The notes under the pieces were generated by a model. It did not search any database. It was not told where the DNA came from and saw nothing but the letters and a program-made list of their open reading frames with translations. Of a DNA stretch of 64,000 nt, positions 1-64,000 are shown in pieces. The number at the start of each line of letters is the position of its first letter. Position 1 is the stretch's first letter. A program made the position numbers and the translations under genes. The stretch comes from Tissierellia bacterium (GTDB lineage: Bacteria; Bacillota; Clostridia; Tissierellales; Peptoniphilaceae): assembly GCA_030528125.1 (NCBI GenBank), contig JAUMZM010000001.1:1-64000 (forward strand). Reading direction: 5' to 3'.

Positions 1-3000
1 GGATATGACCCTACAAGAAATAGGGGAAAGGGAGATAATCCTAATCTAAAAAATGAGGAAGTAGAGTCTACTTCCTTTTTTTCTGCTAAAAATCATGGAG
101 AGCAAATATCCTTCTCAAATCCAATAAGTCAAAGAGAAATAGATACATTTTTAATACATGGAGGAAATCATGAAGATGGAAGACTAGGGGTAATAGCAGA
201 ATTTTCTAAGGGTAAATCTTTAGAAGAACAGGTAAACTTTTTGAAAGAAATATATAGGGGAGCTAATGGTCTTGAAATTGAAGGAAGAAAGATATCTGCA
301 TGGTTTGGAAAGGAAGGAGCAATTTTTAAAGATGGAGATGAGGCAAGATATAGAGAAGGGCAAATAGTTTCTTGGAAAGATTTAGCTAATAATATTAATA
401 ATTTATTAGATAGAGGAGAATTTGCTAGCAATGTTGAAATTGTAGAAAGTGCCACATATGAAAGAGAAAAAATAGCAGAAAAATTATTGTATTTAAAGAG
501 AGATCTTTCTGATGAAACTAAGGACAGATATTTAGCGATTCTTAATGATATAAAAGGAAGAGGCTTCCCAGATGAAAAAGAAAATCTCGGGAAAAAACTT
601 GAAGATAAAAATTTTATAAATAAACTCAGAAAAGAATACGAGGTATTTTTAGAAGAATATAAGATTAATCCTGATATTTTAAGATTTCATCATTATAAAT
701 TATCTAGAATCTATAATGATATCAATGATTTAGAAATAGAAAGAAAATTATATAGGTCAAATTTAAAGGATATTGCACCTATTCAGAGTTTTATAACACA
801 AGATGAAATAGATGAAAGCCTAAAAAGAGGAAGCGGGTTTTCTGATGGAAAGAAAAGAATATATGAATTTTTTACTGAAAAGCATGATTTAAAAGAACAA
901 GCAGATTTCTTGAAAAATGAATATGGCGTAGGTGGAAGTTCTCATGCACTATCTGCTGCAAGAGAAAGTGGTGAGTGGCACGATGCGAAGGGAATAAAAT
1001 ATAATAAAGGTAATGCAAAAGAAATACTACTATCTTGGTCTAATGTTGCAAGAAGAATTAATGACCTTATTAAAAAGAATAGATATATAGATGAAGAAAG
1101 TTTTGAAGAAAATAGGGAGAAAAAAACAGATCAGGAAATAAATAAAACAGAAAAAGAAAGCCAGGAGTATATAAATTATCAAGATGATTTACCTCCAACT
1201 GATAATGATGTATATATAGAAAGAACAAATAATAGTTCTATATATTATTATCAAGGACAGTCCGTAGCAAGTATAGGTGATGATGGAAAACTTATCATTT
1301 ATGATGAATTTATACCAAACTTTTTAAAAGAAGAAATATATTCCATAGCCTTTGAAAAACAATTAGATATACCATTAGACCAGTTAGACGATGGAATTAT
1401 TCTTGAGGGAATATATGACACTTTTTATATTAAAGAAAAGGAAGAAATAGAAGGAAGAGAATATTACCTTTTAGAAAGTCAAAGTCGATATGATGATATT
1501 CCAAATATTATAATTAATTCTAACAAAGAAGTTATAGATGATGATATAGTAAATGGTTTTGAAGAATTTAAGGAATTTTATACTAATAAAAATAAAGAGA
1601 ATATAGGTTTTGATTTAGATAGCCATATAAAAGATGATTATTGGATAATTGAGTTTAATGAGGGTTCAAGTCTAATAGAAAAAGATTATGCAGGACAAAG
1701 GCTTACTAAAGAACTATTAAATGAAATAAGGGAAATAGATGAAAAAATAAGACTTCATAATAAGACATTAGGAGAAGATGAATATGGGCAGATGACTGAT
1801 AAGTGGGAGGGGTATTCCAAATTCTATTTTAACCATATAGTAGATGGGAAAATAGTTGATCACTATAAGATAGACATAGGTGATGGAAATGAGATCAACC
1901 AAAGAGACTTTGAATTTCTTTATGAACAAATAGGAAAAAGTCAGATAGAACTTAATCAAACTATAGAAGAAAATAAGATAGATGAAAAAATAATTTCAAT
2001 AAATCAAATTGAAGATAGAATTTTTGATGTATTAGTTAAGGATAAAGTTTTAGAAAATGAAATTATCAAGGCAAGAGAAAACTTAGGAAATAATACCTTA
2101 GCAAGTTTTAACTCTGTATTCCAAAGAGAATATGCAAAAATCATGAGAGAAGTTGCCGATAAGCAAGGAAATCTTCCAGATGATATGAAGTCAATAGATA
2201 AGGTTAAAGAATTAAGTCTTAGAACCCAAAATAGATATAGACAGTATTTATATAATTCACTTGAAAACAATATAGAAGATGATAAGGAGATACTCTCTAT
2301 AAAAGTGGGAGATATAGTTAGAACAGAGGATAATAAATATTTAAAAATAAAAGATATTTCCAGTGGATATGATAATAACCATAATCCAATAACATATTAT
2401 TCATATGATGCCTATTTTGATAAGGACTTAAAACTATTTTCACATTCCTTTAAAGGAAGCGATTTAAAAGCTTTAGAAGTATTAAGAAATGAAGTAGAAG
2501 AAAAATTAACAAAAGAGATTGTAGAAGATAAATTAGCAGTAAAAGTAGGATATTATTATGCTTTAGTAGATAAAGAGAAAACAAAGGATATAGAACTAGA
2601 AGAAACAGGAATTAGAGTTTATCCAAGAAAGGAAAACTCACAAGGAAAGATCTACAATTTATATAAAGGGAAATCTTTTGAGGATAGCAGAAAAATAGAC
2701 AGTTTGTTTGATGAAATTACTGTCAAAATGAAAGAAGTAAACCTTACAAATTTAAATGATGTATTAGAATTGGAAAGAGAAGGATTATTTGAAATTGCTG
2801 ATGATAAAGTTACAAAATTTGAGAAAGGCTATGATATAGATGTTCAAAGTTTTAATCAGCAATTTCCGGATTATTATAATGATATATATGTTTTTAATAA
2901 AAATCTTGAAATCAGTGGTGCATATCAAAATTTAGCACATATAAATGAAGAAAATAAAATTACTTTTAATATAAATTTATCGCAAGAAGAAAAATCAAAA

Positions 3001-5352
3001 ATTGAAGAAATAAGAGATAAAAAAGAAGTTCTTTCCAAGTTAATAGATAAGGATATCAAAGAAAAAAGAGAATACTATTTTGATCCTCAAAATGAAGAAT
3101 ACTTACTACTATCAAAGAAAATAGAAGAAGGACTATTAAAAATCCCAGATAGTATTAAGGAGACAATCGATGGAAAAGAAGGCTTTGATGTAGAGCTAAT
3201 CTTAGATATAAAAGAAAAAACTCTAAGACAAAATTTACGATACAATGGATATATTTTAAATTCTAATCAAGCTATAAAATATAAAAGTTATAAGGACATA
3301 TTAAGTAACTTACCTTATTTACTTGATGACAAACATAGAGAAGTACTTTTAAATGGATATTTAAATCAGCAAATAGAAAATGATAGAACAAGGCAAGAAG
3401 AAAATCCATTTAAAGAAGGTATGAGTATTAGATACAAAGGAAAAGAATACACTATAATCGCCATTAACGATGCTACAAGTCCTAAAACTATAGAATTAGA
3501 AGATAGCACAGGACTAATGAATGGTTTTATTACCGGAAACGAAATAATTCTTTTTAATGACTACAAAGATCTTGATTTGGAAGTTATAAAAAAAGAGGAA
3601 TTAATTCCGTTAGAAATAGAAGATTATAGTCTTTTAGGATTACCAGTTCAATTTAGAAATAAGGAATATTTAATTAAAGAAAATGAATTTAATGAAGCTG
3701 GAATGGGTAGATTAGCTTTAAGTACAATAGATAAGAGTGGTATTACTGAAGTAATATATAGTAGAGAAAGACCTGTTTCTAATATTTTTGTAAGAAAGGA
3801 AGATTTAGAAGAATATAAATCTAGTGAAAAAGATATATTAAGTAAAAAACAATCTATCGATAAAGAGGAATTAGTAGAACAAATTAGCTTTGAAGATATT
3901 GACAATAATAACGAAGAAAAAGTTAAAAAAGACAATTCAAGGCTTTTACATAAAAGCCTTGATGTAATAAATAATAAATCTTCTCTTGTTGCTGATCAGT
4001 TTATAGTAAGAGTAGATAATGAAAAGGAAGAATTTTTGGTATATAGTTCGTCTAATCCAAAAAATTATAGGGAATTTACTCTACCTTTTTCTTACCTCAA
4101 AGGAATTGACAAAATTGACGGAGATGGTAATTCATTAAAATTAACCACTCATAGAAAAGAAACTATTGATAAGAAGTTAGAAGAATATAAGGAATGGAAA
4201 GAAAATAATGATTTAATAAGGACTGGTAGAGAAAATATAGAAGGGGTTTCTGAAGTTTCTTTAGAAAACTATAAAATTATTAATGAAGAAGAAAACCTAC
4301 CACCTTCACAGAGATTAAAAAACAACATTGAAGCTATAAATGTCTTAAAGGTTTTAGAAAAAGAAAATAGAAGTGCAAGAAAAGATGAACAGGAAATTTT
4401 GGCAAAATATATCGGCTGGGGAGGACTTTCTGATGTATTTGATGAAGAAAAGGAAGGTCAATGGCTTGATGCAAGAAACTTTTTAAAAGAAAATCTAACT
4501 GGGGAAGAATATAATAGGGCAAGAGAATCAACCTTAACAGCTTTTTATACGCCGAAAGTAGTTATAGACGCTATCTATGAAAGTCTTTCTAATCTTGGAT
4601 TTGAAAAAGGAAATATATTAGAACCAAGTGCTGGGACAGGGAGATTTATAGGAAATCTACCTGAAGAAATGAAAGAGTCAAACTTTTATGGAGTTGAATT
4701 AGATAGCATTAGTGGACAAATTGCCAAAGAACTTTACCCTAATGCCAATATCCAAATAAAAGGCTTTGAAGAAACCAATTTTTCTAATAACCTATTTGAT
4801 GTGGCCATAGGAAATATTCCTTTTGGAGAATTTAAAGTAGCAGATCGTGAGTATGAAAGAAATAACTTTCTAATTCACGATTATTTTTTTGCTAAAACTT
4901 TAGATAAGGTTAGGGATGGAGGCATCATTGCCTTTATAACATCTTCAGGAACAATGGATAAAAAAAGTGAAGATATTAGAAGATATATATCGGAAAGGGC
5001 AGAGTTCTTAGGAGCAATAAGACTACCAAATACTACATTTAAAGGGGTAGCTGGAACAGAAGTAACTTCAGATATAATCTTTTTAAAAAAGAGAGATAGG
5101 CTATTAAAGATAGATGAAGACTGGATAAAGCTAGACAAAGATGCAAAAGGACTAATATATAATAAATACTTTGTTGATAATCCTCAGATGGTAATAGGGA
5201 CTATGGAAGAAATACCGTCAAGATTTGGGACAAGCCTTGCATGTATTGAAAATAAAGATATTTCTTTAGAACAAGGACTAAAAAAAGCCATTAAAAATAT
5301 CCAAGGTATGTATGAAGAAGCTCAAATAAATGATGATTTAGACCAGCTATAA
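1..5352 (+). CDS. ICE-type giant LPD/N6-adenine methyltransferase protein, partial at both ends
   Basis: The reading frame is open from base 1 with no start in view, so the window cuts the 5' end; the first usable start codon inside it (TTG at 241) lies mid-domain. The visible part is about 1,783 residues. Two related segments near the front (around FSKGKSLEEQVNFLKE and KHDLKEQADFLKNEYG) are paralogous repeats typical of large polyvalent proteins of conjugative elements. A long charged middle follows, then an N6-adenine methyltransferase domain with YIGWGG, motif I LEPSAGTGRF and motif IV GNIPFG. Family members usually continue with an SNF2/DEAD-type helicase half, often exceeding 2,500 residues. 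Here the frame stops 75 codons or so after the methyltransferase, exactly where the sequence runs into the permease gene on the other strand. I infer a decayed or truncated ICE remnant. Family confidence is good; the role in conjugation or anti-restriction is inferred. Confidence 0.8.
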   Translation, partial: GYDPTRNRGKGDNPNLKNEEVESTSFFSAKNHGEQISFSNPISQREIDTFLIHGGNHEDGRLGVIAEFSKGKSLEEQVNFLKEIYRGANGLEIEGRKISAWFGKEGAIFKDGDEARYREGQIVSWKDLANNINNLLDRGEFASNVEIVESATYEREKIAEKLLYLKRDLSDETKDRYLAILNDIKGRGFPDEKENLGKKLEDKNFINKLRKEYEVFLEEYKINPDILRFHHYKLSRIYNDINDLEIERKLYRSNLKDIAPIQSFITQDEIDESLKRGSGFSDGKKRIYEFFTEKHDLKEQADFLKNEYGVGGSSHALSAARESGEWHDAKGIKYNKGNAKEILLSWSNVARRINDLIKKNRYIDEESFEENREKKTDQEINKTEKESQEYINYQDDLPPTDNDVYIERTNNSSIYYYQGQSVASIGDDGKLIIYDEFIPNFLKEEIYSIAFEKQLDIPLDQLDDGIILEGIYDTFYIKEKEEIEGREYYLLESQSRYDDIPNIIINSNKEVIDDDIVNGFEEFKEFYTNKNKENIGFDLDSHIKDDYWIIEFNEGSSLIEKDYAGQRLTKELLNEIREIDEKIRLHNKTLGEDEYGQMTDKWEGYSKFYFNHIVDGKIVDHYKIDIGDGNEINQRDFEFLYEQIGKSQIELNQTIEENKIDEKIISINQIEDRIFDVLVKDKVLENEIIKARENLGNNTLASFNSVFQREYAKIMREVADKQGNLPDDMKSIDKVKELSLRTQNRYRQYLYNSLENNIEDDKEILSIKVGDIVRTEDNKYLKIKDISSGYDNNHNPITYYSYDAYFDKDLKLFSHSFKGSDLKALEVLRNEVEEKLTKEIVEDKLAVKVGYYYALVDKEKTKDIELEETGIRVYPRKENSQGKIYNLYKGKSFEDSRKIDSLFDEITVKMKEVNLTNLNDVLELEREGLFEIADDKVTKFEKGYDIDVQSFNQQFPDYYNDIYVFNKNLEISGAYQNLAHINEENKITFNINLSQEEKSKIEEIRDKKEVLSKLIDKDIKEKREYYFDPQNEEYLLLSKKIEEGLLKIPDSIKETIDGKEGFDVELILDIKEKTLRQNLRYNGYILNSNQAIKYKSYKDILSNLPYLLDDKHREVLLNGYLNQQIENDRTRQEENPFKEGMSIRYKGKEYTIIAINDATSPKTIELEDSTGLMNGFITGNEIILFNDYKDLDLEVIKKEELIPLEIEDYSLLGLPVQFRNKEYLIKENEFNEAGMGRLALSTIDKSGITEVIYSRERPVSNIFVRKEDLEEYKSSEKDILSKKQSIDKEELVEQISFEDIDNNNEEKVKKDNSRLLHKSLDVINNKSSLVADQFIVRVDNEKEEFLVYSSSNPKNYREFTLPFSYLKGIDKIDGDGNSLKLTTHRKETIDKKLEEYKEWKENNDLIRTGRENIEGVSEVSLENYKIINEEENLPPSQRLKNNIEAINVLKVLEKENRSARKDEQEILAKYIGWGGLSDVFDEEKEGQWLDARNFLKENLTGEEYNRARESTLTAFYTPKVVIDAIYESLSNLGFEKGNILEPSAGTGRFIGNLPEEMKESNFYGVELDSISGQIAKELYPNANIQIKGFEETNFSNNLFDVAIGNIPFGEFKVADREYERNNFLIHDYFFAKTLDKVRDGGIIAFITSSGTMDKKSEDIRRYISERAEFLGAIRLPNTTFKGVAGTEVTSDIIFLKKRDRLLKIDEDWIKLDKDAKGLIYNKYFVDNPQMVIGTMEEIPSRFGTSLACIENKDISLEQGLKKAIKNIQGMYEEAQINDDLDQL

Positions 5353-6478
5353 AGATTACTGAGGTTAAAATTAAGTTTTCTGATTTTGAATAATCTACTT
5401 TCTGATCAACTAGAAGTCTTATTCCAGAAGATCCTATCATTCCGTATAGTAGGAATGTTACTCCTCCTATAACATTTCCAGGAATTGTTGAAATAAGAGC
5501 TGATAGAGGTCCAATAAATGCCATTAAGATTGAAAATACTGCAGCTCCTGCAATTACCTTTACAGAATAAACTCCGGTTATTGCCATAACTCCGATATTT
5601 TCCCCATAAGTTGTTGTAGGAACTCCTCCGACAAGACCAGAGATTGCTGTTGAGAAGTTATCTGCAAAGATTGATCTATGAAGTCCTGGATCTTTCAATA
5701 GGTCTCTTCCTATAATATTTGAAGTTACGACTTGATGAGAGATATGCTCTGATGCTATAACCAAGATTACAGGAAGCATTGCTAAAATCGCATCTGACGA
5801 GAATTTGGCCATTTGAAATTTCGGCAATGTAAATAAATCGGCTTCTAATACTGGAGTTATATCAACTTGTCCAAGTATAAGTGAGAGAACATAACCTACA
5901 ATTATAGCTATTAATATTGGAATTGTTGATAAGAATCCTTTGAAAATCATAGATCCTAGTATTGCAGTCATAAGGGTAACTATAAATATTATCCAATCAG
6001 TAGAAGTTACGGTATCAGTCATAAGATTTGCTCCAATAGATCCACCTGATACAGTGTTTTTGGCAAGTTCAAATCCTATAAGAGCAACTACAGCTCCCAT
6101 TGCTGCTGGTGGCAAGACAATATTTATCCAATCTATGCCAAATTTATATATAATGTATGCAATTATGCAACCAATAATTCCAATCGCAACAAAAGCTCCT
6201 TGCGCATATTCAAAACCGCTACTTTCTATAATTGCCAAACCAGGTGCTAGAAAAGCGAAACTTGAACCTAAATACGCAGGAGCTTTTTTCTTTGTAATAA
6301 ATATAAATAATAAAGTACCAATACCATTCATCAATAACACAATGCCAGGATTTATACCGAATAAAATAGGAACCAAAACAGAAGCTCCAAACATTGCAAA
6401 AGTGTGCTGTAGGGATAAGGGTATTAGTAATTTTAAAGGAACATTTTCATCTACTTTGTAAATTTTTTTCTTTTCCAT
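5291..6478 (-). CDS. uraA: Uracil permease (UraA, NCS2 family), C-terminus replaced
   Basis: Membrane symporter importing uracil. NCS2 hallmarks are plain: QHTFAMFGASVLVP near the start, SEHISHQVVTSNIIGRDLL with the Glu/His substrate-site pair, and TTYGENIGVMAITGVYS with the second substrate-site Glu. About 379 residues match the family, ending at SENLILTSVIFIAG. The last 15 or so residues (LNHHLFELLHTYLGYF) are the reverse complement of the methyltransferase gene and are foreign. UraA proteins are normally around 420-430 residues, so one to two terminal membrane helices are lost and transport is doubtful. Start is ATG with a GGAGG six to seven bases upstream. A strong promoter precedes it. 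It is not beside pyr genes here. Confidence 0.85.
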   Translation of the reverse strand: MEKKKIYKVDENVPLKLLIPLSLQHTFAMFGASVLVPILFGINPGIVLLMNGIGTLLFIFITKKKAPAYLGSSFAFLAPGLAIIESSGFEYAQGAFVAIGIIGCIIAYIIYKFGIDWINIVLPPAAMGAVVALIGFELAKNTVSGGSIGANLMTDTVTSTDWIIFIVTLMTAILGSMIFKGFLSTIPILIAIIVGYVLSLILGQVDITPVLEADLFTLPKFQMAKFSSDAILAMLPVILVIASEHISHQVVTSNIIGRDLLKDPGLHRSIFADNFSTAISGLVGGVPTTTYGENIGVMAITGVYSVKVIAGAAVFSILMAFIGPLSALISTIPGNVIGGVTFLLYGMIGSSGIRLLVDQKVDYSKSENLILTSVIFIAGLNHHLFELLHTYLGYF

Positions 6479-6488
6479 TTATACCTCC

Positions 6489-6536
6489 ATGAAATTTCAT
6501 CTTTAATATAATATTTTAATACTATAGATTTGTCAA
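6489..6536 (-). promoter_or_regulatory. uraA promoter and leader palindrome
   Basis: On the minus strand there is TTGACA (6536-6531), a 17-base spacer and TATTAT (6513-6508), close to the sigma-A consensus and reading toward uraA. The leader carries a perfect 12-base palindrome, ATGAAATTTCAT (6489-6500), between the -10 box and the ribosome binding site. No PyrR-type attenuator was recognised. Confidence 0.6.
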
Positions 6537-6590
6537 CAAAATATTTGTATTTTATGTGTACATTTGAAATTAAAATCATAATATTTTATT

Positions 6591-6632
6591 AAAAAGCATC
6601 TATCGCTATTTAAGCTAATAGATGCTTTATTA
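6591..6632 (-). terminator. Rho-independent terminator of fetAB
   Basis: AAAGCATCTAT (6593-6603) pairs perfectly with ATAGATGCTTT (6618-6628). On the minus strand the hairpin is followed by a T-rich run, placing it just after the fetB stop codon. Confidence 0.75.
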
Positions 6633-6654
6633 TTTCTATATTTAATTAGTTCTA

Positions 6655-7434
6655 TTAAATTAATTGACATTTCTCATTGAAAAAGCTCTTATATCCAAAG
6701 TTTAAAAACAAGAATACACATATACTAACTGATGCACTGATTGCAACCATTATTGCTATCTGATATCTTATTGCCATTAATGGAGATATACCACTTAAAA
6801 TTTGACCTGTCATCATTCCAGGCAAAGATATTATTCCCATGTTTTTCATACCATTTAATGTTGGCATAAATGCAGTATCAAAAGATTCTTGGATAATTTT
6901 ATCCATTGATGCTCTTGGAGTTGCACCAAGCATTAGGGAACCTTCAATTATATCTCTTTGATCTTTGATATTGGAACTAATTGTTTTTAAAGCTAGATTT
7001 ACAGCTGTCATTGAGTTTCCTATAATCATTCCACCAAGAGGTATTAGGTATTGTGGATTATAGAAGGGCTTTACTTTTAGAACTACAATTAAAAAGAATA
7101 ACAATACAACTGTTGAACCTGTAAATACAGAAAGAGCGACTACTTTCTTAAAACGAGAGCTTATCTCATTTTTTATTGGAGAAATTATATTATATATTGC
7201 AAAAAACTCCATTACCAAAAACATAAGTATTGGAAAAACAAAACCATCTGTATCAAATATAAATACAAGTACAAATCCTGCTATGAAAAGTTGAACAGTC
7301 ATTCTTATAGTGGAAATCAAGATTTCCTTTTTTCTGTCAACTCCATTTAAAGTAGAAATTACTATAACAAATACAACTAGTAAATAATTTATTAAAAGAT
7401 CTGTTAAGCTAAGATCTATTACACCATTATTCAT
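6655..7434 (-). CDS. fetB: FetB/YbbM-type ABC permease (UPF0014)
   Basis: Integral membrane subunit of a FetAB-type exporter; in E. coli FetAB reduces intracellular iron and helps resist oxidative stress. The protein (about 259 residues) has seven or so hydrophobic segments. It carries the family blocks PLGGMIIGNSMTAVNLAL, a GATPRAS-type coupling loop and NGMKNMGIISLPGMMTGQILSG. I chose the ATG at 7434 over an upstream in-frame start because AAAGGAGG lies seven bases before it. That start overlaps the end of the upstream ATPase gene by 8 bases (ATGAATAA), indicating translational coupling. Substrate is inferred from the family only. Confidence 0.8.
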   Translation of the reverse strand: MNNGVIDLSLTDLLINYLLVVFVIVISTLNGVDRKKEILISTIRMTVQLFIAGFVLVFIFDTDGFVFPILMFLVMEFFAIYNIISPIKNEISSRFKKVVALSVFTGSTVVLLFFLIVVLKVKPFYNPQYLIPLGGMIIGNSMTAVNLALKTISSNIKDQRDIIEGSLMLGATPRASMDKIIQESFDTAFMPTLNGMKNMGIISLPGMMTGQILSGISPLMAIRYQIAIMVAISASVSICVFLFLNFGYKSFFNEKCQLI

Positions 7435-8074
7435 CTTTATGCCTCCTTTGTTCAACTATTTTTCCTTCATTTAAAACTATCAAAGTATAAGAAAATTCCT
7501 CTGCTATTTTTTGAGAGTGAGTAATATAAATCATAGTTTTATTTTGTGACTTTATATTTTGAGATATAAGCTTAATTATCTTATATTCTGTATCACTATC
7601 TAATGAGGAAGAGGGTTCATCTAATAGTATAACTTCAGTATCCATCAGCATAATTCTTGCTATACTTAGTCTTTGCTTTTCGCCACCAGACATATCTCTA
7701 GGATTATCATCTAATTTCTTATCCAATTCGACTTTTTTAAGAGCATCGAGTAATTTTTCGTCGTCTTTTGAATTTTGATCGCTAAATTTTAATCCCATTA
7801 GTAGATTGTCCTTTATATTTCCATCATAAATAATTGGAAATTGTGCAAGCATAGGGACGCTTCTTCTGTAATCAATGGTATCTATTTTTTCGATATCTTT
7901 ATCTTTGTAGTATATTGTGCCAGAATCAGGAGAAATTATTTTATTTAATAATTTCAATAGAGTTGATTTGCCACTACCACTTTTTCCAGTAATAGATGTA
8001 ATTTCACCAGCATTAATGGTCAAATTATCTATATCTATTATGTCTTTGTATTTTACATTTTCTAAAACAAACAT
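7427..8074 (-). CDS. fetA: FetA/YbbL-type ABC ATPase
   Basis: ATP-binding subunit pairing with the FetB-type permease that follows and overlaps it by 8 bases. Walker A GKSGSGKST, the signature MSGGEKQRLSIAR, Walker B VILLDEPSSSLD and a switch-loop TH(SQK) are visible in about 215 residues, a normal length for FetA. The reading frame is open further upstream, but AGAAGGAG sits six bases before the ATG at 8074, and the N-terminal sequence MFVLENVKYKD fits the family, so I use this start. Likely exports iron or another metal; direction and metal are family-based inference. Confidence 0.8.
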   Translation of the reverse strand: MFVLENVKYKDIIDIDNLTINAGEITSITGKSGSGKSTLLKLLNKIISPDSGTIYYKDKDIEKIDTIDYRRSVPMLAQFPIIYDGNIKDNLLMGLKFSDQNSKDDEKLLDALKKVELDKKLDDNPRDMSGGEKQRLSIARIMLMDTEVILLDEPSSSLDSDTEYKIIKLISQNIKSQNKTMIYITHSQKIAEEFSYTLIVLNEGKIVEQRRHKDE

Positions 8075-8194
8075 ACTTACTCCTTCTAATATTTTTATAT
8101 AAATACTTCCTAAAAATCCATGCCTATAATTATAAGGTACAGGTATATAATACTCTAAAGTGAAAATTAATGGAGTACAAAGTAAAAAAATAAT

Positions 8195-8234
8195 ACAAAA
8201 TAAATAAGCATCTATCAATCTATTGACAGATGCT
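8195..8234 (-). terminator. Terminator of the oligopeptide-type ABC operon
   Basis: AGCATCTATC (8207-8216) pairs with GACAGATGCT (8225-8234), ten base pairs with one G-U. Read on the minus strand it is followed by a T-rich tract, just after the last ATPase gene of the operon. Confidence 0.65.
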
Positions 8235-8251
8235 ATTATATTGTTGATTTA

Positions 8252-9016
8252 CTAAACTAATACAGAATCGATCAGATATTTTGTGTATTCGTTTTGTGGA
8301 TTTTTGAATAAAGAATCACTGGAATTTATTTCGCAAATTTTGCCAGATTTCATTATAGCTATTTCATCTGCAATATATTTAACTACAGCTAAATCATGTG
8401 AAATAAAAATTATAGTAATTCCCAATTGATGCTTTATATCTAGCAACAAATTAAGTATTTGTGCTTGTACGGATACATCTAATGCCGACACACATTCATC
8501 ACATATTAGTACCTTTGGCTCAATAATCAAAGCTCTTGCTATTCCTATTCTCTGTCTTTGGCCTCCAGACATTTCTTTTGATTTGTAATCTAGATAAGTT
8601 CTATCTAATCCAACTAAATCCATTAATCTTAGAATTTTATCTTCTCTTGTCTTTTTGTCCCATTCTTTTCTTAGATTAAGCATTGGCTCTTCTAATACAT
8701 CTTTCATATTCATTGTAGGATCTATAGAAAGATAAGGATCTTGAAATACCATTTGCATGTTTTTTCTTACAAAACGAAAGTCTGATTTTTTTTCTATTTT
8801 TTTATTCAAAAAGACATATTTTCCATCAGATAATTTATTTAATCCAAGAAGAACTCTACTAAAAGTGGTTTTCCCACAACCAGATTCACCAACTAGACCT
8901 AAGACTTTTCCCTCTGGTATTTCTATTGAAAAGTTATCTAGTACTTTAAGATTTTCTTTTTTATTTAATTTGAAGCTAAGACTCGCTTCTTCTAATTTTA
9001 TTATACTATTTTTCAT
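8252..9016 (-). CDS. Oligopeptide/nickel-type ABC ATPase (OppF/DppF-like)
   Basis: Second ATPase of the importer. It shows Walker A GLVGESGCGKTT, Q-loop MVFQDPYLSIDP, signature MSGGQRQRIGIARAL and Walker B VLICDECVSALD, then SHDL. Length is about 254 residues; the oligopeptide-transporter C-terminal extension is short, as in many OppF/NikE-like proteins. A start at ATG 9016 (MKNSIIKLEE) overlaps the preceding ATPase gene by 11 bases; an in-frame ATG at 9043 is possible but would overlap by 38. Last gene of the five-gene operon, followed by a terminator. Substrate (peptide or nickel chelate) cannot be decided from sequence. Confidence 0.82.
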   Translation of the reverse strand: MKNSIIKLEEASLSFKLNKKENLKVLDNFSIEIPEGKVLGLVGESGCGKTTFSRVLLGLNKLSDGKYVFLNKKIEKKSDFRFVRKNMQMVFQDPYLSIDPTMNMKDVLEEPMLNLRKEWDKKTREDKILRLMDLVGLDRTYLDYKSKEMSGGQRQRIGIARALIIEPKVLICDECVSALDVSVQAQILNLLLDIKHQLGITIIFISHDLAVVKYIADEIAIMKSGKICEINSSDSLFKNPQNEYTKYLIDSVLV

Positions 9017-9962
9017 ATCTAAGACACCTAACATAACTTTCATTATATTTAATCATCTGAGGACTTTTTACTTTGCATTCTTCAATTGATTTCTTGCATC
9101 TATCATAGAATCTACAGTATTTAGGATAATTTCTTGGGCTTGGCACTGATCCTGCTATGGGAACTAGGGTTTTATCGGTAGATAATGTAGGTATGCAATC
9201 CATAAGTGCTTTGCTATATGGATGTAGAGGATTTTCTAGAATATCTTTTAAATTACCTTGTTCTACAATCTGTCCGCAATACATTATATTTACTCTATCA
9301 GAGATCTCTTTAACAACTCCTATATCATGAGAAACTATTATTATAGAAGAATGTATTCTTTCATTTAGATCTTTAAGTAAGTTTAGTATCTTCTTTTGGA
9401 CAGATATATCCAAAGCTGTAGTTGGTTCATCTGCAATAATCAAATCCGGTTCCAAAGCTACAGCTATAGCTATTGACACTCTTTGACAAAGCCCTCCAGA
9501 TAATTGGAATGGATATTGATGCAATCTAGATTCTGGATTGTCGATTCCAACCATATCTAATAATTCTATGGATCTTTGTATTCTTTCTTTCTTGGTCATA
9601 TCTGTGTGAATTTTTAGAACTTCTTCTATTTGATTTCCTATTGATTTTAGAGGATGCAAGGTTTTGGTTGGCTCTTGGAAAATCATACTTATGTTTTTGC
9701 CTCTAATTTTTTGGATATTATAAGAACTATCACTTATTATTTCATTTTTAAATTTGATTGTTCCAGATAAAATTTCTATGTTTTTTGAAAGAAGTCTAGG
9801 GATAGATCTACAAGTTAGAGATTTTCCACAACCAGATTCGCCAACAATTCCCAATATTTCTCCCTTTTTTAATGAAAAAGATACATCTTCTACTAATTTT
9901 AGGGTGTCATTTTTGCTTTTTATACCTAAAGACAGATTATTTACTTCTAATAAATTTTCCAT
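9006..9962 (-). CDS. Oligopeptide/nickel-type ABC ATPase (OppD/DppD-like)
   Basis: First ATPase of the importer, about 318 residues. Walker A GIVGESGCGKS, Q-loop MIFQEPTKTLHP, signature LSGGLCQRVSIA (the LC in place of the common MR/RQ is slightly unusual) and Walker B LIIADEPTTALD are present. The C-terminal oligopeptide-transporter domain has GSVPSP and a CRFYDRC...C...C cysteine set; in OppD/DppD relatives such cysteines hold an iron-sulfur cluster. Its start shares a base with the stop region of the preceding permease gene, so the genes are translated together. Confidence 0.83.
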   Translation of the reverse strand: MENLLEVNNLSLGIKSKNDTLKLVEDVSFSLKKGEILGIVGESGCGKSLTCRSIPRLLSKNIEILSGTIKFKNEIISDSSYNIQKIRGKNISMIFQEPTKTLHPLKSIGNQIEEVLKIHTDMTKKERIQRSIELLDMVGIDNPESRLHQYPFQLSGGLCQRVSIAIAVALEPDLIIADEPTTALDISVQKKILNLLKDLNERIHSSIIIVSHDIGVVKEISDRVNIMYCGQIVEQGNLKDILENPLHPYSKALMDCIPTLSTDKTLVPIAGSVPSPRNYPKYCRFYDRCKKSIEECKVKSPQMIKYNESYVRCLRYEK

Positions 9963-10795
9963 TAAAAATCACTTCCTTCCAAACCATAAAAATCTCTAAG
10001 ACCATCTCCAAGGAAATTAAAACTTAGCGATATAAGCATTATTAATATTCCAGGAGCAATAGAAAGCCATGGAGCTTCGAATAAGAATGTTCTTCCATTT
10101 GATACCATAACTCCTAAGCTTGTAAGGGGAGGTTGTGCTCCAAATCCTAGAAAGCTAAGGCCTGCTTCTGCTAAAATCGCCTGAGGTATTGACATTGTAT
10201 ATAAAACAAGAAGAGTTGATCTCATATTAGGAAGTATGTGCTTAAATATCATAGTTGATAGGGGAACTTCCATAGTTATTGCAGCACTTATATATGGATT
10301 TTGTTTTATAAATTGAGTCTGAGCTCTTATTACTCTAGCACTAGTGGTCCAACCAAATATTACCAATGCCAATATCAGACTTCTTATACTAGATCCCATA
10401 TTATAAATAATTGCCATAGCTAATATCATAAATGGAAAAGATAAACCCAAATCACATAATCTCATTAAGATTGAATCCACCCATTTATTAGATAGTCCAG
10501 AGATAGTACCTATAATTGCTCCAATAACTAAGTTTATTGTAGTTGGAACCAGTCCAACGAATAATGATATTCTAAGAGCAAAAATCATCCTGCTAAATAA
10601 ATCCCTACTAAGCTGATCAGTTCCAAATATATGTTTAAATGAGGGAGATTGCAAAGGAGTGCTATAATCTGTTTCATCGTATCCATAAGGAGTTACAAAT
10701 GGAGCAAAAACCGCACATAAGAAGCAAACTATTATAAATATTAATGAAATTGCAAGTAATGGATTTTCTTTTAGATAATTAATAAATCTTTTCAT
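9962..10795 (-). CDS. Oligopeptide/nickel-type ABC permease (OppC/DppC-like)
   Basis: Inner-membrane permease, about 277 residues with six hydrophobic segments. The N-terminus has the family's FGTDQLSRDLFSRMIFALRISL block, and the EAA coupling loop is recognisable around ITMEVPLSTMIFKHILPN. AEAGLSFLGFGAQPP is characteristic of the DppC/OppC/NikC group. It follows the partner permease with two bases between stop and start. Confidence 0.83.
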   Translation of the reverse strand: MKRFINYLKENPLLAISLIFIIVCFLCAVFAPFVTPYGYDETDYSTPLQSPSFKHIFGTDQLSRDLFSRMIFALRISLFVGLVPTTINLVIGAIIGTISGLSNKWVDSILMRLCDLGLSFPFMILAMAIIYNMGSSIRSLILALVIFGWTTSARVIRAQTQFIKQNPYISAAITMEVPLSTMIFKHILPNMRSTLLVLYTMSIPQAILAEAGLSFLGFGAQPPLTSLGVMVSNGRTFLFEAPWLSIAPGILIMLISLSFNFLGDGLRDFYGLEGSDF

Positions 10796-10797
10796 AA

Positions 10798-11718
10798 CTA
10801 CCTCAATCTAACCCTAGGGTCTATTAAAAAGTAAATTATATCAGCAATGAAATTACCTAATATAATCAAAAAAGAAGCAAGAATAACAGTTCCTTGTATT
10901 AAAGGCAAGTCTCTGTTACTAAGAGCAGATATTGATAAAGTTCCTATTCCTGGAATTCCGAATATATTTTCAGTAATCATAGCTCCTCCTAATAGAGAAG
11001 TAAACTGTAAAATCATAATTGTAATTACAGGAAGCATGCTTATTTTTAATGTATGAAGAACTAATGCACTCCATTCACTTCTACCTTTGATTCTAGCTAA
11101 ATCTAGAAAATCACTTTCCATATTTTCTAGTAAATTCGCTCTTAATAATCTAGAGATCTCTCCAGCCATCGACCATCCCAATACAATAGAGGGAAGGACA
11201 AGTTGCTTAGAAGTACCAAAACCAGATATAGGAAATATCTTTAATTTATAAGAGAATATGTATTGCAAAGCTATTGCTATCCAAAATGTTGGAGCAGATA
11301 TTCCTAATATAGAAAGAGTTGAAAAAATCTTATCTATTGATAGGTTGTGATATTTAGCAGCAATGATTCCAGAAAAAATCCCAAATGTCCGGGCAAATAA
11401 AATCGATGCAATGGTCAATTTTACAGTATTGGGAAATACTTCAAATATCATATCTTTTACAGGCCTTTTGCTGATTATTGATTTTCCAAGATCACCCTTA
11501 GATAAATTCTTGATGTAATTTTTAAATCTTTCTTTTACAGGTTTATCTAACCCCAATTCTTTGGCAACTCTTTGCTGAACCTGTATATCTGTTTTTTGAC
11601 CAATCATAGCCGTTGCAGCATTTCCAGGAATAATATTCATTAAGATAAAAGTAGTTATTATAATTAGAACAATTACAATCAAAGACTGTATCATTCTTCT
11701 AAAAACATACGATAACAT
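10798..11718 (-). CDS. Oligopeptide/nickel-type ABC permease (OppB/DppB-like)
   Basis: Inner-membrane permease, about 306 residues. It begins MLSYVFRRMIQSLIVIVLI, a typical OppB/DppB first helix, with an ELGLDKP periplasmic segment and an EAA loop near LARIKGRSEWSALVLHTLK. It ends GNFIADIIYFLIDPRVRLR, the family signature end. The frame is open back to 11766, but that would begin inside the hairpin after the binding-protein gene; AAGAAGG lies just before the ATG at 11718, so that start is preferred. Confidence 0.85.
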   Translation of the reverse strand: MLSYVFRRMIQSLIVIVLIIITTFILMNIIPGNAATAMIGQKTDIQVQQRVAKELGLDKPVKERFKNYIKNLSKGDLGKSIISKRPVKDMIFEVFPNTVKLTIASILFARTFGIFSGIIAAKYHNLSIDKIFSTLSILGISAPTFWIAIALQYIFSYKLKIFPISGFGTSKQLVLPSIVLGWSMAGEISRLLRANLLENMESDFLDLARIKGRSEWSALVLHTLKISMLPVITIMILQFTSLLGGAMITENIFGIPGIGTLSISALSNRDLPLIQGTVILASFLIILGNFIADIIYFLIDPRVRLR

Positions 11719-11734
11719 AATACCTTCTTTCACA

Positions 11735-11772
11735 ATAAAAAGATGGCTTATATAACGCAAAGCCATCTTTTA
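11735..11772 (-). terminator. Hairpin between binding protein and permease genes
   Basis: AAAGATGGCTT (11739-11749) pairs perfectly with AAGCCATCTTT (11760-11770) and is followed on the minus strand by Ts. It lies between the binding-protein stop and the permease start, so it probably acts as a leaky terminator that yields more binding protein than membrane subunits, as is common in ABC importer operons. Confidence 0.7.
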
Positions 11773-11776
11773 CTAA

Positions 11777-13450
11777 TTACTTATTATATTCAGAATTGAT
11801 TTTTACATCCTGTGTTGCTCCGCAAACCCATCCTTGCCAAGATAGGTGAAGATTCTCAATTCTAGGACTCTTTGCGAAATGATTTAAATCAGATACAAGT
11901 GGCAAATAAAGAGCTTCATCTTGAACGATCTTTTGATCTAAACTTGTCAAAGCTTTGATTCTTTCATCTTGATTAGAGATTAGTCTAGCTTTTTCAATTT
12001 CATCATTTAATTGTTGATCTGTAATGCTCAATCCATTTGATTTGCTTTGTTCTATTGTAAACGCATTGTAGAAATCATCTGGATCTGGAACATCTGCAGT
12101 AATAGGTTGAATACTCATAGAGAATCCATCGCCATTTGCTATAATATCCCAATAACTTGTCATATCTACAGATTTGATTTCCATATCTATACCAACTTCT
12201 TTTAGCATAGATTGTATCATCTCATTTTTGGCTTGATCTTCAGGATATGTTGAGTTTTGCAACATAACTAATTTTACTTCATTTTCTAATCCTGCATCTT
12301 TTAATAATTCTTTAGCTTTTTCAGGATTATATTCAATCTCAGGTTGTTCTATTTCATATCCAGGAATTCCAGGAGGTAGTACACCATTTACAATAGTACC
12401 TTCTCCATTGTAGAAAGTTTTGTTTATAAGATCTCTATCTATTGCCATAGAAACAGCTTTTCTAACTTCTACCTTTGACATATAAGGATCGTTTTGATTG
12501 TATGAGATATAATCCATTCCAGCTCTTTGGAAATCTACGATATTATCTTTAAATACTGGATTTTCTTTATAAGATTGAAGATCTGTAGGAGCTATTGAGA
12601 TAAAATCCAATTCTCCATTTTCAAGCATCATCTTAGATGTAGAAGAATCTATATTCATAAGATATTTTACACCATCAATATTTGCCTTATCACCGAAGTA
12701 ATCATCGTTTTTAACTAGGTTGATCTCTTTATCTTGTGACCAATCTTTAAACTTCATATAACCTGTTCCAACTGTATATTCTGGATCAAATCCAAACTTA
12801 TCTTTTCCTTCTTCAACAGCTTTTCTGTTGTAAATAGAAGCAGGAGCGCCTGTAAGGCTAGCAAGGAATGGAGGGAATGGTTCATCTAGAGTGATTTCTA
12901 CTGTGTAATCGTCTATTACTTTAACTCCTTTTACAGAATCGGCATTACCATTTAATTTATCCAAAGCTCCAGATATTTTCTCAAATTGAGAAGTATTAAC
13001 AGCAGCTTCTTTAGGATCCATCATTCTTTCTATAGTAAATAGAACATCATCAGCTTTCAATTCCTCTCCATTGTGGAATTTGACACCTTTTTTCAAATAG
13101 AAAGTATAAGTTTTTCCATCTTCACTTATATCCCATTTTTCAGCAAGACTTGGTACAATTTCCTTTGAACCATCATCATTTACCTTGACATCTACCAATC
13201 TATTGTAGATTTGAATAGGAATAAAGTAGTCTGCGTTTGTCTTTTGAATATCTAAAGTCTTTGGATTTTGGAACAAAGTAAGTACCATTGTATTTCCACT
13301 AGAACTTTGATAATCAAGTTTTTCTTGTGTTGTAGTTTGATTATTTGCCAAACTACTCTCATTACTTTGAGATGTTTTGTCATTTCCACTTCCACATGCA
13401 GTAAAGACAAACATTCCTGCAACTAGAAGTGATAATAATTTTTTGTTCAT
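11777..13450 (-). CDS. Family 5 extracellular solute-binding lipoprotein (peptide/nickel type)
   Basis: Lipid-anchored binding protein of the importer encoded downstream. The signal peptide MNKKLLSLLVAGMFVFTAC ends in a lipobox with Cys19. A Ser/Thr/Asn/Gln-rich linker leads to an SBP family 5 fold with PSLAEKWDISEDGKTYTFYLKKGVKFHNGE and VRKAVSMAIDRDLIN, both family hallmarks. About 557 residues, normal for OppA/DppA. Start chosen at ATG 13450 because CGGAGG lies six bases upstream, although the frame is open to 13498. It is divergent from the betaine-reductase operon. Ligand is unknown. Confidence 0.86.
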   Translation of the reverse strand: MNKKLLSLLVAGMFVFTACGSGNDKTSQSNESSLANNQTTTQEKLDYQSSSGNTMVLTLFQNPKTLDIQKTNADYFIPIQIYNRLVDVKVNDDGSKEIVPSLAEKWDISEDGKTYTFYLKKGVKFHNGEELKADDVLFTIERMMDPKEAAVNTSQFEKISGALDKLNGNADSVKGVKVIDDYTVEITLDEPFPPFLASLTGAPASIYNRKAVEEGKDKFGFDPEYTVGTGYMKFKDWSQDKEINLVKNDDYFGDKANIDGVKYLMNIDSSTSKMMLENGELDFISIAPTDLQSYKENPVFKDNIVDFQRAGMDYISYNQNDPYMSKVEVRKAVSMAIDRDLINKTFYNGEGTIVNGVLPPGIPGYEIEQPEIEYNPEKAKELLKDAGLENEVKLVMLQNSTYPEDQAKNEMIQSMLKEVGIDMEIKSVDMTSYWDIIANGDGFSMSIQPITADVPDPDDFYNAFTIEQSKSNGLSITDQQLNDEIEKARLISNQDERIKALTSLDQKIVQDEALYLPLVSDLNHFAKSPRIENLHLSWQGWVCGATQDVKINSEYNK

Positions 13451-13624
13451 ATAAACCTCCGTATGTATTATTAGATTGATTAAAAAATAACTAATCAATC
13501 AAATTAATGCAATTATATCATAATTTAATAAAAAGTATAAGACTATATTTTAAATAAGAAAAATCCCATAAATTATTAGGAGATAGTGATTGATTAATTA
13601 TTCTAATACTTTAATAAAATTTAG

Positions 13625-13682
13625 TAATCATGATTAATAATGTTAAAAATATATTGAAATTAATCATGATTAATGTTAGAAT
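13625..13682 (+). promoter_or_regulatory. grdIH promoter with twin palindromic operators
   Basis: A promoter TTGAAA (13654-13659), 17-base spacer, TAGAAT (13677-13682) reads toward grdI. The perfect 12-base palindrome TAATCATGATTA fills the spacer at 13661-13672, and an identical copy lies upstream at 13625-13636, 36 bases centre to centre. This layout suits a dimeric repressor that blocks polymerase and binds cooperatively. The regulator is not identified. Confidence 0.65.
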
Positions 13683-13710
13683 GTAATTAACAAGATAAGT
13701 ATCTTGACTA

Positions 13711-13726
13711 AGTCAGTGCACGGACT
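13711..13726. repeat. Near-palindrome in grdI leader
   Basis: AGTCAGTGCACGGACT is a 16-base inverted repeat with a single mismatched position pair, centred on GTGCAC, between the presumed transcription start and the ribosome binding site of grdI. It could be an operator or part of leader RNA structure; no function is assigned. Confidence 0.4.
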
Positions 13727-13753
13727 AAACATTAATGAAAAGGTGGTTAAATC

Positions 13754-15079
13754 ATGAAATTGGAAATTGGTAATTTTACTGTCAAGGATGTTGTCTTTGG
13801 CGATAAGACAAAGTTTGAAGATAACGTTCTCACAATAAACAAAAAAGAAGCTATCGAATTTATAAAAAAAGATCCTCATATTACAAGTTGCGATATTGAA
13901 ATAGCAAAACCTGGGGATAAAACTAGAATTGTACCAATTAAAGAAGCGGTTGAACCAAGAATTAGACCTGATAAAAGAGCAGTATTTCCTTCTATTACAG
14001 GAGATTTAACCTCTACAGGAGAAGGAGTAGTTTATGCTCTAAAAGGTGTAAGCGTTTTAGGAGTAGGCGAACATTGGGGAAGCTTTGGAGATGGATTAAT
14101 TGATATGAGCGGACAAGGTGCAAAATATTCATATTATTCTAAGCTTATAAATGTTTGCTTGGTAATTGATACTGACGAAGAATTTGAAAGACATGAACAA
14201 CAAAAGAAAAATCATGCAATAAGATGGGCATGCCATTTATTTGCAGAATATCTAGGAAAGACAGTTATTGATCAAAAGCCAGAAAATACAGAAGAATATG
14301 ATTTTACTCCAGTTACAAAAAGAAGCGATGAAGTAAATAAATTACCTTCAGTTGTACTGGTTATGCAACCACAATCTCAAATGGAGGAAATGGGATATAA
14401 TGATTTGATTTATGGATGGGATATGAATAAGTATCTGCCAACATTTATGAATCCAAATGAAGTTTTGGATGGATGTATAATAGGTGGAAGCTTTATGCCT
14501 TGCTCTTCTAAGTGGTCAACTTATGATATGCAAAATTTCCCTATAATAAAAGAATTGTACAAAGAACATGGAAAATCAATTAATTTCTTAGGCGTAATAA
14601 TGTCAAATCTAAATGTATCACTTGAACAAAAAGAAAGATCTGCAATCTTTGTATCACGAATGGCCAAATCATTAGGAGTTGATGGAGCCATAGTTACTGA
14701 AGAAGGATATGGAAATCCAGATGCAGACTATGTCAGATGCATTTGTGCATTAGAAGATGTTGGAGTAAAGGTTGTTGGAATAAGTAACGAATGCACAGGA
14801 AGAGATGGTAGATCACAACCATTAGTAGTAATGAATGAGAAGACAGATGCACTAGTATCCACAGGTGATGTCTCTCAACTTATAGAATTACCACCAATGG
14901 AGAGAGTTATAGGTGAATTAGAAGCATTGGCAAGAGATGGATTATCTGGAGGATGGTCTGGAGATGAAATATTAGGACCTTCAGTAAGAGAAGATGGATC
15001 TATAATAATGGAAAATAACGCAATGTTTTGTGGAGACCAAATAGCAGGTTGGTCAAGGAAAACAATGAAAGAGTATTAG
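13754..15079 (+). CDS. grdI: Betaine/sarcosine/glycine reductase component B, processed subunit (GrdI/GrdG/GrdE type)
   Basis: Substrate-activating subunit of a selenoprotein reductase that reductively cleaves glycine betaine (or sarcosine/glycine) to an amine, with acetyl phosphate made by the complex. The 441-residue protein aligns with the GrdE/G/I family, including GDLTSTGEGVVYALKG and NECTGRDGRSQPLVVMNEKTDALVSTGD. Cys241, in DGCIIGGSFMPCSSKWST, sits where GrdE precursors are cleaved to form a pyruvoyl group. The start at ATG 13754 has AAAAGGTGG upstream. The selenocysteine subunit follows after 10 bases, then a BCCT transporter, which favours betaine as substrate; sarcosine or glycine cannot be excluded. 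Confidence 0.78.
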   Translation: MKLEIGNFTVKDVVFGDKTKFEDNVLTINKKEAIEFIKKDPHITSCDIEIAKPGDKTRIVPIKEAVEPRIRPDKRAVFPSITGDLTSTGEGVVYALKGVSVLGVGEHWGSFGDGLIDMSGQGAKYSYYSKLINVCLVIDTDEEFERHEQQKKNHAIRWACHLFAEYLGKTVIDQKPENTEEYDFTPVTKRSDEVNKLPSVVLVMQPQSQMEEMGYNDLIYGWDMNKYLPTFMNPNEVLDGCIIGGSFMPCSSKWSTYDMQNFPIIKELYKEHGKSINFLGVIMSNLNVSLEQKERSAIFVSRMAKSLGVDGAIVTEEGYGNPDADYVRCICALEDVGVKVVGISNECTGRDGRSQPLVVMNEKTDALVSTGDVSQLIELPPMERVIGELEALARDGLSGGWSGDEILGPSVREDGSIIMENNAMFCGDQIAGWSRKTMKEY

Positions 15080-15089
15080 GAGTAAATCG

Positions 15090-16391
15090 ATGAAAAAGGC
15101 TATTGTATATATAAACCAATTCTTTGCAGGAATTGGAGGAGAAGATAAAGCAGATTATAAGCCAGAAATAAAAAACGAGCTTATAGGCCCTGTAGCAGCA
15201 TTTGATAAAATGCTAGATGCTACAGTAACTCATACAATAATTTGTGGAGATAATTATATGGGCTCTAATCCAGAAAAGGCTACTGAAGAGATACTAGAAT
15301 TTTTGGAAGGATTAGATTTTGATTTGTTCTTAGCAGGTCCAGCATTTCAAGCAGGACGTTATGGTGTAGCTTGTGGTAGAATATGCAAAGCTGTAAAAGA
15401 CAAATTCAAAGTAAAAGTAATAACATCAATGCATCCAGAAAACCCTGGAGCAGAAATGTATAGAAAAGACATGGTTATCTTTAAAGGTGGAAAATCTGCA
15501 AGAGATATGAGAAAAGATATAAAGAAAATGGCAGATTACGCTAATAGATACTTAAATGGAGAACAATTAGGTTCAGCAGAAGAGGAAGGATACTTCCCAC
15601 AAGGAATAAGAATACAATATTATAATCCAGAAATGAAAACAGCTGCTCAAAGAGGAGTAGAAATGTTAATTAAAAAATTAAATGGAGAAGACTTTGTAAC
15701 AGAACTTCCTATTCCTAAAAAAGAAATAGTAAGTCCAGCTAAACCTATTAAAGATCTTAAAAACGCTAAGATTGCAGTAATGACAACAGGAGGAATTGTT
15801 CCAGTAGATAATCGAGATAGAATCCAATCAGCATCTGCGACTAGATGGGGAAAATATGATATATCTGGAATGGATAGATTAAAATCTGGAGAATTTAAGA
15901 CAATACATGCAGGATTTGATCCAGCAGCAGCAAATGCTGATCCTAATGTTATTATGCCAATAGATGTATTAAAAGATATGGAAGGAAATGTCTTTGGTAA
16001 ATTACATAAATATTTCTATGCAACAGTAGGTACAGGAACTACTCAAGCAGAAGCTGAGAGAATGGCAACAGAGATTCTTCGTGAATTGAAAGAAGCCAAA
16101 GTTGACGGCGTTATAATGACAAGTACCTGAGGTACCTGTACACGCTGCGGTGCAGCAATGGCAAATGTAATTGAAAAAGCAGGAATTCCAATAGTTCAAA
16201 TGTGTAACTTAGTTCCAGTAGCTCAATCATTAGGTGTTAACAAAATAGTTCCAACTATCTCTATACCTTATCCATTAGGAGATCCTTCAACAGGTAAGGA
16301 TGTACAATGGAATCTAAGATATCATAGAGTAAATGTAGCATTAAATGCATTGACAGAAGAAATAGAAGAACCAAAAGTTTATGCAGTATAA
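15090..16391 (+). CDS. grdH: Betaine/sarcosine/glycine reductase component B selenoprotein (GrdH/GrdF/GrdB type)
   Basis: Selenocysteine subunit of component B. The frame is interrupted by a TGA at 16128-16130 in the context M-T-S-T-TGA-G-T-C-T-R-C-G-A-A-M, which is the family's U-x-x-C-x-x-C motif. Reading TGA as selenocysteine gives 433 residues, the usual length for GrdB/F/H, with homology continuing on both sides (FNVAMTTGG-like block before; MCNLVPVAQSLGVNKIVPTISIPYPLGD after). It should not be annotated as two genes. The start ATG 15090 has TTAGGAG upstream. Components A (GrdA), C (GrdC/D) and the selenocysteine machinery are not in this window and must be elsewhere. Choice of grdH over grdF/grdB rests on the adjacent BCCT transporter. 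Confidence 0.82.
16128..16156 (+). promoter_or_regulatory. Selenocysteine codon and bacterial SECIS-like hairpin
   Basis: Right after the TGA, GCTGC (16144-16148) and GCAGC (16152-16156) form a stem with the apical triplet GGT. The spacing of about 18-20 bases from the TGA and a GGU in the loop resemble the SelB-binding hairpin of bacterial selenoprotein mRNAs. Confidence 0.65.
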
Positions 16392-16402
16392 GTTTATATA
16401 AA

Positions 16403-16420
16403 GGGGGGATATATTCCCCC
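16403..16420 (+). other. GC hairpin between grdH and the BCCT gene
   Basis: GGGGG and CCCCC flank a seven-base A/T loop (ATATATT). No long T-run follows, so this looks more like an mRNA processing, stabilising or attenuating hairpin within the operon than a full terminator. Such a G5/C5 stem stands out in this A+T-rich DNA. Confidence 0.45.
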
Positions 16421-16443
16421 TAATATAATATGGAGTAATTAAA

Positions 16444-17934
16444 ATGAAAACAAATAAAAAGAGAAATTTGGTATATATTATATCCATAATAATAAGTATA
16501 ATAATAGGACTATGGGGGATTTTGGGTTCCAAAAGTTTCGAAAAAGCTGCTAATTCTTTGATGAGTGGTGTAACTGTAAATATGGGATGGTTGTATCTAT
16601 TATCGATGCTAACCTTTGTAATATTTGCATTGATTGTAGCTTTTTCTAGATATGGAAATATAAAGCTTGGTAAAGATGACTCAAAGCCAGAATATTCAAC
16701 AATTTCTTGGTTTGGAATGTTATTTGGTGCAGGAATGGGAATAGGACTTGTATTTTATGGTGTTGCAGAACCACTTTCTCATTATGTAGCACCAATAGAA
16801 TATCTAACTCCAGGAACTCCAGAAGCTGCAAATTTTGCTATGAAAGCTTCATTTATGCATTGGGGAATACATCCTTGGGCTAATTATTCTATAATTGGAT
16901 TGGGACTTGCCTATTTCCAATTTAGAAAAGATAAGCCAGGATTAATATCAACATTATTCATTCCTTTATTGGGAGAAGAAAAAGTCAAAGGACCTATAGG
17001 AAAAATAATAGATATATTCGCAGTTATAGCTACTATAGCTGGAGTAGCAACATCATTGGGAATGGGTACATTGCAAATAAACTCAGGATTATCATATTTA
17101 TTTAATGCACCTAATAACAAGATGTCATGGCTAGTAATAGTTGTAGTAATAGCTATAATCTATATTTGGACAGCAGTAGCAGGAATTGATAAAGGAATTA
17201 ACACAATTTCAAATATAAATCTAATTCTGGCAGGAACAATTCTAGTATTATCATTTATAGTTGGACCTAAGCTTATGATGTTAAATTCATTTACAAGTGG
17301 AATGGGGGCTTACTTGGATAATTTCTTCCAAGATTCATTGGCACTAAATCCATTTGGATCAAATGATTGGCTATTAGGCTGGAGAATTTTCTATTGGGCT
17401 TGGTGGATAGCTTGGGCACCATTTGTAGGCACATTTATAGCTAGAATATCTAAAGGAAGAACAGTAAGAGAGTTTATACTTGGAGTATCAGTAGCACCAG
17501 CACTTGCTTCAATAGTTTGGTTTTCAGTATTTGGATCAATGGGATTAAATATTGCAACTAAGTTACCACTTGTACAAGCTAAAGAACTAGCATCAGTATC
17601 GGAGCTTGCATTGTTTAAAGTATTTGCACAATATCCGCTTGGAGTTATTCTTTCTGTAATTACTGTAGTATTATTGTGCACATTCTTTATAACATCAGCC
17701 AATTCTGCAACTTTTGTACTTAGTATGTTTAGCCAAGAAGGAGATTTAAACCCGGATAAAAATAAGAAATTAGTATGGGGAATTTTACAAGCGCTAATAG
17801 CTTATGCACTCTTATTATCAGGAGGTATAAGTGCTTTGCAAACAGCATCAGTAGCTGCAGCATTCCCATTCATATTCATAATGCTATTTGTATGTGTATC
17901 AATCATAAAAGCATTTAAAAAAGAAAAAGTCTAA
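16444..17934 (+). CDS. BCCT family betaine/carnitine/choline transporter
   Basis: Twelve-helix membrane transporter of 496 residues, normal for BCCT proteins. It has the glycine-rich GMLFGAGMGIGLVFYGVAEPL stretch and the family signature around FYWAWWIAWAPFVGTFIARISKGRTVREF, with the tryptophan box that binds the quaternary ammonium. The AGMGIG form resembles sodium-coupled betaine carriers such as BetP more than the CaiT exchanger, but this is not decisive. It lies 52 bases after grdH on the same strand and ends before a strong terminator, so it most likely supplies glycine betaine to the reductase. Confidence 0.85.
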   Translation: MKTNKKRNLVYIISIIISIIIGLWGILGSKSFEKAANSLMSGVTVNMGWLYLLSMLTFVIFALIVAFSRYGNIKLGKDDSKPEYSTISWFGMLFGAGMGIGLVFYGVAEPLSHYVAPIEYLTPGTPEAANFAMKASFMHWGIHPWANYSIIGLGLAYFQFRKDKPGLISTLFIPLLGEEKVKGPIGKIIDIFAVIATIAGVATSLGMGTLQINSGLSYLFNAPNNKMSWLVIVVVIAIIYIWTAVAGIDKGINTISNINLILAGTILVLSFIVGPKLMMLNSFTSGMGAYLDNFFQDSLALNPFGSNDWLLGWRIFYWAWWIAWAPFVGTFIARISKGRTVREFILGVSVAPALASIVWFSVFGSMGLNIATKLPLVQAKELASVSELALFKVFAQYPLGVILSVITVVLLCTFFITSANSATFVLSMFSQEGDLNPDKNKKLVWGILQALIAYALLLSGGISALQTASVAAAFPFIFIMLFVCVSIIKAFKKEKV

Positions 17935-17948
17935 CATAATAACTAATA

Positions 17949-17987
17949 ACAGTATGTCAAATTTTGATTTGGCATACTGTTTTTTTG
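17949..17987 (+). terminator. Terminator of the grdIH-BCCT operon
   Basis: ACAGTATGTCAAA pairs with TTTGGCATACTGT (one G-U) around a short loop and is followed by seven Ts. Confidence 0.85.
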
Positions 17988-18022
17988 TGAAATTTTAATT
18001 TATACATCTATAAAATATCTAA

Positions 18023-18039
18023 CCTTAAGAAATCCTTAA
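18023..18039 (+). promoter_or_regulatory. Direct repeat, possible response-regulator box
   Basis: CCTTAA occurs at 18023-18028 and again at 18034-18039, 11 bases apart, upstream of the peptide-immunity transporter. OmpR-family regulators, such as the one encoded in this operon, typically bind direct repeats about one helical turn apart. Inference only. Confidence 0.4.
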
Positions 18040-18084
18040 ACTTATATTCTATATTTAAGTTACACAGAAAGTGAGGATTATTAT

Positions 18085-18786
18085 ATGGATAAATATATTT
18101 TAGAAACAAAGAATTTAACTAAGACTTTTGGTAATGAAAAGGCTAATGATAATATCAATTTAAAAGTAAAAGAAAACTCAATTTATGGGCTATTGGGACC
18201 TAATGGGGCTGGCAAATCCACTTTATTAAAGATGTTATCTGGAATGCTTTATAAAACATCTGGAAGGATTATTTTTGATGGACATGATTGGAGTCGTAAT
18301 GATTTATCACATATAGGAGCCTTGATTGAAACGCCTCCTTTGTATGAAAATCTATCTGCTAGAGAAAATCTAAAGGTAAGGACATTGCTACTTGGACTTT
18401 CTGATGCAAGAATTGATGAAGTCCTAGAAATTGTAGATTTGCAAAACACTGGTAAGAAAAAGAGTGGAGAGTTTTCTTTAGGTATGAAGCAAAGGCTAGG
18501 AATTGCAATAGCTCTAATAAATAATCCAAAGTTACTAATCTTAGATGAACCAACTAATGGGCTAGATCCTTTGGGAATACAAGAGCTTAGAGAATTGATT
18601 AAAAGCTTTCCTGCTAAAGGTATAACAGTTATATTATCAAGTCATATATTAGGCGAGGTAGAGCAAGTTGCTCAATATATTGGAATTATAAATAATGGAC
18701 GCTTAGAATATCAAAACCATATCGATCACAGTGAAAATCTAGAAAAGTTATTTATGGATATTGTAAAAAAAGGAAGGAACTACTAA
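18085..18786 (+). CDS. Lantibiotic-immunity type ABC ATPase (LanF/BcrA-like)
   Basis: ATPase of a three-part exporter protecting against antimicrobial peptides. The 233-residue protein shows Walker A GLLGPNGAGKST, ETPPLYENLSARENL (typical of the BcrA/LanF group), signature FSLGMKQRLGIA, Walker B LLILDEPTNGLDP and SSHIL. Two paralogous-size permeases and a two-component system follow directly. C. difficile CprABC and nisin NisFEG are the closest functional models I know. No lantibiotic precursor or modification gene is nearby, so this is likely resistance rather than producer immunity. Confidence 0.83.
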   Translation: MDKYILETKNLTKTFGNEKANDNINLKVKENSIYGLLGPNGAGKSTLLKMLSGMLYKTSGRIIFDGHDWSRNDLSHIGALIETPPLYENLSARENLKVRTLLLGLSDARIDEVLEIVDLQNTGKKKSGEFSLGMKQRLGIAIALINNPKLLILDEPTNGLDPLGIQELRELIKSFPAKGITVILSSHILGEVEQVAQYIGIINNGRLEYQNHIDHSENLEKLFMDIVKKGRNY

Positions 18787-18787
18787 T

Positions 18788-19525
18788 ATGATGGCATATA
18801 TCTTAGCTGAAAACTTAAAAAACAAGCGTAGTTTTGTAAAAAAGCTCTTATTTATTGCACCTTTGATTGTAGTAATTCAATCTTTTATATTGATGCCATC
18901 ATATTTTACAATAAATTCTTATAATTGGTGGTATACAATTGTACTTCCTGCAACAATTTCATTAATAGCAGGTCTTATCAATCTAAAGGACGATAAGAAG
19001 TTAAAATATAAGGCCATATTTCCATTGGATATTGATCTTAAGAAAATTTGGATATCAAAAATCATAATAATTATTATTTATGTGGCTATTGCATTAGTTA
19101 TACACATGATTTTAACTTTTGTCATGCAAGGATTTGTTGGTCAAGTAACTGGAAGTTATGGGTTTAGAGATTTGCTTTTGGCAAGTTTATTGCTTTTATT
19201 TGCAAATATTTGGCAGATACCTTTGTGCTTATTTCTTGTTAAGAAAATAGGATTTGTAGGAGGGGTTGTGATTAATTCTATATTAGCTATAGGATTGGGG
19301 ATAGGATTTGCTGATAATAGCTTGTGGTTATTAGTGCCTTATTCTTATGGATTGCGCTTAATGATTCCTGCAATGAAAATTCTTCCAAATGGCCTATTAA
19401 TTGAACCAAATAACCCAATAATTGCAAATACATCTATACTAATTCCAATAGTTATATCATTTGTATTATTTATAATTCTAACAATAATTACTGCAAGGTA
19501 TTTTGCAAATCTTGAGGTGAAATGA
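18788..19525 (+). CDS. Lantibiotic-immunity ABC permease (LanE/MutE-like)
   Basis: Integral membrane protein of 245 residues with about six hydrophobic segments, small soluble loops and no recognisable enzyme motif. It starts one base after the ATPase stop and overlaps the next permease by four bases (ATGA). The position and the pattern MAYILAENLKNKRSFVKKLLFIAPL fit the MutE/EpiE permease group of LanFEG exporters. Two tandem ATGs leave the exact start uncertain by one codon. Confidence 0.72.
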   Translation: MMAYILAENLKNKRSFVKKLLFIAPLIVVIQSFILMPSYFTINSYNWWYTIVLPATISLIAGLINLKDDKKLKYKAIFPLDIDLKKIWISKIIIIIIYVAIALVIHMILTFVMQGFVGQVTGSYGFRDLLLASLLLLFANIWQIPLCLFLVKKIGFVGGVVINSILAIGLGIGFADNSLWLLVPYSYGLRLMIPAMKILPNGLLIEPNNPIIANTSILIPIVISFVLFIILTIITARYFANLEVK

Positions 19526-20262
19526 TGATTGGAATAATAAAATCAGAATTTTATAGAATAAGACATACAAGTCTTATATGGATACATTTGATTGTGCCGG
19601 TTTTGTATACTCTTATGTATCTTTTCTTGGCAAAAACTACAGGACTAAGAAATTACCCCAAAGACGATATAATTAAAACTTTCTTGGTCTTATTATCAGC
19701 TGCATTTCCAATAATAATAGGGGCAATAACGGCAAAGGTATCTGATTTAGAAATGAAAGCAGGAGGTTTTAAAGTTATTCTTTCAGAAACTAAATCTAGA
19801 AAAAAGGCATATATCTCTAAGCTTATAGTATTATTAATTGGAGGATTTTTCTCAACAATAATAGCAATTTGTCTATTTGCATTATTATTTCAAAATCAAA
19901 GTATGATAGACTACCTTGTAGAAGCTTTGCTGATTTTTGTAGGAACTATAGGAATATATATAATAAATTTGTGGGTATCTATAGCTATAGGACCTGGAGC
20001 AAGTATTGGATTAGGATTTGTAGGAGCATTACTTGCAGGACTTTCTCTTACAGGACTTTTCGATAGTATATGGTATTATATACCATATACTTGGCCATCA
20101 AGATTATCATTAACATATATAATAGGAAATGATTTAAATAGAATATTAACGAAAGAAGAATTTATCAAATGGGCTATTATAGCTATTCCTGTAATTATTG
20201 TATTACTAATATTATCGCTTATGTGGTTTAAAAAACGGGATGGCAAAGCTTATACGGATTAA
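19522..20262 (+). CDS. Lantibiotic-immunity ABC permease (LanG/MutG-like)
   Basis: Second permease, 246 residues with about six membrane segments. It contains an N-terminal IIKSEFYRIRHTSLIWIHLIVPV segment and a DLEMKAGGFKVILSETKSRKKAYISKL loop typical of MutG/EpiG-type permeases. It overlaps the preceding gene and is followed 11 bases later by the response regulator, which makes one operon. Forms a heteromeric transporter with the two upstream proteins. Confidence 0.72.
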   Translation: MMIGIIKSEFYRIRHTSLIWIHLIVPVLYTLMYLFLAKTTGLRNYPKDDIIKTFLVLLSAAFPIIIGAITAKVSDLEMKAGGFKVILSETKSRKKAYISKLIVLLIGGFFSTIIAICLFALLFQNQSMIDYLVEALLIFVGTIGIYIINLWVSIAIGPGASIGLGFVGALLAGLSLTGLFDSIWYYIPYTWPSRLSLTYIIGNDLNRILTKEEFIKWAIIAIPVIIVLLILSLMWFKKRDGKAYTD

Positions 20263-20273
20263 AAGGAGGGGAA

Positions 20274-20933
20274 ATGACAAGAATCTTGGTTATAGACGAT
20301 GAAGAAGATATGCTTGTAATGATAAAAAATATTCTTAAAAAAAGAAAATATATAGTAGATACTTACAAAAACCCCTTACAAATTGATAAGTCAAAACTAA
20401 CAAGCTATAATCTAATAATACTTGACATAATGATGCCAGGAATTGATGGAATAAGCTTTTGCAAAGAAATAAGAAATACGGTGGATTGTCCGATTATATT
20501 TTTGACGGCGAAAAGCATGGAAAGTGATATAGTCGAAGGACTTATAAGTGGCGGTGATGATTATATTACAAAGCCATTTGGAATAAATGAATTATTGGCA
20601 AGAGTAAATGCACATCTAAGACGAGAGAAAAGAGAAAAGCATTCAAGTCTAATTCTAGGAGATATAAGAATAGACCTATCTTCAAAAGAAATATACGTAA
20701 AAGATCAAATTCTACCTCTTACAAAATCAGAATATGAGATATGTGAACTCTTAGCTCATAGAAAATGGCAAGTATTTTCTAGAGAGCAAATCTATGAATT
20801 GATTTTTGGATATGATGGAATAGGAGATTCATCAGCAATATCAGAACATATCAAAAACATCAGAGCAAAGTTTAAGAAATATGGCATAACACCAATAGAA
20901 ACAGTTCGGGGTATAGGTTATAAATGGAAATAA
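20274..20933 (+). CDS. OmpR-family response regulator (NisR/SpaR-like)
   Basis: DNA-binding regulator of 219 residues. The receiver has the acidic pair DDEED, phospho-acceptor Asp in LIILDIMMPGIDG and the Lys of TKPFG. The winged-helix domain ends TVRGIGYKWK. It is preceded by a good AAGGAGG and its end overlaps the sensor kinase gene by about ten bases. Encoded after the three exporter genes, it probably activates their promoter in response to antimicrobial peptides. Confidence 0.85.
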   Translation: MTRILVIDDEEDMLVMIKNILKKRKYIVDTYKNPLQIDKSKLTSYNLIILDIMMPGIDGISFCKEIRNTVDCPIIFLTAKSMESDIVEGLISGGDDYITKPFGINELLARVNAHLRREKREKHSSLILGDIRIDLSSKEIYVKDQILPLTKSEYEICELLAHRKWQVFSREQIYELIFGYDGIGDSSAISEHIKNIRAKFKKYGITPIETVRGIGYKWK

Positions 20934-22294
20934 AAGGAAAATCATTAAAACTAATTTTTTTCGAATATTTGATAAGCGTTGGACTAGCACTTATTGTCTT
21001 TATTTCTATAGCATTATTTGTAAATGAGTCATTATTTGCAGTTGGATTTATAGTACCATCTAATTATACAGAAAATCTTATTCTTGAAAACAAAAATGAA
21101 ATTGCAGAAAGCGAAAGCTTTGATAATAGTTTGATTCTAGATAACACTTATTATATGTTTCTAAAAAAAGATGGTAAAATCCTAGATACCAATATGGATA
21201 AGAATAGACAAGAAAATGCGATACAATTTCATAATGGCAAATTATTTAATTCTGAGACTTCATCATATATCGAAATTGCAAGAGGAGATGGAATTGTAAT
21301 TATTAATTATAGCCTTATGCCATATTATTCTAATAAATGGGTAAGAGATAACTTTCCTAGTGTTAATGTCTTTCTTTCGATAATAATTGGAATCTTTTGT
21401 ATATTAGCTATCTTTATAGTGACTTTATTATGGGCAGACAAGGTTTCAAATAATCTAAAGCCAATGCTCAAAGCATCTGAGAAAATTGCAAAAAAAGACT
21501 TGAATTTCAAAATAGAATCCACAAATATCAAGGAATTTAATAGAGTACTAGATGGGCTTAATAGTATGAAAATAGCTCTTGGAGAATCTTTAAAGAAAGA
21601 ATGGGTTAATACACAAAATAGAAAAAACCAAATCTCAGCATTAACTCATGATCTAAAGACACCACTATCAATAGTACAGGGAAATGCCGAACTTCTAAAA
21701 GAAACAGACCTAGATAAAGATCAAGAACAACTTGTAGATTATATAATTAAAAATTCAAAGAGACTTACAGATTACATCTCAACTCTAATTCTTGTAAATA
21801 AGACAGATGATCTTATAAAGATCAATCTAAAAGAAATAGATTCAAAAGTCTTGGTAGATGAAATTACACAGATTGCAGATGAAATTTGCATTGTAAATAA
21901 TCGCAAAATCAAAAAAACTATTGATATAGAAAATAAAAAGATTATGCTAGATCTAGATCTAATAGAAAGAGCAATAGGTAATGTCTTAGCTAATGCTATG
22001 GAATATAGTCCAGCAGGAAGTGATATTGAATTATCAATTATAGAAAACGACAATTTCTTGGAAATAAAAGTTATGGATAATGGTAAAGGATTTTCCAAAA
22101 CAGACCTAGTCAACGCGACAGAAGAATTTTATAGAGGAGATAATAGCAGAAATTCATCGATTAATTTTGGAATGGGATTATTTATTGCCGATAAAATTCT
22201 TAATTTGCACAATGGAAAATTACTTCTAAGTAATAAGAAGGATCATAAAGGAGCAGTTGTAACATTAAAAATCCCCATAAATCAAAATATATAG
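20924..22294 (+). CDS. Sensor histidine kinase (SpaK/NisK-like)
   Basis: Membrane kinase of 456 residues. Two transmembrane segments (about residues 12-32 and 145-170) enclose an extracellular sensor loop of about 110 residues, then a HAMP-like stretch. The phospho-acceptor is His in ALTHDLKTPLSIVQGNAELL. ATP-binding boxes are N (IGNVLANAMEYSP), G1 (DNGKGF) and G2 (FGMGLFIADKI). Partner of the overlapping response regulator. Confidence 0.85.
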   Translation: MEIKGKSLKLIFFEYLISVGLALIVFISIALFVNESLFAVGFIVPSNYTENLILENKNEIAESESFDNSLILDNTYYMFLKKDGKILDTNMDKNRQENAIQFHNGKLFNSETSSYIEIARGDGIVIINYSLMPYYSNKWVRDNFPSVNVFLSIIIGIFCILAIFIVTLLWADKVSNNLKPMLKASEKIAKKDLNFKIESTNIKEFNRVLDGLNSMKIALGESLKKEWVNTQNRKNQISALTHDLKTPLSIVQGNAELLKETDLDKDQEQLVDYIIKNSKRLTDYISTLILVNKTDDLIKINLKEIDSKVLVDEITQIADEICIVNNRKIKKTIDIENKKIMLDLDLIERAIGNVLANAMEYSPAGSDIELSIIENDNFLEIKVMDNGKGFSKTDLVNATEEFYRGDNSRNSSINFGMGLFIADKILNLHNGKLLLSNKKDHKGAVVTLKIPINQNI

Positions 22295-22301
22295 TTATAA
22301 T

Positions 22302-22338
22302 AAGCCTATAAGAAATAAATCTTATAAGCTTTTTTATT
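22302..22338 (+). terminator. Terminator of the LanFEG-RK operon
   Basis: AAGCCTATAAGA and TCTTATAAGCTT form a hairpin with one mismatch and a six-base loop, followed by Ts, eight bases after the kinase stop codon. Confidence 0.7.
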
Positions 22339-22420
22339 TATATCTTTTGATATATTTATATCTTTTATAATCATATTATTGTGTGCTATAATTACTATAT
22401 AAAAATTAGGAGGATTTATT

Positions 22421-23137
22421 ATGAAAATAAGTAAAAAATTATTAGCAGGAGCTTTATGTTTATCAATAGTTGGACTAGCAGGATGTTCACAAAAAACAGA
22501 TAATCCTAGCAATTCTTCTGTAGATAAAACAGAAACTTCTGTAGAAGAGACACAAACAGAAGCTAAAGATGAAGTTAATGGAGTTTCTTTGGATAATCCA
22601 ATTAAAATTGACAAAGAAGCTAAGACAGTAACTGTTTTATCATCAGTAAATGGAAAGTATCTAACAGAAAATACTAGACATGCATCTGTCTACAAAGACG
22701 GTAGTAATGGAACAAAGTCTATATTTACAGCTTATGCAACACCTGAAGATCTATACAATGGTTTAATTGAAATTGGAGCAAAAGCTGGAGATAATATGAC
22801 TATGGATAATGCTACAACAACCAATGTTGAAGGAGACAAAATCACAGCAACAGTAACTTGGCAAGGTGCTGATAAAGATTATGATATTAATGAAGTTATA
22901 AAAGATAGCAATGGCAAAGAGATTGACTTTAGATTTGGTGGAAATGTTGATACAGCTAAAGACAAAAAAACAGGTTGTCTAACTTGTCTTGATTCTTGTC
23001 CTGTAGGAATAATTTCAAATGCAGCATATACTTATGGTGCAGTAGAAGAAAGAAATGAAGTAGAGTTTACAGGAAATGCAGATGTACTTCCTGAAGATGG
23101 AACTTATGTAGCAGTAACTTATGCACTAGTTGAATAG
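22421..23137 (+). CDS. YdjY-like lipoprotein with cysteine cluster
   Basis: A 238-residue lipoprotein: signal peptide with lipobox VGLAGC (Cys22), a Ser/Thr/Glu-rich linker, then a domain resembling YdjY (PIKIDKEAKTVTVLSSVNGKYL... SIFTAYATPEDLYNGLIEIGAKAGDN). Near the end is TGCLTCLDSCPVGIIS, a C-x2-C-x3-C-P set reminiscent of ferredoxin ligands but with only three closely spaced cysteines. In E. coli ydjY lies between two TVP38/TMEM64 genes (ydjX, ydjZ); here a TVP38 gene overlaps its end by eight bases, conserving that pairing. Start ATG has AGGAGG upstream. Surface redox role is inferred; the family has no established function that I know. Confidence 0.72.
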   Translation: MKISKKLLAGALCLSIVGLAGCSQKTDNPSNSSVDKTETSVEETQTEAKDEVNGVSLDNPIKIDKEAKTVTVLSSVNGKYLTENTRHASVYKDGSNGTKSIFTAYATPEDLYNGLIEIGAKAGDNMTMDNATTTNVEGDKITATVTWQGADKDYDINEVIKDSNGKEIDFRFGGNVDTAKDKKTGCLTCLDSCPVGIISNAAYTYGAVEERNEVEFTGNADVLPEDGTYVAVTYALVE

Positions 23138-24335
23138 GTTTGTGATATTTGTGAAAAAATTAAGAGCAGTATTTTATTATCTAACTACTGGAATTGCTGT
23201 TGGAGCATTAGCTTGCTTATTGTTATTATTCAATGTTAAATTGGAGATGATGGTAAGCCAACAGCTAGTAATGTATATACTTACTGGATGCGGATTGATA
23301 TTTTCGATAGCCTATACAAAGATTAATAGATATGTATTTTTCATTGTAGAAGCCTTGATATTTTTGATTGCATTAATTGGAGGGAAAATCCCAAGTCTAA
23401 TCTATATTGTAAAAGAATTTATAATGTATGATGGGCCAGTAAATAATATCTATATTCCAACGATAGTAGTCATAGTATTGATTAATATTATAAATATTTA
23501 TATAGTAGCTACTCAAAAGAAATATCAAAAATTCTACACTATAGATGAAAGAAAAGCTAGGAAAGAAAAAGAAGTTAAACTAAGTGACTTAAGAAAAGAG
23601 AAATCCAAAGAAGAAATATCTAGACTAAAGAAGAAGAGATCAAAAGAAAGAATTATAGCACTTGTGATTATAGGAGCCTTTCTATTAGTGTATTTCTTGG
23701 TTCCAACAGTCCATGATAAAATAAATGAAGCGTTCTCTACTATTTCAAAGCTAGATGCAAATGAAGTTGTTAAATACTTGAGATCTTATGGAAAACAAGC
23801 AGCCATTGTATCATTCATACTTATGGTCTTGCAATCAGTAGTAGCACCAATTCCAGCATTTTTGATTACCTTATCTAATGCAGTAATATTTGGCTGGGTC
23901 AAAGGAGCAATGCTTTCTTGGTCATCAGCTATGGCAGGAGCTGCCTTATGCTTTTTCTTAGCAAGAGCCTTGGGAAGAGAACCTATTGAAAAGCTTACAA
24001 GTAAGGGAGCAATGGAAAGTGTTGATGTGTTTTTTGAAAGATATGGAAAGTATGCTATCTTAGTATGTAGATTACTTCCATTTGTGTCTTTTGATTTTGT
24101 AAGTTATGGAGCAGGACTTACCAATATGGGATTTTGGTCTTTCTTTATAGCTACAGGAATAGGACAATTGCCAGCTACAATAGTTTATTCCTATGTAGGA
24201 GGAACTTTAACTGGAGGAGCACAGAAACTTTTCATAGGACTATTGACACTATTTGCCATTTCCATACTAATTGGTATATCAAAGAAAGTATATAATGATA
24301 AACAAAAGAAAAAAGAAGGAAAAGTTAGCGAATAA
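23130..24335 (+). CDS. TVP38/TMEM64 (VTT domain) membrane protein
   Basis: About 400 residues in two parts. The N-terminal third has four hydrophobic segments not typical of the family, followed by a lysine/glutamate-rich cytoplasmic stretch (about 140-175). The C-terminal part is a VTT/DedA-like domain with APIPAFLITLSNAVIFGWVKGAMLSWSSAMAGA, FFLARALGR, and CRLLPFVSFDFVSYGAGL. The start is uncertain: TTG at 23130 overlaps the upstream stop, and GTGs at 23142 and 23151 are in frame with no convincing ribosome binding site. Operon partner of the YdjY-like lipoprotein. VTT proteins are membrane or lipid handling proteins; the specific role is unknown. Confidence 0.75.
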   Translation: MNRFVIFVKKLRAVFYYLTTGIAVGALACLLLLFNVKLEMMVSQQLVMYILTGCGLIFSIAYTKINRYVFFIVEALIFLIALIGGKIPSLIYIVKEFIMYDGPVNNIYIPTIVVIVLINIINIYIVATQKKYQKFYTIDERKARKEKEVKLSDLRKEKSKEEISRLKKKRSKERIIALVIIGAFLLVYFLVPTVHDKINEAFSTISKLDANEVVKYLRSYGKQAAIVSFILMVLQSVVAPIPAFLITLSNAVIFGWVKGAMLSWSSAMAGAALCFFLARALGREPIEKLTSKGAMESVDVFFERYGKYAILVCRLLPFVSFDFVSYGAGLTNMGFWSFFIATGIGQLPATIVYSYVGGTLTGGAQKLFIGLLTLFAISILIGISKKVYNDKQKKKEGKVSE

Positions 24336-24374
24336 GTCTTATAATTTTAGATATAAGAAAATAAATATTGATAT

Positions 24375-24412
24375 AAAAACCGACCTTGGTGTTAAACTTA
24401 GGTCGGTTTTTC
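24375..24412. terminator. Bidirectional terminator
   Basis: AAACCGACCT pairs with AGGTCGGTTT, with A-runs on one side and Ts on the other, between the convergent TVP38 and acyltransferase genes. Confidence 0.8.
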
Positions 24413-24413
24413 G

Positions 24414-26294
24414 TTAATTTTTTAAATAATTTCTAGTATTTAAAATTGCTCTAATTACTATTTTCGCATAATATTCAGATCCTTCTACATTTGGATGGAC
24501 TAAATCTTGAGCAAAAAGTTCCTTTTTGCCTTTAGCATAAGAATACCAATCAACTAAGTAAGCATTGTCGGTTTCTTTACAGAAATCTGCTAATTGACCG
24601 TTGATGTAATCTTGCCAAGGCTGAGTGTGAGAAGTATTTACAAAAAGCACTTCTCTACCATCTGCTATCTGCATGATCTGAGATAAATCATCTGCTTCTA
24701 TCTTGCCATTAGAACCAAGAACAATGAGGATAATATTTCCAAGTCCTTGGTCATTTTTGATAGCGGTTAATACATCTGGCCCTTCAGGCAAATCTCTGCC
24801 AACTTCTCCATCAAGATAAAGATTTGGCACATAGTCTCTTAAATAAGAGTTAATATCTATTAGTATTGAATCACTAACTGCCGTTATGGATAAATCCTTC
24901 AGATAAGAAAGCTCTGAAGTTGTAAAATCAAAGTCATATTTATCTTTAGCTTTTTTTACCTTGTTGGATTTATTTGAATCTTTTCCATTTGACGATGTAG
25001 AAGTTTCGTCATTTCTATTTTCTTCTTTTTTATTTTTCTTTGATTCAAGGGCCTTTTTGTTGTCAGCTTCTATTTGAGCCTTATTTTTGTTTAATGTCTT
25101 TTCAAGATTTTTCATATCTTGATCTTTGGAATCTTTGATAAAGCTTGAAGCAAAGACCATTGCTGCCATAAATAATATAGTTATAATCAAAAGTGGCCGT
25201 TTTTTGAATTTGATTTTAAAAATATTATAGCTTATTTCACTTATAACTATAAGCAAAATCATCTCCAATAAGAAAAATCCAATCTTTGATCCGGTACCCG
25301 TTGCAAGAGCATAGGCAAAGAATATTTCAAGCATATATTGCCATAGATATATATGATATGACCTAGATCCCAAGTAATAAAGAATGGTTCCTACAGGACC
25401 GATTTTTCTTCTTACTCTGCCATGTCCTAGAATCAGATTCTTCTCATAAATATATAAGGATAATACCAAAAATCCCACTAGCAAAGTATAAAATACCATA
25501 AATAATCTATAGGTAAAATATGATTCTCCTTCTACAAAGAAGAAAGGGATAATAGAAAGAACTAAGATTATTAAAAAGCCGATTTTTTGGGTCTTCTCAG
25601 TAAATTTCTTTAAATAGTTCTCAAATCTTTCACTTTCCAAATACAATAGTCCTCCCAAAAATAGAGCAGACATTCTGCTATCTGGACCATAGTAAATCCT
25701 AGTTATATTTGCTTTTCTAATAGCTAAGATATACATAATTACAAAAGATATAATTGTAAGACCTGCAAAAATTTTTTTCCTAAATTTTTGCAAATCATAT
25801 CTATTTATTAAAAAGTTAAGAACGTAAAAAATAAATATATATTGAATTTGCAAGGATATATACCAAAGATGAGTAAATATCGAGAAATTACCATTTCTTT
25901 GGAAATAGGATCCACCAGAAACTATTTGAGAGATATTCTGGTATCCAAAGGCAACCGGGAATGCTGATTTGATAGAATCTGTAAAAATATCCTTGTAAAA
26001 AATAAAAGACACCAATAGACCTATAACCATGACGGTATATAGAGGAGGCAAAAGCTTACTAAATCTAGAAATTAGGCTATTCTTGAGTTCTTCTTTGCTA
26101 TTAAGATTGGATTTGTTATCCAAGTTTCTTGTCATCAAAAAGCCAGACATCAAAAAGAACATCACAACTCCCAAGAAACCACCTTTTATTCTTTGGGGAA
26201 AGAGGTGGAAAAAGGTAATGCCCAAAGTTGCTATTCCTCTTAAAATAGTTATATAGTTAAGATTTCTTCTTCTGATTTTTCTTTTTCCATTCAT
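24414..26294 (-). CDS. OatA-like acyltransferase with C-terminal SGNH domain
   Basis: About 626 residues. The N-terminal acyltransferase-3 domain begins NYITILRGIATLGITFFHLFP and has about ten or eleven membrane helices. A charged low-complexity linker (about residues 395-445) leads to an extracellular SGNH esterase-like domain: block I AVSDSILID with the nucleophile Ser (family usually GDS), LGSNG as the Gly/Asn block, and DLVHPNVEGSEYY with the catalytic Asp/His. This is the OatA layout: acetyl groups are carried across the membrane and placed on peptidoglycan or another wall polymer. ATG 26294 is preferred because AGGAG precedes it; the frame is open to 26321. Confidence 0.82.
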   Translation of the reverse strand: MNGKRKIRRRNLNYITILRGIATLGITFFHLFPQRIKGGFLGVVMFFLMSGFLMTRNLDNKSNLNSKEELKNSLISRFSKLLPPLYTVMVIGLLVSFIFYKDIFTDSIKSAFPVAFGYQNISQIVSGGSYFQRNGNFSIFTHLWYISLQIQYIFIFYVLNFLINRYDLQKFRKKIFAGLTIISFVIMYILAIRKANITRIYYGPDSRMSALFLGGLLYLESERFENYLKKFTEKTQKIGFLIILVLSIIPFFFVEGESYFTYRLFMVFYTLLVGFLVLSLYIYEKNLILGHGRVRRKIGPVGTILYYLGSRSYHIYLWQYMLEIFFAYALATGTGSKIGFFLLEMILLIVISEISYNIFKIKFKKRPLLIITILFMAAMVFASSFIKDSKDQDMKNLEKTLNKNKAQIEADNKKALESKKNKKEENRNDETSTSSNGKDSNKSNKVKKAKDKYDFDFTTSELSYLKDLSITAVSDSILIDINSYLRDYVPNLYLDGEVGRDLPEGPDVLTAIKNDQGLGNIILIVLGSNGKIEADDLSQIMQIADGREVLFVNTSHTQPWQDYINGQLADFCKETDNAYLVDWYSYAKGKKELFAQDLVHPNVEGSEYYAKIVIRAILNTRNYLKN

Positions 26295-26574
26295 AAATCT
26301 ATCTCCTAAAGTCATTAACAATTATAAAACAAGAAAAAACATAATTCAACAAAATGGCCAAATTGTAATATTTTGTAACAGTATTAACAAAATTTTAATC
26401 ATTTGATAAATAAAAAAAGTATGCAAATAATAACTAGATCTATCTTAAATTAAGTATTCATAATGCTCTTTTTAGAGTATGGATTATATATTTTCATTCA
26501 CAAAAGCGTATTAATTTATGTAATAATTAGAAAAGTGATATAATTCTATTAAGTTGTCAATTATGGAGGACTTT
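26295..26574. other. Divergent intergenic region
   Basis: About 280 A+T-rich bases between the acyltransferase and TetR genes. A possible plus-strand promoter for the TetR gene has TATAAT at 26539-26544, with only a weak -35. I see no RNA gene, ORF with ribosome binding site or repeat family here. Confidence 0.4.
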
Positions 26575-27243
26575 ATGAGTTATAATGATAAAACAAAACT
26601 TACTAGACATAAAAAATTAATGATAGTTCAATTTATGGATTGTACTAAAAAAATAATAAGAGAAGAAGGAATAGAAGCAGTAACTATAAGAAAGGTTGCC
26701 AAATGCAGCTCAATGAATAGTGCAACTATTTATAATTACTTTGTAAATCTAGAACATTTATTAGTCTTTTCATTAATGGATGAATTGTCAGATTACATAA
26801 AAGCACTTCCAGAAGCTATAGAAGGCAAAAACAATTCATTAGAGATATTCTATGCAGTGTGGGATTGCTTTATAAAATATTCATATACCAATACAAAACC
26901 ATACATGAAATTATTCTTTTCTAATTTGGATAATCAAATAGAATACTATATCGAACAATACTATAGAATCTTTCCACTTGAGCTAGATGAAGACAAATAC
27001 ACACCACATATAATAGATATGCTAAATTCAAGTGAGATTTTTACAAGAAATATCTATATACTAAACGACTGCGTAAAAGATGGATACATAAAAGAAAGTG
27101 ATGCATACGATATCAATAATATATTGGTATTTACCTATGAGGGAATCCTTAGAAGAATAGATTCAGGCAAACTAGATTCTAATAAAGGAATAGATATGTT
27201 TAATTGCTATATAAGAAAGATAATGAATTCTTTTATGGAATAA
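26575..27243 (+). CDS. TetR-family transcriptional regulator
   Basis: A 222-residue protein with an N-terminal helix-turn-helix: IIREEGIEAVTIRKVAKCSSMNSATIYNYFVNLEHLL fits the TetR pattern, including the YNYF recognition-helix end. The rest is helical with no recognisable ligand domain. ATG 26575 is chosen because TGGAGGA lies five to six bases before it. The next genes are the type I restriction locus, 64 bases downstream; whether it controls them or itself is unknown. Confidence 0.8.
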   Translation: MSYNDKTKLTRHKKLMIVQFMDCTKKIIREEGIEAVTIRKVAKCSSMNSATIYNYFVNLEHLLVFSLMDELSDYIKALPEAIEGKNNSLEIFYAVWDCFIKYSYTNTKPYMKLFFSNLDNQIEYYIEQYYRIFPLELDEDKYTPHIIDMLNSSEIFTRNIYILNDCVKDGYIKESDAYDINNILVFTYEGILRRIDSGKLDSNKGIDMFNCYIRKIMNSFME

Positions 27244-27307
27244 TTGATATAATTATAGATGATTTTAATAAGAAATGTTAAAGAATTAAAATAAAGGAGA
27301 ATTACAT

Positions 27308-28769
27308 ATGATAACAGGAGAATTAAAAAACAGGGTTGATAAGATTTGGGAGAATTTCTGGACTGGTGGGATAACCAATCCACTAACGGTAATAGAGCAA
27401 TTTACCTACCTTATCTTTATAAAATCCCTTGATGATAAGCAACTAAGATCAGAAAAGGAAGCAGAGCTTTTGGGTATAGAACCCAAGATTATATTTGATA
27501 AGGACAATGAAGAGCTCAGATGGTCTAATTTCAAGCACTTTGATTCCAAGAAAATGTTTGAAATAATGTCAACCAAGGTGTTTCCTTTTATAAAGAATCT
27601 TAGCAATAATGATAATTCTTCGTTTTCAATATTTATGAAAGATGCAAATTTTGTAATTCCAACTCCAAGACTTCTTGAAATTGTTGTAACAAACATAGAC
27701 CAATTGATGGAAGACCTTCCACTAAAGGACTTGGGAGATTTGTACGAGTACATGCTAAGTAAGCTTACAACAGCAGGAACCAATGGACAGTTTAGAACAC
27801 CAAGACATATTATAGATATGATGGTAAAATTAGTTAAGCCAAATCCTAATGACATCGTGATAGATCCAGCAGTTGGAACTGCAGGATTTCTAATTTCTGT
27901 AGTAGAATATCTTGAAAAACACTACGAGAATGAATTGCTAACTTCAGAAGATTTCAAAAATCATTTCAATAATGATATGTTTAATGGAAATGATACAGAA
28001 TCTACGATGCTTAGAATTTCAACAATGAATATGATACTTCATGATGTAGAAAATCCTCAAATAAGATATATGGATTCCCTATCAAATTCAAATAAAGAAA
28101 GAGAAAAATATACTCTTGTCCTAGCCAATCCACCTTTTAAAGGAACGCTTGATAAGGAAACGACAGCCGATGATCTTACAAGAATAACTAATACCAAAAA
28201 GACCGAGCTTTTGTTTGTGGCATTGATGCTAAATCTTCTAAAAAGTGGTGGAAGAGCTGCAGTTATAGTCCCAGATGGAGTATTATTTGGAGCAAGCAAT
28301 GCCCACAAGTCTTTAAGAAAAGAACTTATAGATAACAACAAAGCTTCAAGGAGTAATCTCTATGCCTTCAGGAGTATTTAAGCCATATACGGGAGTTTCT
28401 ACTGCCATACTTTTATTTACAAAGACAGGAATTGGAGGAACTGATAAGGTATGGTTCTATGATATGCAAGCGGATGGACTATCACTTGATGATAAGAGAG
28501 AAGAAATAGAAGAAAATGATATACCTGATATTATAGAAAGATATAATAATATAGAAAAAGAAAATGATAGAAAAAGAACAGATAAGTCCTTTATGGTTGA
28601 TGTAGAAGAGATAAGAGAAAATGGATACGACCTATCAATCAATAGGTATAAGGAAATAGTCTATGACAAGGTAGAATATGAAGACCCCAAAGCAATAATT
28701 GAGAAAATAAGAAAACTAGAAGATGAAATACAAACAGGACTTAATGAAATAGATAAGTTGGTGAAATAG
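27308..28769 (+). pseudogene. hsdM: Type I restriction-modification methyltransferase HsdM, frameshifted
   Basis: Two adjacent frames together make one HsdM of about 486 residues. The first (27308-28381) has the N-terminal helical domain, a DPAVGTAGFL motif I (usual Cys replaced by Val), and LANPPF motif IV. The second begins before MPSGVFKPYTGVSTAILLFTK, which family members have in one frame after ...RKELIDNNKLQGVIS. The break is explained by one extra A in CAAAG at 28339-28343: removing it restores NNKLQGVISMPSGVFK. Downstream parts end ...NEIDKLVK and abut hsdS with no gap. As written the methyltransferase would be truncated and inactive unless frameshifting occurs or the base is a sequencing error. 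Confidence 0.85.
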
Positions 28770-29882
28770 ATGGAGTGGATTGAATTAGGAGAACTTTCTA
28801 ATATAGAAACAGGAAAACTTAATGCAAATGCTGCTGTTGATGATGGGAAATATCCATTTTTTACATGTGCAGATGAAATATCAAGAATTGATAATTATAA
28901 ATATGATAAAGAATGTATTCTAATAGCTGGAAATGGAAATCTCAATGTAAAATATTATTCTGGGAAATTTAATGCATATCAAAGAACATATATCATAGAA
29001 TCAAAAGATAAATACTTTTTAAATACAATGTATCTATACTATTTTATGAATACATATATGGAAAGGTTAAGACAATTATCTATTGGTGGAGTAATTAAAT
29101 ATATAAAATTAGAACATTTACAGAAAGCTAAAATTCCAGTTCCTTCTATGGAGATTCAAAAGAAAATAGTTGAAGTTTTGGATAAGGCTCAAGGTCTTAT
29201 TGATAAAAGAAAAGAACAAATAGAGGCTTTAGATAAGCTTACAGAATCTATTTTCTATGATATGTTTGGAGATCCAGTTATAGAAGATAAAGGCTGGAAA
29301 AAAGGTACGATTCGTGATCTAACTCAAAAAACACAATATGGGACTAGTAAAAAAGCATCAGATAAAGGAGAATATCCAATATTACGTATGGGGAATATTA
29401 CTTACAATGGAAATTGGAATTTAAGTGATATGAAATACATTGATTTAGATGAGAATGAAAAAGAAAAATTTCTTGTAGAAAGTGGAGATCTACTTTTTAA
29501 TAGGACTAATAGTAAAGAGTTAGTTGGTAAAACTGCAATATATAGAGAAAAATATCCTATGGCTTTTGCAGGATATTTAATAAAATTAATTCCAAATAAA
29601 AATGGTAATACTGAGTATATATCTGCATATCTAAATTCAAAATTTGGGAAATTAACTTTATTAAATATGGCAAAAAATATAGTAGGTATGGCAAATATAA
29701 ATGCTCAGGAATTACAAAATATAGAAATTCCAATCCCACCAATCTCACTACAAAATGAATTTGCTGATAAAGTTGAGCTAATCGAAAGAGAGAAAGAAAT
29801 ATTAAATAAATCTTTGAAATTATTAGAAGAAAATTACAAGTCAATTATGGACAGGGCTTTTAGAGGAGAGATTTTTTCTTAG
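28770..29882 (+). CDS. hsdS: Type I restriction-modification specificity subunit HsdS
   Basis: DNA-recognition subunit of 370 residues with the two-half layout. The first target recognition domain (about 1-125) and the second (about 175-320) are each followed by conserved helical segments, PSMEIQKKIVEVLDKAQGLIDKRKEQIEALDKL and PPISLQNEFADKVELIEREKEILNKSL, that set the spacing between DNA half-sites. The frame is intact, in contrast to its partners, and starts immediately after the hsdM stop. Sequence specificity cannot be read from the sequence. Confidence 0.85.
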   Translation: MEWIELGELSNIETGKLNANAAVDDGKYPFFTCADEISRIDNYKYDKECILIAGNGNLNVKYYSGKFNAYQRTYIIESKDKYFLNTMYLYYFMNTYMERLRQLSIGGVIKYIKLEHLQKAKIPVPSMEIQKKIVEVLDKAQGLIDKRKEQIEALDKLTESIFYDMFGDPVIEDKGWKKGTIRDLTQKTQYGTSKKASDKGEYPILRMGNITYNGNWNLSDMKYIDLDENEKEKFLVESGDLLFNRTNSKELVGKTAIYREKYPMAFAGYLIKLIPNKNGNTEYISAYLNSKFGKLTLLNMAKNIVGMANINAQELQNIEIPIPPISLQNEFADKVELIEREKEILNKSLKLLEENYKSIMDRAFRGEIFS

Positions 29883-29891
29883 GAGGAAGGT

Positions 29892-32800
29892 ATGGATTCT
29901 AACTTTTCATATTTAAAAAAAGAAGACAAATACAATTCATTTGTAGATTCTTGTATTGATGCAGAAAACTTAATGAATGTTTCATATCCATTTGCTGCAA
30001 CAGGTGCAAGAAAGGCAATGGAGCTTGCTGTAAGATGGCTATATGCTAATGATGATGCCCTAAGACATCCTTATGATGACAACTTTGCAGCTCTTATAAA
30101 TAGTTATGATTTTAGGAGTATAGTTGGCGATGACTTGTATAGAGCTATCGATTATACAAGAAGACTAGGTAACAAAGCAACTCATACTGATATGCAAGTT
30201 AGTAGAAATCAAGCTATCCTTTCTATAAGAAATCTTTTTAATTTCACTCATTTTATAGATTATTGCTATTCAATAGATTATGAAGAGAGAACTTTTGACG
30301 AAAGTATTCTAGGATATAATAATAGTCTAAGAAAGAGCGAACAAGAGAAAAAGAAACTTAAAAAAATGCTTTCTGTAAACAAAAAAAGCCTTGAAGATCT
30401 AATCAAAGAGAATGAGAAGCTAAGAAAAGAAAATGAAAAGATAAGAAAGGATAACGAAAAGACTAGAACTTATAAGGCTGATTCATTAAATGAGAAAGAT
30501 ACTAGAAAGGCCTACATAGATCTTGACTTAGAATTAAATGGATGGGAATTTGGCAAGAATTGCTTAGAAGAGGTCAAGGTTTCTAATATGAAAAATTCCT
30601 CTGGAATAGGATATGTAGATTATGTCTTATATGGGGACAATGGTAAGCCTCTTGGTCTTGTTGAAGCAAAAAGGACAAGCGAGAGTCCTAAGCTTGGTAA
30701 AGTGCAAGCTCAATTGTATGCTGACGCATTGGAAATCGAAACAGGTGTTAGACCTATAATATTTTATACCAATGGAATTGATTATTATATTTGGGATGAT
30801 AAGAACTATCCTGAAAGAAAGATATCTGGAATTTATAGCAAGGATGATCTTGAATCTTTAAAATTCATTAATGAAAATAAGACAAGCCTAGAAAATTCTT
30901 TAATTAATGATAATATAACCAACAGGGTTTATCAGAAAGCGGCCATAACAAGAACCTTAGAAAGTTTTAATGAGGGCAGAATGAAGGCTCTTTTAGTAAT
31001 GGCTACTGGAAGTGGCAAGACAAGGACTGCAGCTTCTATTGTAGATATTTTGATAAAGAATAACTGGGTCAAAAACATCTTGTTCTTAGCAGATAGAACG
31101 GTTCTAGTTAAACAAGCTAAGAATAGCTTTGCTGAGTATTTGCCAGATCTTTCTTTGTGTAATCTTTTGGATAATAAGGATGATATAAATAGCAGAATGG
31201 TATTTTCTACATATCCAACAATGATGAATGCTATTGATAATAAAAGAGGTGCAGACGGTGAAAGAATATTTACTGTAGGGCATTTCGATTTGATTATTCT
31301 TGATGAAAGTCATAGATCAATTTATAAGAAATACAAGGATATATTTGATTATTTCGATGCGAAGTTATTGGGGCTTACTGCAACTCCTGTAAATGAAATC
31401 GATAGGAACACTTATAGAGTCTTTGATCTTGAAGATGGCAATCCTACTTTTGCTTATGATCTAAGTGATGCTATCAAAGATGGCTATCTTGTTAATTATG
31501 AATTAGCTAAAGTCTCTTAGACCAAGATAATGAAAGAAGGAATAAGATACAAAGACTTATCTGAAGAGGAAAAGGAAGAATTCGAAAGTACTTTTTTATC
31601 TATTGATGATATTCCAAAAGAAAAGATTAATAATATTCTTTTTAATAAACAGACTATAGAGATAGTTATAAATGACCTTATGGAAAAGGGATTAAAGGTT
31701 GGAAATGGAGATAAATTAGGTAAGACCATAATATTTGCAGCTAATATAAAGCATGCAGAAGCTATAGTTGAGATATTTAATGAGCTTTATCCAGAGTATA
31801 AGGGAGAGTTTGCGAAAGCTATATATCATGATATAAGCTATGTTGATGATCCTATAGATAAATTTAAAGATAAGAATTCTTATCCACAAATAGCTGTATC
31901 TGTTGACATGCTAGATACTGGAATAGATATTCCCGAACTTGTAAATCTAGTTTTTTTCAAGAAAGTTAGATCAAAAGCTAAGTTTTGGCAGATGATAGGT
32001 AGAGGTACTAGACTTTGTGAGGATTTGTATGGGCCTGGAATTGATAAAGATAAATTCTTGATTTTTGATTATTATTATAATTTTGAATTTTTTGAAGTAA
32101 ATGGCAAAGAAACTAATGGTAGTTTTCAAAAATCTATAACAGAAAAGATATTCGATATAAAAATAGATTTAATTAAGATATTGCAGCATCCAGACTATAG
32201 TAAAGACAACTATATAAAATACAGAAATGAACTAGTAGATAATGTGCTATTTTCTATAAAGGCGATAAATAAAGACAGATTTAATGCAAGAATGAGAATT
32301 CATTGTATTGATAAATATTCAGATAAGGAAGTTTTCAAAGATATAGAAGAGATAGATATTACTAATCTTAAAAACGAAATATCTCCTTTGATATTATCAA
32401 CAGATGAAGATGAGCTTGCAAAGACTTTTGATTATTTGATGTATACTATACAGTTAGCTTATCTCGAAAAAAGAACTAATTATAATTCAAATACGAGGCT
32501 TATAAAAACTGCAAAGGAACTTTCTGGTAAATATTCTATAGATGAAGTTAGGAAAAACAAAGATTTGCTTGAAAAGATTCAAGAAGAAGATTTCTGGCAA
32601 AGAGCTGATGTATTTGAATTTGAAAAGGTAAGAGTTGTTCTAAGAGATTTGATTAAACTAATAGATAGGAAAAAGCAAGCTATTTATTATACGGATTTTA
32701 GTGATGAAGTTGTATCTGTTAAGGAATCATCTCCTATATATAATGTAAATGACTTAGATAATTACAAGGAGAGAGTTCAATCATACTTTAGAAAATACAA

Positions 32801-33215
32801 AGATAATTTATCAATATATAAGCTTAGAAATAACGAAAAACTAACAGAAAATGACATCAAATATTTTGAGAAAATTTTATTTGAAGAGTTGGGAGATAGG
32901 ACTACTTACACAAAAGCCTATGGGGATAAGCCTCTTTTGAAATTGGTATCAGAGATAATAGGAATGGATAGACAAGCTGCAAAGAAAGAGTTCTCTAGAT
33001 TTCTAACAGATGAAAGTCTAAACTCAGATCAGATAAATTTTGTAAATAACATTATTGATTATATTGTAAAAAATGGTTCTATCCAAAAAGAAGTTCTTAC
33101 AAAAAATCCATTTAATAAAAAGGGTGGAATAATAAAATTATTTGATAATAATATGAATATAGCAAAAGACATAATTTCAACGATTAATAAGATAAATGAT
33201 AGGCTTACTATATAA
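29892..33215 (+). pseudogene. hsdR: Type I restriction endonuclease HsdR, interrupted by an in-frame TAG
   Basis: One frame of about 1,107 codons broken by TAG at 31518-31520 (after residue 542). The 5' part has a DUF4145-like N-terminal domain, a coiled coil (about 150-195), the nuclease core (GYVDYVLYGD...GLVEAKR), Walker A ATGSGKTRTA, LDESHRS and GLTATP. The 3' part, in the same frame, begins TKIMKEGIRYKDLSEEEKEEF and has the helicase motif VI MIGRGTRL and the C-terminal HsdR domain. Family members read straight through this point, so a single base substitution (for example CAG, AAG or TTG to TAG) is the simplest reading. AGGAGG precedes the ATG. Confidence 0.85.
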
Positions 33216-33221
33216 AATATG

Positions 33222-33249
33222 AGTGGTGCAGTATTTTGCATCACTTTTT
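33222..33249 (+). terminator. Terminator after hsdR
   Basis: AGTGGTGCA pairs with TGCATCACT (one G-U), followed by Ts, seven bases after the hsdR stop. Confidence 0.7.
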
Positions 33250-33409
33250 GTAAAAAACAAATCAATTGATAAGTTAATTTCTAATAATGGAAGAAATACA
33301 ACTTAATTTTATTTCTTTTATAATTAAAAATTTATCTTCCTGATGGTATAATAAATATATAAGAGTAATTTAGTAGGAATTAAAGTATTTAATTTTTTAG
33401 GAGGATATA

Positions 33410-34360
33410 ATGAAAGATAATAAAGTGATTTTAGTAGGCGATGGCGCTGTAGGATCGAGCTTTGCTTATGCTTGTACAATACTTGGCATAGGTAGAGAGC
33501 TTGGAATAATAGATTTAAATGAAAATAAGGCCGAAGGGGATTCCATGGACTTATCAGATGCTTTGAGTTTTTCTAATCCAAAAGATATCTACAAGGCAAC
33601 TTATGATGATTGCAAAGATGCAAAAGTTGTTGTAATTACAGCTGGATCTCCACAAAAAAGTGGTGAGACAAGACTTGATTTAGTGGATAAGAACCTAAAA
33701 ATATTTAAGGATATGGTTGGAAAAATCGTAGATTCTGGTTTTGATGGAATATTCTTAGTTGCTTCAAATCCTGTGGATATATTAACTTATGCAACTTGGA
33801 AATATTCAGGATTTCCTTCTAATAAGGTAATTGGATCTGGTACTACACTTGATTCATCAAGATTTAAAAAGGAAATAGCAAATCTAGTTGGTGTAGATCC
33901 AAGATCTGTAAATGCGTATATATTGGGAGAGCATGGAGATACAGAATTTCCAGTATGGTCACACACAAATATTGGCGGATTGCCATTGTATGAATGGGTA
34001 AAGAACAATGAAACAGATGAGAATGCTCTACTTGAAACTTTTGATAAAGTAAAAAACGCTGCCTATGAGATAATTGAGAAAAAGGGAGCAACCTTCTATG
34101 GTATTGCTATGGCACTTGCAATGCTCACTAAGGCGATTTTAAATGATGAGAATTCAATATATCCAGTTTCTTCTTATTTGGATGGTGAATATGGATTAAA
34201 GGACATATTTATCGGTGCACCTGCAATAATCAATAAAGATGGAATAAAATGGGTAATAGAAGTTCCTTTGACTGATACAGAAAATGAGAGAATGCAAGAT
34301 TCTGCAAGGCTTTTAAATCAAGTAATAGAAAAGACTATAAAAAGTGACAAAAACAAATAA
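33410..34360 (+). CDS. ldh: L-lactate dehydrogenase
   Basis: Cytoplasmic NAD-dependent enzyme reducing pyruvate to L-lactate to regenerate NAD. The 316-residue protein has GDGAVGSSFAY as the nucleotide loop, GETRLDLVDKN in the substrate loop, ASNPVDILTY, and GEHGDTEFPVWSH with the proton-shuttle His. The substrate-loop Gln (SPQKSGETR) fits lactate rather than malate dehydrogenase. AGGAGG precedes the ATG. A TATAAT at 33347-33352 may be its -10 box. Monocistronic, between the restriction locus and a DUF4298 gene. Confidence 0.9.
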   Translation: MKDNKVILVGDGAVGSSFAYACTILGIGRELGIIDLNENKAEGDSMDLSDALSFSNPKDIYKATYDDCKDAKVVVITAGSPQKSGETRLDLVDKNLKIFKDMVGKIVDSGFDGIFLVASNPVDILTYATWKYSGFPSNKVIGSGTTLDSSRFKKEIANLVGVDPRSVNAYILGEHGDTEFPVWSHTNIGGLPLYEWVKNNETDENALLETFDKVKNAAYEIIEKKGATFYGIAMALAMLTKAILNDENSIYPVSSYLDGEYGLKDIFIGAPAIINKDGIKWVIEVPLTDTENERMQDSARLLNQVIEKTIKSDKNK

Positions 34361-34448
34361 TCTTTTACAATGTTAAAGCTATCTATGCTTTGTTATACAA
34401 CAGAAATAAATGAAAAATCATTCTAATTGAAATTTCTAAGGAGAGAAT

Positions 34449-34754
34449 ATGCAAGATTACAAAAATATAATTGAAATGGAAAATATTTTGGATAATCACA
34501 AAAAAATAACTGATAATCTTAACAAGGCGTTGGATGAGTTTTTGAGTAGTCAAAAGTCCTATAAAAAATCAGTTGATTATTATCATAGTGAACAGTTTCA
34601 AATAGATTATGATAGATCTAATAATAATCTTATAGATAAGGACATAAAGTGTGGAGTTTTGTCACAAGATGCTATTTATGATTTGATAGGAGAAAATTTC
34701 AATACTGCTATCAAAATGCTTGAAATAGCAACGAAAATAATAAAAGAACATTGA
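34449..34754 (+). CDS. DUF4298 family small protein
   Basis: A 101-residue, mostly helical soluble protein. The IEMENILD start, DYYHSEQFQIDYD middle and CGVLSQDAIYDLI stretch match DUF4298, whose function is not known to me. AGGAGAG lies upstream and a terminator follows, so it appears to be its own transcription unit or a tail of the ldh transcript. Confidence 0.7.
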   Translation: MQDYKNIIEMENILDNHKKITDNLNKALDEFLSSQKSYKKSVDYYHSEQFQIDYDRSNNNLIDKDIKCGVLSQDAIYDLIGENFNTAIKMLEIATKIIKEH

Positions 34755-34758
34755 TATC

Positions 34759-34785
34759 TAAAGGAGTCTATATGACTCCTTTTTG
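34759..34785 (+). terminator. Terminator after the DUF4298 gene
   Basis: AAAGGAGTC and GACTCCTTT form a perfect stem with a five-base loop, followed by Ts. Confidence 0.8.
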
Positions 34786-34929
34786 TTAAAGAAATTTGTC
34801 ATGAAAAATATATTTAATTAATATATTAAATAATACAAAACAATTAATTATGGATTTATGTTTTATTTAATTTTTTGAAAAAGAAAGTTATAATAGATAT
34901 TAATAAGAAGAGATTAGTAGGTGATATAA

Positions 34930-35760
34930 ATGAAAAGAGGATTAGTATTAGAAGGTGGAGCTATGCGTGGACTCTATACAGCAGGTGTCCTTGATGTGTT
35001 CTTAGACAATGGACTGGAATTTGATGGGATAGTTGGAGTTTCTGCTGGAGCAATATTTGGAGTTAATTTTGTATCTAAGCAAAAGGGAAGAGTTCTTAGG
35101 TATAGCAAGAAATACAATAGCGATAGAAATTATATGGGAATTATTCCATGGATTAAGACTGGAAATTTGATAGATACAGAATATGCTTATGAAAGAGTTC
35201 CAAGAAAACTTGATGTATTTGATGATGAGACTTTTAAGAAATCAGATACTGTTTTCTATGCTGTTTTAACTAATATAAATACTGGTAAGCCAGAATACCA
35301 TGTAATTAAAAGTGCCTTTGATCAAATGGATGAGATAAGGGCTTCTGGATCGATGCCGTTTTTTGCAAGACCTGTAGAAATTGATAATAAGCTTTATTTA
35401 GATGGAGCTGTTACTGATAGCATTCCTTATGATTTTATGTTAGAGAAAGGCTATGATGAGCTTATTGTAGTGCTTACAAGGCAGAAGGATTATGTAAAAG
35501 AACCTATATCAAAAACTCTTACAAATATAAAATACAAAAAGAAATATCCTAATCTTTCCTATAGAATGTTAGATAGACATAATATGTATAATAATCAAAT
35601 CAAAAGATTAGAAGAATTAGAAGAAAAGAAAATTATAAAAGTCATAAGACCATCAGAAAAGCCTGATGTCAAAAGAACTGAGAAAGATCCCGAAAAATTA
35701 GAGAAACTCTATAATCTTGGTGTAAAAGATGCAAAAGATTTCTTAAGGGAAAACATCTAA
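34930..35760 (+). CDS. Patatin-like phospholipase
   Basis: A 276-residue serine lipid hydrolase with the patatin dyad: oxyanion loop EGGAMRG (residues 8-14), nucleophile elbow GVSAG (about 37-41) and the catalytic Asp in LDGAVTDSIP (about 158). The C-terminal third is charged and helical. No signal peptide, so it acts in the cytoplasm or at the inner membrane face. It is followed 36 bases later by a lysoplasmalogenase-like membrane protein, suggesting a shared lipid-turnover job. Confidence 0.85.
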   Translation: MKRGLVLEGGAMRGLYTAGVLDVFLDNGLEFDGIVGVSAGAIFGVNFVSKQKGRVLRYSKKYNSDRNYMGIIPWIKTGNLIDTEYAYERVPRKLDVFDDETFKKSDTVFYAVLTNINTGKPEYHVIKSAFDQMDEIRASGSMPFFARPVEIDNKLYLDGAVTDSIPYDFMLEKGYDELIVVLTRQKDYVKEPISKTLTNIKYKKKYPNLSYRMLDRHNMYNNQIKRLEELEEKKIIKVIRPSEKPDVKRTEKDPEKLEKLYNLGVKDAKDFLRENI

Positions 35761-35796
35761 TCATATATTATTAACAATTACGAGAAAGAAGAATCA

Positions 35797-36435
35797 ATGA
35801 AAAGAGCTTCGTTTATCTTTAACAAAAATCTATATTTGAAGTTAATCTATATTATTATAGGATTAATTTATTTTTCTTTTATTATATTGGATTTTTCCTT
35901 TAAAGGTTATGGGAATATATCATCTTTACTCAAGTTCTCTTCGATTGTCCTTATATTTTTGGCTCAGCTATTTTATGGAAAAGCTGGAATGACTTTGTGG
36001 AAAATGGCGGCGGCTTGTACTATTTTAACGGATTATCTTTTGCTTTTTACAAATTATTATGAATTGGGAGTTTTATTTTTTATTGTAGTTCATCTAATGC
36101 GATATATCGAAAGGAACAGAATAAATAATAAGAAATTTCCTTATTATGCTTTGATTTTAGCGATTGGAGTTTATTTTATAACAATAATATTTGAATCAAA
36201 ACTTATTGCTTTGTCTTTAACTTATGCTTTGTTTTTATTTCTTAATACAATAGAAGCTTTTAATTCTAAGGACAAAAAGCTTATATTAGCATATATTCTT
36301 TTTTGTGCATGTGATTTATCTGTTGGAATAGCAAATATTGAATCTAGTGTAATTTCAAGTGTATTTAGAGATCTTATATGGGTATTTTATCTACCTTCTC
36401 AAATTCTACTTTCTAATGAGATTATTGACATCTAA
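35797..36435 (+). CDS. YhhN/lysoplasmalogenase-like membrane protein
   Basis: A 212-residue integral membrane protein with seven or eight helices. The spacing of TDYLLLFTNYYELGVLFFIVVHLMRYI and the late RDLIWVFYLPSQILL resemble the YhhN/TMEM86 family, which includes lysoplasmalogenases cleaving the vinyl-ether bond of lysoplasmalogens. Plasmalogens are common in strict anaerobes, and the gene follows a phospholipase, which would supply the lyso-lipid. The match is by pattern and weak. Confidence 0.5.
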   Translation: MKRASFIFNKNLYLKLIYIIIGLIYFSFIILDFSFKGYGNISSLLKFSSIVLIFLAQLFYGKAGMTLWKMAAACTILTDYLLLFTNYYELGVLFFIVVHLMRYIERNRINNKKFPYYALILAIGVYFITIIFESKLIALSLTYALFLFLNTIEAFNSKDKKLILAYILFCACDLSVGIANIESSVISSVFRDLIWVFYLPSQILLSNEIIDI

Positions 36436-36448
36436 TAAATAAGAAAAA

Positions 36449-36479
36449 TAAAACCTGTTGATTTATCAACAGGTTTTTA
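36449..36479. terminator. Bidirectional terminator
   Basis: AAAACCTGTTGA pairs perfectly with TCAACAGGTTTT around a short TTTA loop, between convergent genes. Confidence 0.85.
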
Positions 36480-36481
36480 TC

Positions 36482-37048
36482 TTAACTGTACTTATCTTCT
36501 GTAGCTTTCATTGCATTAAGTGTTTGTGTAAAAAGAAAGTCCAAGTCCCAGTCAAGCATTTCGGTACCTTCTCTTATGACATCTCTGCTACATCCTTCGG
36601 CAAATTTCTTGTCTTTAAATTTCTTTTTTACTGATTTTAGCTTCATATCTTGTACTGATTTAGAAGGTCTCATCAAAGCGGCAGCTCCAATAATACCTGT
36701 TAGCTCATCAACTGTAAATAAGATTTTTTCCATTATATGTTCTGGTTTTGCACTAGATCCTGTAAGTCCGTATCCATGCGAAGTTGTAGAATATATTATT
36801 CTATCGTCAAGATCTTCATCTTTCATAATTTCTACTTGTTTTACGCAATGCTCATTTGGATATAATTCAAAATCAAGATCATGCAATAGTCCTACAACTT
36901 CCCAGAAATCTTTGTTTTCTGGATCATATTTGTCTGCGAAATATCCCATAACAGCTCCAACTGTCTTTCCATGCTTTATGTGAAATGGTTCGCTGTTATA
37001 TTTTTTAAGAATTTCTAGTGCCTTATCATAGCTTGGTATATAACTCAT
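36482..37048 (-). CDS. HD-domain hydrolase
   Basis: A 188-residue soluble protein with the HD metal-site pattern: His in PFHIKHG, the HD pair in VVGLLHDLDFE, a later His in STTSHGYG, and Asp in FTVDELTG. Family members hydrolyse phosphate esters or nucleotides; the substrate is not apparent. Good start with GGAC/AAGG-type upstream sequence. It stands alone on the minus strand. Confidence 0.78.
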   Translation of the reverse strand: MSYIPSYDKALEILKKYNSEPFHIKHGKTVGAVMGYFADKYDPENKDFWEVVGLLHDLDFELYPNEHCVKQVEIMKDEDLDDRIIYSTTSHGYGLTGSSAKPEHIMEKILFTVDELTGIIGAAALMRPSKSVQDMKLKSVKKKFKDKKFAEGCSRDVIREGTEMLDWDLDFLFTQTLNAMKATEDKYS

Positions 37049-37197
37049 ATTTGCCGTCCTTTCATTACAATTATTTTTTATTATTAGAATAATTATATCA
37101 GAAAATTAAAAAATATCCAAAACATAGAAACCTTAATTATAAAGTAAAATTCTATAATAATAGAATAAGCATAGGATATTCCTATGCTTAAACTATA

Positions 37198-38952
37198 TTA
37201 TTTATTTTCTTCATCTATCAAATCTTTAAGTATTGGTTGATCTTCTAAATCATTTTCTTTTAGATATTCATTGATTTCTTCTTTTGAGAAGTTATCTGGA
37301 TTGATTTTCATAGCTGCTGTATCTAGTGGATCTTCGTATACAACATGTGCATCTATTAATATTGGCTTGTCATTTCCTTGTTTATTCAATCTAATAGCTT
37401 CTTTGAATGCATCATCAAGTTCTTTTTTGTTATTTACATTAAATCCTATAGCTCCTAAGCCTTCTCCAACTTTTGCCCAGTTGGCATATTGAATATCAAC
37501 TCCAAAATCATCATTGAAATTTTGTAATTGAGAATGCTTTATAAAGCCTAGACTCATATCTGTTATTACAACATTTATTATTGGCATCTTGTATTTTGCT
37601 TGAGTTAGAATTTCTTGGTTATTCATTGCAAATCCGCCATCTCCTACGATTGACCATATTTGTCTATCAGGATATTGTAGATAAGCTCCTATAGCTGCTG
37701 GAGTAGAATATCCTAATGTAGCAAACCAGCTAGACATTGTAAATTTGTGTTTCCCATATAATGGAAGGATTCTTATAGAATGTGCCTTGTTGTTGCCAAC
37801 ACCAAATGCATATACTGCATCATCTGTAGAATATTCTTTGATTTTTCTTATAACTGATTCATAATATATTACATCAGATTCTCTATTAGCTTGTTTTTCA
37901 AGATATTTATTCCAATTTTCCATATCTTTTCTCGCAGCTTTTATAAATGAGTCTTCATTCCTACTTAATCCAGTATCTAAGAGTGATTTAAGGAAGTCTC
38001 CAGAATCTGCAACTAATGATTTATAAGCTTTTAATTGTCTGCCGATTTCCCTAAAGCTGTTATTTATTTGTATAACTTTAGTTGATTGTGGCCAGAATCT
38101 AGCAAATGGATGTGAAGATCCTATAAATACGATAAGATCTGAACTAAATATCATTTCATTTGCAGGCTTTGTTCCCAATCTACCAAATGCTCCCATGAAA
38201 TTCTTGTGATTTGCAGGGAATGATAATCCTATAGAAGGTGCAGAAGTTACTACTGGTAAGTTGAATTTCTCAGAAACCTCTACTGCTAAATCCATATAAT
38301 CTTTTACTCCAAGTCCTAAATATAAGATTGGTCTTTGAGCATCTTTGATTTCATTTGCTATTGAATTTACCATTTCTTTGTCAATTTCGTAATGTTTAGC
38401 TCCAGGAATTTCTTTAGTAGCTCCTTTAGATGGTTCATATTCAATCTCTTCTTCCATAAAATCATTATGAAGTATAAGAACTGCAGGTCCTTTTCTTTCA
38501 AAAGCTGTTCTTATTGCATCATTTACCATGTATGGAATTTGATTAGCATTCATTGCTTTTCCATTATATACAGATACATTTTCAAAAAATGGCAACATCT
38601 CTGTTTCTTGGAAAGCGTGAGTGTTCTGATTAGATGAATCAGATTGAGCAACAATTGCAAGCATTGGCGATCCATCCATCAATGCATCAAAAAGTCCATT
38701 TGTCAAATTAGTTGATCCAGGTCCACCTGATCCAAAGGCTACTCCGATTTTGCCTGTAAGCTTGTATTCTGCTGATGCTGCCATAGATCCTGCAGATTCA
38801 TGTCTTACTTGAATATATTTAACTCCGTTATTATCTTCATCTCTAAGCGCATTCATCATTCCATTTAATGATGAACCAGGGATTCCATATATATGATTTA
38901 CTCCCCAAAGCTTCAATTCTTTTAGTAATGCTTTAGCTGCTGTAATTTTCAT
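37198..38952 (-). CDS. Pyruvate oxidase (SpxB/Pox-like, thiamine-diphosphate enzyme)
   Basis: A 584-residue three-domain ThDP flavoenzyme. GVNHIYGIPGSSLNG and VRHESAG (catalytic Glu) open the N-terminal domain; the ThDP/magnesium motif is GDGGFAMNNQEILTQAKYKMPIINVV. It resembles pyruvate oxidases of lactic acid bacteria (pyruvate + Pi + O2 to acetyl phosphate + CO2 + H2O2) more than acetolactate synthase. In an anaerobe it would consume oxygen and make peroxide. It is divergent from the flavin/ferredoxin-macrodomain-sirtuin operon and shares about 240 bases of control region with it. Exact electron acceptor is not provable here. Confidence 0.75.
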   Translation of the reverse strand: MKITAAKALLKELKLWGVNHIYGIPGSSLNGMMNALRDEDNNGVKYIQVRHESAGSMAASAEYKLTGKIGVAFGSGGPGSTNLTNGLFDALMDGSPMLAIVAQSDSSNQNTHAFQETEMLPFFENVSVYNGKAMNANQIPYMVNDAIRTAFERKGPAVLILHNDFMEEEIEYEPSKGATKEIPGAKHYEIDKEMVNSIANEIKDAQRPILYLGLGVKDYMDLAVEVSEKFNLPVVTSAPSIGLSFPANHKNFMGAFGRLGTKPANEMIFSSDLIVFIGSSHPFARFWPQSTKVIQINNSFREIGRQLKAYKSLVADSGDFLKSLLDTGLSRNEDSFIKAARKDMENWNKYLEKQANRESDVIYYESVIRKIKEYSTDDAVYAFGVGNNKAHSIRILPLYGKHKFTMSSWFATLGYSTPAAIGAYLQYPDRQIWSIVGDGGFAMNNQEILTQAKYKMPIINVVITDMSLGFIKHSQLQNFNDDFGVDIQYANWAKVGEGLGAIGFNVNNKKELDDAFKEAIRLNKQGNDKPILIDAHVVYEDPLDTAAMKINPDNFSKEEINEYLKENDLEDQPILKDLIDEENK

Positions 38953-39191
38953 AATAACCTCTTTTCTTTAATTTTTTGTTTATTTAAAATTCGTGTGTTT
39001 CTTTTTACATATATAACTTAACTAGTTACATATTAGTTTTACCCTAAACTAAATTTGTTAAACAAAAAATAAATTTTTCTTTAGAATTAACAAAAGATTA
39101 TATAGGTATAATGCTTATGTTTATGTAAAATTTTATGTATTGGGTAAAATTCAAATATAACAATAGTATAGAAATATAAAGGGTGGTGAAA
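38953..39191. promoter_or_regulatory. Divergent control region of pyruvate oxidase and sirtuin operon
   Basis: A+T-rich region carrying a ten-base palindrome TAACTAGTTA (39019-39028) and an inverted pair TTTTACCC (39037-39044) and GGGTAAAA (39142-39149), about 100 bases apart, each nearer one of the two divergent genes. These could be operators of a shared regulator. No exact Rex or Fur box was recognised. Confidence 0.35.
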
Positions 39192-39812
39192 ATGGATACA
39201 AGAGATTATTTAAAGTACATAGTTGATGAAATTCATACTGTTATTGTTGCAACCGTTGATAAAGAAGGACTTCCTGTAACTTCTGCAATTGATATTATGG
39301 ATTTTGATGATGAGAGTTTGTATTTTCTAACTGCAAAGGGCAAGGGATTCTACGATAGATTAAAGGACAAAGAATTCTTAGCTTTTACTGCAATAAAAGG
39401 AGAAGATACTCTATCAAGTGTAGCTATATCTTTAAAAGGCAAGGTTAGAGAAATTGGCAATGAGAAGATTCCATATTTATTTGAGAAAAATTCCTATATG
39501 AATTCGATCTATCCAACAGAAAAGTCAAGAGCTCAATTAACGGTATTTCAAATATATGAAGGACAAGGTGAGTGGTTTGACTTATCCAAAAAGCCTATAG
39601 AAAGAGCGACTTTTGTATTTGGAGATATTATAAAGAAGGAATCTGGGTATTATATAAATGAAAATTGTATAGGATGTGGCAAATGTGTTGAGGTTTGTCC
39701 ACAAAAATGTATCGAAGAAGAACAAGTTCCATTCGTTATAGAAAACAATCATTGTCTAAATTGCGGAAACTGTATGGATGTATGTCCATATAATGCAGTA
39801 GAAAGAAGGTAG
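39192..39812 (+). CDS. PNPOx-like flavin-binding protein fused to a 2[4Fe-4S] ferredoxin
   Basis: About 206 residues. The first 140 form a split-barrel pyridoxamine-phosphate-oxidase-like domain (VIVATVDKEGLPVTSAIDIM... LYFLTAKGKGFYDRLK), which usually binds FMN or F420. The C-terminal part has two full [4Fe-4S] motifs, CIGCGKCVEVCP and CLNCGNCMDVCP. The fusion predicts electron transfer between ferredoxin clusters and a bound flavin. ATG 39192 is chosen after GGGTGGTG. It is the first gene of a run with a macrodomain protein two bases on and a sirtuin, so it may be the partner or target of that ADP-ribosylation pair. Confidence 0.8.
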   Translation: MDTRDYLKYIVDEIHTVIVATVDKEGLPVTSAIDIMDFDDESLYFLTAKGKGFYDRLKDKEFLAFTAIKGEDTLSSVAISLKGKVREIGNEKIPYLFEKNSYMNSIYPTEKSRAQLTVFQIYEGQGEWFDLSKKPIERATFVFGDIIKKESGYYINENCIGCGKCVEVCPQKCIEEEQVPFVIENNHCLNCGNCMDVCPYNAVERR

Positions 39813-39814
39813 AA

Positions 39815-40615
39815 ATGGATAACAAACAAATAGATAGACTAAATTATCTTGTAGATGAATTCATAGCTGATTCCGATAGTTACAAAGATATTGAAAATCC
39901 CAGTAGCATAGAAGATAAAAAAAGAATCTTGCGCTCTCTTATGAATATTAGATTGCCAAAGAAAATGAAAGATGAAGTCATAGAAGTTCAAGATGAATAC
40001 TTAAAAGAAATAGCTAGAGAAAAGGGAATTGTAGAGCTTTCTGATATTCCAGTTATTAAAGACAACATATCTATCTGGCAAGGAGATATAACAAGACTTA
40101 AAGTAGGAGCTATTGTAAATGCTGCAAATTCGATGATGCTTGGTTGCTTTGTTCCAATGCATATTTGTATTGATAACCAAATCCATACTTTTGCAGGTAT
40201 ACAGCTTAGACAAGAATGCAACGATAATATGGAAAAGCTTAGAGAAAAGTACGGCGATGACTACAGACAGCCTACATCAGTTCCTATGCTTACAGATGCT
40301 TACAATCTTCCAGCAGATAAGGTAATTCATGTAGTAGGGCCAATTGTAGGTAGCAAACTTACCGAAAGCTTAGAAGATGACCTAGCAAATTGCTATAGGA
40401 ATATACTTGATATGTGCTTAGAAAATTCAATAAAAAGCGTAGCTTTCTGTTGCATATCAACAGGTGTATTTAATTTTCCTAATAAAAGAGCAGCAGAAAT
40501 TGCAACAGAAACTGTTAAGAAATGGAATTCCAACAATCCAAATGCTATGGATAGAATAATTTTCAATGTATTTAGCGACAAAGATAGAAGATATTATGAA
40601 GAAATATTACTATAA
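39815..40615 (+). CDS. Zinc-type macrodomain ADP-ribosyl hydrolase (SirTM-associated)
   Basis: A 266-residue protein with a helical N-terminal extension of about 85 residues, then a macrodomain: WQGDITRLKVGAIVNAANSMMLGC (residues 88-111), the family's MLGCFVPMHICIDNQIH block with Cys111, His116 and Cys118 as likely zinc ligands, and CISTGVFNFP as the ribose loop. This extended, zinc-binding class is the one found beside SirTM in staphylococci and streptococci, where it removes ADP-ribose from proteins. It starts two bases after the flavoprotein-ferredoxin stop and overlaps the sirtuin gene. Confidence 0.82.
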   Translation: MDNKQIDRLNYLVDEFIADSDSYKDIENPSSIEDKKRILRSLMNIRLPKKMKDEVIEVQDEYLKEIAREKGIVELSDIPVIKDNISIWQGDITRLKVGAIVNAANSMMLGCFVPMHICIDNQIHTFAGIQLRQECNDNMEKLREKYGDDYRQPTSVPMLTDAYNLPADKVIHVVGPIVGSKLTESLEDDLANCYRNILDMCLENSIKSVAFCCISTGVFNFPNKRAAEIATETVKKWNSNNPNAMDRIIFNVFSDKDRRYYEEILL

Positions 40616-41600
40616 TAAAGACGGATACAGACAAACCATTAAAAATGGTATCAATTCACTAAGTGAATTTTCAAAATTAGTAAGCGGTAATGATTATTCA
40701 CAACAAGATAAGATAAAATTACTTAAAAAAAGAATAGAAAATGCAGATGCCATTGTAATAGGTGGAGGATCTGGCTTATCAACTTCTGCAGGACTTGTGT
40801 ATGATGGAGAAAGATTTGATAGGTACTTTTTCGATTTCAAAGAAAAATATGGAATAAATAATATATATGCCGGCGGATTCTATAATTTTCCCAAAAGTGA
40901 GATAAAATGGGCATGGTGGGCAAGACATATTTATTTTAATAGATATGTAAAATCTCCCAAACCAGTCTATGAAAATCTATTTTCGATCGTAGAAGATAAG
41001 GATTATTTTGTTATAACCACTAATGTCGATCATAGATTCCAAATGGCAGGATTTGATAAAAATAGGATATTCTATACTCAAGGAGATTATGGACTTTTCC
41101 AAAGTGTAAATCCTTCATTAAAAAAGACCTATGACAACGAGAAATGGGTAATGGAAGCTATGAAGGCACAAGGATTTGTAAAAGATTCTAATGGTGAATT
41201 TAATGTAGCAGATGACAAAAATATACTTATGGAAATTCCAAGCGATATGATTCCAAGATGCCCAGATGATAATTCTAATGTAAGATTAAATCTTAGAGAA
41301 GATGAGGATTTTGTGGAAGATGACGGTTGGAATGAGGCATCTTATAGATACTATGATTTTCTTACAAAACACAAAGATGATAAAGTGGTGTATCTTGAGT
41401 TAGGTGTTGGGAAAAATACCCCTGTTATAATCAAATATCCATTTTGGCAAATGACTTTAGAAAATAAAAACGCTAGTTATATTTGTATAAATTATAATGA
41501 AGCTCTCTGTCCAAGAGAAATTGAGAATAGAAGTATTTGTATTAATGAAGATATCGGAGATATTTTAGATAAGGTGCTCAAATTAAATTCTAAAAACTAA
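40596..41600 (+). CDS. Class M sirtuin (SirTM), protein ADP-ribosyltransferase
   Basis: About 334 residues. The NAD fold is shown by AIVIGGGSGLSTSAGLVYDG (about 52-71) and TTNVDHRFQMAGFDKNRIFYTQGDYG (about 141-166). The usual catalytic His of deacetylase sirtuins is replaced by Gln in TQGDYG, and the normal four-Cys zinc ribbon is reduced (only IPRCPDD is seen), both class M features; such enzymes ADP-ribosylate rather than deacetylate. ATG 40596 (MKKYYYNKDG) overlaps the macrodomain gene by 20 bases; an upstream TTG-type start at 40566 is less likely. In characterised operons the target is lipoylated GcvH-L, absent here. Confidence 0.8.
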   Translation: MKKYYYNKDGYRQTIKNGINSLSEFSKLVSGNDYSQQDKIKLLKKRIENADAIVIGGGSGLSTSAGLVYDGERFDRYFFDFKEKYGINNIYAGGFYNFPKSEIKWAWWARHIYFNRYVKSPKPVYENLFSIVEDKDYFVITTNVDHRFQMAGFDKNRIFYTQGDYGLFQSVNPSLKKTYDNEKWVMEAMKAQGFVKDSNGEFNVADDKNILMEIPSDMIPRCPDDNSNVRLNLREDEDFVEDDGWNEASYRYYDFLTKHKDDKVVYLELGVGKNTPVIIKYPFWQMTLENKNASYICINYNEALCPREIENRSICINEDIGDILDKVLKLNSKN

Positions 41601-41667
41601 ATACTAGTAAAAACAAGACTTTATAGGATAATTATTATATAAATTCTAAAGAAGGGAGAATTCAATA

Positions 41668-42069
41668 ATGAATGAAGTAATGGAATTTTTAGGACAAGCT
41701 CCAGCAGCATTTGCAACTTTGAAAGAGGATAAACCAAGAGTTCGTTTTTTGGGTTTTAAAATGGAGGATAATGGAAATTTATATTTTTTAACAGATAAGA
41801 GAAAAAATGTATACCAAGAACTTGTCAAAAACAATAATGTAGAAATATGCTCTTTTCCTAACAAAGACAATCATTGGATAAGAATTGAAGGAAAAGTAGA
41901 GTTTGTAGAAGATGTTGAACTTAACAAAAAAGCTTTCTCAATATTGCCAATACTTGAACAAGCTTATAAGAGCCCTGATAATGAAAATATAGTTTTACTT
42001 AAAATTATAGATATGAATATTAGAAAATATTCAATGAAAGGTGAAGAAGGAACTTTATCTTTTAATTAA
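41668..42069 (+). CDS. Small PNPOx-like flavin-binding protein
   Basis: A 133-residue split-barrel protein: FATLKEDKPRVRFLGFKMEDNGNLYFLTDKRKNVYQELVKN matches the pyridoxamine-phosphate-oxidase-like/NimA-type group, with a WIRIEGKVEF strand. It may bind FMN; the substrate is unknown. A GAAGGGAG precedes the ATG. It lies 67 bases after the sirtuin on the same strand and before a terminator, so it probably belongs to the same transcription unit and resembles the first domain of that unit's first gene. Confidence 0.75.
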   Translation: MNEVMEFLGQAPAAFATLKEDKPRVRFLGFKMEDNGNLYFLTDKRKNVYQELVKNNNVEICSFPNKDNHWIRIEGKVEFVEDVELNKKAFSILPILEQAYKSPDNENIVLLKIIDMNIRKYSMKGEEGTLSFN

Positions 42070-42086
42070 TATATTAAAAAATACTT

Positions 42087-42131
42087 TATACTGATCTAGA
42101 TTGGTTTTCCAATTTGGATCAGTATTTTTTG
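42087..42131 (+). terminator. Terminator of the flavoprotein-macrodomain-sirtuin unit
   Basis: ATACTGATC...GATTGG and CCAATTTGGATCAGTAT form a long interrupted stem followed by six Ts. Confidence 0.8.
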
Positions 42132-42290
42132 TATAGAGATTTTATCAAAAAGTTTATATTTGTAACCTAGGATACAGATAATTATCAAAAACTATCTTAT
42201 AATTAAATCATACTAAAATAGTACAAATTAGATAGATTGTAGAAATACACCAATAATTAAAGATAGAATATTTTATAAAAGGAGAATTAT

Positions 42291-43745
42291 ATGGAACAAA
42301 GTATAGATCTTACAAAGACAGTTTATAATCTTGTAAATGAATATCCTAGGTTAAAAGACATCTTATATGATTTGGGATTTAGCGAATTAAAGAAAAAGTC
42401 AATGCTAAATTCAATGGCAAAACTTGTAACTTTGCCAAAGGCATCCAAAGTAAAAAAGATACCAATGGATAAAGTAATAGAAACACTTAAAGATAACGGA
42501 TTTTCAGTTAAAGGATATAATATCGATACAAAAGAAAAAGAGGATAAAAAATTAGTAAAAATTAGTAATAAAACTTCTACAGATAAATTAAAATCTTATC
42601 TTAAACGTCTAAGTGATGGAGAAGATCTAGAATCTGTACGCAAAGACTTCGTAGAAAATTTCAAGTCGGTTGACTCAAAAGAAATTGTAAATGCAGAACA
42701 AGAACTTCTAAAAGAAGGCACTCCACTTAATGAAGTACAAAAGTTATGTGATGTGCATTCAGCTTTATTTCATGGAATGACTACAAATGAAAGAGATATA
42801 GAAATGAGAAATCTCATAGAAGAGGAAAAGGAAGCCTTCAAAAAGACTTCAGACGAAAAGTACGAAAGACTAAAAAATACCGTAGGGCATCCAATATATA
42901 CATTAACAAGAGAAAATGATGAGCTTTCTAAGATATTAGATAATTTAGAAGATTTAGATACAGATGAGATTTTCAAAAAGATAGAGGATATATCAACTCA
43001 TTATGCAAAAAAGGGAGGTCTTTTATATCCAATTCTAAAAGTAAAATATGGAATTTCTGGACCATCAGATGTTATGTGGACAGTTGATGATGAGATTAGA
43101 GATAGTATTAGCTTATTAAGAAAAAGTAAAATTTATGATGAGAATTTCAAAGAAGAGTTAGACAAAGTTTTAAAAAGAGCAAAAGAGATGATCTATAAAG
43201 AAGAAGCTATTCTTTTTCCTATATGTTCTGTTAACTTTAGTGAAGAAGAGTGGATTTTGATTTACAAAGATTTAAAAGGTTACAAAGAATCCTTTGGTGT
43301 AGAAAATGAAAGATGGGATCTTGCAGAAAATTATAAATCAAAAGAAAAAGAAAGTGTGGAAGGTGAAGTAGTAATGCCAGGTGGACACCTTAAAGTATCT
43401 GAGCTTACAGCTTTACTAAATACACTACCACTTGAGATTAGTTTCGTTGATAAGGATGATATCAATAGATTCTTTAATGAAGGAGATAAAATATTCAATC
43501 GTCCTAGCACTGCAATTGATAGAAAAGTATTCTCTTGTCATTCTCCTAAGATTGAACCAATGGTTCATCAAATTATAGATAGTTTTAGAAGTGGAGAGAA
43601 AGATTCATTTCCTGTATGGATGGAAAAGAAAGGACATAGCGTTCTTGTAAATTATCTTGCAGTAAGAGATAAAGATAATAATTATCTTGGAACACTTGAA
43701 ATCGTACAAGATATGCAAGATATAAAAGAACATTTTACAAAATAA
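42291..43745 (+). CDS. DUF1858-DUF438-PAS protein (hemerythrin-like region)
   Basis: A 484-residue soluble protein in four parts: DUF1858 (about 5-60, TVYNLVNEYPRLKDILYDLGF), DUF438 (about 95-165), a helical region with histidines and glutamates spaced like a hemerythrin-type domain (about 170-330; LCDVHSALFHG, ISTHYAKKGGLLYP, KEEAILFP), and a PAS domain (about 365-480, LPLEISFVDKDDINRFFNEGDKIFNRP). Such proteins in anaerobes are thought to sense oxygen or nitric oxide, which is inference. AAGGAG precedes ATG. Monocistronic. Confidence 0.78.
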   Translation: MEQSIDLTKTVYNLVNEYPRLKDILYDLGFSELKKKSMLNSMAKLVTLPKASKVKKIPMDKVIETLKDNGFSVKGYNIDTKEKEDKKLVKISNKTSTDKLKSYLKRLSDGEDLESVRKDFVENFKSVDSKEIVNAEQELLKEGTPLNEVQKLCDVHSALFHGMTTNERDIEMRNLIEEEKEAFKKTSDEKYERLKNTVGHPIYTLTRENDELSKILDNLEDLDTDEIFKKIEDISTHYAKKGGLLYPILKVKYGISGPSDVMWTVDDEIRDSISLLRKSKIYDENFKEELDKVLKRAKEMIYKEEAILFPICSVNFSEEEWILIYKDLKGYKESFGVENERWDLAENYKSKEKESVEGEVVMPGGHLKVSELTALLNTLPLEISFVDKDDINRFFNEGDKIFNRPSTAIDRKVFSCHSPKIEPMVHQIIDSFRSGEKDSFPVWMEKKGHSVLVNYLAVRDKDNNYLGTLEIVQDMQDIKEHFTK

Positions 43746-43757
43746 ATATTTGACTTA

Positions 43758-43801
43758 GAAACTATGCGTTAGAAATTATTAGACTTTCGCATAGTTTTTA
43801 T
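43758..43801 (+). terminator. Terminator after the DUF438 gene
   Basis: AAACTATGCG pairs with CGCATAGTTT across an 18-20 base loop, followed by Ts. Confidence 0.7.
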
Positions 43802-43945
43802 TTGTCTTTAAAAGCTTAGAATCATGAAATTGCTTGCAAAGATAAAATATAAACGTTAATATATATATACAGAGTTTTATTTAATTAATTATGTGAAAAT
43901 ATAATTTTTTATTTTTAAAATAAATAAAATATTAACGGGGTGTGT

Positions 43946-45481
43946 ATGAGAGAATTTATCGAAAAAAATAATAATATAGTTTTTAAGATGCTTTTCGATG
44001 GAATATTAATAGGGATTCTTTCTGGAATTTTGTCTGTTTTGTATAGATATATAATCTCAAAAATGGATTTTCTAAGAAGTATTTTGTTCTCTAACAAAAA
44101 TACTTTTAATATAGTTGGACTTTTAATTTTGTTTTTTGTTTTTTCAGTTATAATCTCAAAACTTTTGAAGTGGGCACCACTTTCTGGAGGAAGCGGAATT
44201 CCACAGATTAGAGCAGAAATTCTTGGGAAATTCAATATGGATGAGAAGAAAACAATAATTTCAAAAACAGTTGGTGGTGGACTTTGTGATTTGGCAGGAT
44301 TATCACTAGGACGTGAAGGTCCATCAATTCAAATGGGAGGAGCAATTGCAAAGCTTTTAGGTAAAGCGCTAAAAAGAGACAGCTCTGAGATAAATTATTT
44401 AATAACAGCAGGAGCAGGAGCGGGACTTGCAGCAGCTTTTAATGCACCAATAGCTGGAACATTATTTGTAATCGAAGAGCTTCACAAATCATATTCTAAG
44501 TTCTTATTGATACCGACATTGATAGCTTCTGTTATTGCAAATTTTGTATCATTTGGAATATTAGGACATAGATCTAGCTTTTCATTTATAGTAGAGAATA
44601 ATCTTCCATTAAAATTTATGTGGGTTTGTTTAATAATAGGACTTCTTACAGGAATTGTTGGAGTTACATTTAACTTGGGAATAGTTAATGCTCAAAAACT
44701 TTACAGATCTTTTAATGTAAAAATGTATATTAAGATTTTTGTATTAATGATATTTGCAACATTTATTGGATATAATTTTTTTGAAATTACAGGAGGCGGA
44801 CATAATTTAATGGAAAATCTTGCAATTACTAGTTATCCAATAAAATATCTTGTATTAATACTTGCTTTAAAATTGATATATACATGTCTAAGTTATGGAA
44901 GTGGAGTTCAAGGAGGAATATTTCTTCCAACTCTAGTAATTGGAGGACTTAGTGGAATAATAGTATATTCTCTTTTAAAAGGAAGCTTTGACTTGTCACC
45001 TTATTATGTAAACTTCATAATTCTTGGAATGAGTGGCATACTTGCATCAGTTGTAAGAGCACCAATTCTTGCTGTAATGCTTGTAACAGAGATGACGGGT
45101 AGTTTCAATCATTTGATGGGACTTTGTATTGTAGTAATAATTTCATATTCAGTAGCAGAACTTTTAAAGAATCCTCCAATATATGATTCTTTATTTGAAG
45201 GACAATTAAAAGCACATGGGGTAGATGAATTTAGCAAAATAGATAGCAGATTTTCTATTTATGAGTATTCAATCTCAGATCTTTCACCAATTATAAATCA
45301 AAGTATAAGAGATATAAATTTCCCAAATCATCTTATAATAATAAAGATACTAAGAAATGATCTTGAGTTTATACCAAAAGCTGATGATTTAATAAAGCCT
45401 GGAGATAAATTAACAGTTCTTGCAAGAAAAAAGGATTATCTAGATATAGATGAGTTTTTTAAAACAGAAGTTATATCATAG
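43946..45481 (+). CDS. ClC-family chloride/proton exchanger with TrkA-C domain
   Basis: A 511-residue membrane protein. ClC signatures are complete: GSGIPQIRAE, GREGPSIQMGG (gating Glu), NAPIAGTLFVIEE (the internal proton Glu of exchangers) and YGSGVQGGIFLPTLVIG. With both glutamates it is likely a Cl-/H+ antiporter rather than a channel. The C-terminal 75 residues (SIRDINFPNHLIIIKILRND... DKLTVLARK) are a TrkA-C/RCK-C ligand domain. ATG 43946 chosen after ACGGGGTG. Confidence 0.85.
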   Translation: MREFIEKNNNIVFKMLFDGILIGILSGILSVLYRYIISKMDFLRSILFSNKNTFNIVGLLILFFVFSVIISKLLKWAPLSGGSGIPQIRAEILGKFNMDEKKTIISKTVGGGLCDLAGLSLGREGPSIQMGGAIAKLLGKALKRDSSEINYLITAGAGAGLAAAFNAPIAGTLFVIEELHKSYSKFLLIPTLIASVIANFVSFGILGHRSSFSFIVENNLPLKFMWVCLIIGLLTGIVGVTFNLGIVNAQKLYRSFNVKMYIKIFVLMIFATFIGYNFFEITGGGHNLMENLAITSYPIKYLVLILALKLIYTCLSYGSGVQGGIFLPTLVIGGLSGIIVYSLLKGSFDLSPYYVNFIILGMSGILASVVRAPILAVMLVTEMTGSFNHLMGLCIVVIISYSVAELLKNPPIYDSLFEGQLKAHGVDEFSKIDSRFSIYEYSISDLSPIINQSIRDINFPNHLIIIKILRNDLEFIPKADDLIKPGDKLTVLARKKDYLDIDEFFKTEVIS

Positions 45482-45495
45482 ATATTTGGTAAATT

Positions 45496-46341
45496 ATGAA
45501 TAAATTAAAAACAAAGTGGAGAAATATCATAATAATTATAATAATAGGACTAATATTATTATTTTTGCGAGAAAAAATATTATTTGTGCCTATTTTAAGT
45601 AATGTTATGATGTTTGCTTCACTTTTTTTGCTCTTTGTAGCACAGATTCTAATAATAAAAAAGATAAATTTCACAATAAAAAAGAAAGCTATAAGGATAA
45701 TACTTTTGGTTTTGCTTTCTATAATTTTGATTTTGTATTTGTTCTTGGGATTTCTTTTTGTAGTATTTTCAACTTATGATAATACTTCTTTTGAGTACAA
45801 AGGTAGTAAATATTATATTAATGATACAAGCTTTCTTGATCCTTATTATGAAATTTATAAAAAGAAAAATATCTTTATTATGGAAAAAGCTGGCGATTAT
45901 TCTAGAGGTTTTATTTCAAAAAAAGATTTAAAATCAGAAAAAATAATAAGCTATATTATAAAATCAATCAACGAAAAAGATATACCAATAGAAGAAAGTA
46001 ATACTTCTAGTATTGAAAATATAGAAGAAGATATTCAAAAAGAAAGAAATAATCAAAAGATTTTAGATGATATTGATAAGGAAACTGTAAATAAAATTTC
46101 TAATTCAAATTTTGCAATAGTAGAAATAGATCGAGCTATGGCAAGAAGTAAATGGTTTTTTGTAAAAATAGAAAATGATGAATTTATATATATTTCAACT
46201 ATTCCAGATACATCTCCTAAGATAAAAGCAAATGTTGATTCTAATGGAATTATCTATCTAGAATGCGAAGATATAAATGGCAATATTTCAAAATATAAAT
46301 CATTAGATAATGGACTTACTTGGAAGATATATAAAGATTAA
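45496..46341 (+). CDS. Unknown membrane-anchored protein
   Basis: A 281-residue protein with three N-terminal hydrophobic helices (about 10-30, 35-55, 67-92), then a soluble domain that is probably extracytoplasmic. The soluble part contains YKGSKYYINDTSFLDPYYEIYKKKN, a Glu/Asn-rich helical linker (about 160-200) and a C-terminal beta-rich end that closes ISKYKSLDNGLTWKIYKD. I do not recognise the family. It begins 14 bases after the ClC gene and ends just before the PadR promoter, so it may be co-transcribed with the exchanger. Confidence 0.55.
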   Translation: MNKLKTKWRNIIIIIIIGLILLFLREKILFVPILSNVMMFASLFLLFVAQILIIKKINFTIKKKAIRIILLVLLSIILILYLFLGFLFVVFSTYDNTSFEYKGSKYYINDTSFLDPYYEIYKKKNIFIMEKAGDYSRGFISKKDLKSEKIISYIIKSINEKDIPIEESNTSSIENIEEDIQKERNNQKILDDIDKETVNKISNSNFAIVEIDRAMARSKWFFVKIENDEFIYISTIPDTSPKIKANVDSNGIIYLECEDINGNISKYKSLDNGLTWKIYKD

Positions 46342-46343
46342 AT

Positions 46344-46405
46344 TTGCATAATACTATGTTTAGTGATATAATTTTTTTAACTCAAATACTACGTTTAGTG
46401 ATATA
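46344..46405 (+). promoter_or_regulatory. PadR promoter with tandem operator repeats
   Basis: TTGCAT (46344-46349), a 17-base spacer and TATAAT (46367-46372) form a promoter. A 21-base sequence (AATACTA, T or C, GTTTAGTGATATA) occurs at 46350-46370, filling the spacer and -10 box, and again at 46385-46405 with one mismatch. Each copy contains an ACTA/TAGT inverted pair, so both look like operators, probably for the PadR protein itself. Confidence 0.6.
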
Positions 46406-46418
46406 TGAAGGTGATATT

Positions 46419-46748
46419 ATTAGGGATAATTTATCAAGCGGAGCTTTGACAGAAACATCTTTACTCGTGTTATTGTCCTTGTACAATGAACTTCATGGGT
46501 ATGGTATCAAAAAGTTCATAGAAAATAACACAAATGGCAGAGTTGTTCTAGGTATGGGGACTTTGTATGGAGCAATTAATAATTTAGAGAAAAAAGGATG
46601 GATAGAAAAAAGATCAAAAGATGGAAATAGAATCAATTACATAATAACAGATCTTGGAATAGAACAGGTTAATAATGAGAAAGTTAGACTAAAAAGCTTG
46701 CTTAATCTCATTGATAAATTAGATGAGGGAGACTATGAGAAAGATTAA
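46419..46748 (+). CDS. PadR-family transcriptional regulator (likely ATT start)
   Basis: About 109 residues of winged-helix regulator: RDNLSSGALTETSLLVLLSLYNELHGYGIKKFIEN and GTLYGAINNLEKKGWIEKRSKDGNRINYIIT are classic PadR. Relatives begin MRDNL...; here the codon before Arg is ATT (46419), with GAAGG seven bases upstream. In-frame TTG 46344, ATG 46356 and a GTG lie upstream, but the first is the -35 box itself and the others precede or overlap the operator repeats. ATT is a rare but possible start; a mutated ATG is the alternative. The DUF2812 gene overlaps its end. Confidence 0.75.
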   Translation: MRDNLSSGALTETSLLVLLSLYNELHGYGIKKFIENNTNGRVVLGMGTLYGAINNLEKKGWIEKRSKDGNRINYIITDLGIEQVNNEKVRLKSLLNLIDKLDEGDYEKD

Positions 46749-47337
46749 ATTTTTTAAAGATCCTATATCAGATATAAAAACATGGCTAAATGATATGTCT
46801 GATATAGGATACAGACTTGTTGGGGTTAGAAATTTCATATATGACTTTGAAAAATCTGATAAAAAATACTACTATGAAACTCAATTTATAGGATATGATC
46901 CTACAAAAGAAAATAACGAATACATAGATATGTTAAATCAATCAGGAAAAAAAGTTTATAGAGCTCCAATAAATCAAGGTAATGTTAATCTTATAAAATT
47001 TAGACTAAGACCTCTAGCTAAAGGTGATGCTAAATTTGCAAATACTTTTGGTGGATATAATAAGGAAATTTTGATTGTTGAATCAGAGAAGGAAGAAGAA
47101 CTTTTTACAGATTATTCTGATATTTCTATTCAATATAAGAAAAATAGAGATAGTTATTTGCAAGGATTAGTAGTATTTGCAATATTTCTTATTATATCAA
47201 TGCTAGATATACTAAATATACATATCATAGCAATTGTAATAATGTCTATTATATTTATATGGTTATTGTATCTAACATTAAAGAATCATCAAAACTACAT
47301 TAAGTACAATAAGTTATCTAAGATAAGTGAAAGATAA
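46735..47337 (+). CDS. DUF2812 membrane protein, PadR partner
   Basis: A 200-residue protein with a soluble N-terminal domain (KIKFFKDPISDIKTWLNDMSDIGYRLVGV) matching DUF2812 and two C-terminal transmembrane helices (about 150-190). It overlaps PadR by 14 bases, and GAGGGAG precedes ATG 46735. PadR-DUF2812 pairs are common in Firmicutes; I know of no settled function, though a membrane sensor or anti-regulator role is often guessed. Confidence 0.72.
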   Translation: MRKIKFFKDPISDIKTWLNDMSDIGYRLVGVRNFIYDFEKSDKKYYYETQFIGYDPTKENNEYIDMLNQSGKKVYRAPINQGNVNLIKFRLRPLAKGDAKFANTFGGYNKEILIVESEKEEELFTDYSDISIQYKKNRDSYLQGLVVFAIFLIISMLDILNIHIIAIVIMSIIFIWLLYLTLKNHQNYIKYNKLSKISER

Positions 47338-47364
47338 TTTTATAATAGATAGAATTTAGAGCAT

Positions 47365-47395
47365 AGAAAGACCCAGCAAAAAGTTGGGTTTTTCT
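47365..47395. terminator. Bidirectional terminator
   Basis: AGAAAGACCCA pairs with TGGGTTTTTCT (one G-U) around a nine-base loop, between the convergent DUF2812 and asnA genes. Confidence 0.7.
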
Positions 47396-47436
47396 ATTAT
47401 AAATCACTTTAAAATATGAATTTTCATAATGTATTT

Positions 47437-48447
47437 TTATAGTAATGTTATTGAATGATTTTGTAATTGTCTTCTCATCTCTTCTGGCCAATAGGATACT
47501 TGAACTTCTCCTATATGAGCTTTTTTAAGAAAATACATACTAAGTCTTGATTGTCCGATTCCTCCACCTATTGTCTGAGGAAGCTTTCCATCGATTAGAT
47601 TTCTGTGATAGTCAAGCTTTAATCTATCTGTGCAATCTGACTTTTTGAGCTGCTCTTCAAGTGTCTTAGGATCAACTCTTACTCCCATAGAAGATATTTC
47701 AAATTCACTATCAAGAATTGGATTGTATAGGATTATATCTCCGTTTAGGTTCCAATCATCATAGTCAGGTGCTCTATCATCATGCTTTGTTCCTGATTTT
47801 AATACATCTCCTATTTTCATTAAAAATATTGCCTTATATTCTTTTGTAGCAAGATATTCTCTTTGTTTAGGAGTCTTATCAGGATACATATCTTCTAATT
47901 GTTGACTTGTTATAAATTTAATTTTATCAGGCAAAAGCTTTGTTCTAGTAGGAATAAATGTTGAAACATATTCATCTAGTGCTTTTAATGTATTATATAT
48001 TGTATTTACTGTTGTCTTTAAATATTCTTCATTTCTATCACTAGGATCAATTATTTTTTCCCAGTCCCATTGGTCTACATAATATGAATGAAGATTATCT
48101 ACTTGTTCACATCTTCTTATGGCATCCATATCTGTATATAAGCCTTCGTATTTTTTGAAACCATATTGTTTTAGGGCATATCTTTTCCATTTGGCAAGTG
48201 AATGTACTATTTCAAAATTTGGAGAGTTTTGTAATTCTACATCAAACTCTACAGGTCTTTCAAATCCGTTTAAGTTATCATTTAATCCGGAATCACTTGT
48301 TACAAATAATGGTGCTGATACTCTTTTTAAATTGAGATTATTTGATAGATTTATTTGAAAAAAGTCCTTTATTTCCTTTATAGCTTTTTGAGTCTCGTAT
48401 ATATCAAGCTCACTCTTATAGTTATCTGGTATTATTAATTTTGACAT
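47437..48447 (-). CDS. asnA: Aspartate-ammonia ligase (asparagine synthetase A)
   Basis: Class II tRNA-synthetase-like enzyme making asparagine from aspartate, ammonia and ATP. The 336-residue protein matches AsnA throughout: RVSAPLFVTSDSGLNDNLNGFERPV, HSLAKWKR, GLYTDMDAIRRCE, and the C-terminal GGGIGQSRLSMYFLKKAHIGEVQVSYWP ATP-site motif. Length is the usual one. AGGAG precedes the ATG. It is divergent from the pst operon, sharing about 157 bases. Confidence 0.92.
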   Translation of the reverse strand: MSKLIIPDNYKSELDIYETQKAIKEIKDFFQINLSNNLNLKRVSAPLFVTSDSGLNDNLNGFERPVEFDVELQNSPNFEIVHSLAKWKRYALKQYGFKKYEGLYTDMDAIRRCEQVDNLHSYYVDQWDWEKIIDPSDRNEEYLKTTVNTIYNTLKALDEYVSTFIPTRTKLLPDKIKFITSQQLEDMYPDKTPKQREYLATKEYKAIFLMKIGDVLKSGTKHDDRAPDYDDWNLNGDIILYNPILDSEFEISSMGVRVDPKTLEEQLKKSDCTDRLKLDYHRNLIDGKLPQTIGGGIGQSRLSMYFLKKAHIGEVQVSYWPEEMRRQLQNHSITLL

Positions 48448-48514
48448 TATTCACTCCTTACTTTAATTAGGATAGTTTAAATCATTTAAAAAGTCAATAA
48501 ACAAGTTTTGAAAT

Positions 48515-48531
48515 TTTACATAAACTTTACA
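48515..48531 (+). promoter_or_regulatory. Pho-box-like direct repeat upstream of pstS
   Basis: TTTACA occurs at 48515-48520 and 48526-48531, exactly 11 bases apart. This fits the TT(A/C/T)ACA direct repeats bound by PhoP in Bacillus, and the operon encodes its own PhoP/PhoR pair. Confidence 0.5.
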
Positions 48532-48604
48532 TTTGTATTATTTCATCATAATAACTTTTATCTAAGATATAGTCACAATGATAATAAAGAAAAGGAAGGT
48601 TATT

Positions 48605-49543
48605 ATGAACTTAAAATCAAAAATTTTAACAGGAATCTTTGCAATGACAATGGTTCTTACATCATGTGGATCAGGAAGTAACGATGCTGATTCAAACACA
48701 GCTACTGAAAACTCAGGATCTGAAACAACTCAAGAAGAAACTACTACAGATGAAAATGCATCTGCAGGCGGAGCTATCTCAGTAGTATCAAGAGAAGACG
48801 GAAGCGGAACAAGAGGAGCTTTCATAGAATTAACTGGTCTTCTTGAAAAAAATGGAGATGAAGAAAAAGACTTAACAAGCACAGAAGCAAGTGTTCAAAA
48901 CACAACAAATGGTGTTATGACAACAGTAGCTCAAGATAAAAGAGCTATCGGATATATTTCACTTGGATCATTAAATGATACAGTAAAAGCTGTAAAGGTT
49001 GATGGAGTTGAAGCTAACGAAGCAAATGTAGAAAGTGGAGAATACAAATTATTCAGACCATTTAACTTAGCTTACAAAGAAGGAGAGATCACAGATCTTG
49101 GAAAAGACTTCTTAAAATTCATCCAATCACCAGACGGACAAAAAATCGTTGAAGAAAACGGATATGTAAAAGTTGAAGCAGGAGATGAATACAAAGCATC
49201 AGGAATGAAAGGTACTCTTAAAGTTGCAGGATCAACTTCAGTATCACCAGTAATGGAAAAATTCATCGAAGCTTATCAACAATTAAATCCAGATGCACAA
49301 ATCGAAATGCAATCAATTGGATCAACAGAAGGAATCAACACAACACTTGATGGAGCAAGCGAAATTGCTATGGCTTCAAGAGAATTAAAACCTGAAGAGT
49401 TAGAACAACTTAAACCAGTTGTAATAGCAAATGATGGTATAGCAGTAGTAGTAAATCCTGAAAACTCTGTTGAAGATTTAACAATGGATCAAATTGCATC
49501 AATCTTCAAAGGAGAGATCAAAGACTGGGGAGAATTAAAATAA
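48605..49543 (+). CDS. pstS: Phosphate-binding lipoprotein PstS, circularly permuted
   Basis: Lipid-anchored phosphate receptor, 312 residues; lipobox VLTSC with Cys21, then an acidic Ser/Thr linker. The order of the halves is unusual. First comes ISVVSREDGSGTRGAF... AIGYISLGSLNDTVKAVKVDG... (normally the second half), then GTLKVAGSTSVSPVMEKF... IEMQSIGSTEGI... IASIFKGEIKDWGEL (normally the first half). Standard PstS goes GSTSV...FxGEIxxWxE(L/I) and then the SREDGSGTR half. Both phosphate-binding loops are present, so the fold should survive. ATG 48605 has AAGGAAGG upstream. First gene of a seven-gene operon. Confidence 0.85.
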   Translation: MNLKSKILTGIFAMTMVLTSCGSGSNDADSNTATENSGSETTQEETTTDENASAGGAISVVSREDGSGTRGAFIELTGLLEKNGDEEKDLTSTEASVQNTTNGVMTTVAQDKRAIGYISLGSLNDTVKAVKVDGVEANEANVESGEYKLFRPFNLAYKEGEITDLGKDFLKFIQSPDGQKIVEENGYVKVEAGDEYKASGMKGTLKVAGSTSVSPVMEKFIEAYQQLNPDAQIEMQSIGSTEGINTTLDGASEIAMASRELKPEELEQLKPVVIANDGIAVVVNPENSVEDLTMDQIASIFKGEIKDWGELK

Positions 49544-49544
49544 T

Positions 49545-50408
49545 ATGGAAAAGGACACAAAGGGAAAGGTATTTCAAATATTGTTTTTGATAGCTGCCCT
49601 TTTGTCCATCAGTTTTATAATACTTATCTGTGTATTTATTTTTAAAGCCGGTATCGGCTTTTTAAATAAATACGGATTATTAGATTTTATAACAGGAGTA
49701 GAATGGAGACCAACAGGAACACCTGCAAAGTTTGGAATACTTCCTATGATTGTAGGGTCAATAGAGGTAACACTTCTATCATTGGTATTTTCTATTCCGT
49801 TTGCATTGGCCATATCTGTATATATGGCTTTTTATGCGAAAAGAAGTTATAAATATCTAAGTCCACTTATAAAATTGATGGCGGCAGTACCATCTGTAGT
49901 TTATGGATTCTTTGCATTAATGTTATTGGTTCCACTAATTGCTAAATTAAGTGGCAAAAATGGAATGAATATACTTACTGCAAGTATTCTATTAGCAATA
50001 ATGATTATTCCTACAATAGTAGAAATTTCTGAGACTGCTTTAAAAAATGTACCTAGATATTATTATGATGGATCTATAGCTTTAGGAGCTACAAAAGAAG
50101 AGACTATTTTTAAAGTTATGATTCCAGCAGCAAAAAATGCAATATATTCATCAATAGTTCTTGCAATGGGAAGATCCATCGGAGAAACAATGGCAGTATA
50201 TCTTGTAATAGGAAACCAAGCCAGAATGCCAGGATCTATATTAGATGGAGTTAGAACAATGACAACCAATATAGTTCTTGAAATGGGTTATGCTTCAGGA
50301 ATGCATAGAGAAGCACTTATCGCAACAGGAATGGTACTATTTGTATTCATATTGATAATCAATTTGATATTTAATATTGTAAGGAGCAAGAATGAAAAAG
50401 ACGTTTAA
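49545..50408 (+). CDS. pstC: Phosphate ABC permease PstC
   Basis: Membrane subunit of the high-affinity phosphate importer, 287 residues with six helices. GLLDFITGVEWRPTGTPAKFGILPMIVGS is the typical PstC front, and the coupling loop is around SIALGATKEETIFKVMIPAAKNAI. GRSIGETMAVYLVIGN is also characteristic. Begins one base after the pstS stop, overlaps pstA by 17 bases. Confidence 0.9.
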   Translation: MEKDTKGKVFQILFLIAALLSISFIILICVFIFKAGIGFLNKYGLLDFITGVEWRPTGTPAKFGILPMIVGSIEVTLLSLVFSIPFALAISVYMAFYAKRSYKYLSPLIKLMAAVPSVVYGFFALMLLVPLIAKLSGKNGMNILTASILLAIMIIPTIVEISETALKNVPRYYYDGSIALGATKEETIFKVMIPAAKNAIYSSIVLAMGRSIGETMAVYLVIGNQARMPGSILDGVRTMTTNIVLEMGYASGMHREALIATGMVLFVFILIINLIFNIVRSKNEKDV

Positions 50409-51198
50409 ACCTTTAATAATGGTTCTTTCTGCTATAGGATTTTTCGCTTTTCTAAGTGTTATTGTGTATATATTAGTGAATGGAATCCCTAGCATAGATA
50501 GTTCATTATTTGAATTTAAATATACAAGTGAAAACCACTCTATAATTGCTCCTTTGCTAACTACTCTAGTAACAATAGTTATAACTTTATTGATTGCTCT
50601 TCCTATAGGAATATTTACAGCAATTTATACAACACAATATGCAAAAAACAAGAAAGTAGTAAAGGCAGTAAGTTTTACAACAGAAATCTTAGCTGCAATA
50701 CCATCAATAGTATATGGACTTTTTGGTTATTTGAGTTTTGTAATATTTTTCAAGATGGAATTTTCAATCATAGCAGGTTGTATGACACTTATGATCATGG
50801 TTCTTCCTACTATAATTAGAACAAGTGAAGAAGCAATATTATCAGTAAATACTTTGCAAAGAGATGCTTCATTAGCATTGGGAGCAAGTAAGCTTACTAC
50901 AATTTTTAAAATAATAATACCAGAAGCTTTACCTGGAATATTAGCAGGAGTATTTCTTGCAACAGGAAGAATTGTAGGAGAGACAGCTGCTTTGATGTAT
51001 ACTATGGGAACTTATGTAGCACCACCATCATCGCTTAGTACTTCATCAAGAACTTTGGCAGTACACATGTTTATGTTATCTTCTGAAGGATTGTATGTAG
51101 ACAAAGCTTATGCTACAGCTGTAATACTTTTAGTATTTGTAATATTGGTAAATGCTATATCAAATCAATTAGCTAAAAAAATTATTAAGGAGAATTAA
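50392..51198 (+). CDS. pstA: Phosphate ABC permease PstA
   Basis: Second permease, 268 residues with six helices. [12 protein letters not shown]..., [27 protein letters not shown], the coupling loop [25 protein letters not shown], and [15 protein letters not shown] identify PstA. AAGGAGCAAG lies before the ATG inside the pstC end; the stop overlaps the pstB start codon by one base. Confidence 0.9.
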
Positions 51199-51956
51199 TG
51201 GCAAAACCTATAATAACAGTAAGGGATCTAGATTTATATTATGGTGACTTTCAAGCCCTTAAAAAAATAAATATGGATATAAACGAAAAAGAAGTCACAG
51301 CTTTTATCGGCCCTTCAGGTTGTGGAAAATCAACTACTATAAAATGCTTTAACAGAATGAATGATCTTGTTGAAGGTTGTAGAATTGAAGGAGAGATTAA
51401 GATTAATGGGAAAAATATCTATGATCCAAGCATAGATATAAACGAACTTAGAACAAATGTAGGTATGGTATTTCAAAGTCCAAACCCATTTTCAAAGTCA
51501 ATATATGAAAATATCGCCTATGGTCCAAAGATTCATGGCATAAAAGATAAAGATAAATTAGATGAAATAGTAGAAACAAGTCTAAAGAATGCTTCTATAT
51601 GGGATGAAGTAAAAGATAAACTTAAAAAGAACGCTCAGAGTCTTTCTGGAGGACAACAACAAAGAATTTGTATAGCAAGAGCTCTTGCTGTAAGTCCAAG
51701 TATTCTTTTGATGGATGAGCCTACAAGTGCTCTAGATCCTATTTCTACAGGAAAAATCGAAGAATTGGTTGAACAATTAAAAGAAAATTATACTATAGTA
51801 ATAGTAACTCATAATATGCAACAAGCTGCAAGAATTTCTGATAAAGTTGCATTCTTCTTGACAGGTGAAGTAATAGAAATGGATGATACTGTTAAGATGT
51901 TTGATAAGCCTAAGAACAAAAAGACCGAAGATTATATAACAGGAAGGTTTGGATAA
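51198..51956 (+). CDS. pstB: Phosphate ABC ATPase PstB
   Basis: ATPase of the phosphate importer, 252 residues. Walker [20 protein letters not shown] (diagnostic of PstB), Q-loop MVFQSPNPF, signature [15 protein letters not shown], Walker [14 protein letters not shown] and [12 protein letters not shown] are all present. Overlaps both neighbours by a base, so it is tightly coupled. Confidence 0.93.
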
Positions 51957-52573
51957 TGAGAGAGAAATTTGATAGAGAGTTAATTGAAGTAGAAGATGGT
52001 TTTCTTGAGCTTTCTGATTTATATCAATTAGCTTTCGATAAGTTAGAATTATACTCTAATGAAGGTGATAAGAGTATTCTAAAAGAGATTATCGATAATG
52101 AACCAAAAATTAACGCAAAGATTGATACAATAGGAAGATCATGTTTTAATCTAATGTTAAGACAACAACCAGTTGCAGGTGATTTGAGATTTATCCAAGT
52201 AAGTATATCACTTGCAAGTAGCTTTAGACATATTTATAGTCACATGGTAGAAGCTTCTTTGATCTTAGAAGAAATAAATGATCACAAGAAAGTTCTAGTA
52301 GTTACAAGTGATTATATACTTAACTTAAAGAAGATGTTATCTAATTTTAAACAAGCTCTTGTGGATAGAAATGAAGAATTAGCATATAATACAGTTAAGA
52401 TGGATGATGAAATAGATTCTTTATTTCAAAAATCTATCGATTATGTAATTCAAAGAGAAAGGGAGAGTTATATAAGCACAATGGAGCTTACTGATTTTAT
52501 TCTCTATTTCAAATACTTTGAAAGAATCGGAGATAGATTAGCAAAGATAAATGTGCTTTTAACACAATTATAA
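51956..52573 (+). CDS. phoU: Phosphate signalling protein PhoU
   Basis: All-helical 205-residue protein made of two similar three-helix halves. The FDRELIEVEDGFLELSDLYQLAFDKL start, RQQPVAGDLRFI and the late DFILYFKYFERIGDRLAKINVLL contain the metal-binding E/DxxxD patterns of PhoU. It links the state of PstSCAB to the PhoR kinase that follows. Overlaps pstB and the response regulator by one base each. Confidence 0.9.
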   Translation: MREKFDRELIEVEDGFLELSDLYQLAFDKLELYSNEGDKSILKEIIDNEPKINAKIDTIGRSCFNLMLRQQPVAGDLRFIQVSISLASSFRHIYSHMVEASLILEEINDHKKVLVVTSDYILNLKKMLSNFKQALVDRNEELAYNTVKMDDEIDSLFQKSIDYVIQRERESYISTMELTDFILYFKYFERIGDRLAKINVLLTQL

Positions 52574-53238
52574 TGATTTATGTAGTAGAAGATGATAATT
52601 CAATTAGAAATCTGATTCTTTATGCCCTTAGAGAAAATGGCTATAAAGTTAAGGGATTTGAAGATGGTATCAATCTAATAGATGATATGAAAAAAGAAGA
52701 GGTAGATCTTGTCCTTCTTGATATCATGCTTCCTGAAAAGGATGGAATAGAAATTTTAAAGGATATTAGAAAAGATTTATCTTTAAAAGATGTTGCTGTA
52801 ATTATGCTTACAGCTAGAGGAGAGGAATTTGACAAAGTATTGGGACTTGAAAGTGGTGCAGATGACTATATCGTAAAGCCATTTTCAATTCTTGAACTTT
52901 TAAGTAGAATAAAGGCGGTTCTTAGAAGATACGAGAAAAAGGAATATCAAAATAAGAATTTCAATGAGATTTCTCTTGATAATAAAAGAAGGATAGTAAC
53001 TGTAAATGGCAAGATGATTGATCTTACGTTTAAAGAATTTGAAATGCTATCTTATTTTATGCAAAGTGTAGGAACAGTAATTACAAGAGAAGACTTCTTG
53101 ATAAAAATTCGGGGATATGATTATGAAGGTGAAACAAGGACTGTTGATGTCCATATAGCAAGCCTTAGAAATAAGCTACAAGAAGCGTCAAAATATATAA
53201 AAACAGTAAGGAATTTGGGTTATAAGTTTGAAGAATAA
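52573..53238 (+). CDS. phoP: Phosphate response regulator (PhoP/PhoB-like)
   Basis: OmpR-family regulator of 221 residues: acidic pair EDDNS, phospho-acceptor Asp in LVLLDIMLPEKDG, Lys in VKPFS, and a winged-helix ending YIKTVRNLGYKFEE. Its place directly after phoU and before a PAS-type kinase makes phosphate control nearly certain; probable target is the operon's own promoter with its TTTACA repeat. Confidence 0.88.
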   Translation: MIYVVEDDNSIRNLILYALRENGYKVKGFEDGINLIDDMKKEEVDLVLLDIMLPEKDGIEILKDIRKDLSLKDVAVIMLTARGEEFDKVLGLESGADDYIVKPFSILELLSRIKAVLRRYEKKEYQNKNFNEISLDNKRRIVTVNGKMIDLTFKEFEMLSYFMQSVGTVITREDFLIKIRGYDYEGETRTVDVHIASLRNKLQEASKYIKTVRNLGYKFEE

Positions 53239-53239
53239 G

Positions 53240-54910
53240 ATGACTTATAGGTTAAAAAGATCAATATTATTCTTATTAATAATTGTTCTTTTGATAACCT
53301 TTGCGGCTCTTAGCTATATAGCATCTAAACGATCTATAGACGAAAGAATCGATTATATGGACAGATCCCTTGAAATGTTGCTATCAACAGAAAATTCAAA
53401 GGATAATGCTAATTTCTATAGTAATCTAGACACATTTAAAAGATTAAATCCAGATATTAGACTTACATATATAGCTATAGATGGTAAAGTACTTTATGAT
53501 TCTGATTTTAATCCTCGAGAATTAGAGAATCATTCTGATAGAAAAGAATTTATTGAAACAGTTGACAACACAGAAGGAAGCTCTTTTAGAAAATCAGCTA
53601 CTTTGGGTTCAACTGTTTATTATCTATCAAGAAAAGGCGATAATGTTTTGAGAATCTCTTCGGAATTTTCAATTTTTAGAAATTTAATTTTTACAAATAT
53701 ACTTATTGTATTTGTAATAGGAATATTGGCACTAGTTTTATTGAAGTTTTTCACTGGAAAAACAGTAGATAAGATAATAGCTCCTGTCAAGACAATGAGC
53801 AATAGCCCTGAAAAAATAAGCCAAAAAATTATTGATTCAAGCTATGACGAGATAAAGCCATACCTAATTGAAATAAAAAATATGACAGAAATGTTGGAAA
53901 GCGAAAACATGAAACTTAAAAACAGGAATGAAAAGATTCAAGAGATTACAGAAAATGTCAAAGAAGGAATGCTTGTAATAGATTCAAGTTATAATATTAA
54001 TTTGATAAATTCGCCGATGCTTAAAATTTTTGGCAAAGATAGTAGTGCAAAAACGCTTTTTGATTTGACAGATAATGAAAATTTTATAATCAATGTTAAA
54101 GAAACTTTTCTTTTAAATGAAGAAATGAACTTTGATTTAAAAGTAGGTAATTTAGACTATAAAGTTTATATGGATCCTGTTGATTTTAATGAAGAGTCAG
54201 GATTGTTTGTCCTTTTTGTAGATAACACTGAAAACAAAAGGGGAGAAGATTTAAGAAGAGAGTTTACAGCAAATGTAAGCCATGAGTTAAAGAGTCCTTT
54301 AACTTCTATAAATGGTTATGCTGAGCTAATATCAAGCGGACTTGCAAATGACAAGGATATAAAGGAATTTGCAAGAATAATAAACAAAGAAGGCCTAAGA
54401 TTATTAGATACAATAGATGATTTATTAAAGCTTTCAAAACTTGACGAAGAAAATCAGAATATAGAGTTTAAAGAAGTAAATATAAAAGAAATATTCGATT
54501 CAATCTATGATAAATTTCTTCCAAGACTTTCTGAAAGAAAAATAAAAGTTTCATTTGATATAGATGATTTGACAATATCTACAAATGAATCGCTTTTCAT
54601 TGACCTTATGACTAATATTTTTGAAAATGCTATAAAATATAATAGAGACAATGGCAAGATTTTTGTAAAAGCAAAACAAGAAGGGAAAAATGTAGTCGTT
54701 AGAATAAAGGATACAGGTATTGGTATAAAAGAAGAAAATATTGATAGAATATTTGAAAGATTTTATATAGTAGATAAAGCAAGGACTTCATCTATGAAAT
54801 CTACAGGACTTGGATTATCAATTGTAAAACATATTGCAAAAAATCTAGGTTATACGATTGATGTAAAAAGTGTATTTAATGAAATGACAGAGTTTATAAT
54901 AACTATTTAA
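53240..54910 (+). CDS. phoR: Phosphate sensor histidine kinase (PhoR-like)
   Basis: About 556 residues. Two transmembrane helices (about 6-28 and 150-170) enclose a sensor loop, followed by a linker and PAS domain (about 225-325). The phospho-acceptor His is in TANVSHELKSPLTSINGYAELI. N box NIFENAIKYN, G1 DTGIGI, F box IFERFYIVD and G2 TGLGLSIVKHI complete the kinase. ATG 53240 directly follows the regulator stop; an in-frame TTG at 53228 overlapping it is possible. Followed by a terminator that ends the operon. Confidence 0.88.
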   Translation: MTYRLKRSILFLLIIVLLITFAALSYIASKRSIDERIDYMDRSLEMLLSTENSKDNANFYSNLDTFKRLNPDIRLTYIAIDGKVLYDSDFNPRELENHSDRKEFIETVDNTEGSSFRKSATLGSTVYYLSRKGDNVLRISSEFSIFRNLIFTNILIVFVIGILALVLLKFFTGKTVDKIIAPVKTMSNSPEKISQKIIDSSYDEIKPYLIEIKNMTEMLESENMKLKNRNEKIQEITENVKEGMLVIDSSYNINLINSPMLKIFGKDSSAKTLFDLTDNENFIINVKETFLLNEEMNFDLKVGNLDYKVYMDPVDFNEESGLFVLFVDNTENKRGEDLRREFTANVSHELKSPLTSINGYAELISSGLANDKDIKEFARIINKEGLRLLDTIDDLLKLSKLDEENQNIEFKEVNIKEIFDSIYDKFLPRLSERKIKVSFDIDDLTISTNESLFIDLMTNIFENAIKYNRDNGKIFVKAKQEGKNVVVRIKDTGIGIKEENIDRIFERFYIVDKARTSSMKSTGLGLSIVKHIAKNLGYTIDVKSVFNEMTEFIITI

Positions 54911-54924
54911 AAATTTAAATAAAA

Positions 54925-54953
54925 TAAAATCCCGCATTTGCGGGATTTTTTTA
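54925..54953. terminator. Bidirectional terminator of the pst-pho operon
   Basis: AAATCCCGCA pairs with TGCGGGATTT around a tiny loop, followed by Ts; As on the other side also serve the convergent small gene. Confidence 0.85.
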
Positions 54954-55190
54954 GTCTTCTGATGGGTTTTCTGAAAAATCTGTGTCTACTTTATTTCTTT
55001 GACCTTCAGCATTAGCTCCACTTACGTAGTCTGCTTCGTCTACGTCTGTCTTGATATTTTGTGTATCAAATTCAGGTTTTCCATTTTGTGTAGAATCATC
55101 AGCTTTTTTCTTATTTCCTAATGGTTTATCTCCATCTCTGTACTGTTCATTCTTTGTTACATCTTGTAAATCTTTGTTATTTTTTGACAT
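54951..55190 (-). CDS. Small acidic disordered protein
   Basis: A 79-residue hydrophilic protein, rich in Asp, Asn, Lys and Gly, with no hydrophobic stretch, cysteine or known motif. It is believable as a gene because a perfect GGAGG lies six to seven bases before the ATG and a terminator hairpin follows the stop. Composition suggests intrinsic disorder, as in some stress or spore-coat-like small proteins, but I assign no function. Confidence 0.65.
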   Translation of the reverse strand: MSKNNKDLQDVTKNEQYRDGDKPLGNKKKADDSTQNGKPEFDTQNIKTDVDEADYVSGANAEGQRNKVDTDFSENPSED

Positions 55191-55371
55191 AATAACCTCC
55201 TATAATATAAAAACCTTTTAGTCTTTCTTATATAATTATAACACAAAATAGATATTAGAAAATCTATATTTCATTTAATCGAAAAATTGGTTTATAATCT
55301 TGTTATTGAGTTTAAAAAAAAGTAGTGTTAATATATAATAGCGATTATAAATTTATACTAAAGGAGATAAA

Positions 55372-55869
55372 ATGGGAGATAAGACAAATAGCATAAAGAA
55401 TTTTTTTGATGATGTAAAAACAGAAATGAGTACGAAAAAGGATTTGGAATTAAAAGTAGTAACAGATAACTATCTTCCAAAGTATAACAGCGAAGCCAGT
55501 GCTGGTTTAGATTTATATTGTTCCAATAAAGATGATGTCATAATAAAGCCACACACAGTTGAAAAGATCCCTACAGGAGTAAAAGTTGAAATACCTACAG
55601 GATATTTTGGAGCAGTTTATCCTAGATCATCAACTGGAGTAAAATTGCATCTATCACTTGCAAATACAGTTGGAATTATAGATGAAGACTATAGAGGAGA
55701 GATAAAGTTATTCATGTATAATTACAGCAATGAAGATGTTGTAGTTAAAAATGGAGATAGACTATGTCAATTAGTAATCCAACCATATATAAAAGTAAAT
55801 GTAGTAAAAGTAGACGAATTATCTGATACAAAAAGAGGTGAAGGTGGATTTGGTTCCACCGGTAAATAA
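55372..55869 (+). CDS. dut: dUTP diphosphatase (dUTPase)
   Basis: Homotrimeric dUTPase hydrolysing dUTP to dUMP and PPi. The five motifs are in order: ASAGLDLY, PRSSTGVK, GIIDEDYRGEI (uracil/catalytic Asp), GDRLCQLVIQP, and RGEGGFGSTGK at the C-terminal P-loop-like tail. The 165-residue protein has a 25-30 residue N-terminal extension compared with typical family members. AAAGGAG precedes the ATG. The next gene shares its last base. Confidence 0.92.
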   Translation: MGDKTNSIKNFFDDVKTEMSTKKDLELKVVTDNYLPKYNSEASAGLDLYCSNKDDVIIKPHTVEKIPTGVKVEIPTGYFGAVYPRSSTGVKLHLSLANTVGIIDEDYRGEIKLFMYNYSNEDVVVKNGDRLCQLVIQPYIKVNVVKVDELSDTKRGEGGFGSTGK

Positions 55870-56429
55870 TGCCAAATAGAAACTTACGACAAAAAAACTC
55901 AAAAAGAAGTCCCAAAAAAACACTAAAAAAGCAAAAATACAATATCTTGGTATGGGGACTTATAATAATTTTTGCAATTTTTATAGTTTCAAAAATTGCA
56001 TATACTATAAGCAATAGATCTTTTAATTCTATGGATTCTTCTGTTCTTATAGTAAAAAATGACGGAAACGAAGTTAAAACTTTTACTTTAAAACAAATAA
56101 GAAATATGGATTCTAAGAAAAAACAAGTTGAAGTTTCAAATATTGAAAAAGTAGAAATCGAAGGTATACCAATGGTTGATTTCTTATCTAATATTGATAT
56201 GGATTCTTCAAAATATGTTAATATGTATCTTTATGATGAAAATGGAAACAAAAGTTATCTAGCAATGGAAAATGTTCTAGAACCTGATAGATATTATCTT
56301 GTATATAGAATAAATGGAAAGCCAAATAGACAATATGATTCGTCCTTTGGAGTTTTTGCCATAATAGATACTAGAAGCTCTTCTATAGATTCTTGGGATA
56401 AAAATATACAAACGATAGATATAAATTAA
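55869..56429 (+). CDS. Membrane-anchored protein, molybdopterin-oxidoreductase-like fold (weak)
   Basis: 186 residues: a very basic N-terminus (about 1-24), one transmembrane helix (25-48), then an extracytoplasmic domain. The latter, SSVLIVKNDGNEVKTFTLKQIRNMDSKKKQVEVSNIEKVEIEGIPMVDFLSNI, resembles the small SUOX-type molybdopterin-binding-fold proteins of clostridia, without a Cys ligand for molybdenum, so it is not expected to be an enzyme of that type. Overlaps dut by one base. Function unknown. Confidence 0.5.
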   Translation: MPNRNLRQKNSKRSPKKTLKKQKYNILVWGLIIIFAIFIVSKIAYTISNRSFNSMDSSVLIVKNDGNEVKTFTLKQIRNMDSKKKQVEVSNIEKVEIEGIPMVDFLSNIDMDSSKYVNMYLYDENGNKSYLAMENVLEPDRYYLVYRINGKPNRQYDSSFGVFAIIDTRSSSIDSWDKNIQTIDIN

Positions 56430-56477
56430 GCCGGAAAATACTGAACCTTATAGATTCAGTATTTGACCGGCTTATTT
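56429..56477. terminator. Bidirectional terminator
   Basis: Two stacked helices: outer AAGCCGG with CCGGCTT and inner AATACTGAA with TTCAGTATT, followed by Ts, between convergent genes. Confidence 0.8.
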
Positions 56478-57611
56478 TTTATAGTAAGCAAATGGTTCAT
56501 TACTCATTGACTTAAAATCAAGAGGTTGCTTTTGCATTGAAGATGAAAGTATAAGACCAATTGCAATTAAGTTAATTAACTGGAAAGTTCCTCCTGACGA
56601 GAAGAAAGGAAGAGGAATTCCTGTTACAGGCATAAGTCCTATAGTCATACCAACATTTTCGAAAATATGGATAAAAAACATTGCAAAGAATCCAATAGTC
56701 ATAAATGATATGAATGAATCTTTTGAGTTTTTTGCAATCATAATCATTCTAAAAAGCATTATTGTAAATAGTATAATCATTACAATAGCACCTAGAAATC
56801 CAAGTTCTTCAGCTAGTACAGAAAAGATATAATCAGTTTCTTTTTCTGGGATATATCCGTATTGAGCTTGAGTTCCTTTCATATACCCTCTTCCAAAAAA
56901 TTGACCTGAACCTATTGCTATAAGTCCTTGAGATTGCTGCCAACCAGTACCAGATGTATCTCTTGATGGATCCAAGAAGTCTAGGATTCTGTTTTTCTGA
57001 TAATCATCAAAAAAGAAATAAGCAACAGGTATTATTGCAACAAAAATTAGAAGAAGCGTAATTATCCATTTCCAACTAAGACCTGCTACAAATAACATTG
57101 CAGCTATAAAAACTACATAAACCATTGCTGTACCAAAGTCTGGCTGCATTAATATAAGCCCTACAGGCAAAAATGATAGGAATAGTACTTTTATTAAGAC
57201 ATTGAAATTATTTATATTCTCTTTATTAATCTCTATATATCTTGCAAGTGCGAAAATAATTCCTATTTTCGTTATTTCTGCAGGTTGGAAAGATATAGGT
57301 CCAATAGAAACCCAGGAATCAGATCCCCACTCTTCTGCACCTTGTCCTATAAACAAAGTCATAACCAACATTAGTATAGCAATTAAGTATATGGGCTTTG
57401 CTAGCTTTTTGATAAAGTCAATATCCATAGTAGATATTAGAATAATTGCACAAAAACCAATTATAGTAGATATTATTTGAGTCTTTACTTCTGAGAAATT
57501 CCCAGAGTAAGCAGAATACAATACAACATTACCATAAACACATAAGCAAATAATAGATAAAAGAAGCCATTTATCTATTTGCCTCAAACTTTTTTTCTTT
57601 ATATTAAACAT
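56472..57611 (-). CDS. rodA: RodA-type peptidoglycan polymerase (SEDS family)
   Basis: A 379-residue integral membrane glycosyltransferase with about ten helices. SEDS family markers are WVSIGPISFQPAEITKIGIIFALARY, LILMQPDFGTAMV, the long extracellular loop with the catalytic Asp in YGYIPEKETDYIFSVLAEELGF, and GIPLPFFSSGGTFQLINLIAIGLILS. It elongates the cell wall with a class B PBP. GGAGTG precedes the ATG. Monocistronic. FtsW cannot be fully excluded; the IGSGQFFGRGYMKGTQ loop favours RodA. Confidence 0.85.
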   Translation of the reverse strand: MFNIKKKSLRQIDKWLLLSIICLCVYGNVVLYSAYSGNFSEVKTQIISTIIGFCAIILISTMDIDFIKKLAKPIYLIAILMLVMTLFIGQGAEEWGSDSWVSIGPISFQPAEITKIGIIFALARYIEINKENINNFNVLIKVLFLSFLPVGLILMQPDFGTAMVYVVFIAAMLFVAGLSWKWIITLLLIFVAIIPVAYFFFDDYQKNRILDFLDPSRDTSGTGWQQSQGLIAIGSGQFFGRGYMKGTQAQYGYIPEKETDYIFSVLAEELGFLGAIVMIILFTIMLFRMIMIAKNSKDSFISFMTIGFFAMFFIHIFENVGMTIGLMPVTGIPLPFFSSGGTFQLINLIAIGLILSSSMQKQPLDFKSMSNEPFAYYKK

Positions 57612-57742
57612 TTAATCACTCCAGTTCTAGTTAATTATAATATATATGGATATGCTATTCAATTGCATTTTTAAAAAATATTATTTACACTATAATAGTA
57701 AAAGAAAAGTTTAGATTAAATTTGTAAGATAAAAGAGGAGTT

Positions 57743-58381
57743 ATGGTTCTTAGTAAAAAAGAAATAGAAAAAGTATTAGAAATTTTAAAACAAATGTATC
57801 CAGATGTAAAAAGCATGCTTCACTTTAATACACCTTTTGAGCTACTAGTAGCAACTATACTTTCAGCTCAATGCACAGATGTAAGAGTAAATAAAGTTAC
57901 AGATGTGATGTTTAAGGAATATAATACACCACAAGATTTTGCAAAAATGGATATAAAGGATATTGAAGAATATATAAAGACTTGTGGACTTTATAGAAAC
58001 AAGGCCAAGAATATAAAAAACGCAAGTATAAAATTAGTTAAAGATTTCAATGGAAAAGTTCCAGATAATATGAAAGAAATAATGACACTTCCAGGAGTTG
58101 GAAGAAAAACTGCAAATGTAGTATTATCAAATGCATTTGGAATACCAGGCATCGCAGTTGATACTCATGTATTTAGAGTAACAAATAGAATAGGACTTGC
58201 TGATGCAAAAGATGTATTGCATACAGAATATCAACTTAGAGAAAATATACCAAAAGAAAGATGGTCAGATGCCCACCATGAGCTTATATATCTTGGAAGA
58301 AATATTTGCAAGGCTAGAAAACCGCTATGTGAAATGTGCAAATTAGCGCAATATTGCAAATACTATAAGGAGAATAAATGA
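57743..58381 (+). CDS. nth: Endonuclease III
   Basis: Base-excision glycosylase/AP-lyase for oxidised pyrimidines, 212 residues. The helix-hairpin-helix LPGVGRKTANVVL contains the catalytic Lys, VDTHVFRVTNRIGL holds the catalytic Asp, and the C-terminal C-x6-C-x2-C-x5-C binds a [4Fe-4S] cluster. AGGAG precedes the ATG. The stop overlaps the HAD gene start (ATGA). Confidence 0.93.
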   Translation: MVLSKKEIEKVLEILKQMYPDVKSMLHFNTPFELLVATILSAQCTDVRVNKVTDVMFKEYNTPQDFAKMDIKDIEEYIKTCGLYRNKAKNIKNASIKLVKDFNGKVPDNMKEIMTLPGVGRKTANVVLSNAFGIPGIAVDTHVFRVTNRIGLADAKDVLHTEYQLRENIPKERWSDAHHELIYLGRNICKARKPLCEMCKLAQYCKYYKENK

Positions 58382-59214
58382 TAAAACTATTTGTATTAGA
58401 TTTAGATGGTACACTTTTAAATTCAAATAATGATATATCAAAAGAAAACATAGAAGCTTTAAATTCATTAAGTGATACTGGAGTAAAGATTGTCTTTGCA
58501 TCAGGAAGAGTTCTTACTTCTTTAAGATATTATATGAATAAGATAAATTTGAAAAGTTCAATGATTGCAAATAATGGAGCAATAATTGCGATTGACGAAA
58601 ATAATATTTTAAAAAGATATGATATAGAAGAAAACAAGATAGAAAGACTAATTAAGTTTTCAAATGAAAACAACATGTACTTTCACATGTATGATGAAGA
58701 CACATTCTATGCAAGAAGACTTGACGAAAAGAGAATCCATCACTTAATTATAGATGAAAATTTGGGTAAAAAATATCAAGTAGATCTAGTTTTCTCAGAA
58801 AATCCTTTAAAAATTGCAATGCAAAGAAAAAGAAAAATCTTAAAATTTCAGATAACAGCAAATAACATGTCTCAAGAAGAAGTAGTAGAAAGATTAAAGC
58901 AAATAGAAGAGCTTAGTGACTTATATATGACATTTTCAGGCTTTAGCACAGTAGAGATAATGAATGGAAAAGTAAATAAGTATAACTCTATATTAGAACT
59001 TTCAGATTTTTTGGGTATAAATAAGAATGAGATAGCAGCTATTGGAGATTTTGATAATGATATTGAAATGATAGAAAACGCAAAGCTAGGATTTGCAATG
59101 GGAAATGCTAGAGATAGTGTAAAAGAAATTTCTGATTATGTTGTTTCTTCAAATAACTCCTTTGGAATAAAAGAAGCGGTAGAAAAGATAAAGGAGTTTA
59201 ACAGAAATGCTTAA
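58378..59214 (+). CDS. Cof-type HAD-family phosphatase
   Basis: A 278-residue HAD hydrolase with a C2B cap: motif I LDLDGTLLNSN (nucleophile Asp), motif II ASGR, motif III Lys in the MNGKVNK region, motif IV IGDFDNDIEMI. Likely dephosphorylates sugar phosphates or flavin/nucleotide phosphates; the specific substrate is unknown. Overlaps nth by four bases and trmL by eight. Confidence 0.87.
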   Translation: MIKLFVLDLDGTLLNSNNDISKENIEALNSLSDTGVKIVFASGRVLTSLRYYMNKINLKSSMIANNGAIIAIDENNILKRYDIEENKIERLIKFSNENNMYFHMYDEDTFYARRLDEKRIHHLIIDENLGKKYQVDLVFSENPLKIAMQRKRKILKFQITANNMSQEEVVERLKQIEELSDLYMTFSGFSTVEIMNGKVNKYNSILELSDFLGINKNEIAAIGDFDNDIEMIENAKLGFAMGNARDSVKEISDYVVSSNNSFGIKEAVEKIKEFNRNA

Positions 59215-59671
59215 TGTTGTTTTATATTCTCCAGAATATCCTGGGAATGTAGGAAATATATCAAGAACATGTGTCCTTACTAATTCTAGGCTACATCTTA
59301 TTAGACCATTTAAGTTTGATTTTTCAGATAAGATGCTAAAAAGAGCTGGTATAGATTATTGGGACAAGTTAGATCTTAAAATTCATGATAGTTTAGATGA
59401 ATTTATAGATTATGTAAAAGACAAGAATGTGTACTTACTTGAAACTGGAAGTGATAAAAAGCACAATGATATTGAATTTAAAGATGAAGATTATATAATC
59501 TTTGGACGAGAAAAAGAAGGAATATGTGATAAGCTTTTGGAAATGTATAAAGATAAAATATTTACAATTCCTATGAGAAAAGATATACATAGATCCTTAA
59601 ATCTTGCAAATTCGGTTTCAATTACAGTATATGAAGCCCTAAGACAAATAGGCTATGACAATATATTATGA
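59207..59671 (+). CDS. trmL: tRNA (cytidine/uridine-34-2'-O)-methyltransferase TrmL
   Basis: SPOUT-class methyltransferase of 154 residues that methylates the wobble ribose of certain tRNAs. NVVLYSPEYPGNVGNISRTCVLTNSRLHLIRP at the N-terminus and the knot motifs FGREKEGI and IPMRKDIHRSLNLANSVSITVYEAL are diagnostic. It overlaps the HAD gene and is followed nine bases later by trxB. Confidence 0.9.
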   Translation: MLNVVLYSPEYPGNVGNISRTCVLTNSRLHLIRPFKFDFSDKMLKRAGIDYWDKLDLKIHDSLDEFIDYVKDKNVYLLETGSDKKHNDIEFKDEDYIIFGREKEGICDKLLEMYKDKIFTIPMRKDIHRSLNLANSVSITVYEALRQIGYDNIL

Positions 59672-59679
59672 GGTGAAAA

Positions 59680-60612
59680 ATGTACGATATTATAATAATA
59701 GGAGCAGGTCCTGCAGGACTTTCAGCAGGATTATATGCTGGACGAAGCGAATTAAAAACATTAATAATTGAAAAAGCAGTTGCAGGTGGACAAATTTCAT
59801 CTACTTCAAAAGTAGATAATTATCCTGGAAGCATGGAAAATGCAGGTGGAATGGAACTTTCAGAAAGAATGAAAGATCAAGCTAAGCAATTTGGATGTGA
59901 AATAGTATCCCAAGAAGTAGTAGATGTTGATTTTTCAGGAAAAGTAAAGAAAGTAAAGACAAAAAAACAAGAGTTTGAGTCAAAGGTAGTCATAATAGCA
60001 ACAGGCGCAGCTGCTAGAAAATTAGGAGCACAAGGAGAAGAAGACTTTCTAAATAGAGGAGTATCTTATTGTGCAACCTGTGATGCTCCATTCTACAAAG
60101 ATATGGAAGTTTATGTTGTAGGCGGAGGAGAAGCTGCAATAGAAGAAGCACAATATTTGACAAAGTTTGCATCTAAAGTACACATAATCCATAGAAGACA
60201 AGGACTACGTTGCTCAAAGCTTGTAGAAGATGAAGCACGCGCAAACGAAAAAATCGACTTTATGCTAGATACAGTTGTAAAAGAAATAAAAGGCGATGTA
60301 GAAGTAAACGAGCTTATTGTAGAAAACACAGTTACAAAGGAAACAAAAAGCATAAAGGCAAATTCAGAAGATGGAGGATTTGGGGTATTTATATTTATAG
60401 GTAACATTCCTCAAACAAAATTATTCGAAGGACAAGTAGAGCTTAATAACTCATATATAAAAACAAATGAGGATATGAAGACATCTACTGAAGGAGTCTT
60501 TGCAGTAGGAGATGTTAGAGACAAAAAGATTCGTCAGGTGGTAACAGCAACATCTGATGGCTGTATAGCAGCTATTAATGCAAATGACCACATTACAGGC
60601 AAAGAATGGTAA
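59680..60612 (+). CDS. trxB: Thioredoxin reductase
   Basis: FAD/NADPH disulfide reductase of 310 residues: IIGAGPAGLSAGLYAGRS for FAD, redox-active CATC in GVSYCATCDAPF, VVGGGEAAIEEA for NADPH, and the late GVFAVGDVRDKKIRQVVTATSDGCIAA FAD site. It could also deliver electrons to the Grd complex through thioredoxin, but no thioredoxin gene lies here. AGGTG precedes the ATG. Confidence 0.92.
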   Translation: MYDIIIIGAGPAGLSAGLYAGRSELKTLIIEKAVAGGQISSTSKVDNYPGSMENAGGMELSERMKDQAKQFGCEIVSQEVVDVDFSGKVKKVKTKKQEFESKVVIIATGAAARKLGAQGEEDFLNRGVSYCATCDAPFYKDMEVYVVGGGEAAIEEAQYLTKFASKVHIIHRRQGLRCSKLVEDEARANEKIDFMLDTVVKEIKGDVEVNELIVENTVTKETKSIKANSEDGGFGVFIFIGNIPQTKLFEGQVELNNSYIKTNEDMKTSTEGVFAVGDVRDKKIRQVVTATSDGCIAAINANDHITGKEW

Positions 60613-60653
60613 AGTTAATTATCTAAGTTAGGGTATTAATTATCCATAAAAGC

Positions 60654-60682
60654 TTGAAAAAAAATTATCATAAAAGTACAAT
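60654..60682 (+). promoter_or_regulatory. gap operon promoter
   Basis: TTGAAA (60654-60659), 17-base spacer, TACAAT (60677-60682), about 30 bases before the gap start codon. No CggR gene or clear operator is visible. Confidence 0.6.
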
Positions 60683-60712
60683 ATAATTACAAAATGATTA
60701 GGAGGCAAATCA

Positions 60713-61717
60713 ATGACAACAAAAGTAGCAATTAATGGATTCGGAAGAATAGGACGTCTTACATTAAGAAGAATACAAGAATTAGATGACATTGAGGTAG
60801 TTGCAATAAACGACCTTATGGACAAAAACATGTTAGCACATTTATTTAAATATGATTCAGTTCAAGGAAGATTCGACGGAGAAGTTGAAGTAACTGAAGA
60901 AGGATTTAAAGTAAATGGCAAAGATATAAAAGTCTTTTCAGAGCCAGAACCAGCTAAGATTCCTTGGGGAGAAGAAAATGTTGATATAGTACTTGAATGT
61001 ACAGGATTCTTCACAGAAAAGGAAAAAGCAGAAGAACATATCAAAGGCGGAGCTAAAAAAGTTATAATTTCAGCACCAGCTAAGGGTGATTTAAAAACTA
61101 TCGTATTTGGCGTAAATGAAAAGATTCTTGATGGATCAGAAACAGTAATTTCTGGTGCTTCATGTACAACAAACTGCCTTGCACCAATGGTTAAAGTTCT
61201 AAATGATAACTTTGGAATGGTAATGGGACAAATGTCAACAATTCACGCATACACAGGTTCTCAAGCATTAGTTGATACACCAAATAAGAAAAATAAATTA
61301 AGAATGGCAAGAGCTGCAGCTGTAAATACAATTCCTACAACAACAGGAGCTGCAAAAGCAGTAGGTAAAGTTATTCCAGAAGTTGAAGGAAGAATTGATG
61401 GAACAGCTCTAAGAGTTGCTGTACCAACAGGATCAGTTACAGAATTATATACAGTACTTGAAAAGAAAGTAACTGTTGAAGAAGTTAATGCAGCAATGAA
61501 AAAAGCATCAAGTGATGCATTCGTATACACTGAAGATGAAATTGTATCAAGCGATATCGTAGGATACCCAGCAGGATCAATTTTCGATGCAAATCTTACA
61601 AAAATAGTTGAAACAGCAGATGGAAAGCAACTAGTAAAAACTGTTGCATGGTATGATAATGAAATGGGTTATACATCTAACCTAGTTAGAACACTTGATT
61701 ACTTTGCAAATCTTTAA
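60713..61717 (+). CDS. gap: Glyceraldehyde-3-phosphate dehydrogenase
   Basis: NAD-dependent glycolytic enzyme of 334 residues: NGFGRIGRL nucleotide loop, catalytic Cys in [31 protein letters not shown], and [13 protein letters not shown]. Strong AGGAGG before ATG. First gene of the gap-pgk-tpiA-eno run, with an internal hairpin after it. Confidence 0.95.
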
Positions 61718-61728
61718 GAGATAATTAG

Positions 61729-61757
61729 GCGGGGAGTAATCTCTCCGCTTTATTTTT
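61729..61757 (+). terminator. Hairpin between gap and pgk
   Basis: GCGGGGAG and CTCTCCGC (one G-U) around a TAAT loop, followed by TTTATTTTT. A partial terminator here would let gap be made in excess of the downstream glycolytic enzymes. Confidence 0.65.
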
Positions 61758-61771
61758 GATAAGGAGTACTT

Positions 61772-62973
61772 ATGAATAAAAGAACAGTAAAAGATTTAGA
61801 TGTTAAAGGCAAAAAGGTACTTGTAAGAGTTGATTTCAATGTGCCACTATCAAAGACAGAAAAGGGAGTAATCTCAGATGATTCAAGAATCAAAGCGGCA
61901 CTTCCTACAATTGATTACTTATTAGAAAATGGCGCAAAAGTTATTTTGATAAGTCACTTGGGAAGACCAAAAGGAGAAGCTAATCCAGAGTTTAGCCTTT
62001 CACCAGTAGCAAAAAGACTTGAAGAAATTTATGGAGATAATTTCCACTTTTTCGATGAAGATGAAGTTGTAAATGATAAGGTAAAAGAAGAGGTAAATGC
62101 TCTTAAAGAAGGAGAAATTGCACTTTTACAAAATACAAGATATGACAAGCAAGAAACAAAAAATGGTGAAGAATTTGCAGCTAAACTTGCATCTCTTGCA
62201 GATTTATATGTAAATGATGCTTTTGGAACAAGCCATAGAGCACATGCTTCAAATGTAGGAGTTGCATCAAAGCTTCCTTCAGCAGTTGGATTTTTGATTC
62301 AAAAAGAAATAGAGACAATGGGAAAAGCTCTAGAAGATCCAGAAAGACCATTTGTTGCAATTCTAGGTGGAGCAAAAGTTTCTGATAAAATTGGTGTTAT
62401 AGAAAACCTAATTACAAAAGTTGATTCTATCTTAATCGGTGGAGGAATGGCTTATACTTTCCTTAAAGCTCAAGGAAAAGAAATAGGCAAATCCTTACTT
62501 GAAGAAGATAAGATGGAAATGAGTTTGAAACTTTTAGAAAAAGCTAAAGAAAACAATGTTAAAATATATCTTCCAAAAGATGTAGTAATAGCAGATAAAA
62601 TTGAATCAGGTGTAGATACACAAATAGTAGATATTGACAATATTCCTACTGATAAAGAAGCTTTAGATATAGGACCTAAGACAGCTAAAGAATATGCAGA
62701 AGTTGTAAAAAATGCAAAAACAGTTGTATGGAATGGACCTATGGGAGTATTTGAAATAGATGAATTTGCAAATGGAACTAATGAAGTTGCAAAAGCACTT
62801 GCAGATAGTGATGCTATAACAATAGTAGGAGGCGGAGATAGCGCCCTTGCAATTGAAAAAGCAGGACTTAAAGATAAAATAACTCATGTTTCAACAGGTG
62901 GAGGAGCAAGCCTTGAATTTTTAGAAGGAAAAGTTCTACCAGGAATAGATTCAATAGATGACAAGGAGGAGTA

Positions 62974-62974
<1 letters not shown>
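61772..62974 (+). CDS. pgk: Phosphoglycerate kinase
   Basis: Two-domain kinase of 400 residues making ATP from 1,3-bisphosphoglycerate. KVLVRVDFNVPL, LISHLGRPKG, YVNDAFGTSHRAHAS, LGGAKVSDKI and GGGDSALAIEKAGL are the substrate and nucleotide motifs. AAGGAG precedes the ATG. Its stop codon shares a base with the tpiA start. Confidence 0.95.

Positions 62975-64000
<1,026 letters not shown>

Follow-up and report, generated by a model that had tools for sequence, protein, structure and literature searches.

A PNPOx-ferredoxin gene beside a class M sirtuin and zinc macrodomain pair: a candidate target for reversible ADP-ribosylation

Class M sirtuins (SirTM), in which Gln replaces the catalytic His, and the zinc macrodomains (Zn-Macro) with which they are paired, were defined in 2015 (Rack 2015, PMC4518038). 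Some pairs are within extended operons that also encode GcvH-L and LplA2, and there are also lone pairs with unknown targets (PMC4518038; Ariza 2024, PMC11490716). As of 2024 GcvH-L was the only known SirTM target, other SirTM/Zn-Macro targets being unknown, and a macrodomain taken from a lone pair was unable to act on GcvH-L (PMC11490716). The linkages that Zn-Macros cleave are ADP-ribosyl-cysteine and acidic ones (PMC11490716). In streptococci the extended operon's OYE is a binding partner of lipoylated GcvH-L, though neither OYE nor LLM, which is also encoded there, is modified (PMC4518038).

The locus considered here is in a 64,000-nucleotide stretch of the genome of a Tissierellia bacterium (the window). 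It has the same pair, in the same order and with overlapping genes, as the extended operon of Staphylococcus and Streptococcus (GcvH-L, Zn-Macro, SirTM, LplA2, OYE/LLM), and in both a gene for a small redox carrier is directly 5′ of the macrodomain gene and flavin oxidoreductases are in the neighbourhood. However, the carrier in the window is not a lipoyl protein but a fusion of a PNPOx-like domain with a 2[4Fe-4S] ferredoxin, named PNPFd here; lipoate ligase and GcvH are absent, as are OYE and LLM from the identified neighbours. The absence of GcvH-L and LplA2 is shared with the lone pairs of Enterococcus faecalis, Treponema pedis and Methanobrevibacter oralis (PMC11490716). Those are described as minimal, whereas the window and many of its relatives have PNPFd as a conserved partner, and the relatives' loci have HxlR or Rrf2 regulators. 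An earlier, sequence-only reading of the locus stressed the absence of GcvH-L and LplA2 and inferred a different target, perhaps PNPFd itself, but the absence was already known for lone pairs (PMC4518038, PMC11490716). The new element is the PNPFd partner, of which no description was found in the literature searched.

Layout of the locus and its proteins

The four genes, PNPFd, Zn-Macro, SirTM and PNP2, are all on the plus strand at 39192–42069, with every feature that the sequence-only reading had described for them. A strong intrinsic terminator (42088–42130, plus strand; a 17-bp stem and T-run) follows PNP2 and there is none between the genes, so that the four are likely a single transcription unit. 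The intergenic region 5′ of it (38953–39191) is presumed to contain the promoter, though a promoter scan gave no more sites than shuffled sequences do. Divergent from the operon across this region is a pyruvate-oxidase-like gene (37198–38952, minus strand) of an H2O2-forming family, which is under the SpxB model cut-off. Just 3′ of the operon, 42291–43745 encodes a DUF1858-DUF438-hemerythrin-PAS protein, plausibly an O2/NO sensor. Elsewhere in the window, at 16131–16168, a selenocysteine insertion element scores over the gathering threshold of Rfam SECIS_4.

The N-terminal part of PNPFd (39192–39812, plus strand) matches Pfam PNPOx_N (E = 4e-8) and its closest PDB sequence is 2hhz (E = 2e-27); two 4Fe-4S motifs follow with all eight ligand cysteines, which are present in 37 of 37 aligned PNPFd sequences. 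An AlphaFold model made from four sequences is of low confidence (pLDDT 66, pTM 0.47). It is adequate for the split-barrel fold, with matches to PNPOx and general-stress proteins, and inadequate for surfaces. That fold is common to both PNPOx-like proteins of the window and to NimA/NimC-type and general-stress PNPOx proteins (PDB 2ig6, 2hhz, 2hq7), to which PNPFd adds the ferredoxin domain. Its N-terminal domain probably binds FMN.

The Zn-Macro protein (39815–40615, plus strand) scores 298.5 bits over residues 3–260 against the NCBIfam protein-ADP-ribose hydrolase model PRK04143 (NF003163; cut-off 272 bits). The match is full-length and includes the N-terminal three-helix region, and the closest PDB entries are 8rsi and 5kiv. 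Its motif, GC(111)FVPMH(116)IC(118)ID(120)NQIH(124), fits the zinc loop C-x4-H-x-C and the Dx3H that follows, with C111, H116, C118, D120 and H124 invariant in the alignment (A1); the zinc residues Cys111, His116 and Cys118 are exactly those named earlier. SirTM (40596–41600, plus strand) overlaps the macrodomain gene by 20 nts when its start is taken as the ATG at 40596, the overlap originally reported; the longest open reading frame, of 344 codons, begins at 40566. Its closest PDB entry is 5a3a (SpySirTM; E = 2e-51, residues 51–336), and it has TQGDYG, with QG in place of the catalytic HG. The Gln is there, as the sequence-only reading noticed, but this is no oddity, since published class M sirtuins are marked by it; the kinship with 5a3a and the adjacent zinc macrodomain gene also place the protein in that class. 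By analogy with the published biochemistry of the two families, SirTM would be the transferase and Zn-Macro the hydrolase.

The fourth gene, PNP2 (41668–42069, plus strand), does encode a second, small PNPOx-like protein. It is of the common NimA/NimC type and is less constant than PNPFd or the pair. A PNP2-like gene is at 12 of 121 Zn-Macro loci, a count made with a profile (A5) built partly from these proteins, with only those of G690 and G786 outside it. Where PNP2 recurs it is upstream of PNPFd: the four-gene set is found in G506, in G786 of the same genus and in G783, in the order HxlR, PNP2, PNPFd, Macro, SirTM, with the macrodomain gene broken in G783.

Searching the window genome (1.82 Mb in 93 contigs, 90.8% complete) bore out the absence of GcvH-L and LplA2 as far as it is sequenced: there is no match to GCV_H or to the lipoate/biotin ligase family BPL_LplA_LipB. 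The single Biotin_lipoyl match is V-ATPase subunit A. As a positive control, the genomes of Dolosicoccus and Abiotrophia show the gcvH and lplA families, with one neighbouring gcvH/lplA pair each. GcvH is also absent from four other genomes with the PNPFd cassette (G465, G348, Eggerthia and the L060 MAG). Two have a strong GcvH match elsewhere in the genome (G506, G443) and the remainder have marginal matches only.

Conservation of PNPFd beside the pair

Conservation was assessed in 321 genomes of the class and in 398 genomes sampled evenly from the phylum. In the class sample PNPFd is in 26 genomes and Zn-Macro in 57, and all 26 of the former carry Zn-Macro (Fisher p = 9e-23; at the genus level 18 of 18, p = 2e-14), while in the phylum sample, with 10 PNPFd and 20 Zn-Macro genomes, seven have both within ~2 kb (p = 3e-8); these p-values are optimistic because the samples contain related genomes. 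Adjacent to the pair, upstream of it and on the same strand are 23 of the 27 PNPFd genes of the class sample. Over 34 distinct PNPFd genes, 27 are no more than 2.5 kb from a Zn-Macro with SirTM, another is beside a degenerate macrodomain, and six are away from Zn-Macro, three of these in genomes lacking it. Linked PNPFd is always upstream of the macrodomain gene on the same strand, mostly with a gap of 5–28 nts; in G272 the SirTM gene precedes that of the macrodomain (PNPFd-SirTM-Macro) and there is a gap. The wider spacings between PNPFd and Zn-Macro include one with an inserted ABC transporter and three with a toxin-antitoxin module (L202:6705–7369 and its equivalents in L205 and L207). Both flanking genes are kept at these three, in one of which RelB/ParE was identified.

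The order PNPFd-Macro-SirTM is kept at PNPFd identities of 26–50%. Eggerthia catenaformis, a Spirochaetales MAG and a Clostridia MAG have it too, the first two at identities of 69% and 51%. Divergence of PNPFd matches that of the macrodomain (Mantel r = 0.42, p = 5e-4). Remnants of PNPFd are present in E. yurii and in Peptoniphilus mikwangii, in the latter as 24 residues just upstream of the macrodomain gene; P. mikwangii, like Parvimonas, probably belongs to the family of the window. The four-gene order is not conserved in the window's own family, no other genome of which has the intact arrangement. Among 130 genomes of the family there is a single PNPFd homologue, remote and unlinked, and the pair alone recurs (13 of 120 genomes, the window's among them, with some matches remote or lacking a macrodomain). 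The gene-order survey that the sequence-only reading had called for thus has a divided outcome, with PNPFd-Macro-SirTM recurring in distant taxa and the order absent from the window's own family. Its choice of the flavin/Fe-S protein as partner holds, and as a genuine and repeatedly conserved partner of the pair PNPFd is a sensible candidate target. The three genes almost certainly form a functional module.

Several loci depart from the usual pair. In the Parvimonas group a ~261-aa gene of no recognized family is between macrodomain and sirtuin genes (L016:10530–11315, L018:8913–9698, L024:10047–10832), and some of these pair copies are broken. SirTM homologues with 47–49% identity occur with no zinc macrodomain nearby in L019, L020 and L021, two of them beside a MerR-like regulator.

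The association is one-sided: PNPFd follows the pair, while the pair is often without PNPFd. In the class sample only 22 of 59 Zn-Macros have PNPFd adjacent; with ~60% lacking it, PNPFd cannot be the universal target and other targets must exist. The one-sidedness parallels that of GcvH-L, and a client protein and the system that modifies it would be expected to show it.

A proposed redox switch and its alternatives

The reading preferred here, held tentatively and just short of probable, is of an ADP-ribosylation cassette for redox stress whose client redox carrier is PNPFd instead of lipoyl-GcvH-L. The cassette would be reversible, of the SirTM/Zn-Macro kind, and would serve in redox or electrophile stress, with SirTM moving ADP-ribose from NAD+ to protein and Zn-Macro taking it off. 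The likeliest client in this branch would be PNPFd as a flavin/2[4Fe-4S] electron carrier, and that it is ADP-ribosylated is, by analogy, a real possibility though somewhat short of probable. While tagged, PNPFd would be unable to hand electrons to partner flavoenzymes; on stress the tag would be removed and PNPFd would then feed them. The proposal of a tagged carrier derives from lipoyl-GcvH-L and its OYE partner, and the on/off logic is likewise drawn by analogy. In favour of this reading are the co-occurrence, adjacency and matching divergence of PNPFd and Zn-Macro, the one-sided association, the absence of a lipoyl system from the window genome, and, at related loci, redox-type regulators and NAMPT (both below). 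Against it are the many Zn-Macros that have no PNPFd, the six unlinked PNPFd genes, the altered order in G272, the lack of a residue that cleanly separates linked from unlinked PNPFds, and the ACGX peptide as another cysteine-rich candidate.

The main rival, possible but doubtful, is that the genes merely share a regulon: the pair would act on a protein encoded elsewhere, with PNPFd, PNP2, a nitroreductase and others being parallel stress genes under HxlR or Rrf2 control. Among the 121 Zn-Macro loci, a few of which are duplicated between collections, HxlR is beside 48, nearly always divergent, and Rrf2 beside 14, whereas the same search of 400 kb of arbitrary regions of the same genomes gave one Rrf2 and otherwise nothing (HxlR 0). 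The HxlR and Rrf2 proteins are closest to the redox regulators RrpB and HypR, with scores under the cut-offs of those models. PNPFd is at 33 of the loci, the ACGX peptide at 17, a radical SAM enzyme at 17 (most with ACGX), DUF169 at nine and nicotinamide phosphoribosyltransferase (NAMPT) at five. A shared regulon would account for the more than half of Zn-Macro loci without PNPFd and for the variety of redox genes at the site (nitroreductase, NAD(P)H-binding protein, SnoaL, DUF169, PNP2), and it has a precedent in OYE and LLM, co-encoded yet unmodified (PMC4518038). Against it, PNPFd alone is so consistently 5–28 nts before the macrodomain gene, and nearly all PNPFd genomes have Zn-Macro. In the window, in contrast to many relatives, neither HxlR nor Rrf2 adjoins 38953–39191, and with no regulator gene shared PNPFd and the pair are still together.

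The five NAMPT loci are all of methanogens (Methanobrevibacter; L049, L051, L054, L064, L068). NAMPT beside the pair fits NAD+ consumption, as it would recycle the nicotinamide that SirTM releases. Some of these loci have two copies of SirTM. A conserved ~264-aa protein, often beside HxlR, adjoins the pair in 10 of the 121 loci (for instance L060:4267–5058, L067:3298–4092, L187:462–1253); it has no Pfam match and a weakly metallo-hydrolase-like C-terminus, and the family libraries yielded no name for it.

A second type of PNPFd, followed by Zn-Macro and SirTM, is at the end of loci for ACGX peptides and their radical SAM enzyme (the ACGX system; NCBIfam TIGR04340, with PGAP names acgA and acgM). 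No paper on this system or on its link to the pair was found in the literature searched. ACGX-repeat cysteine peptides with a radical SAM/SPASM enzyme are encoded at L120:9168–9530 (minus strand), L113:1299–1484, L244:1449–1643 and other loci. The array runs HxlR, acgA, acgM, nitroreductase, PNPFd, Macro, SirTM, and is also on an annotated Roseburia plasmid. The ACGX peptide, too, is a candidate substrate of SirTM. An unlikely alternative is that PNPFd is not itself tagged but works with the tagged protein, for instance as its redox partner, as OYE does with lipoyl-GcvH-L. The binding of OYE to lipoylated GcvH-L (PMC4518038), the position of the Cys-repeat peptide ahead of the other genes of the array, and three loci with ACGX and the pair and no PNPFd (L217, L231, L234) are consistent with such a role. 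However, the window operon differs from the ACGX system in having no ACGX peptide, radical SAM gene or nitroreductase. No ACG-repeat open reading frame was found in the 64-kb window, no ACGX-like peptide at type I loci and no radical SAM gene among the operon's neighbours, which leaves PNP2 as the only other visible candidate carrier.

The window Zn-Macro is in a supported clade with those of Eggerthia, Peptoniphilus, E. yurii, E. infirmum and COT-073, the clade mates being oral or human-associated anaerobes. As the clade spans several families, horizontal spread of the cassette is likely. On a quick Zn-Macro tree PNPFd linkage changes 11 times, only three of the changes being forced by well-supported branches, and the association falls at several places. 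It is very improbable that PNPFd is with the pair merely by descent or by hitch-hiking on a mobile cassette, for though such transfer and the Roseburia plasmid copy would allow it, the gaps are short, no other gene is constant, and the order persists in Spirochaetota, at 26–50% PNPFd identity and at several places of the tree.

The links to HxlR/Rrf2 and ACGX suggest a common redox-stress theme. More broadly, and rather doubtfully, SirTM/Zn-Macro could be a general gate on redox carriers, with GcvH-L, PNPFd (as in the window) or the ACGX peptide as target according to lineage; if so, the window would have the first ADP-ribosylation switch on an Fe-S flavoprotein. Since PNPFd recurs directly 5′ of the pair in distant phyla, almost always in genomes that have Zn-Macro, no better candidate for the target is at hand, and the question can be put to a simple test with named proteins.

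Candidate modification sites in PNPFd

If PNPFd is the client, a modified residue might distinguish the PNPFds linked to the pair from those that are unlinked. Among the acidic and Cys residues, none is present in every linked sequence and missing from the unlinked ones. The net charge of PNPFd (−9 to +3) is uninformative with respect to the positive patch reported for macrodomains of the GcvH-L type. The best candidates are E127 and Cys173. E127 is present in 28 of 29 linked sequences, and of the eight unlinked four have E and two D. Cys173, an extra cysteine, is in 27 of 29 linked sequences, two linked ones lacking it, and in three of eight unlinked ones (p = 0.002, kinship not corrected for); related ferredoxins likewise have a Cys at this position.
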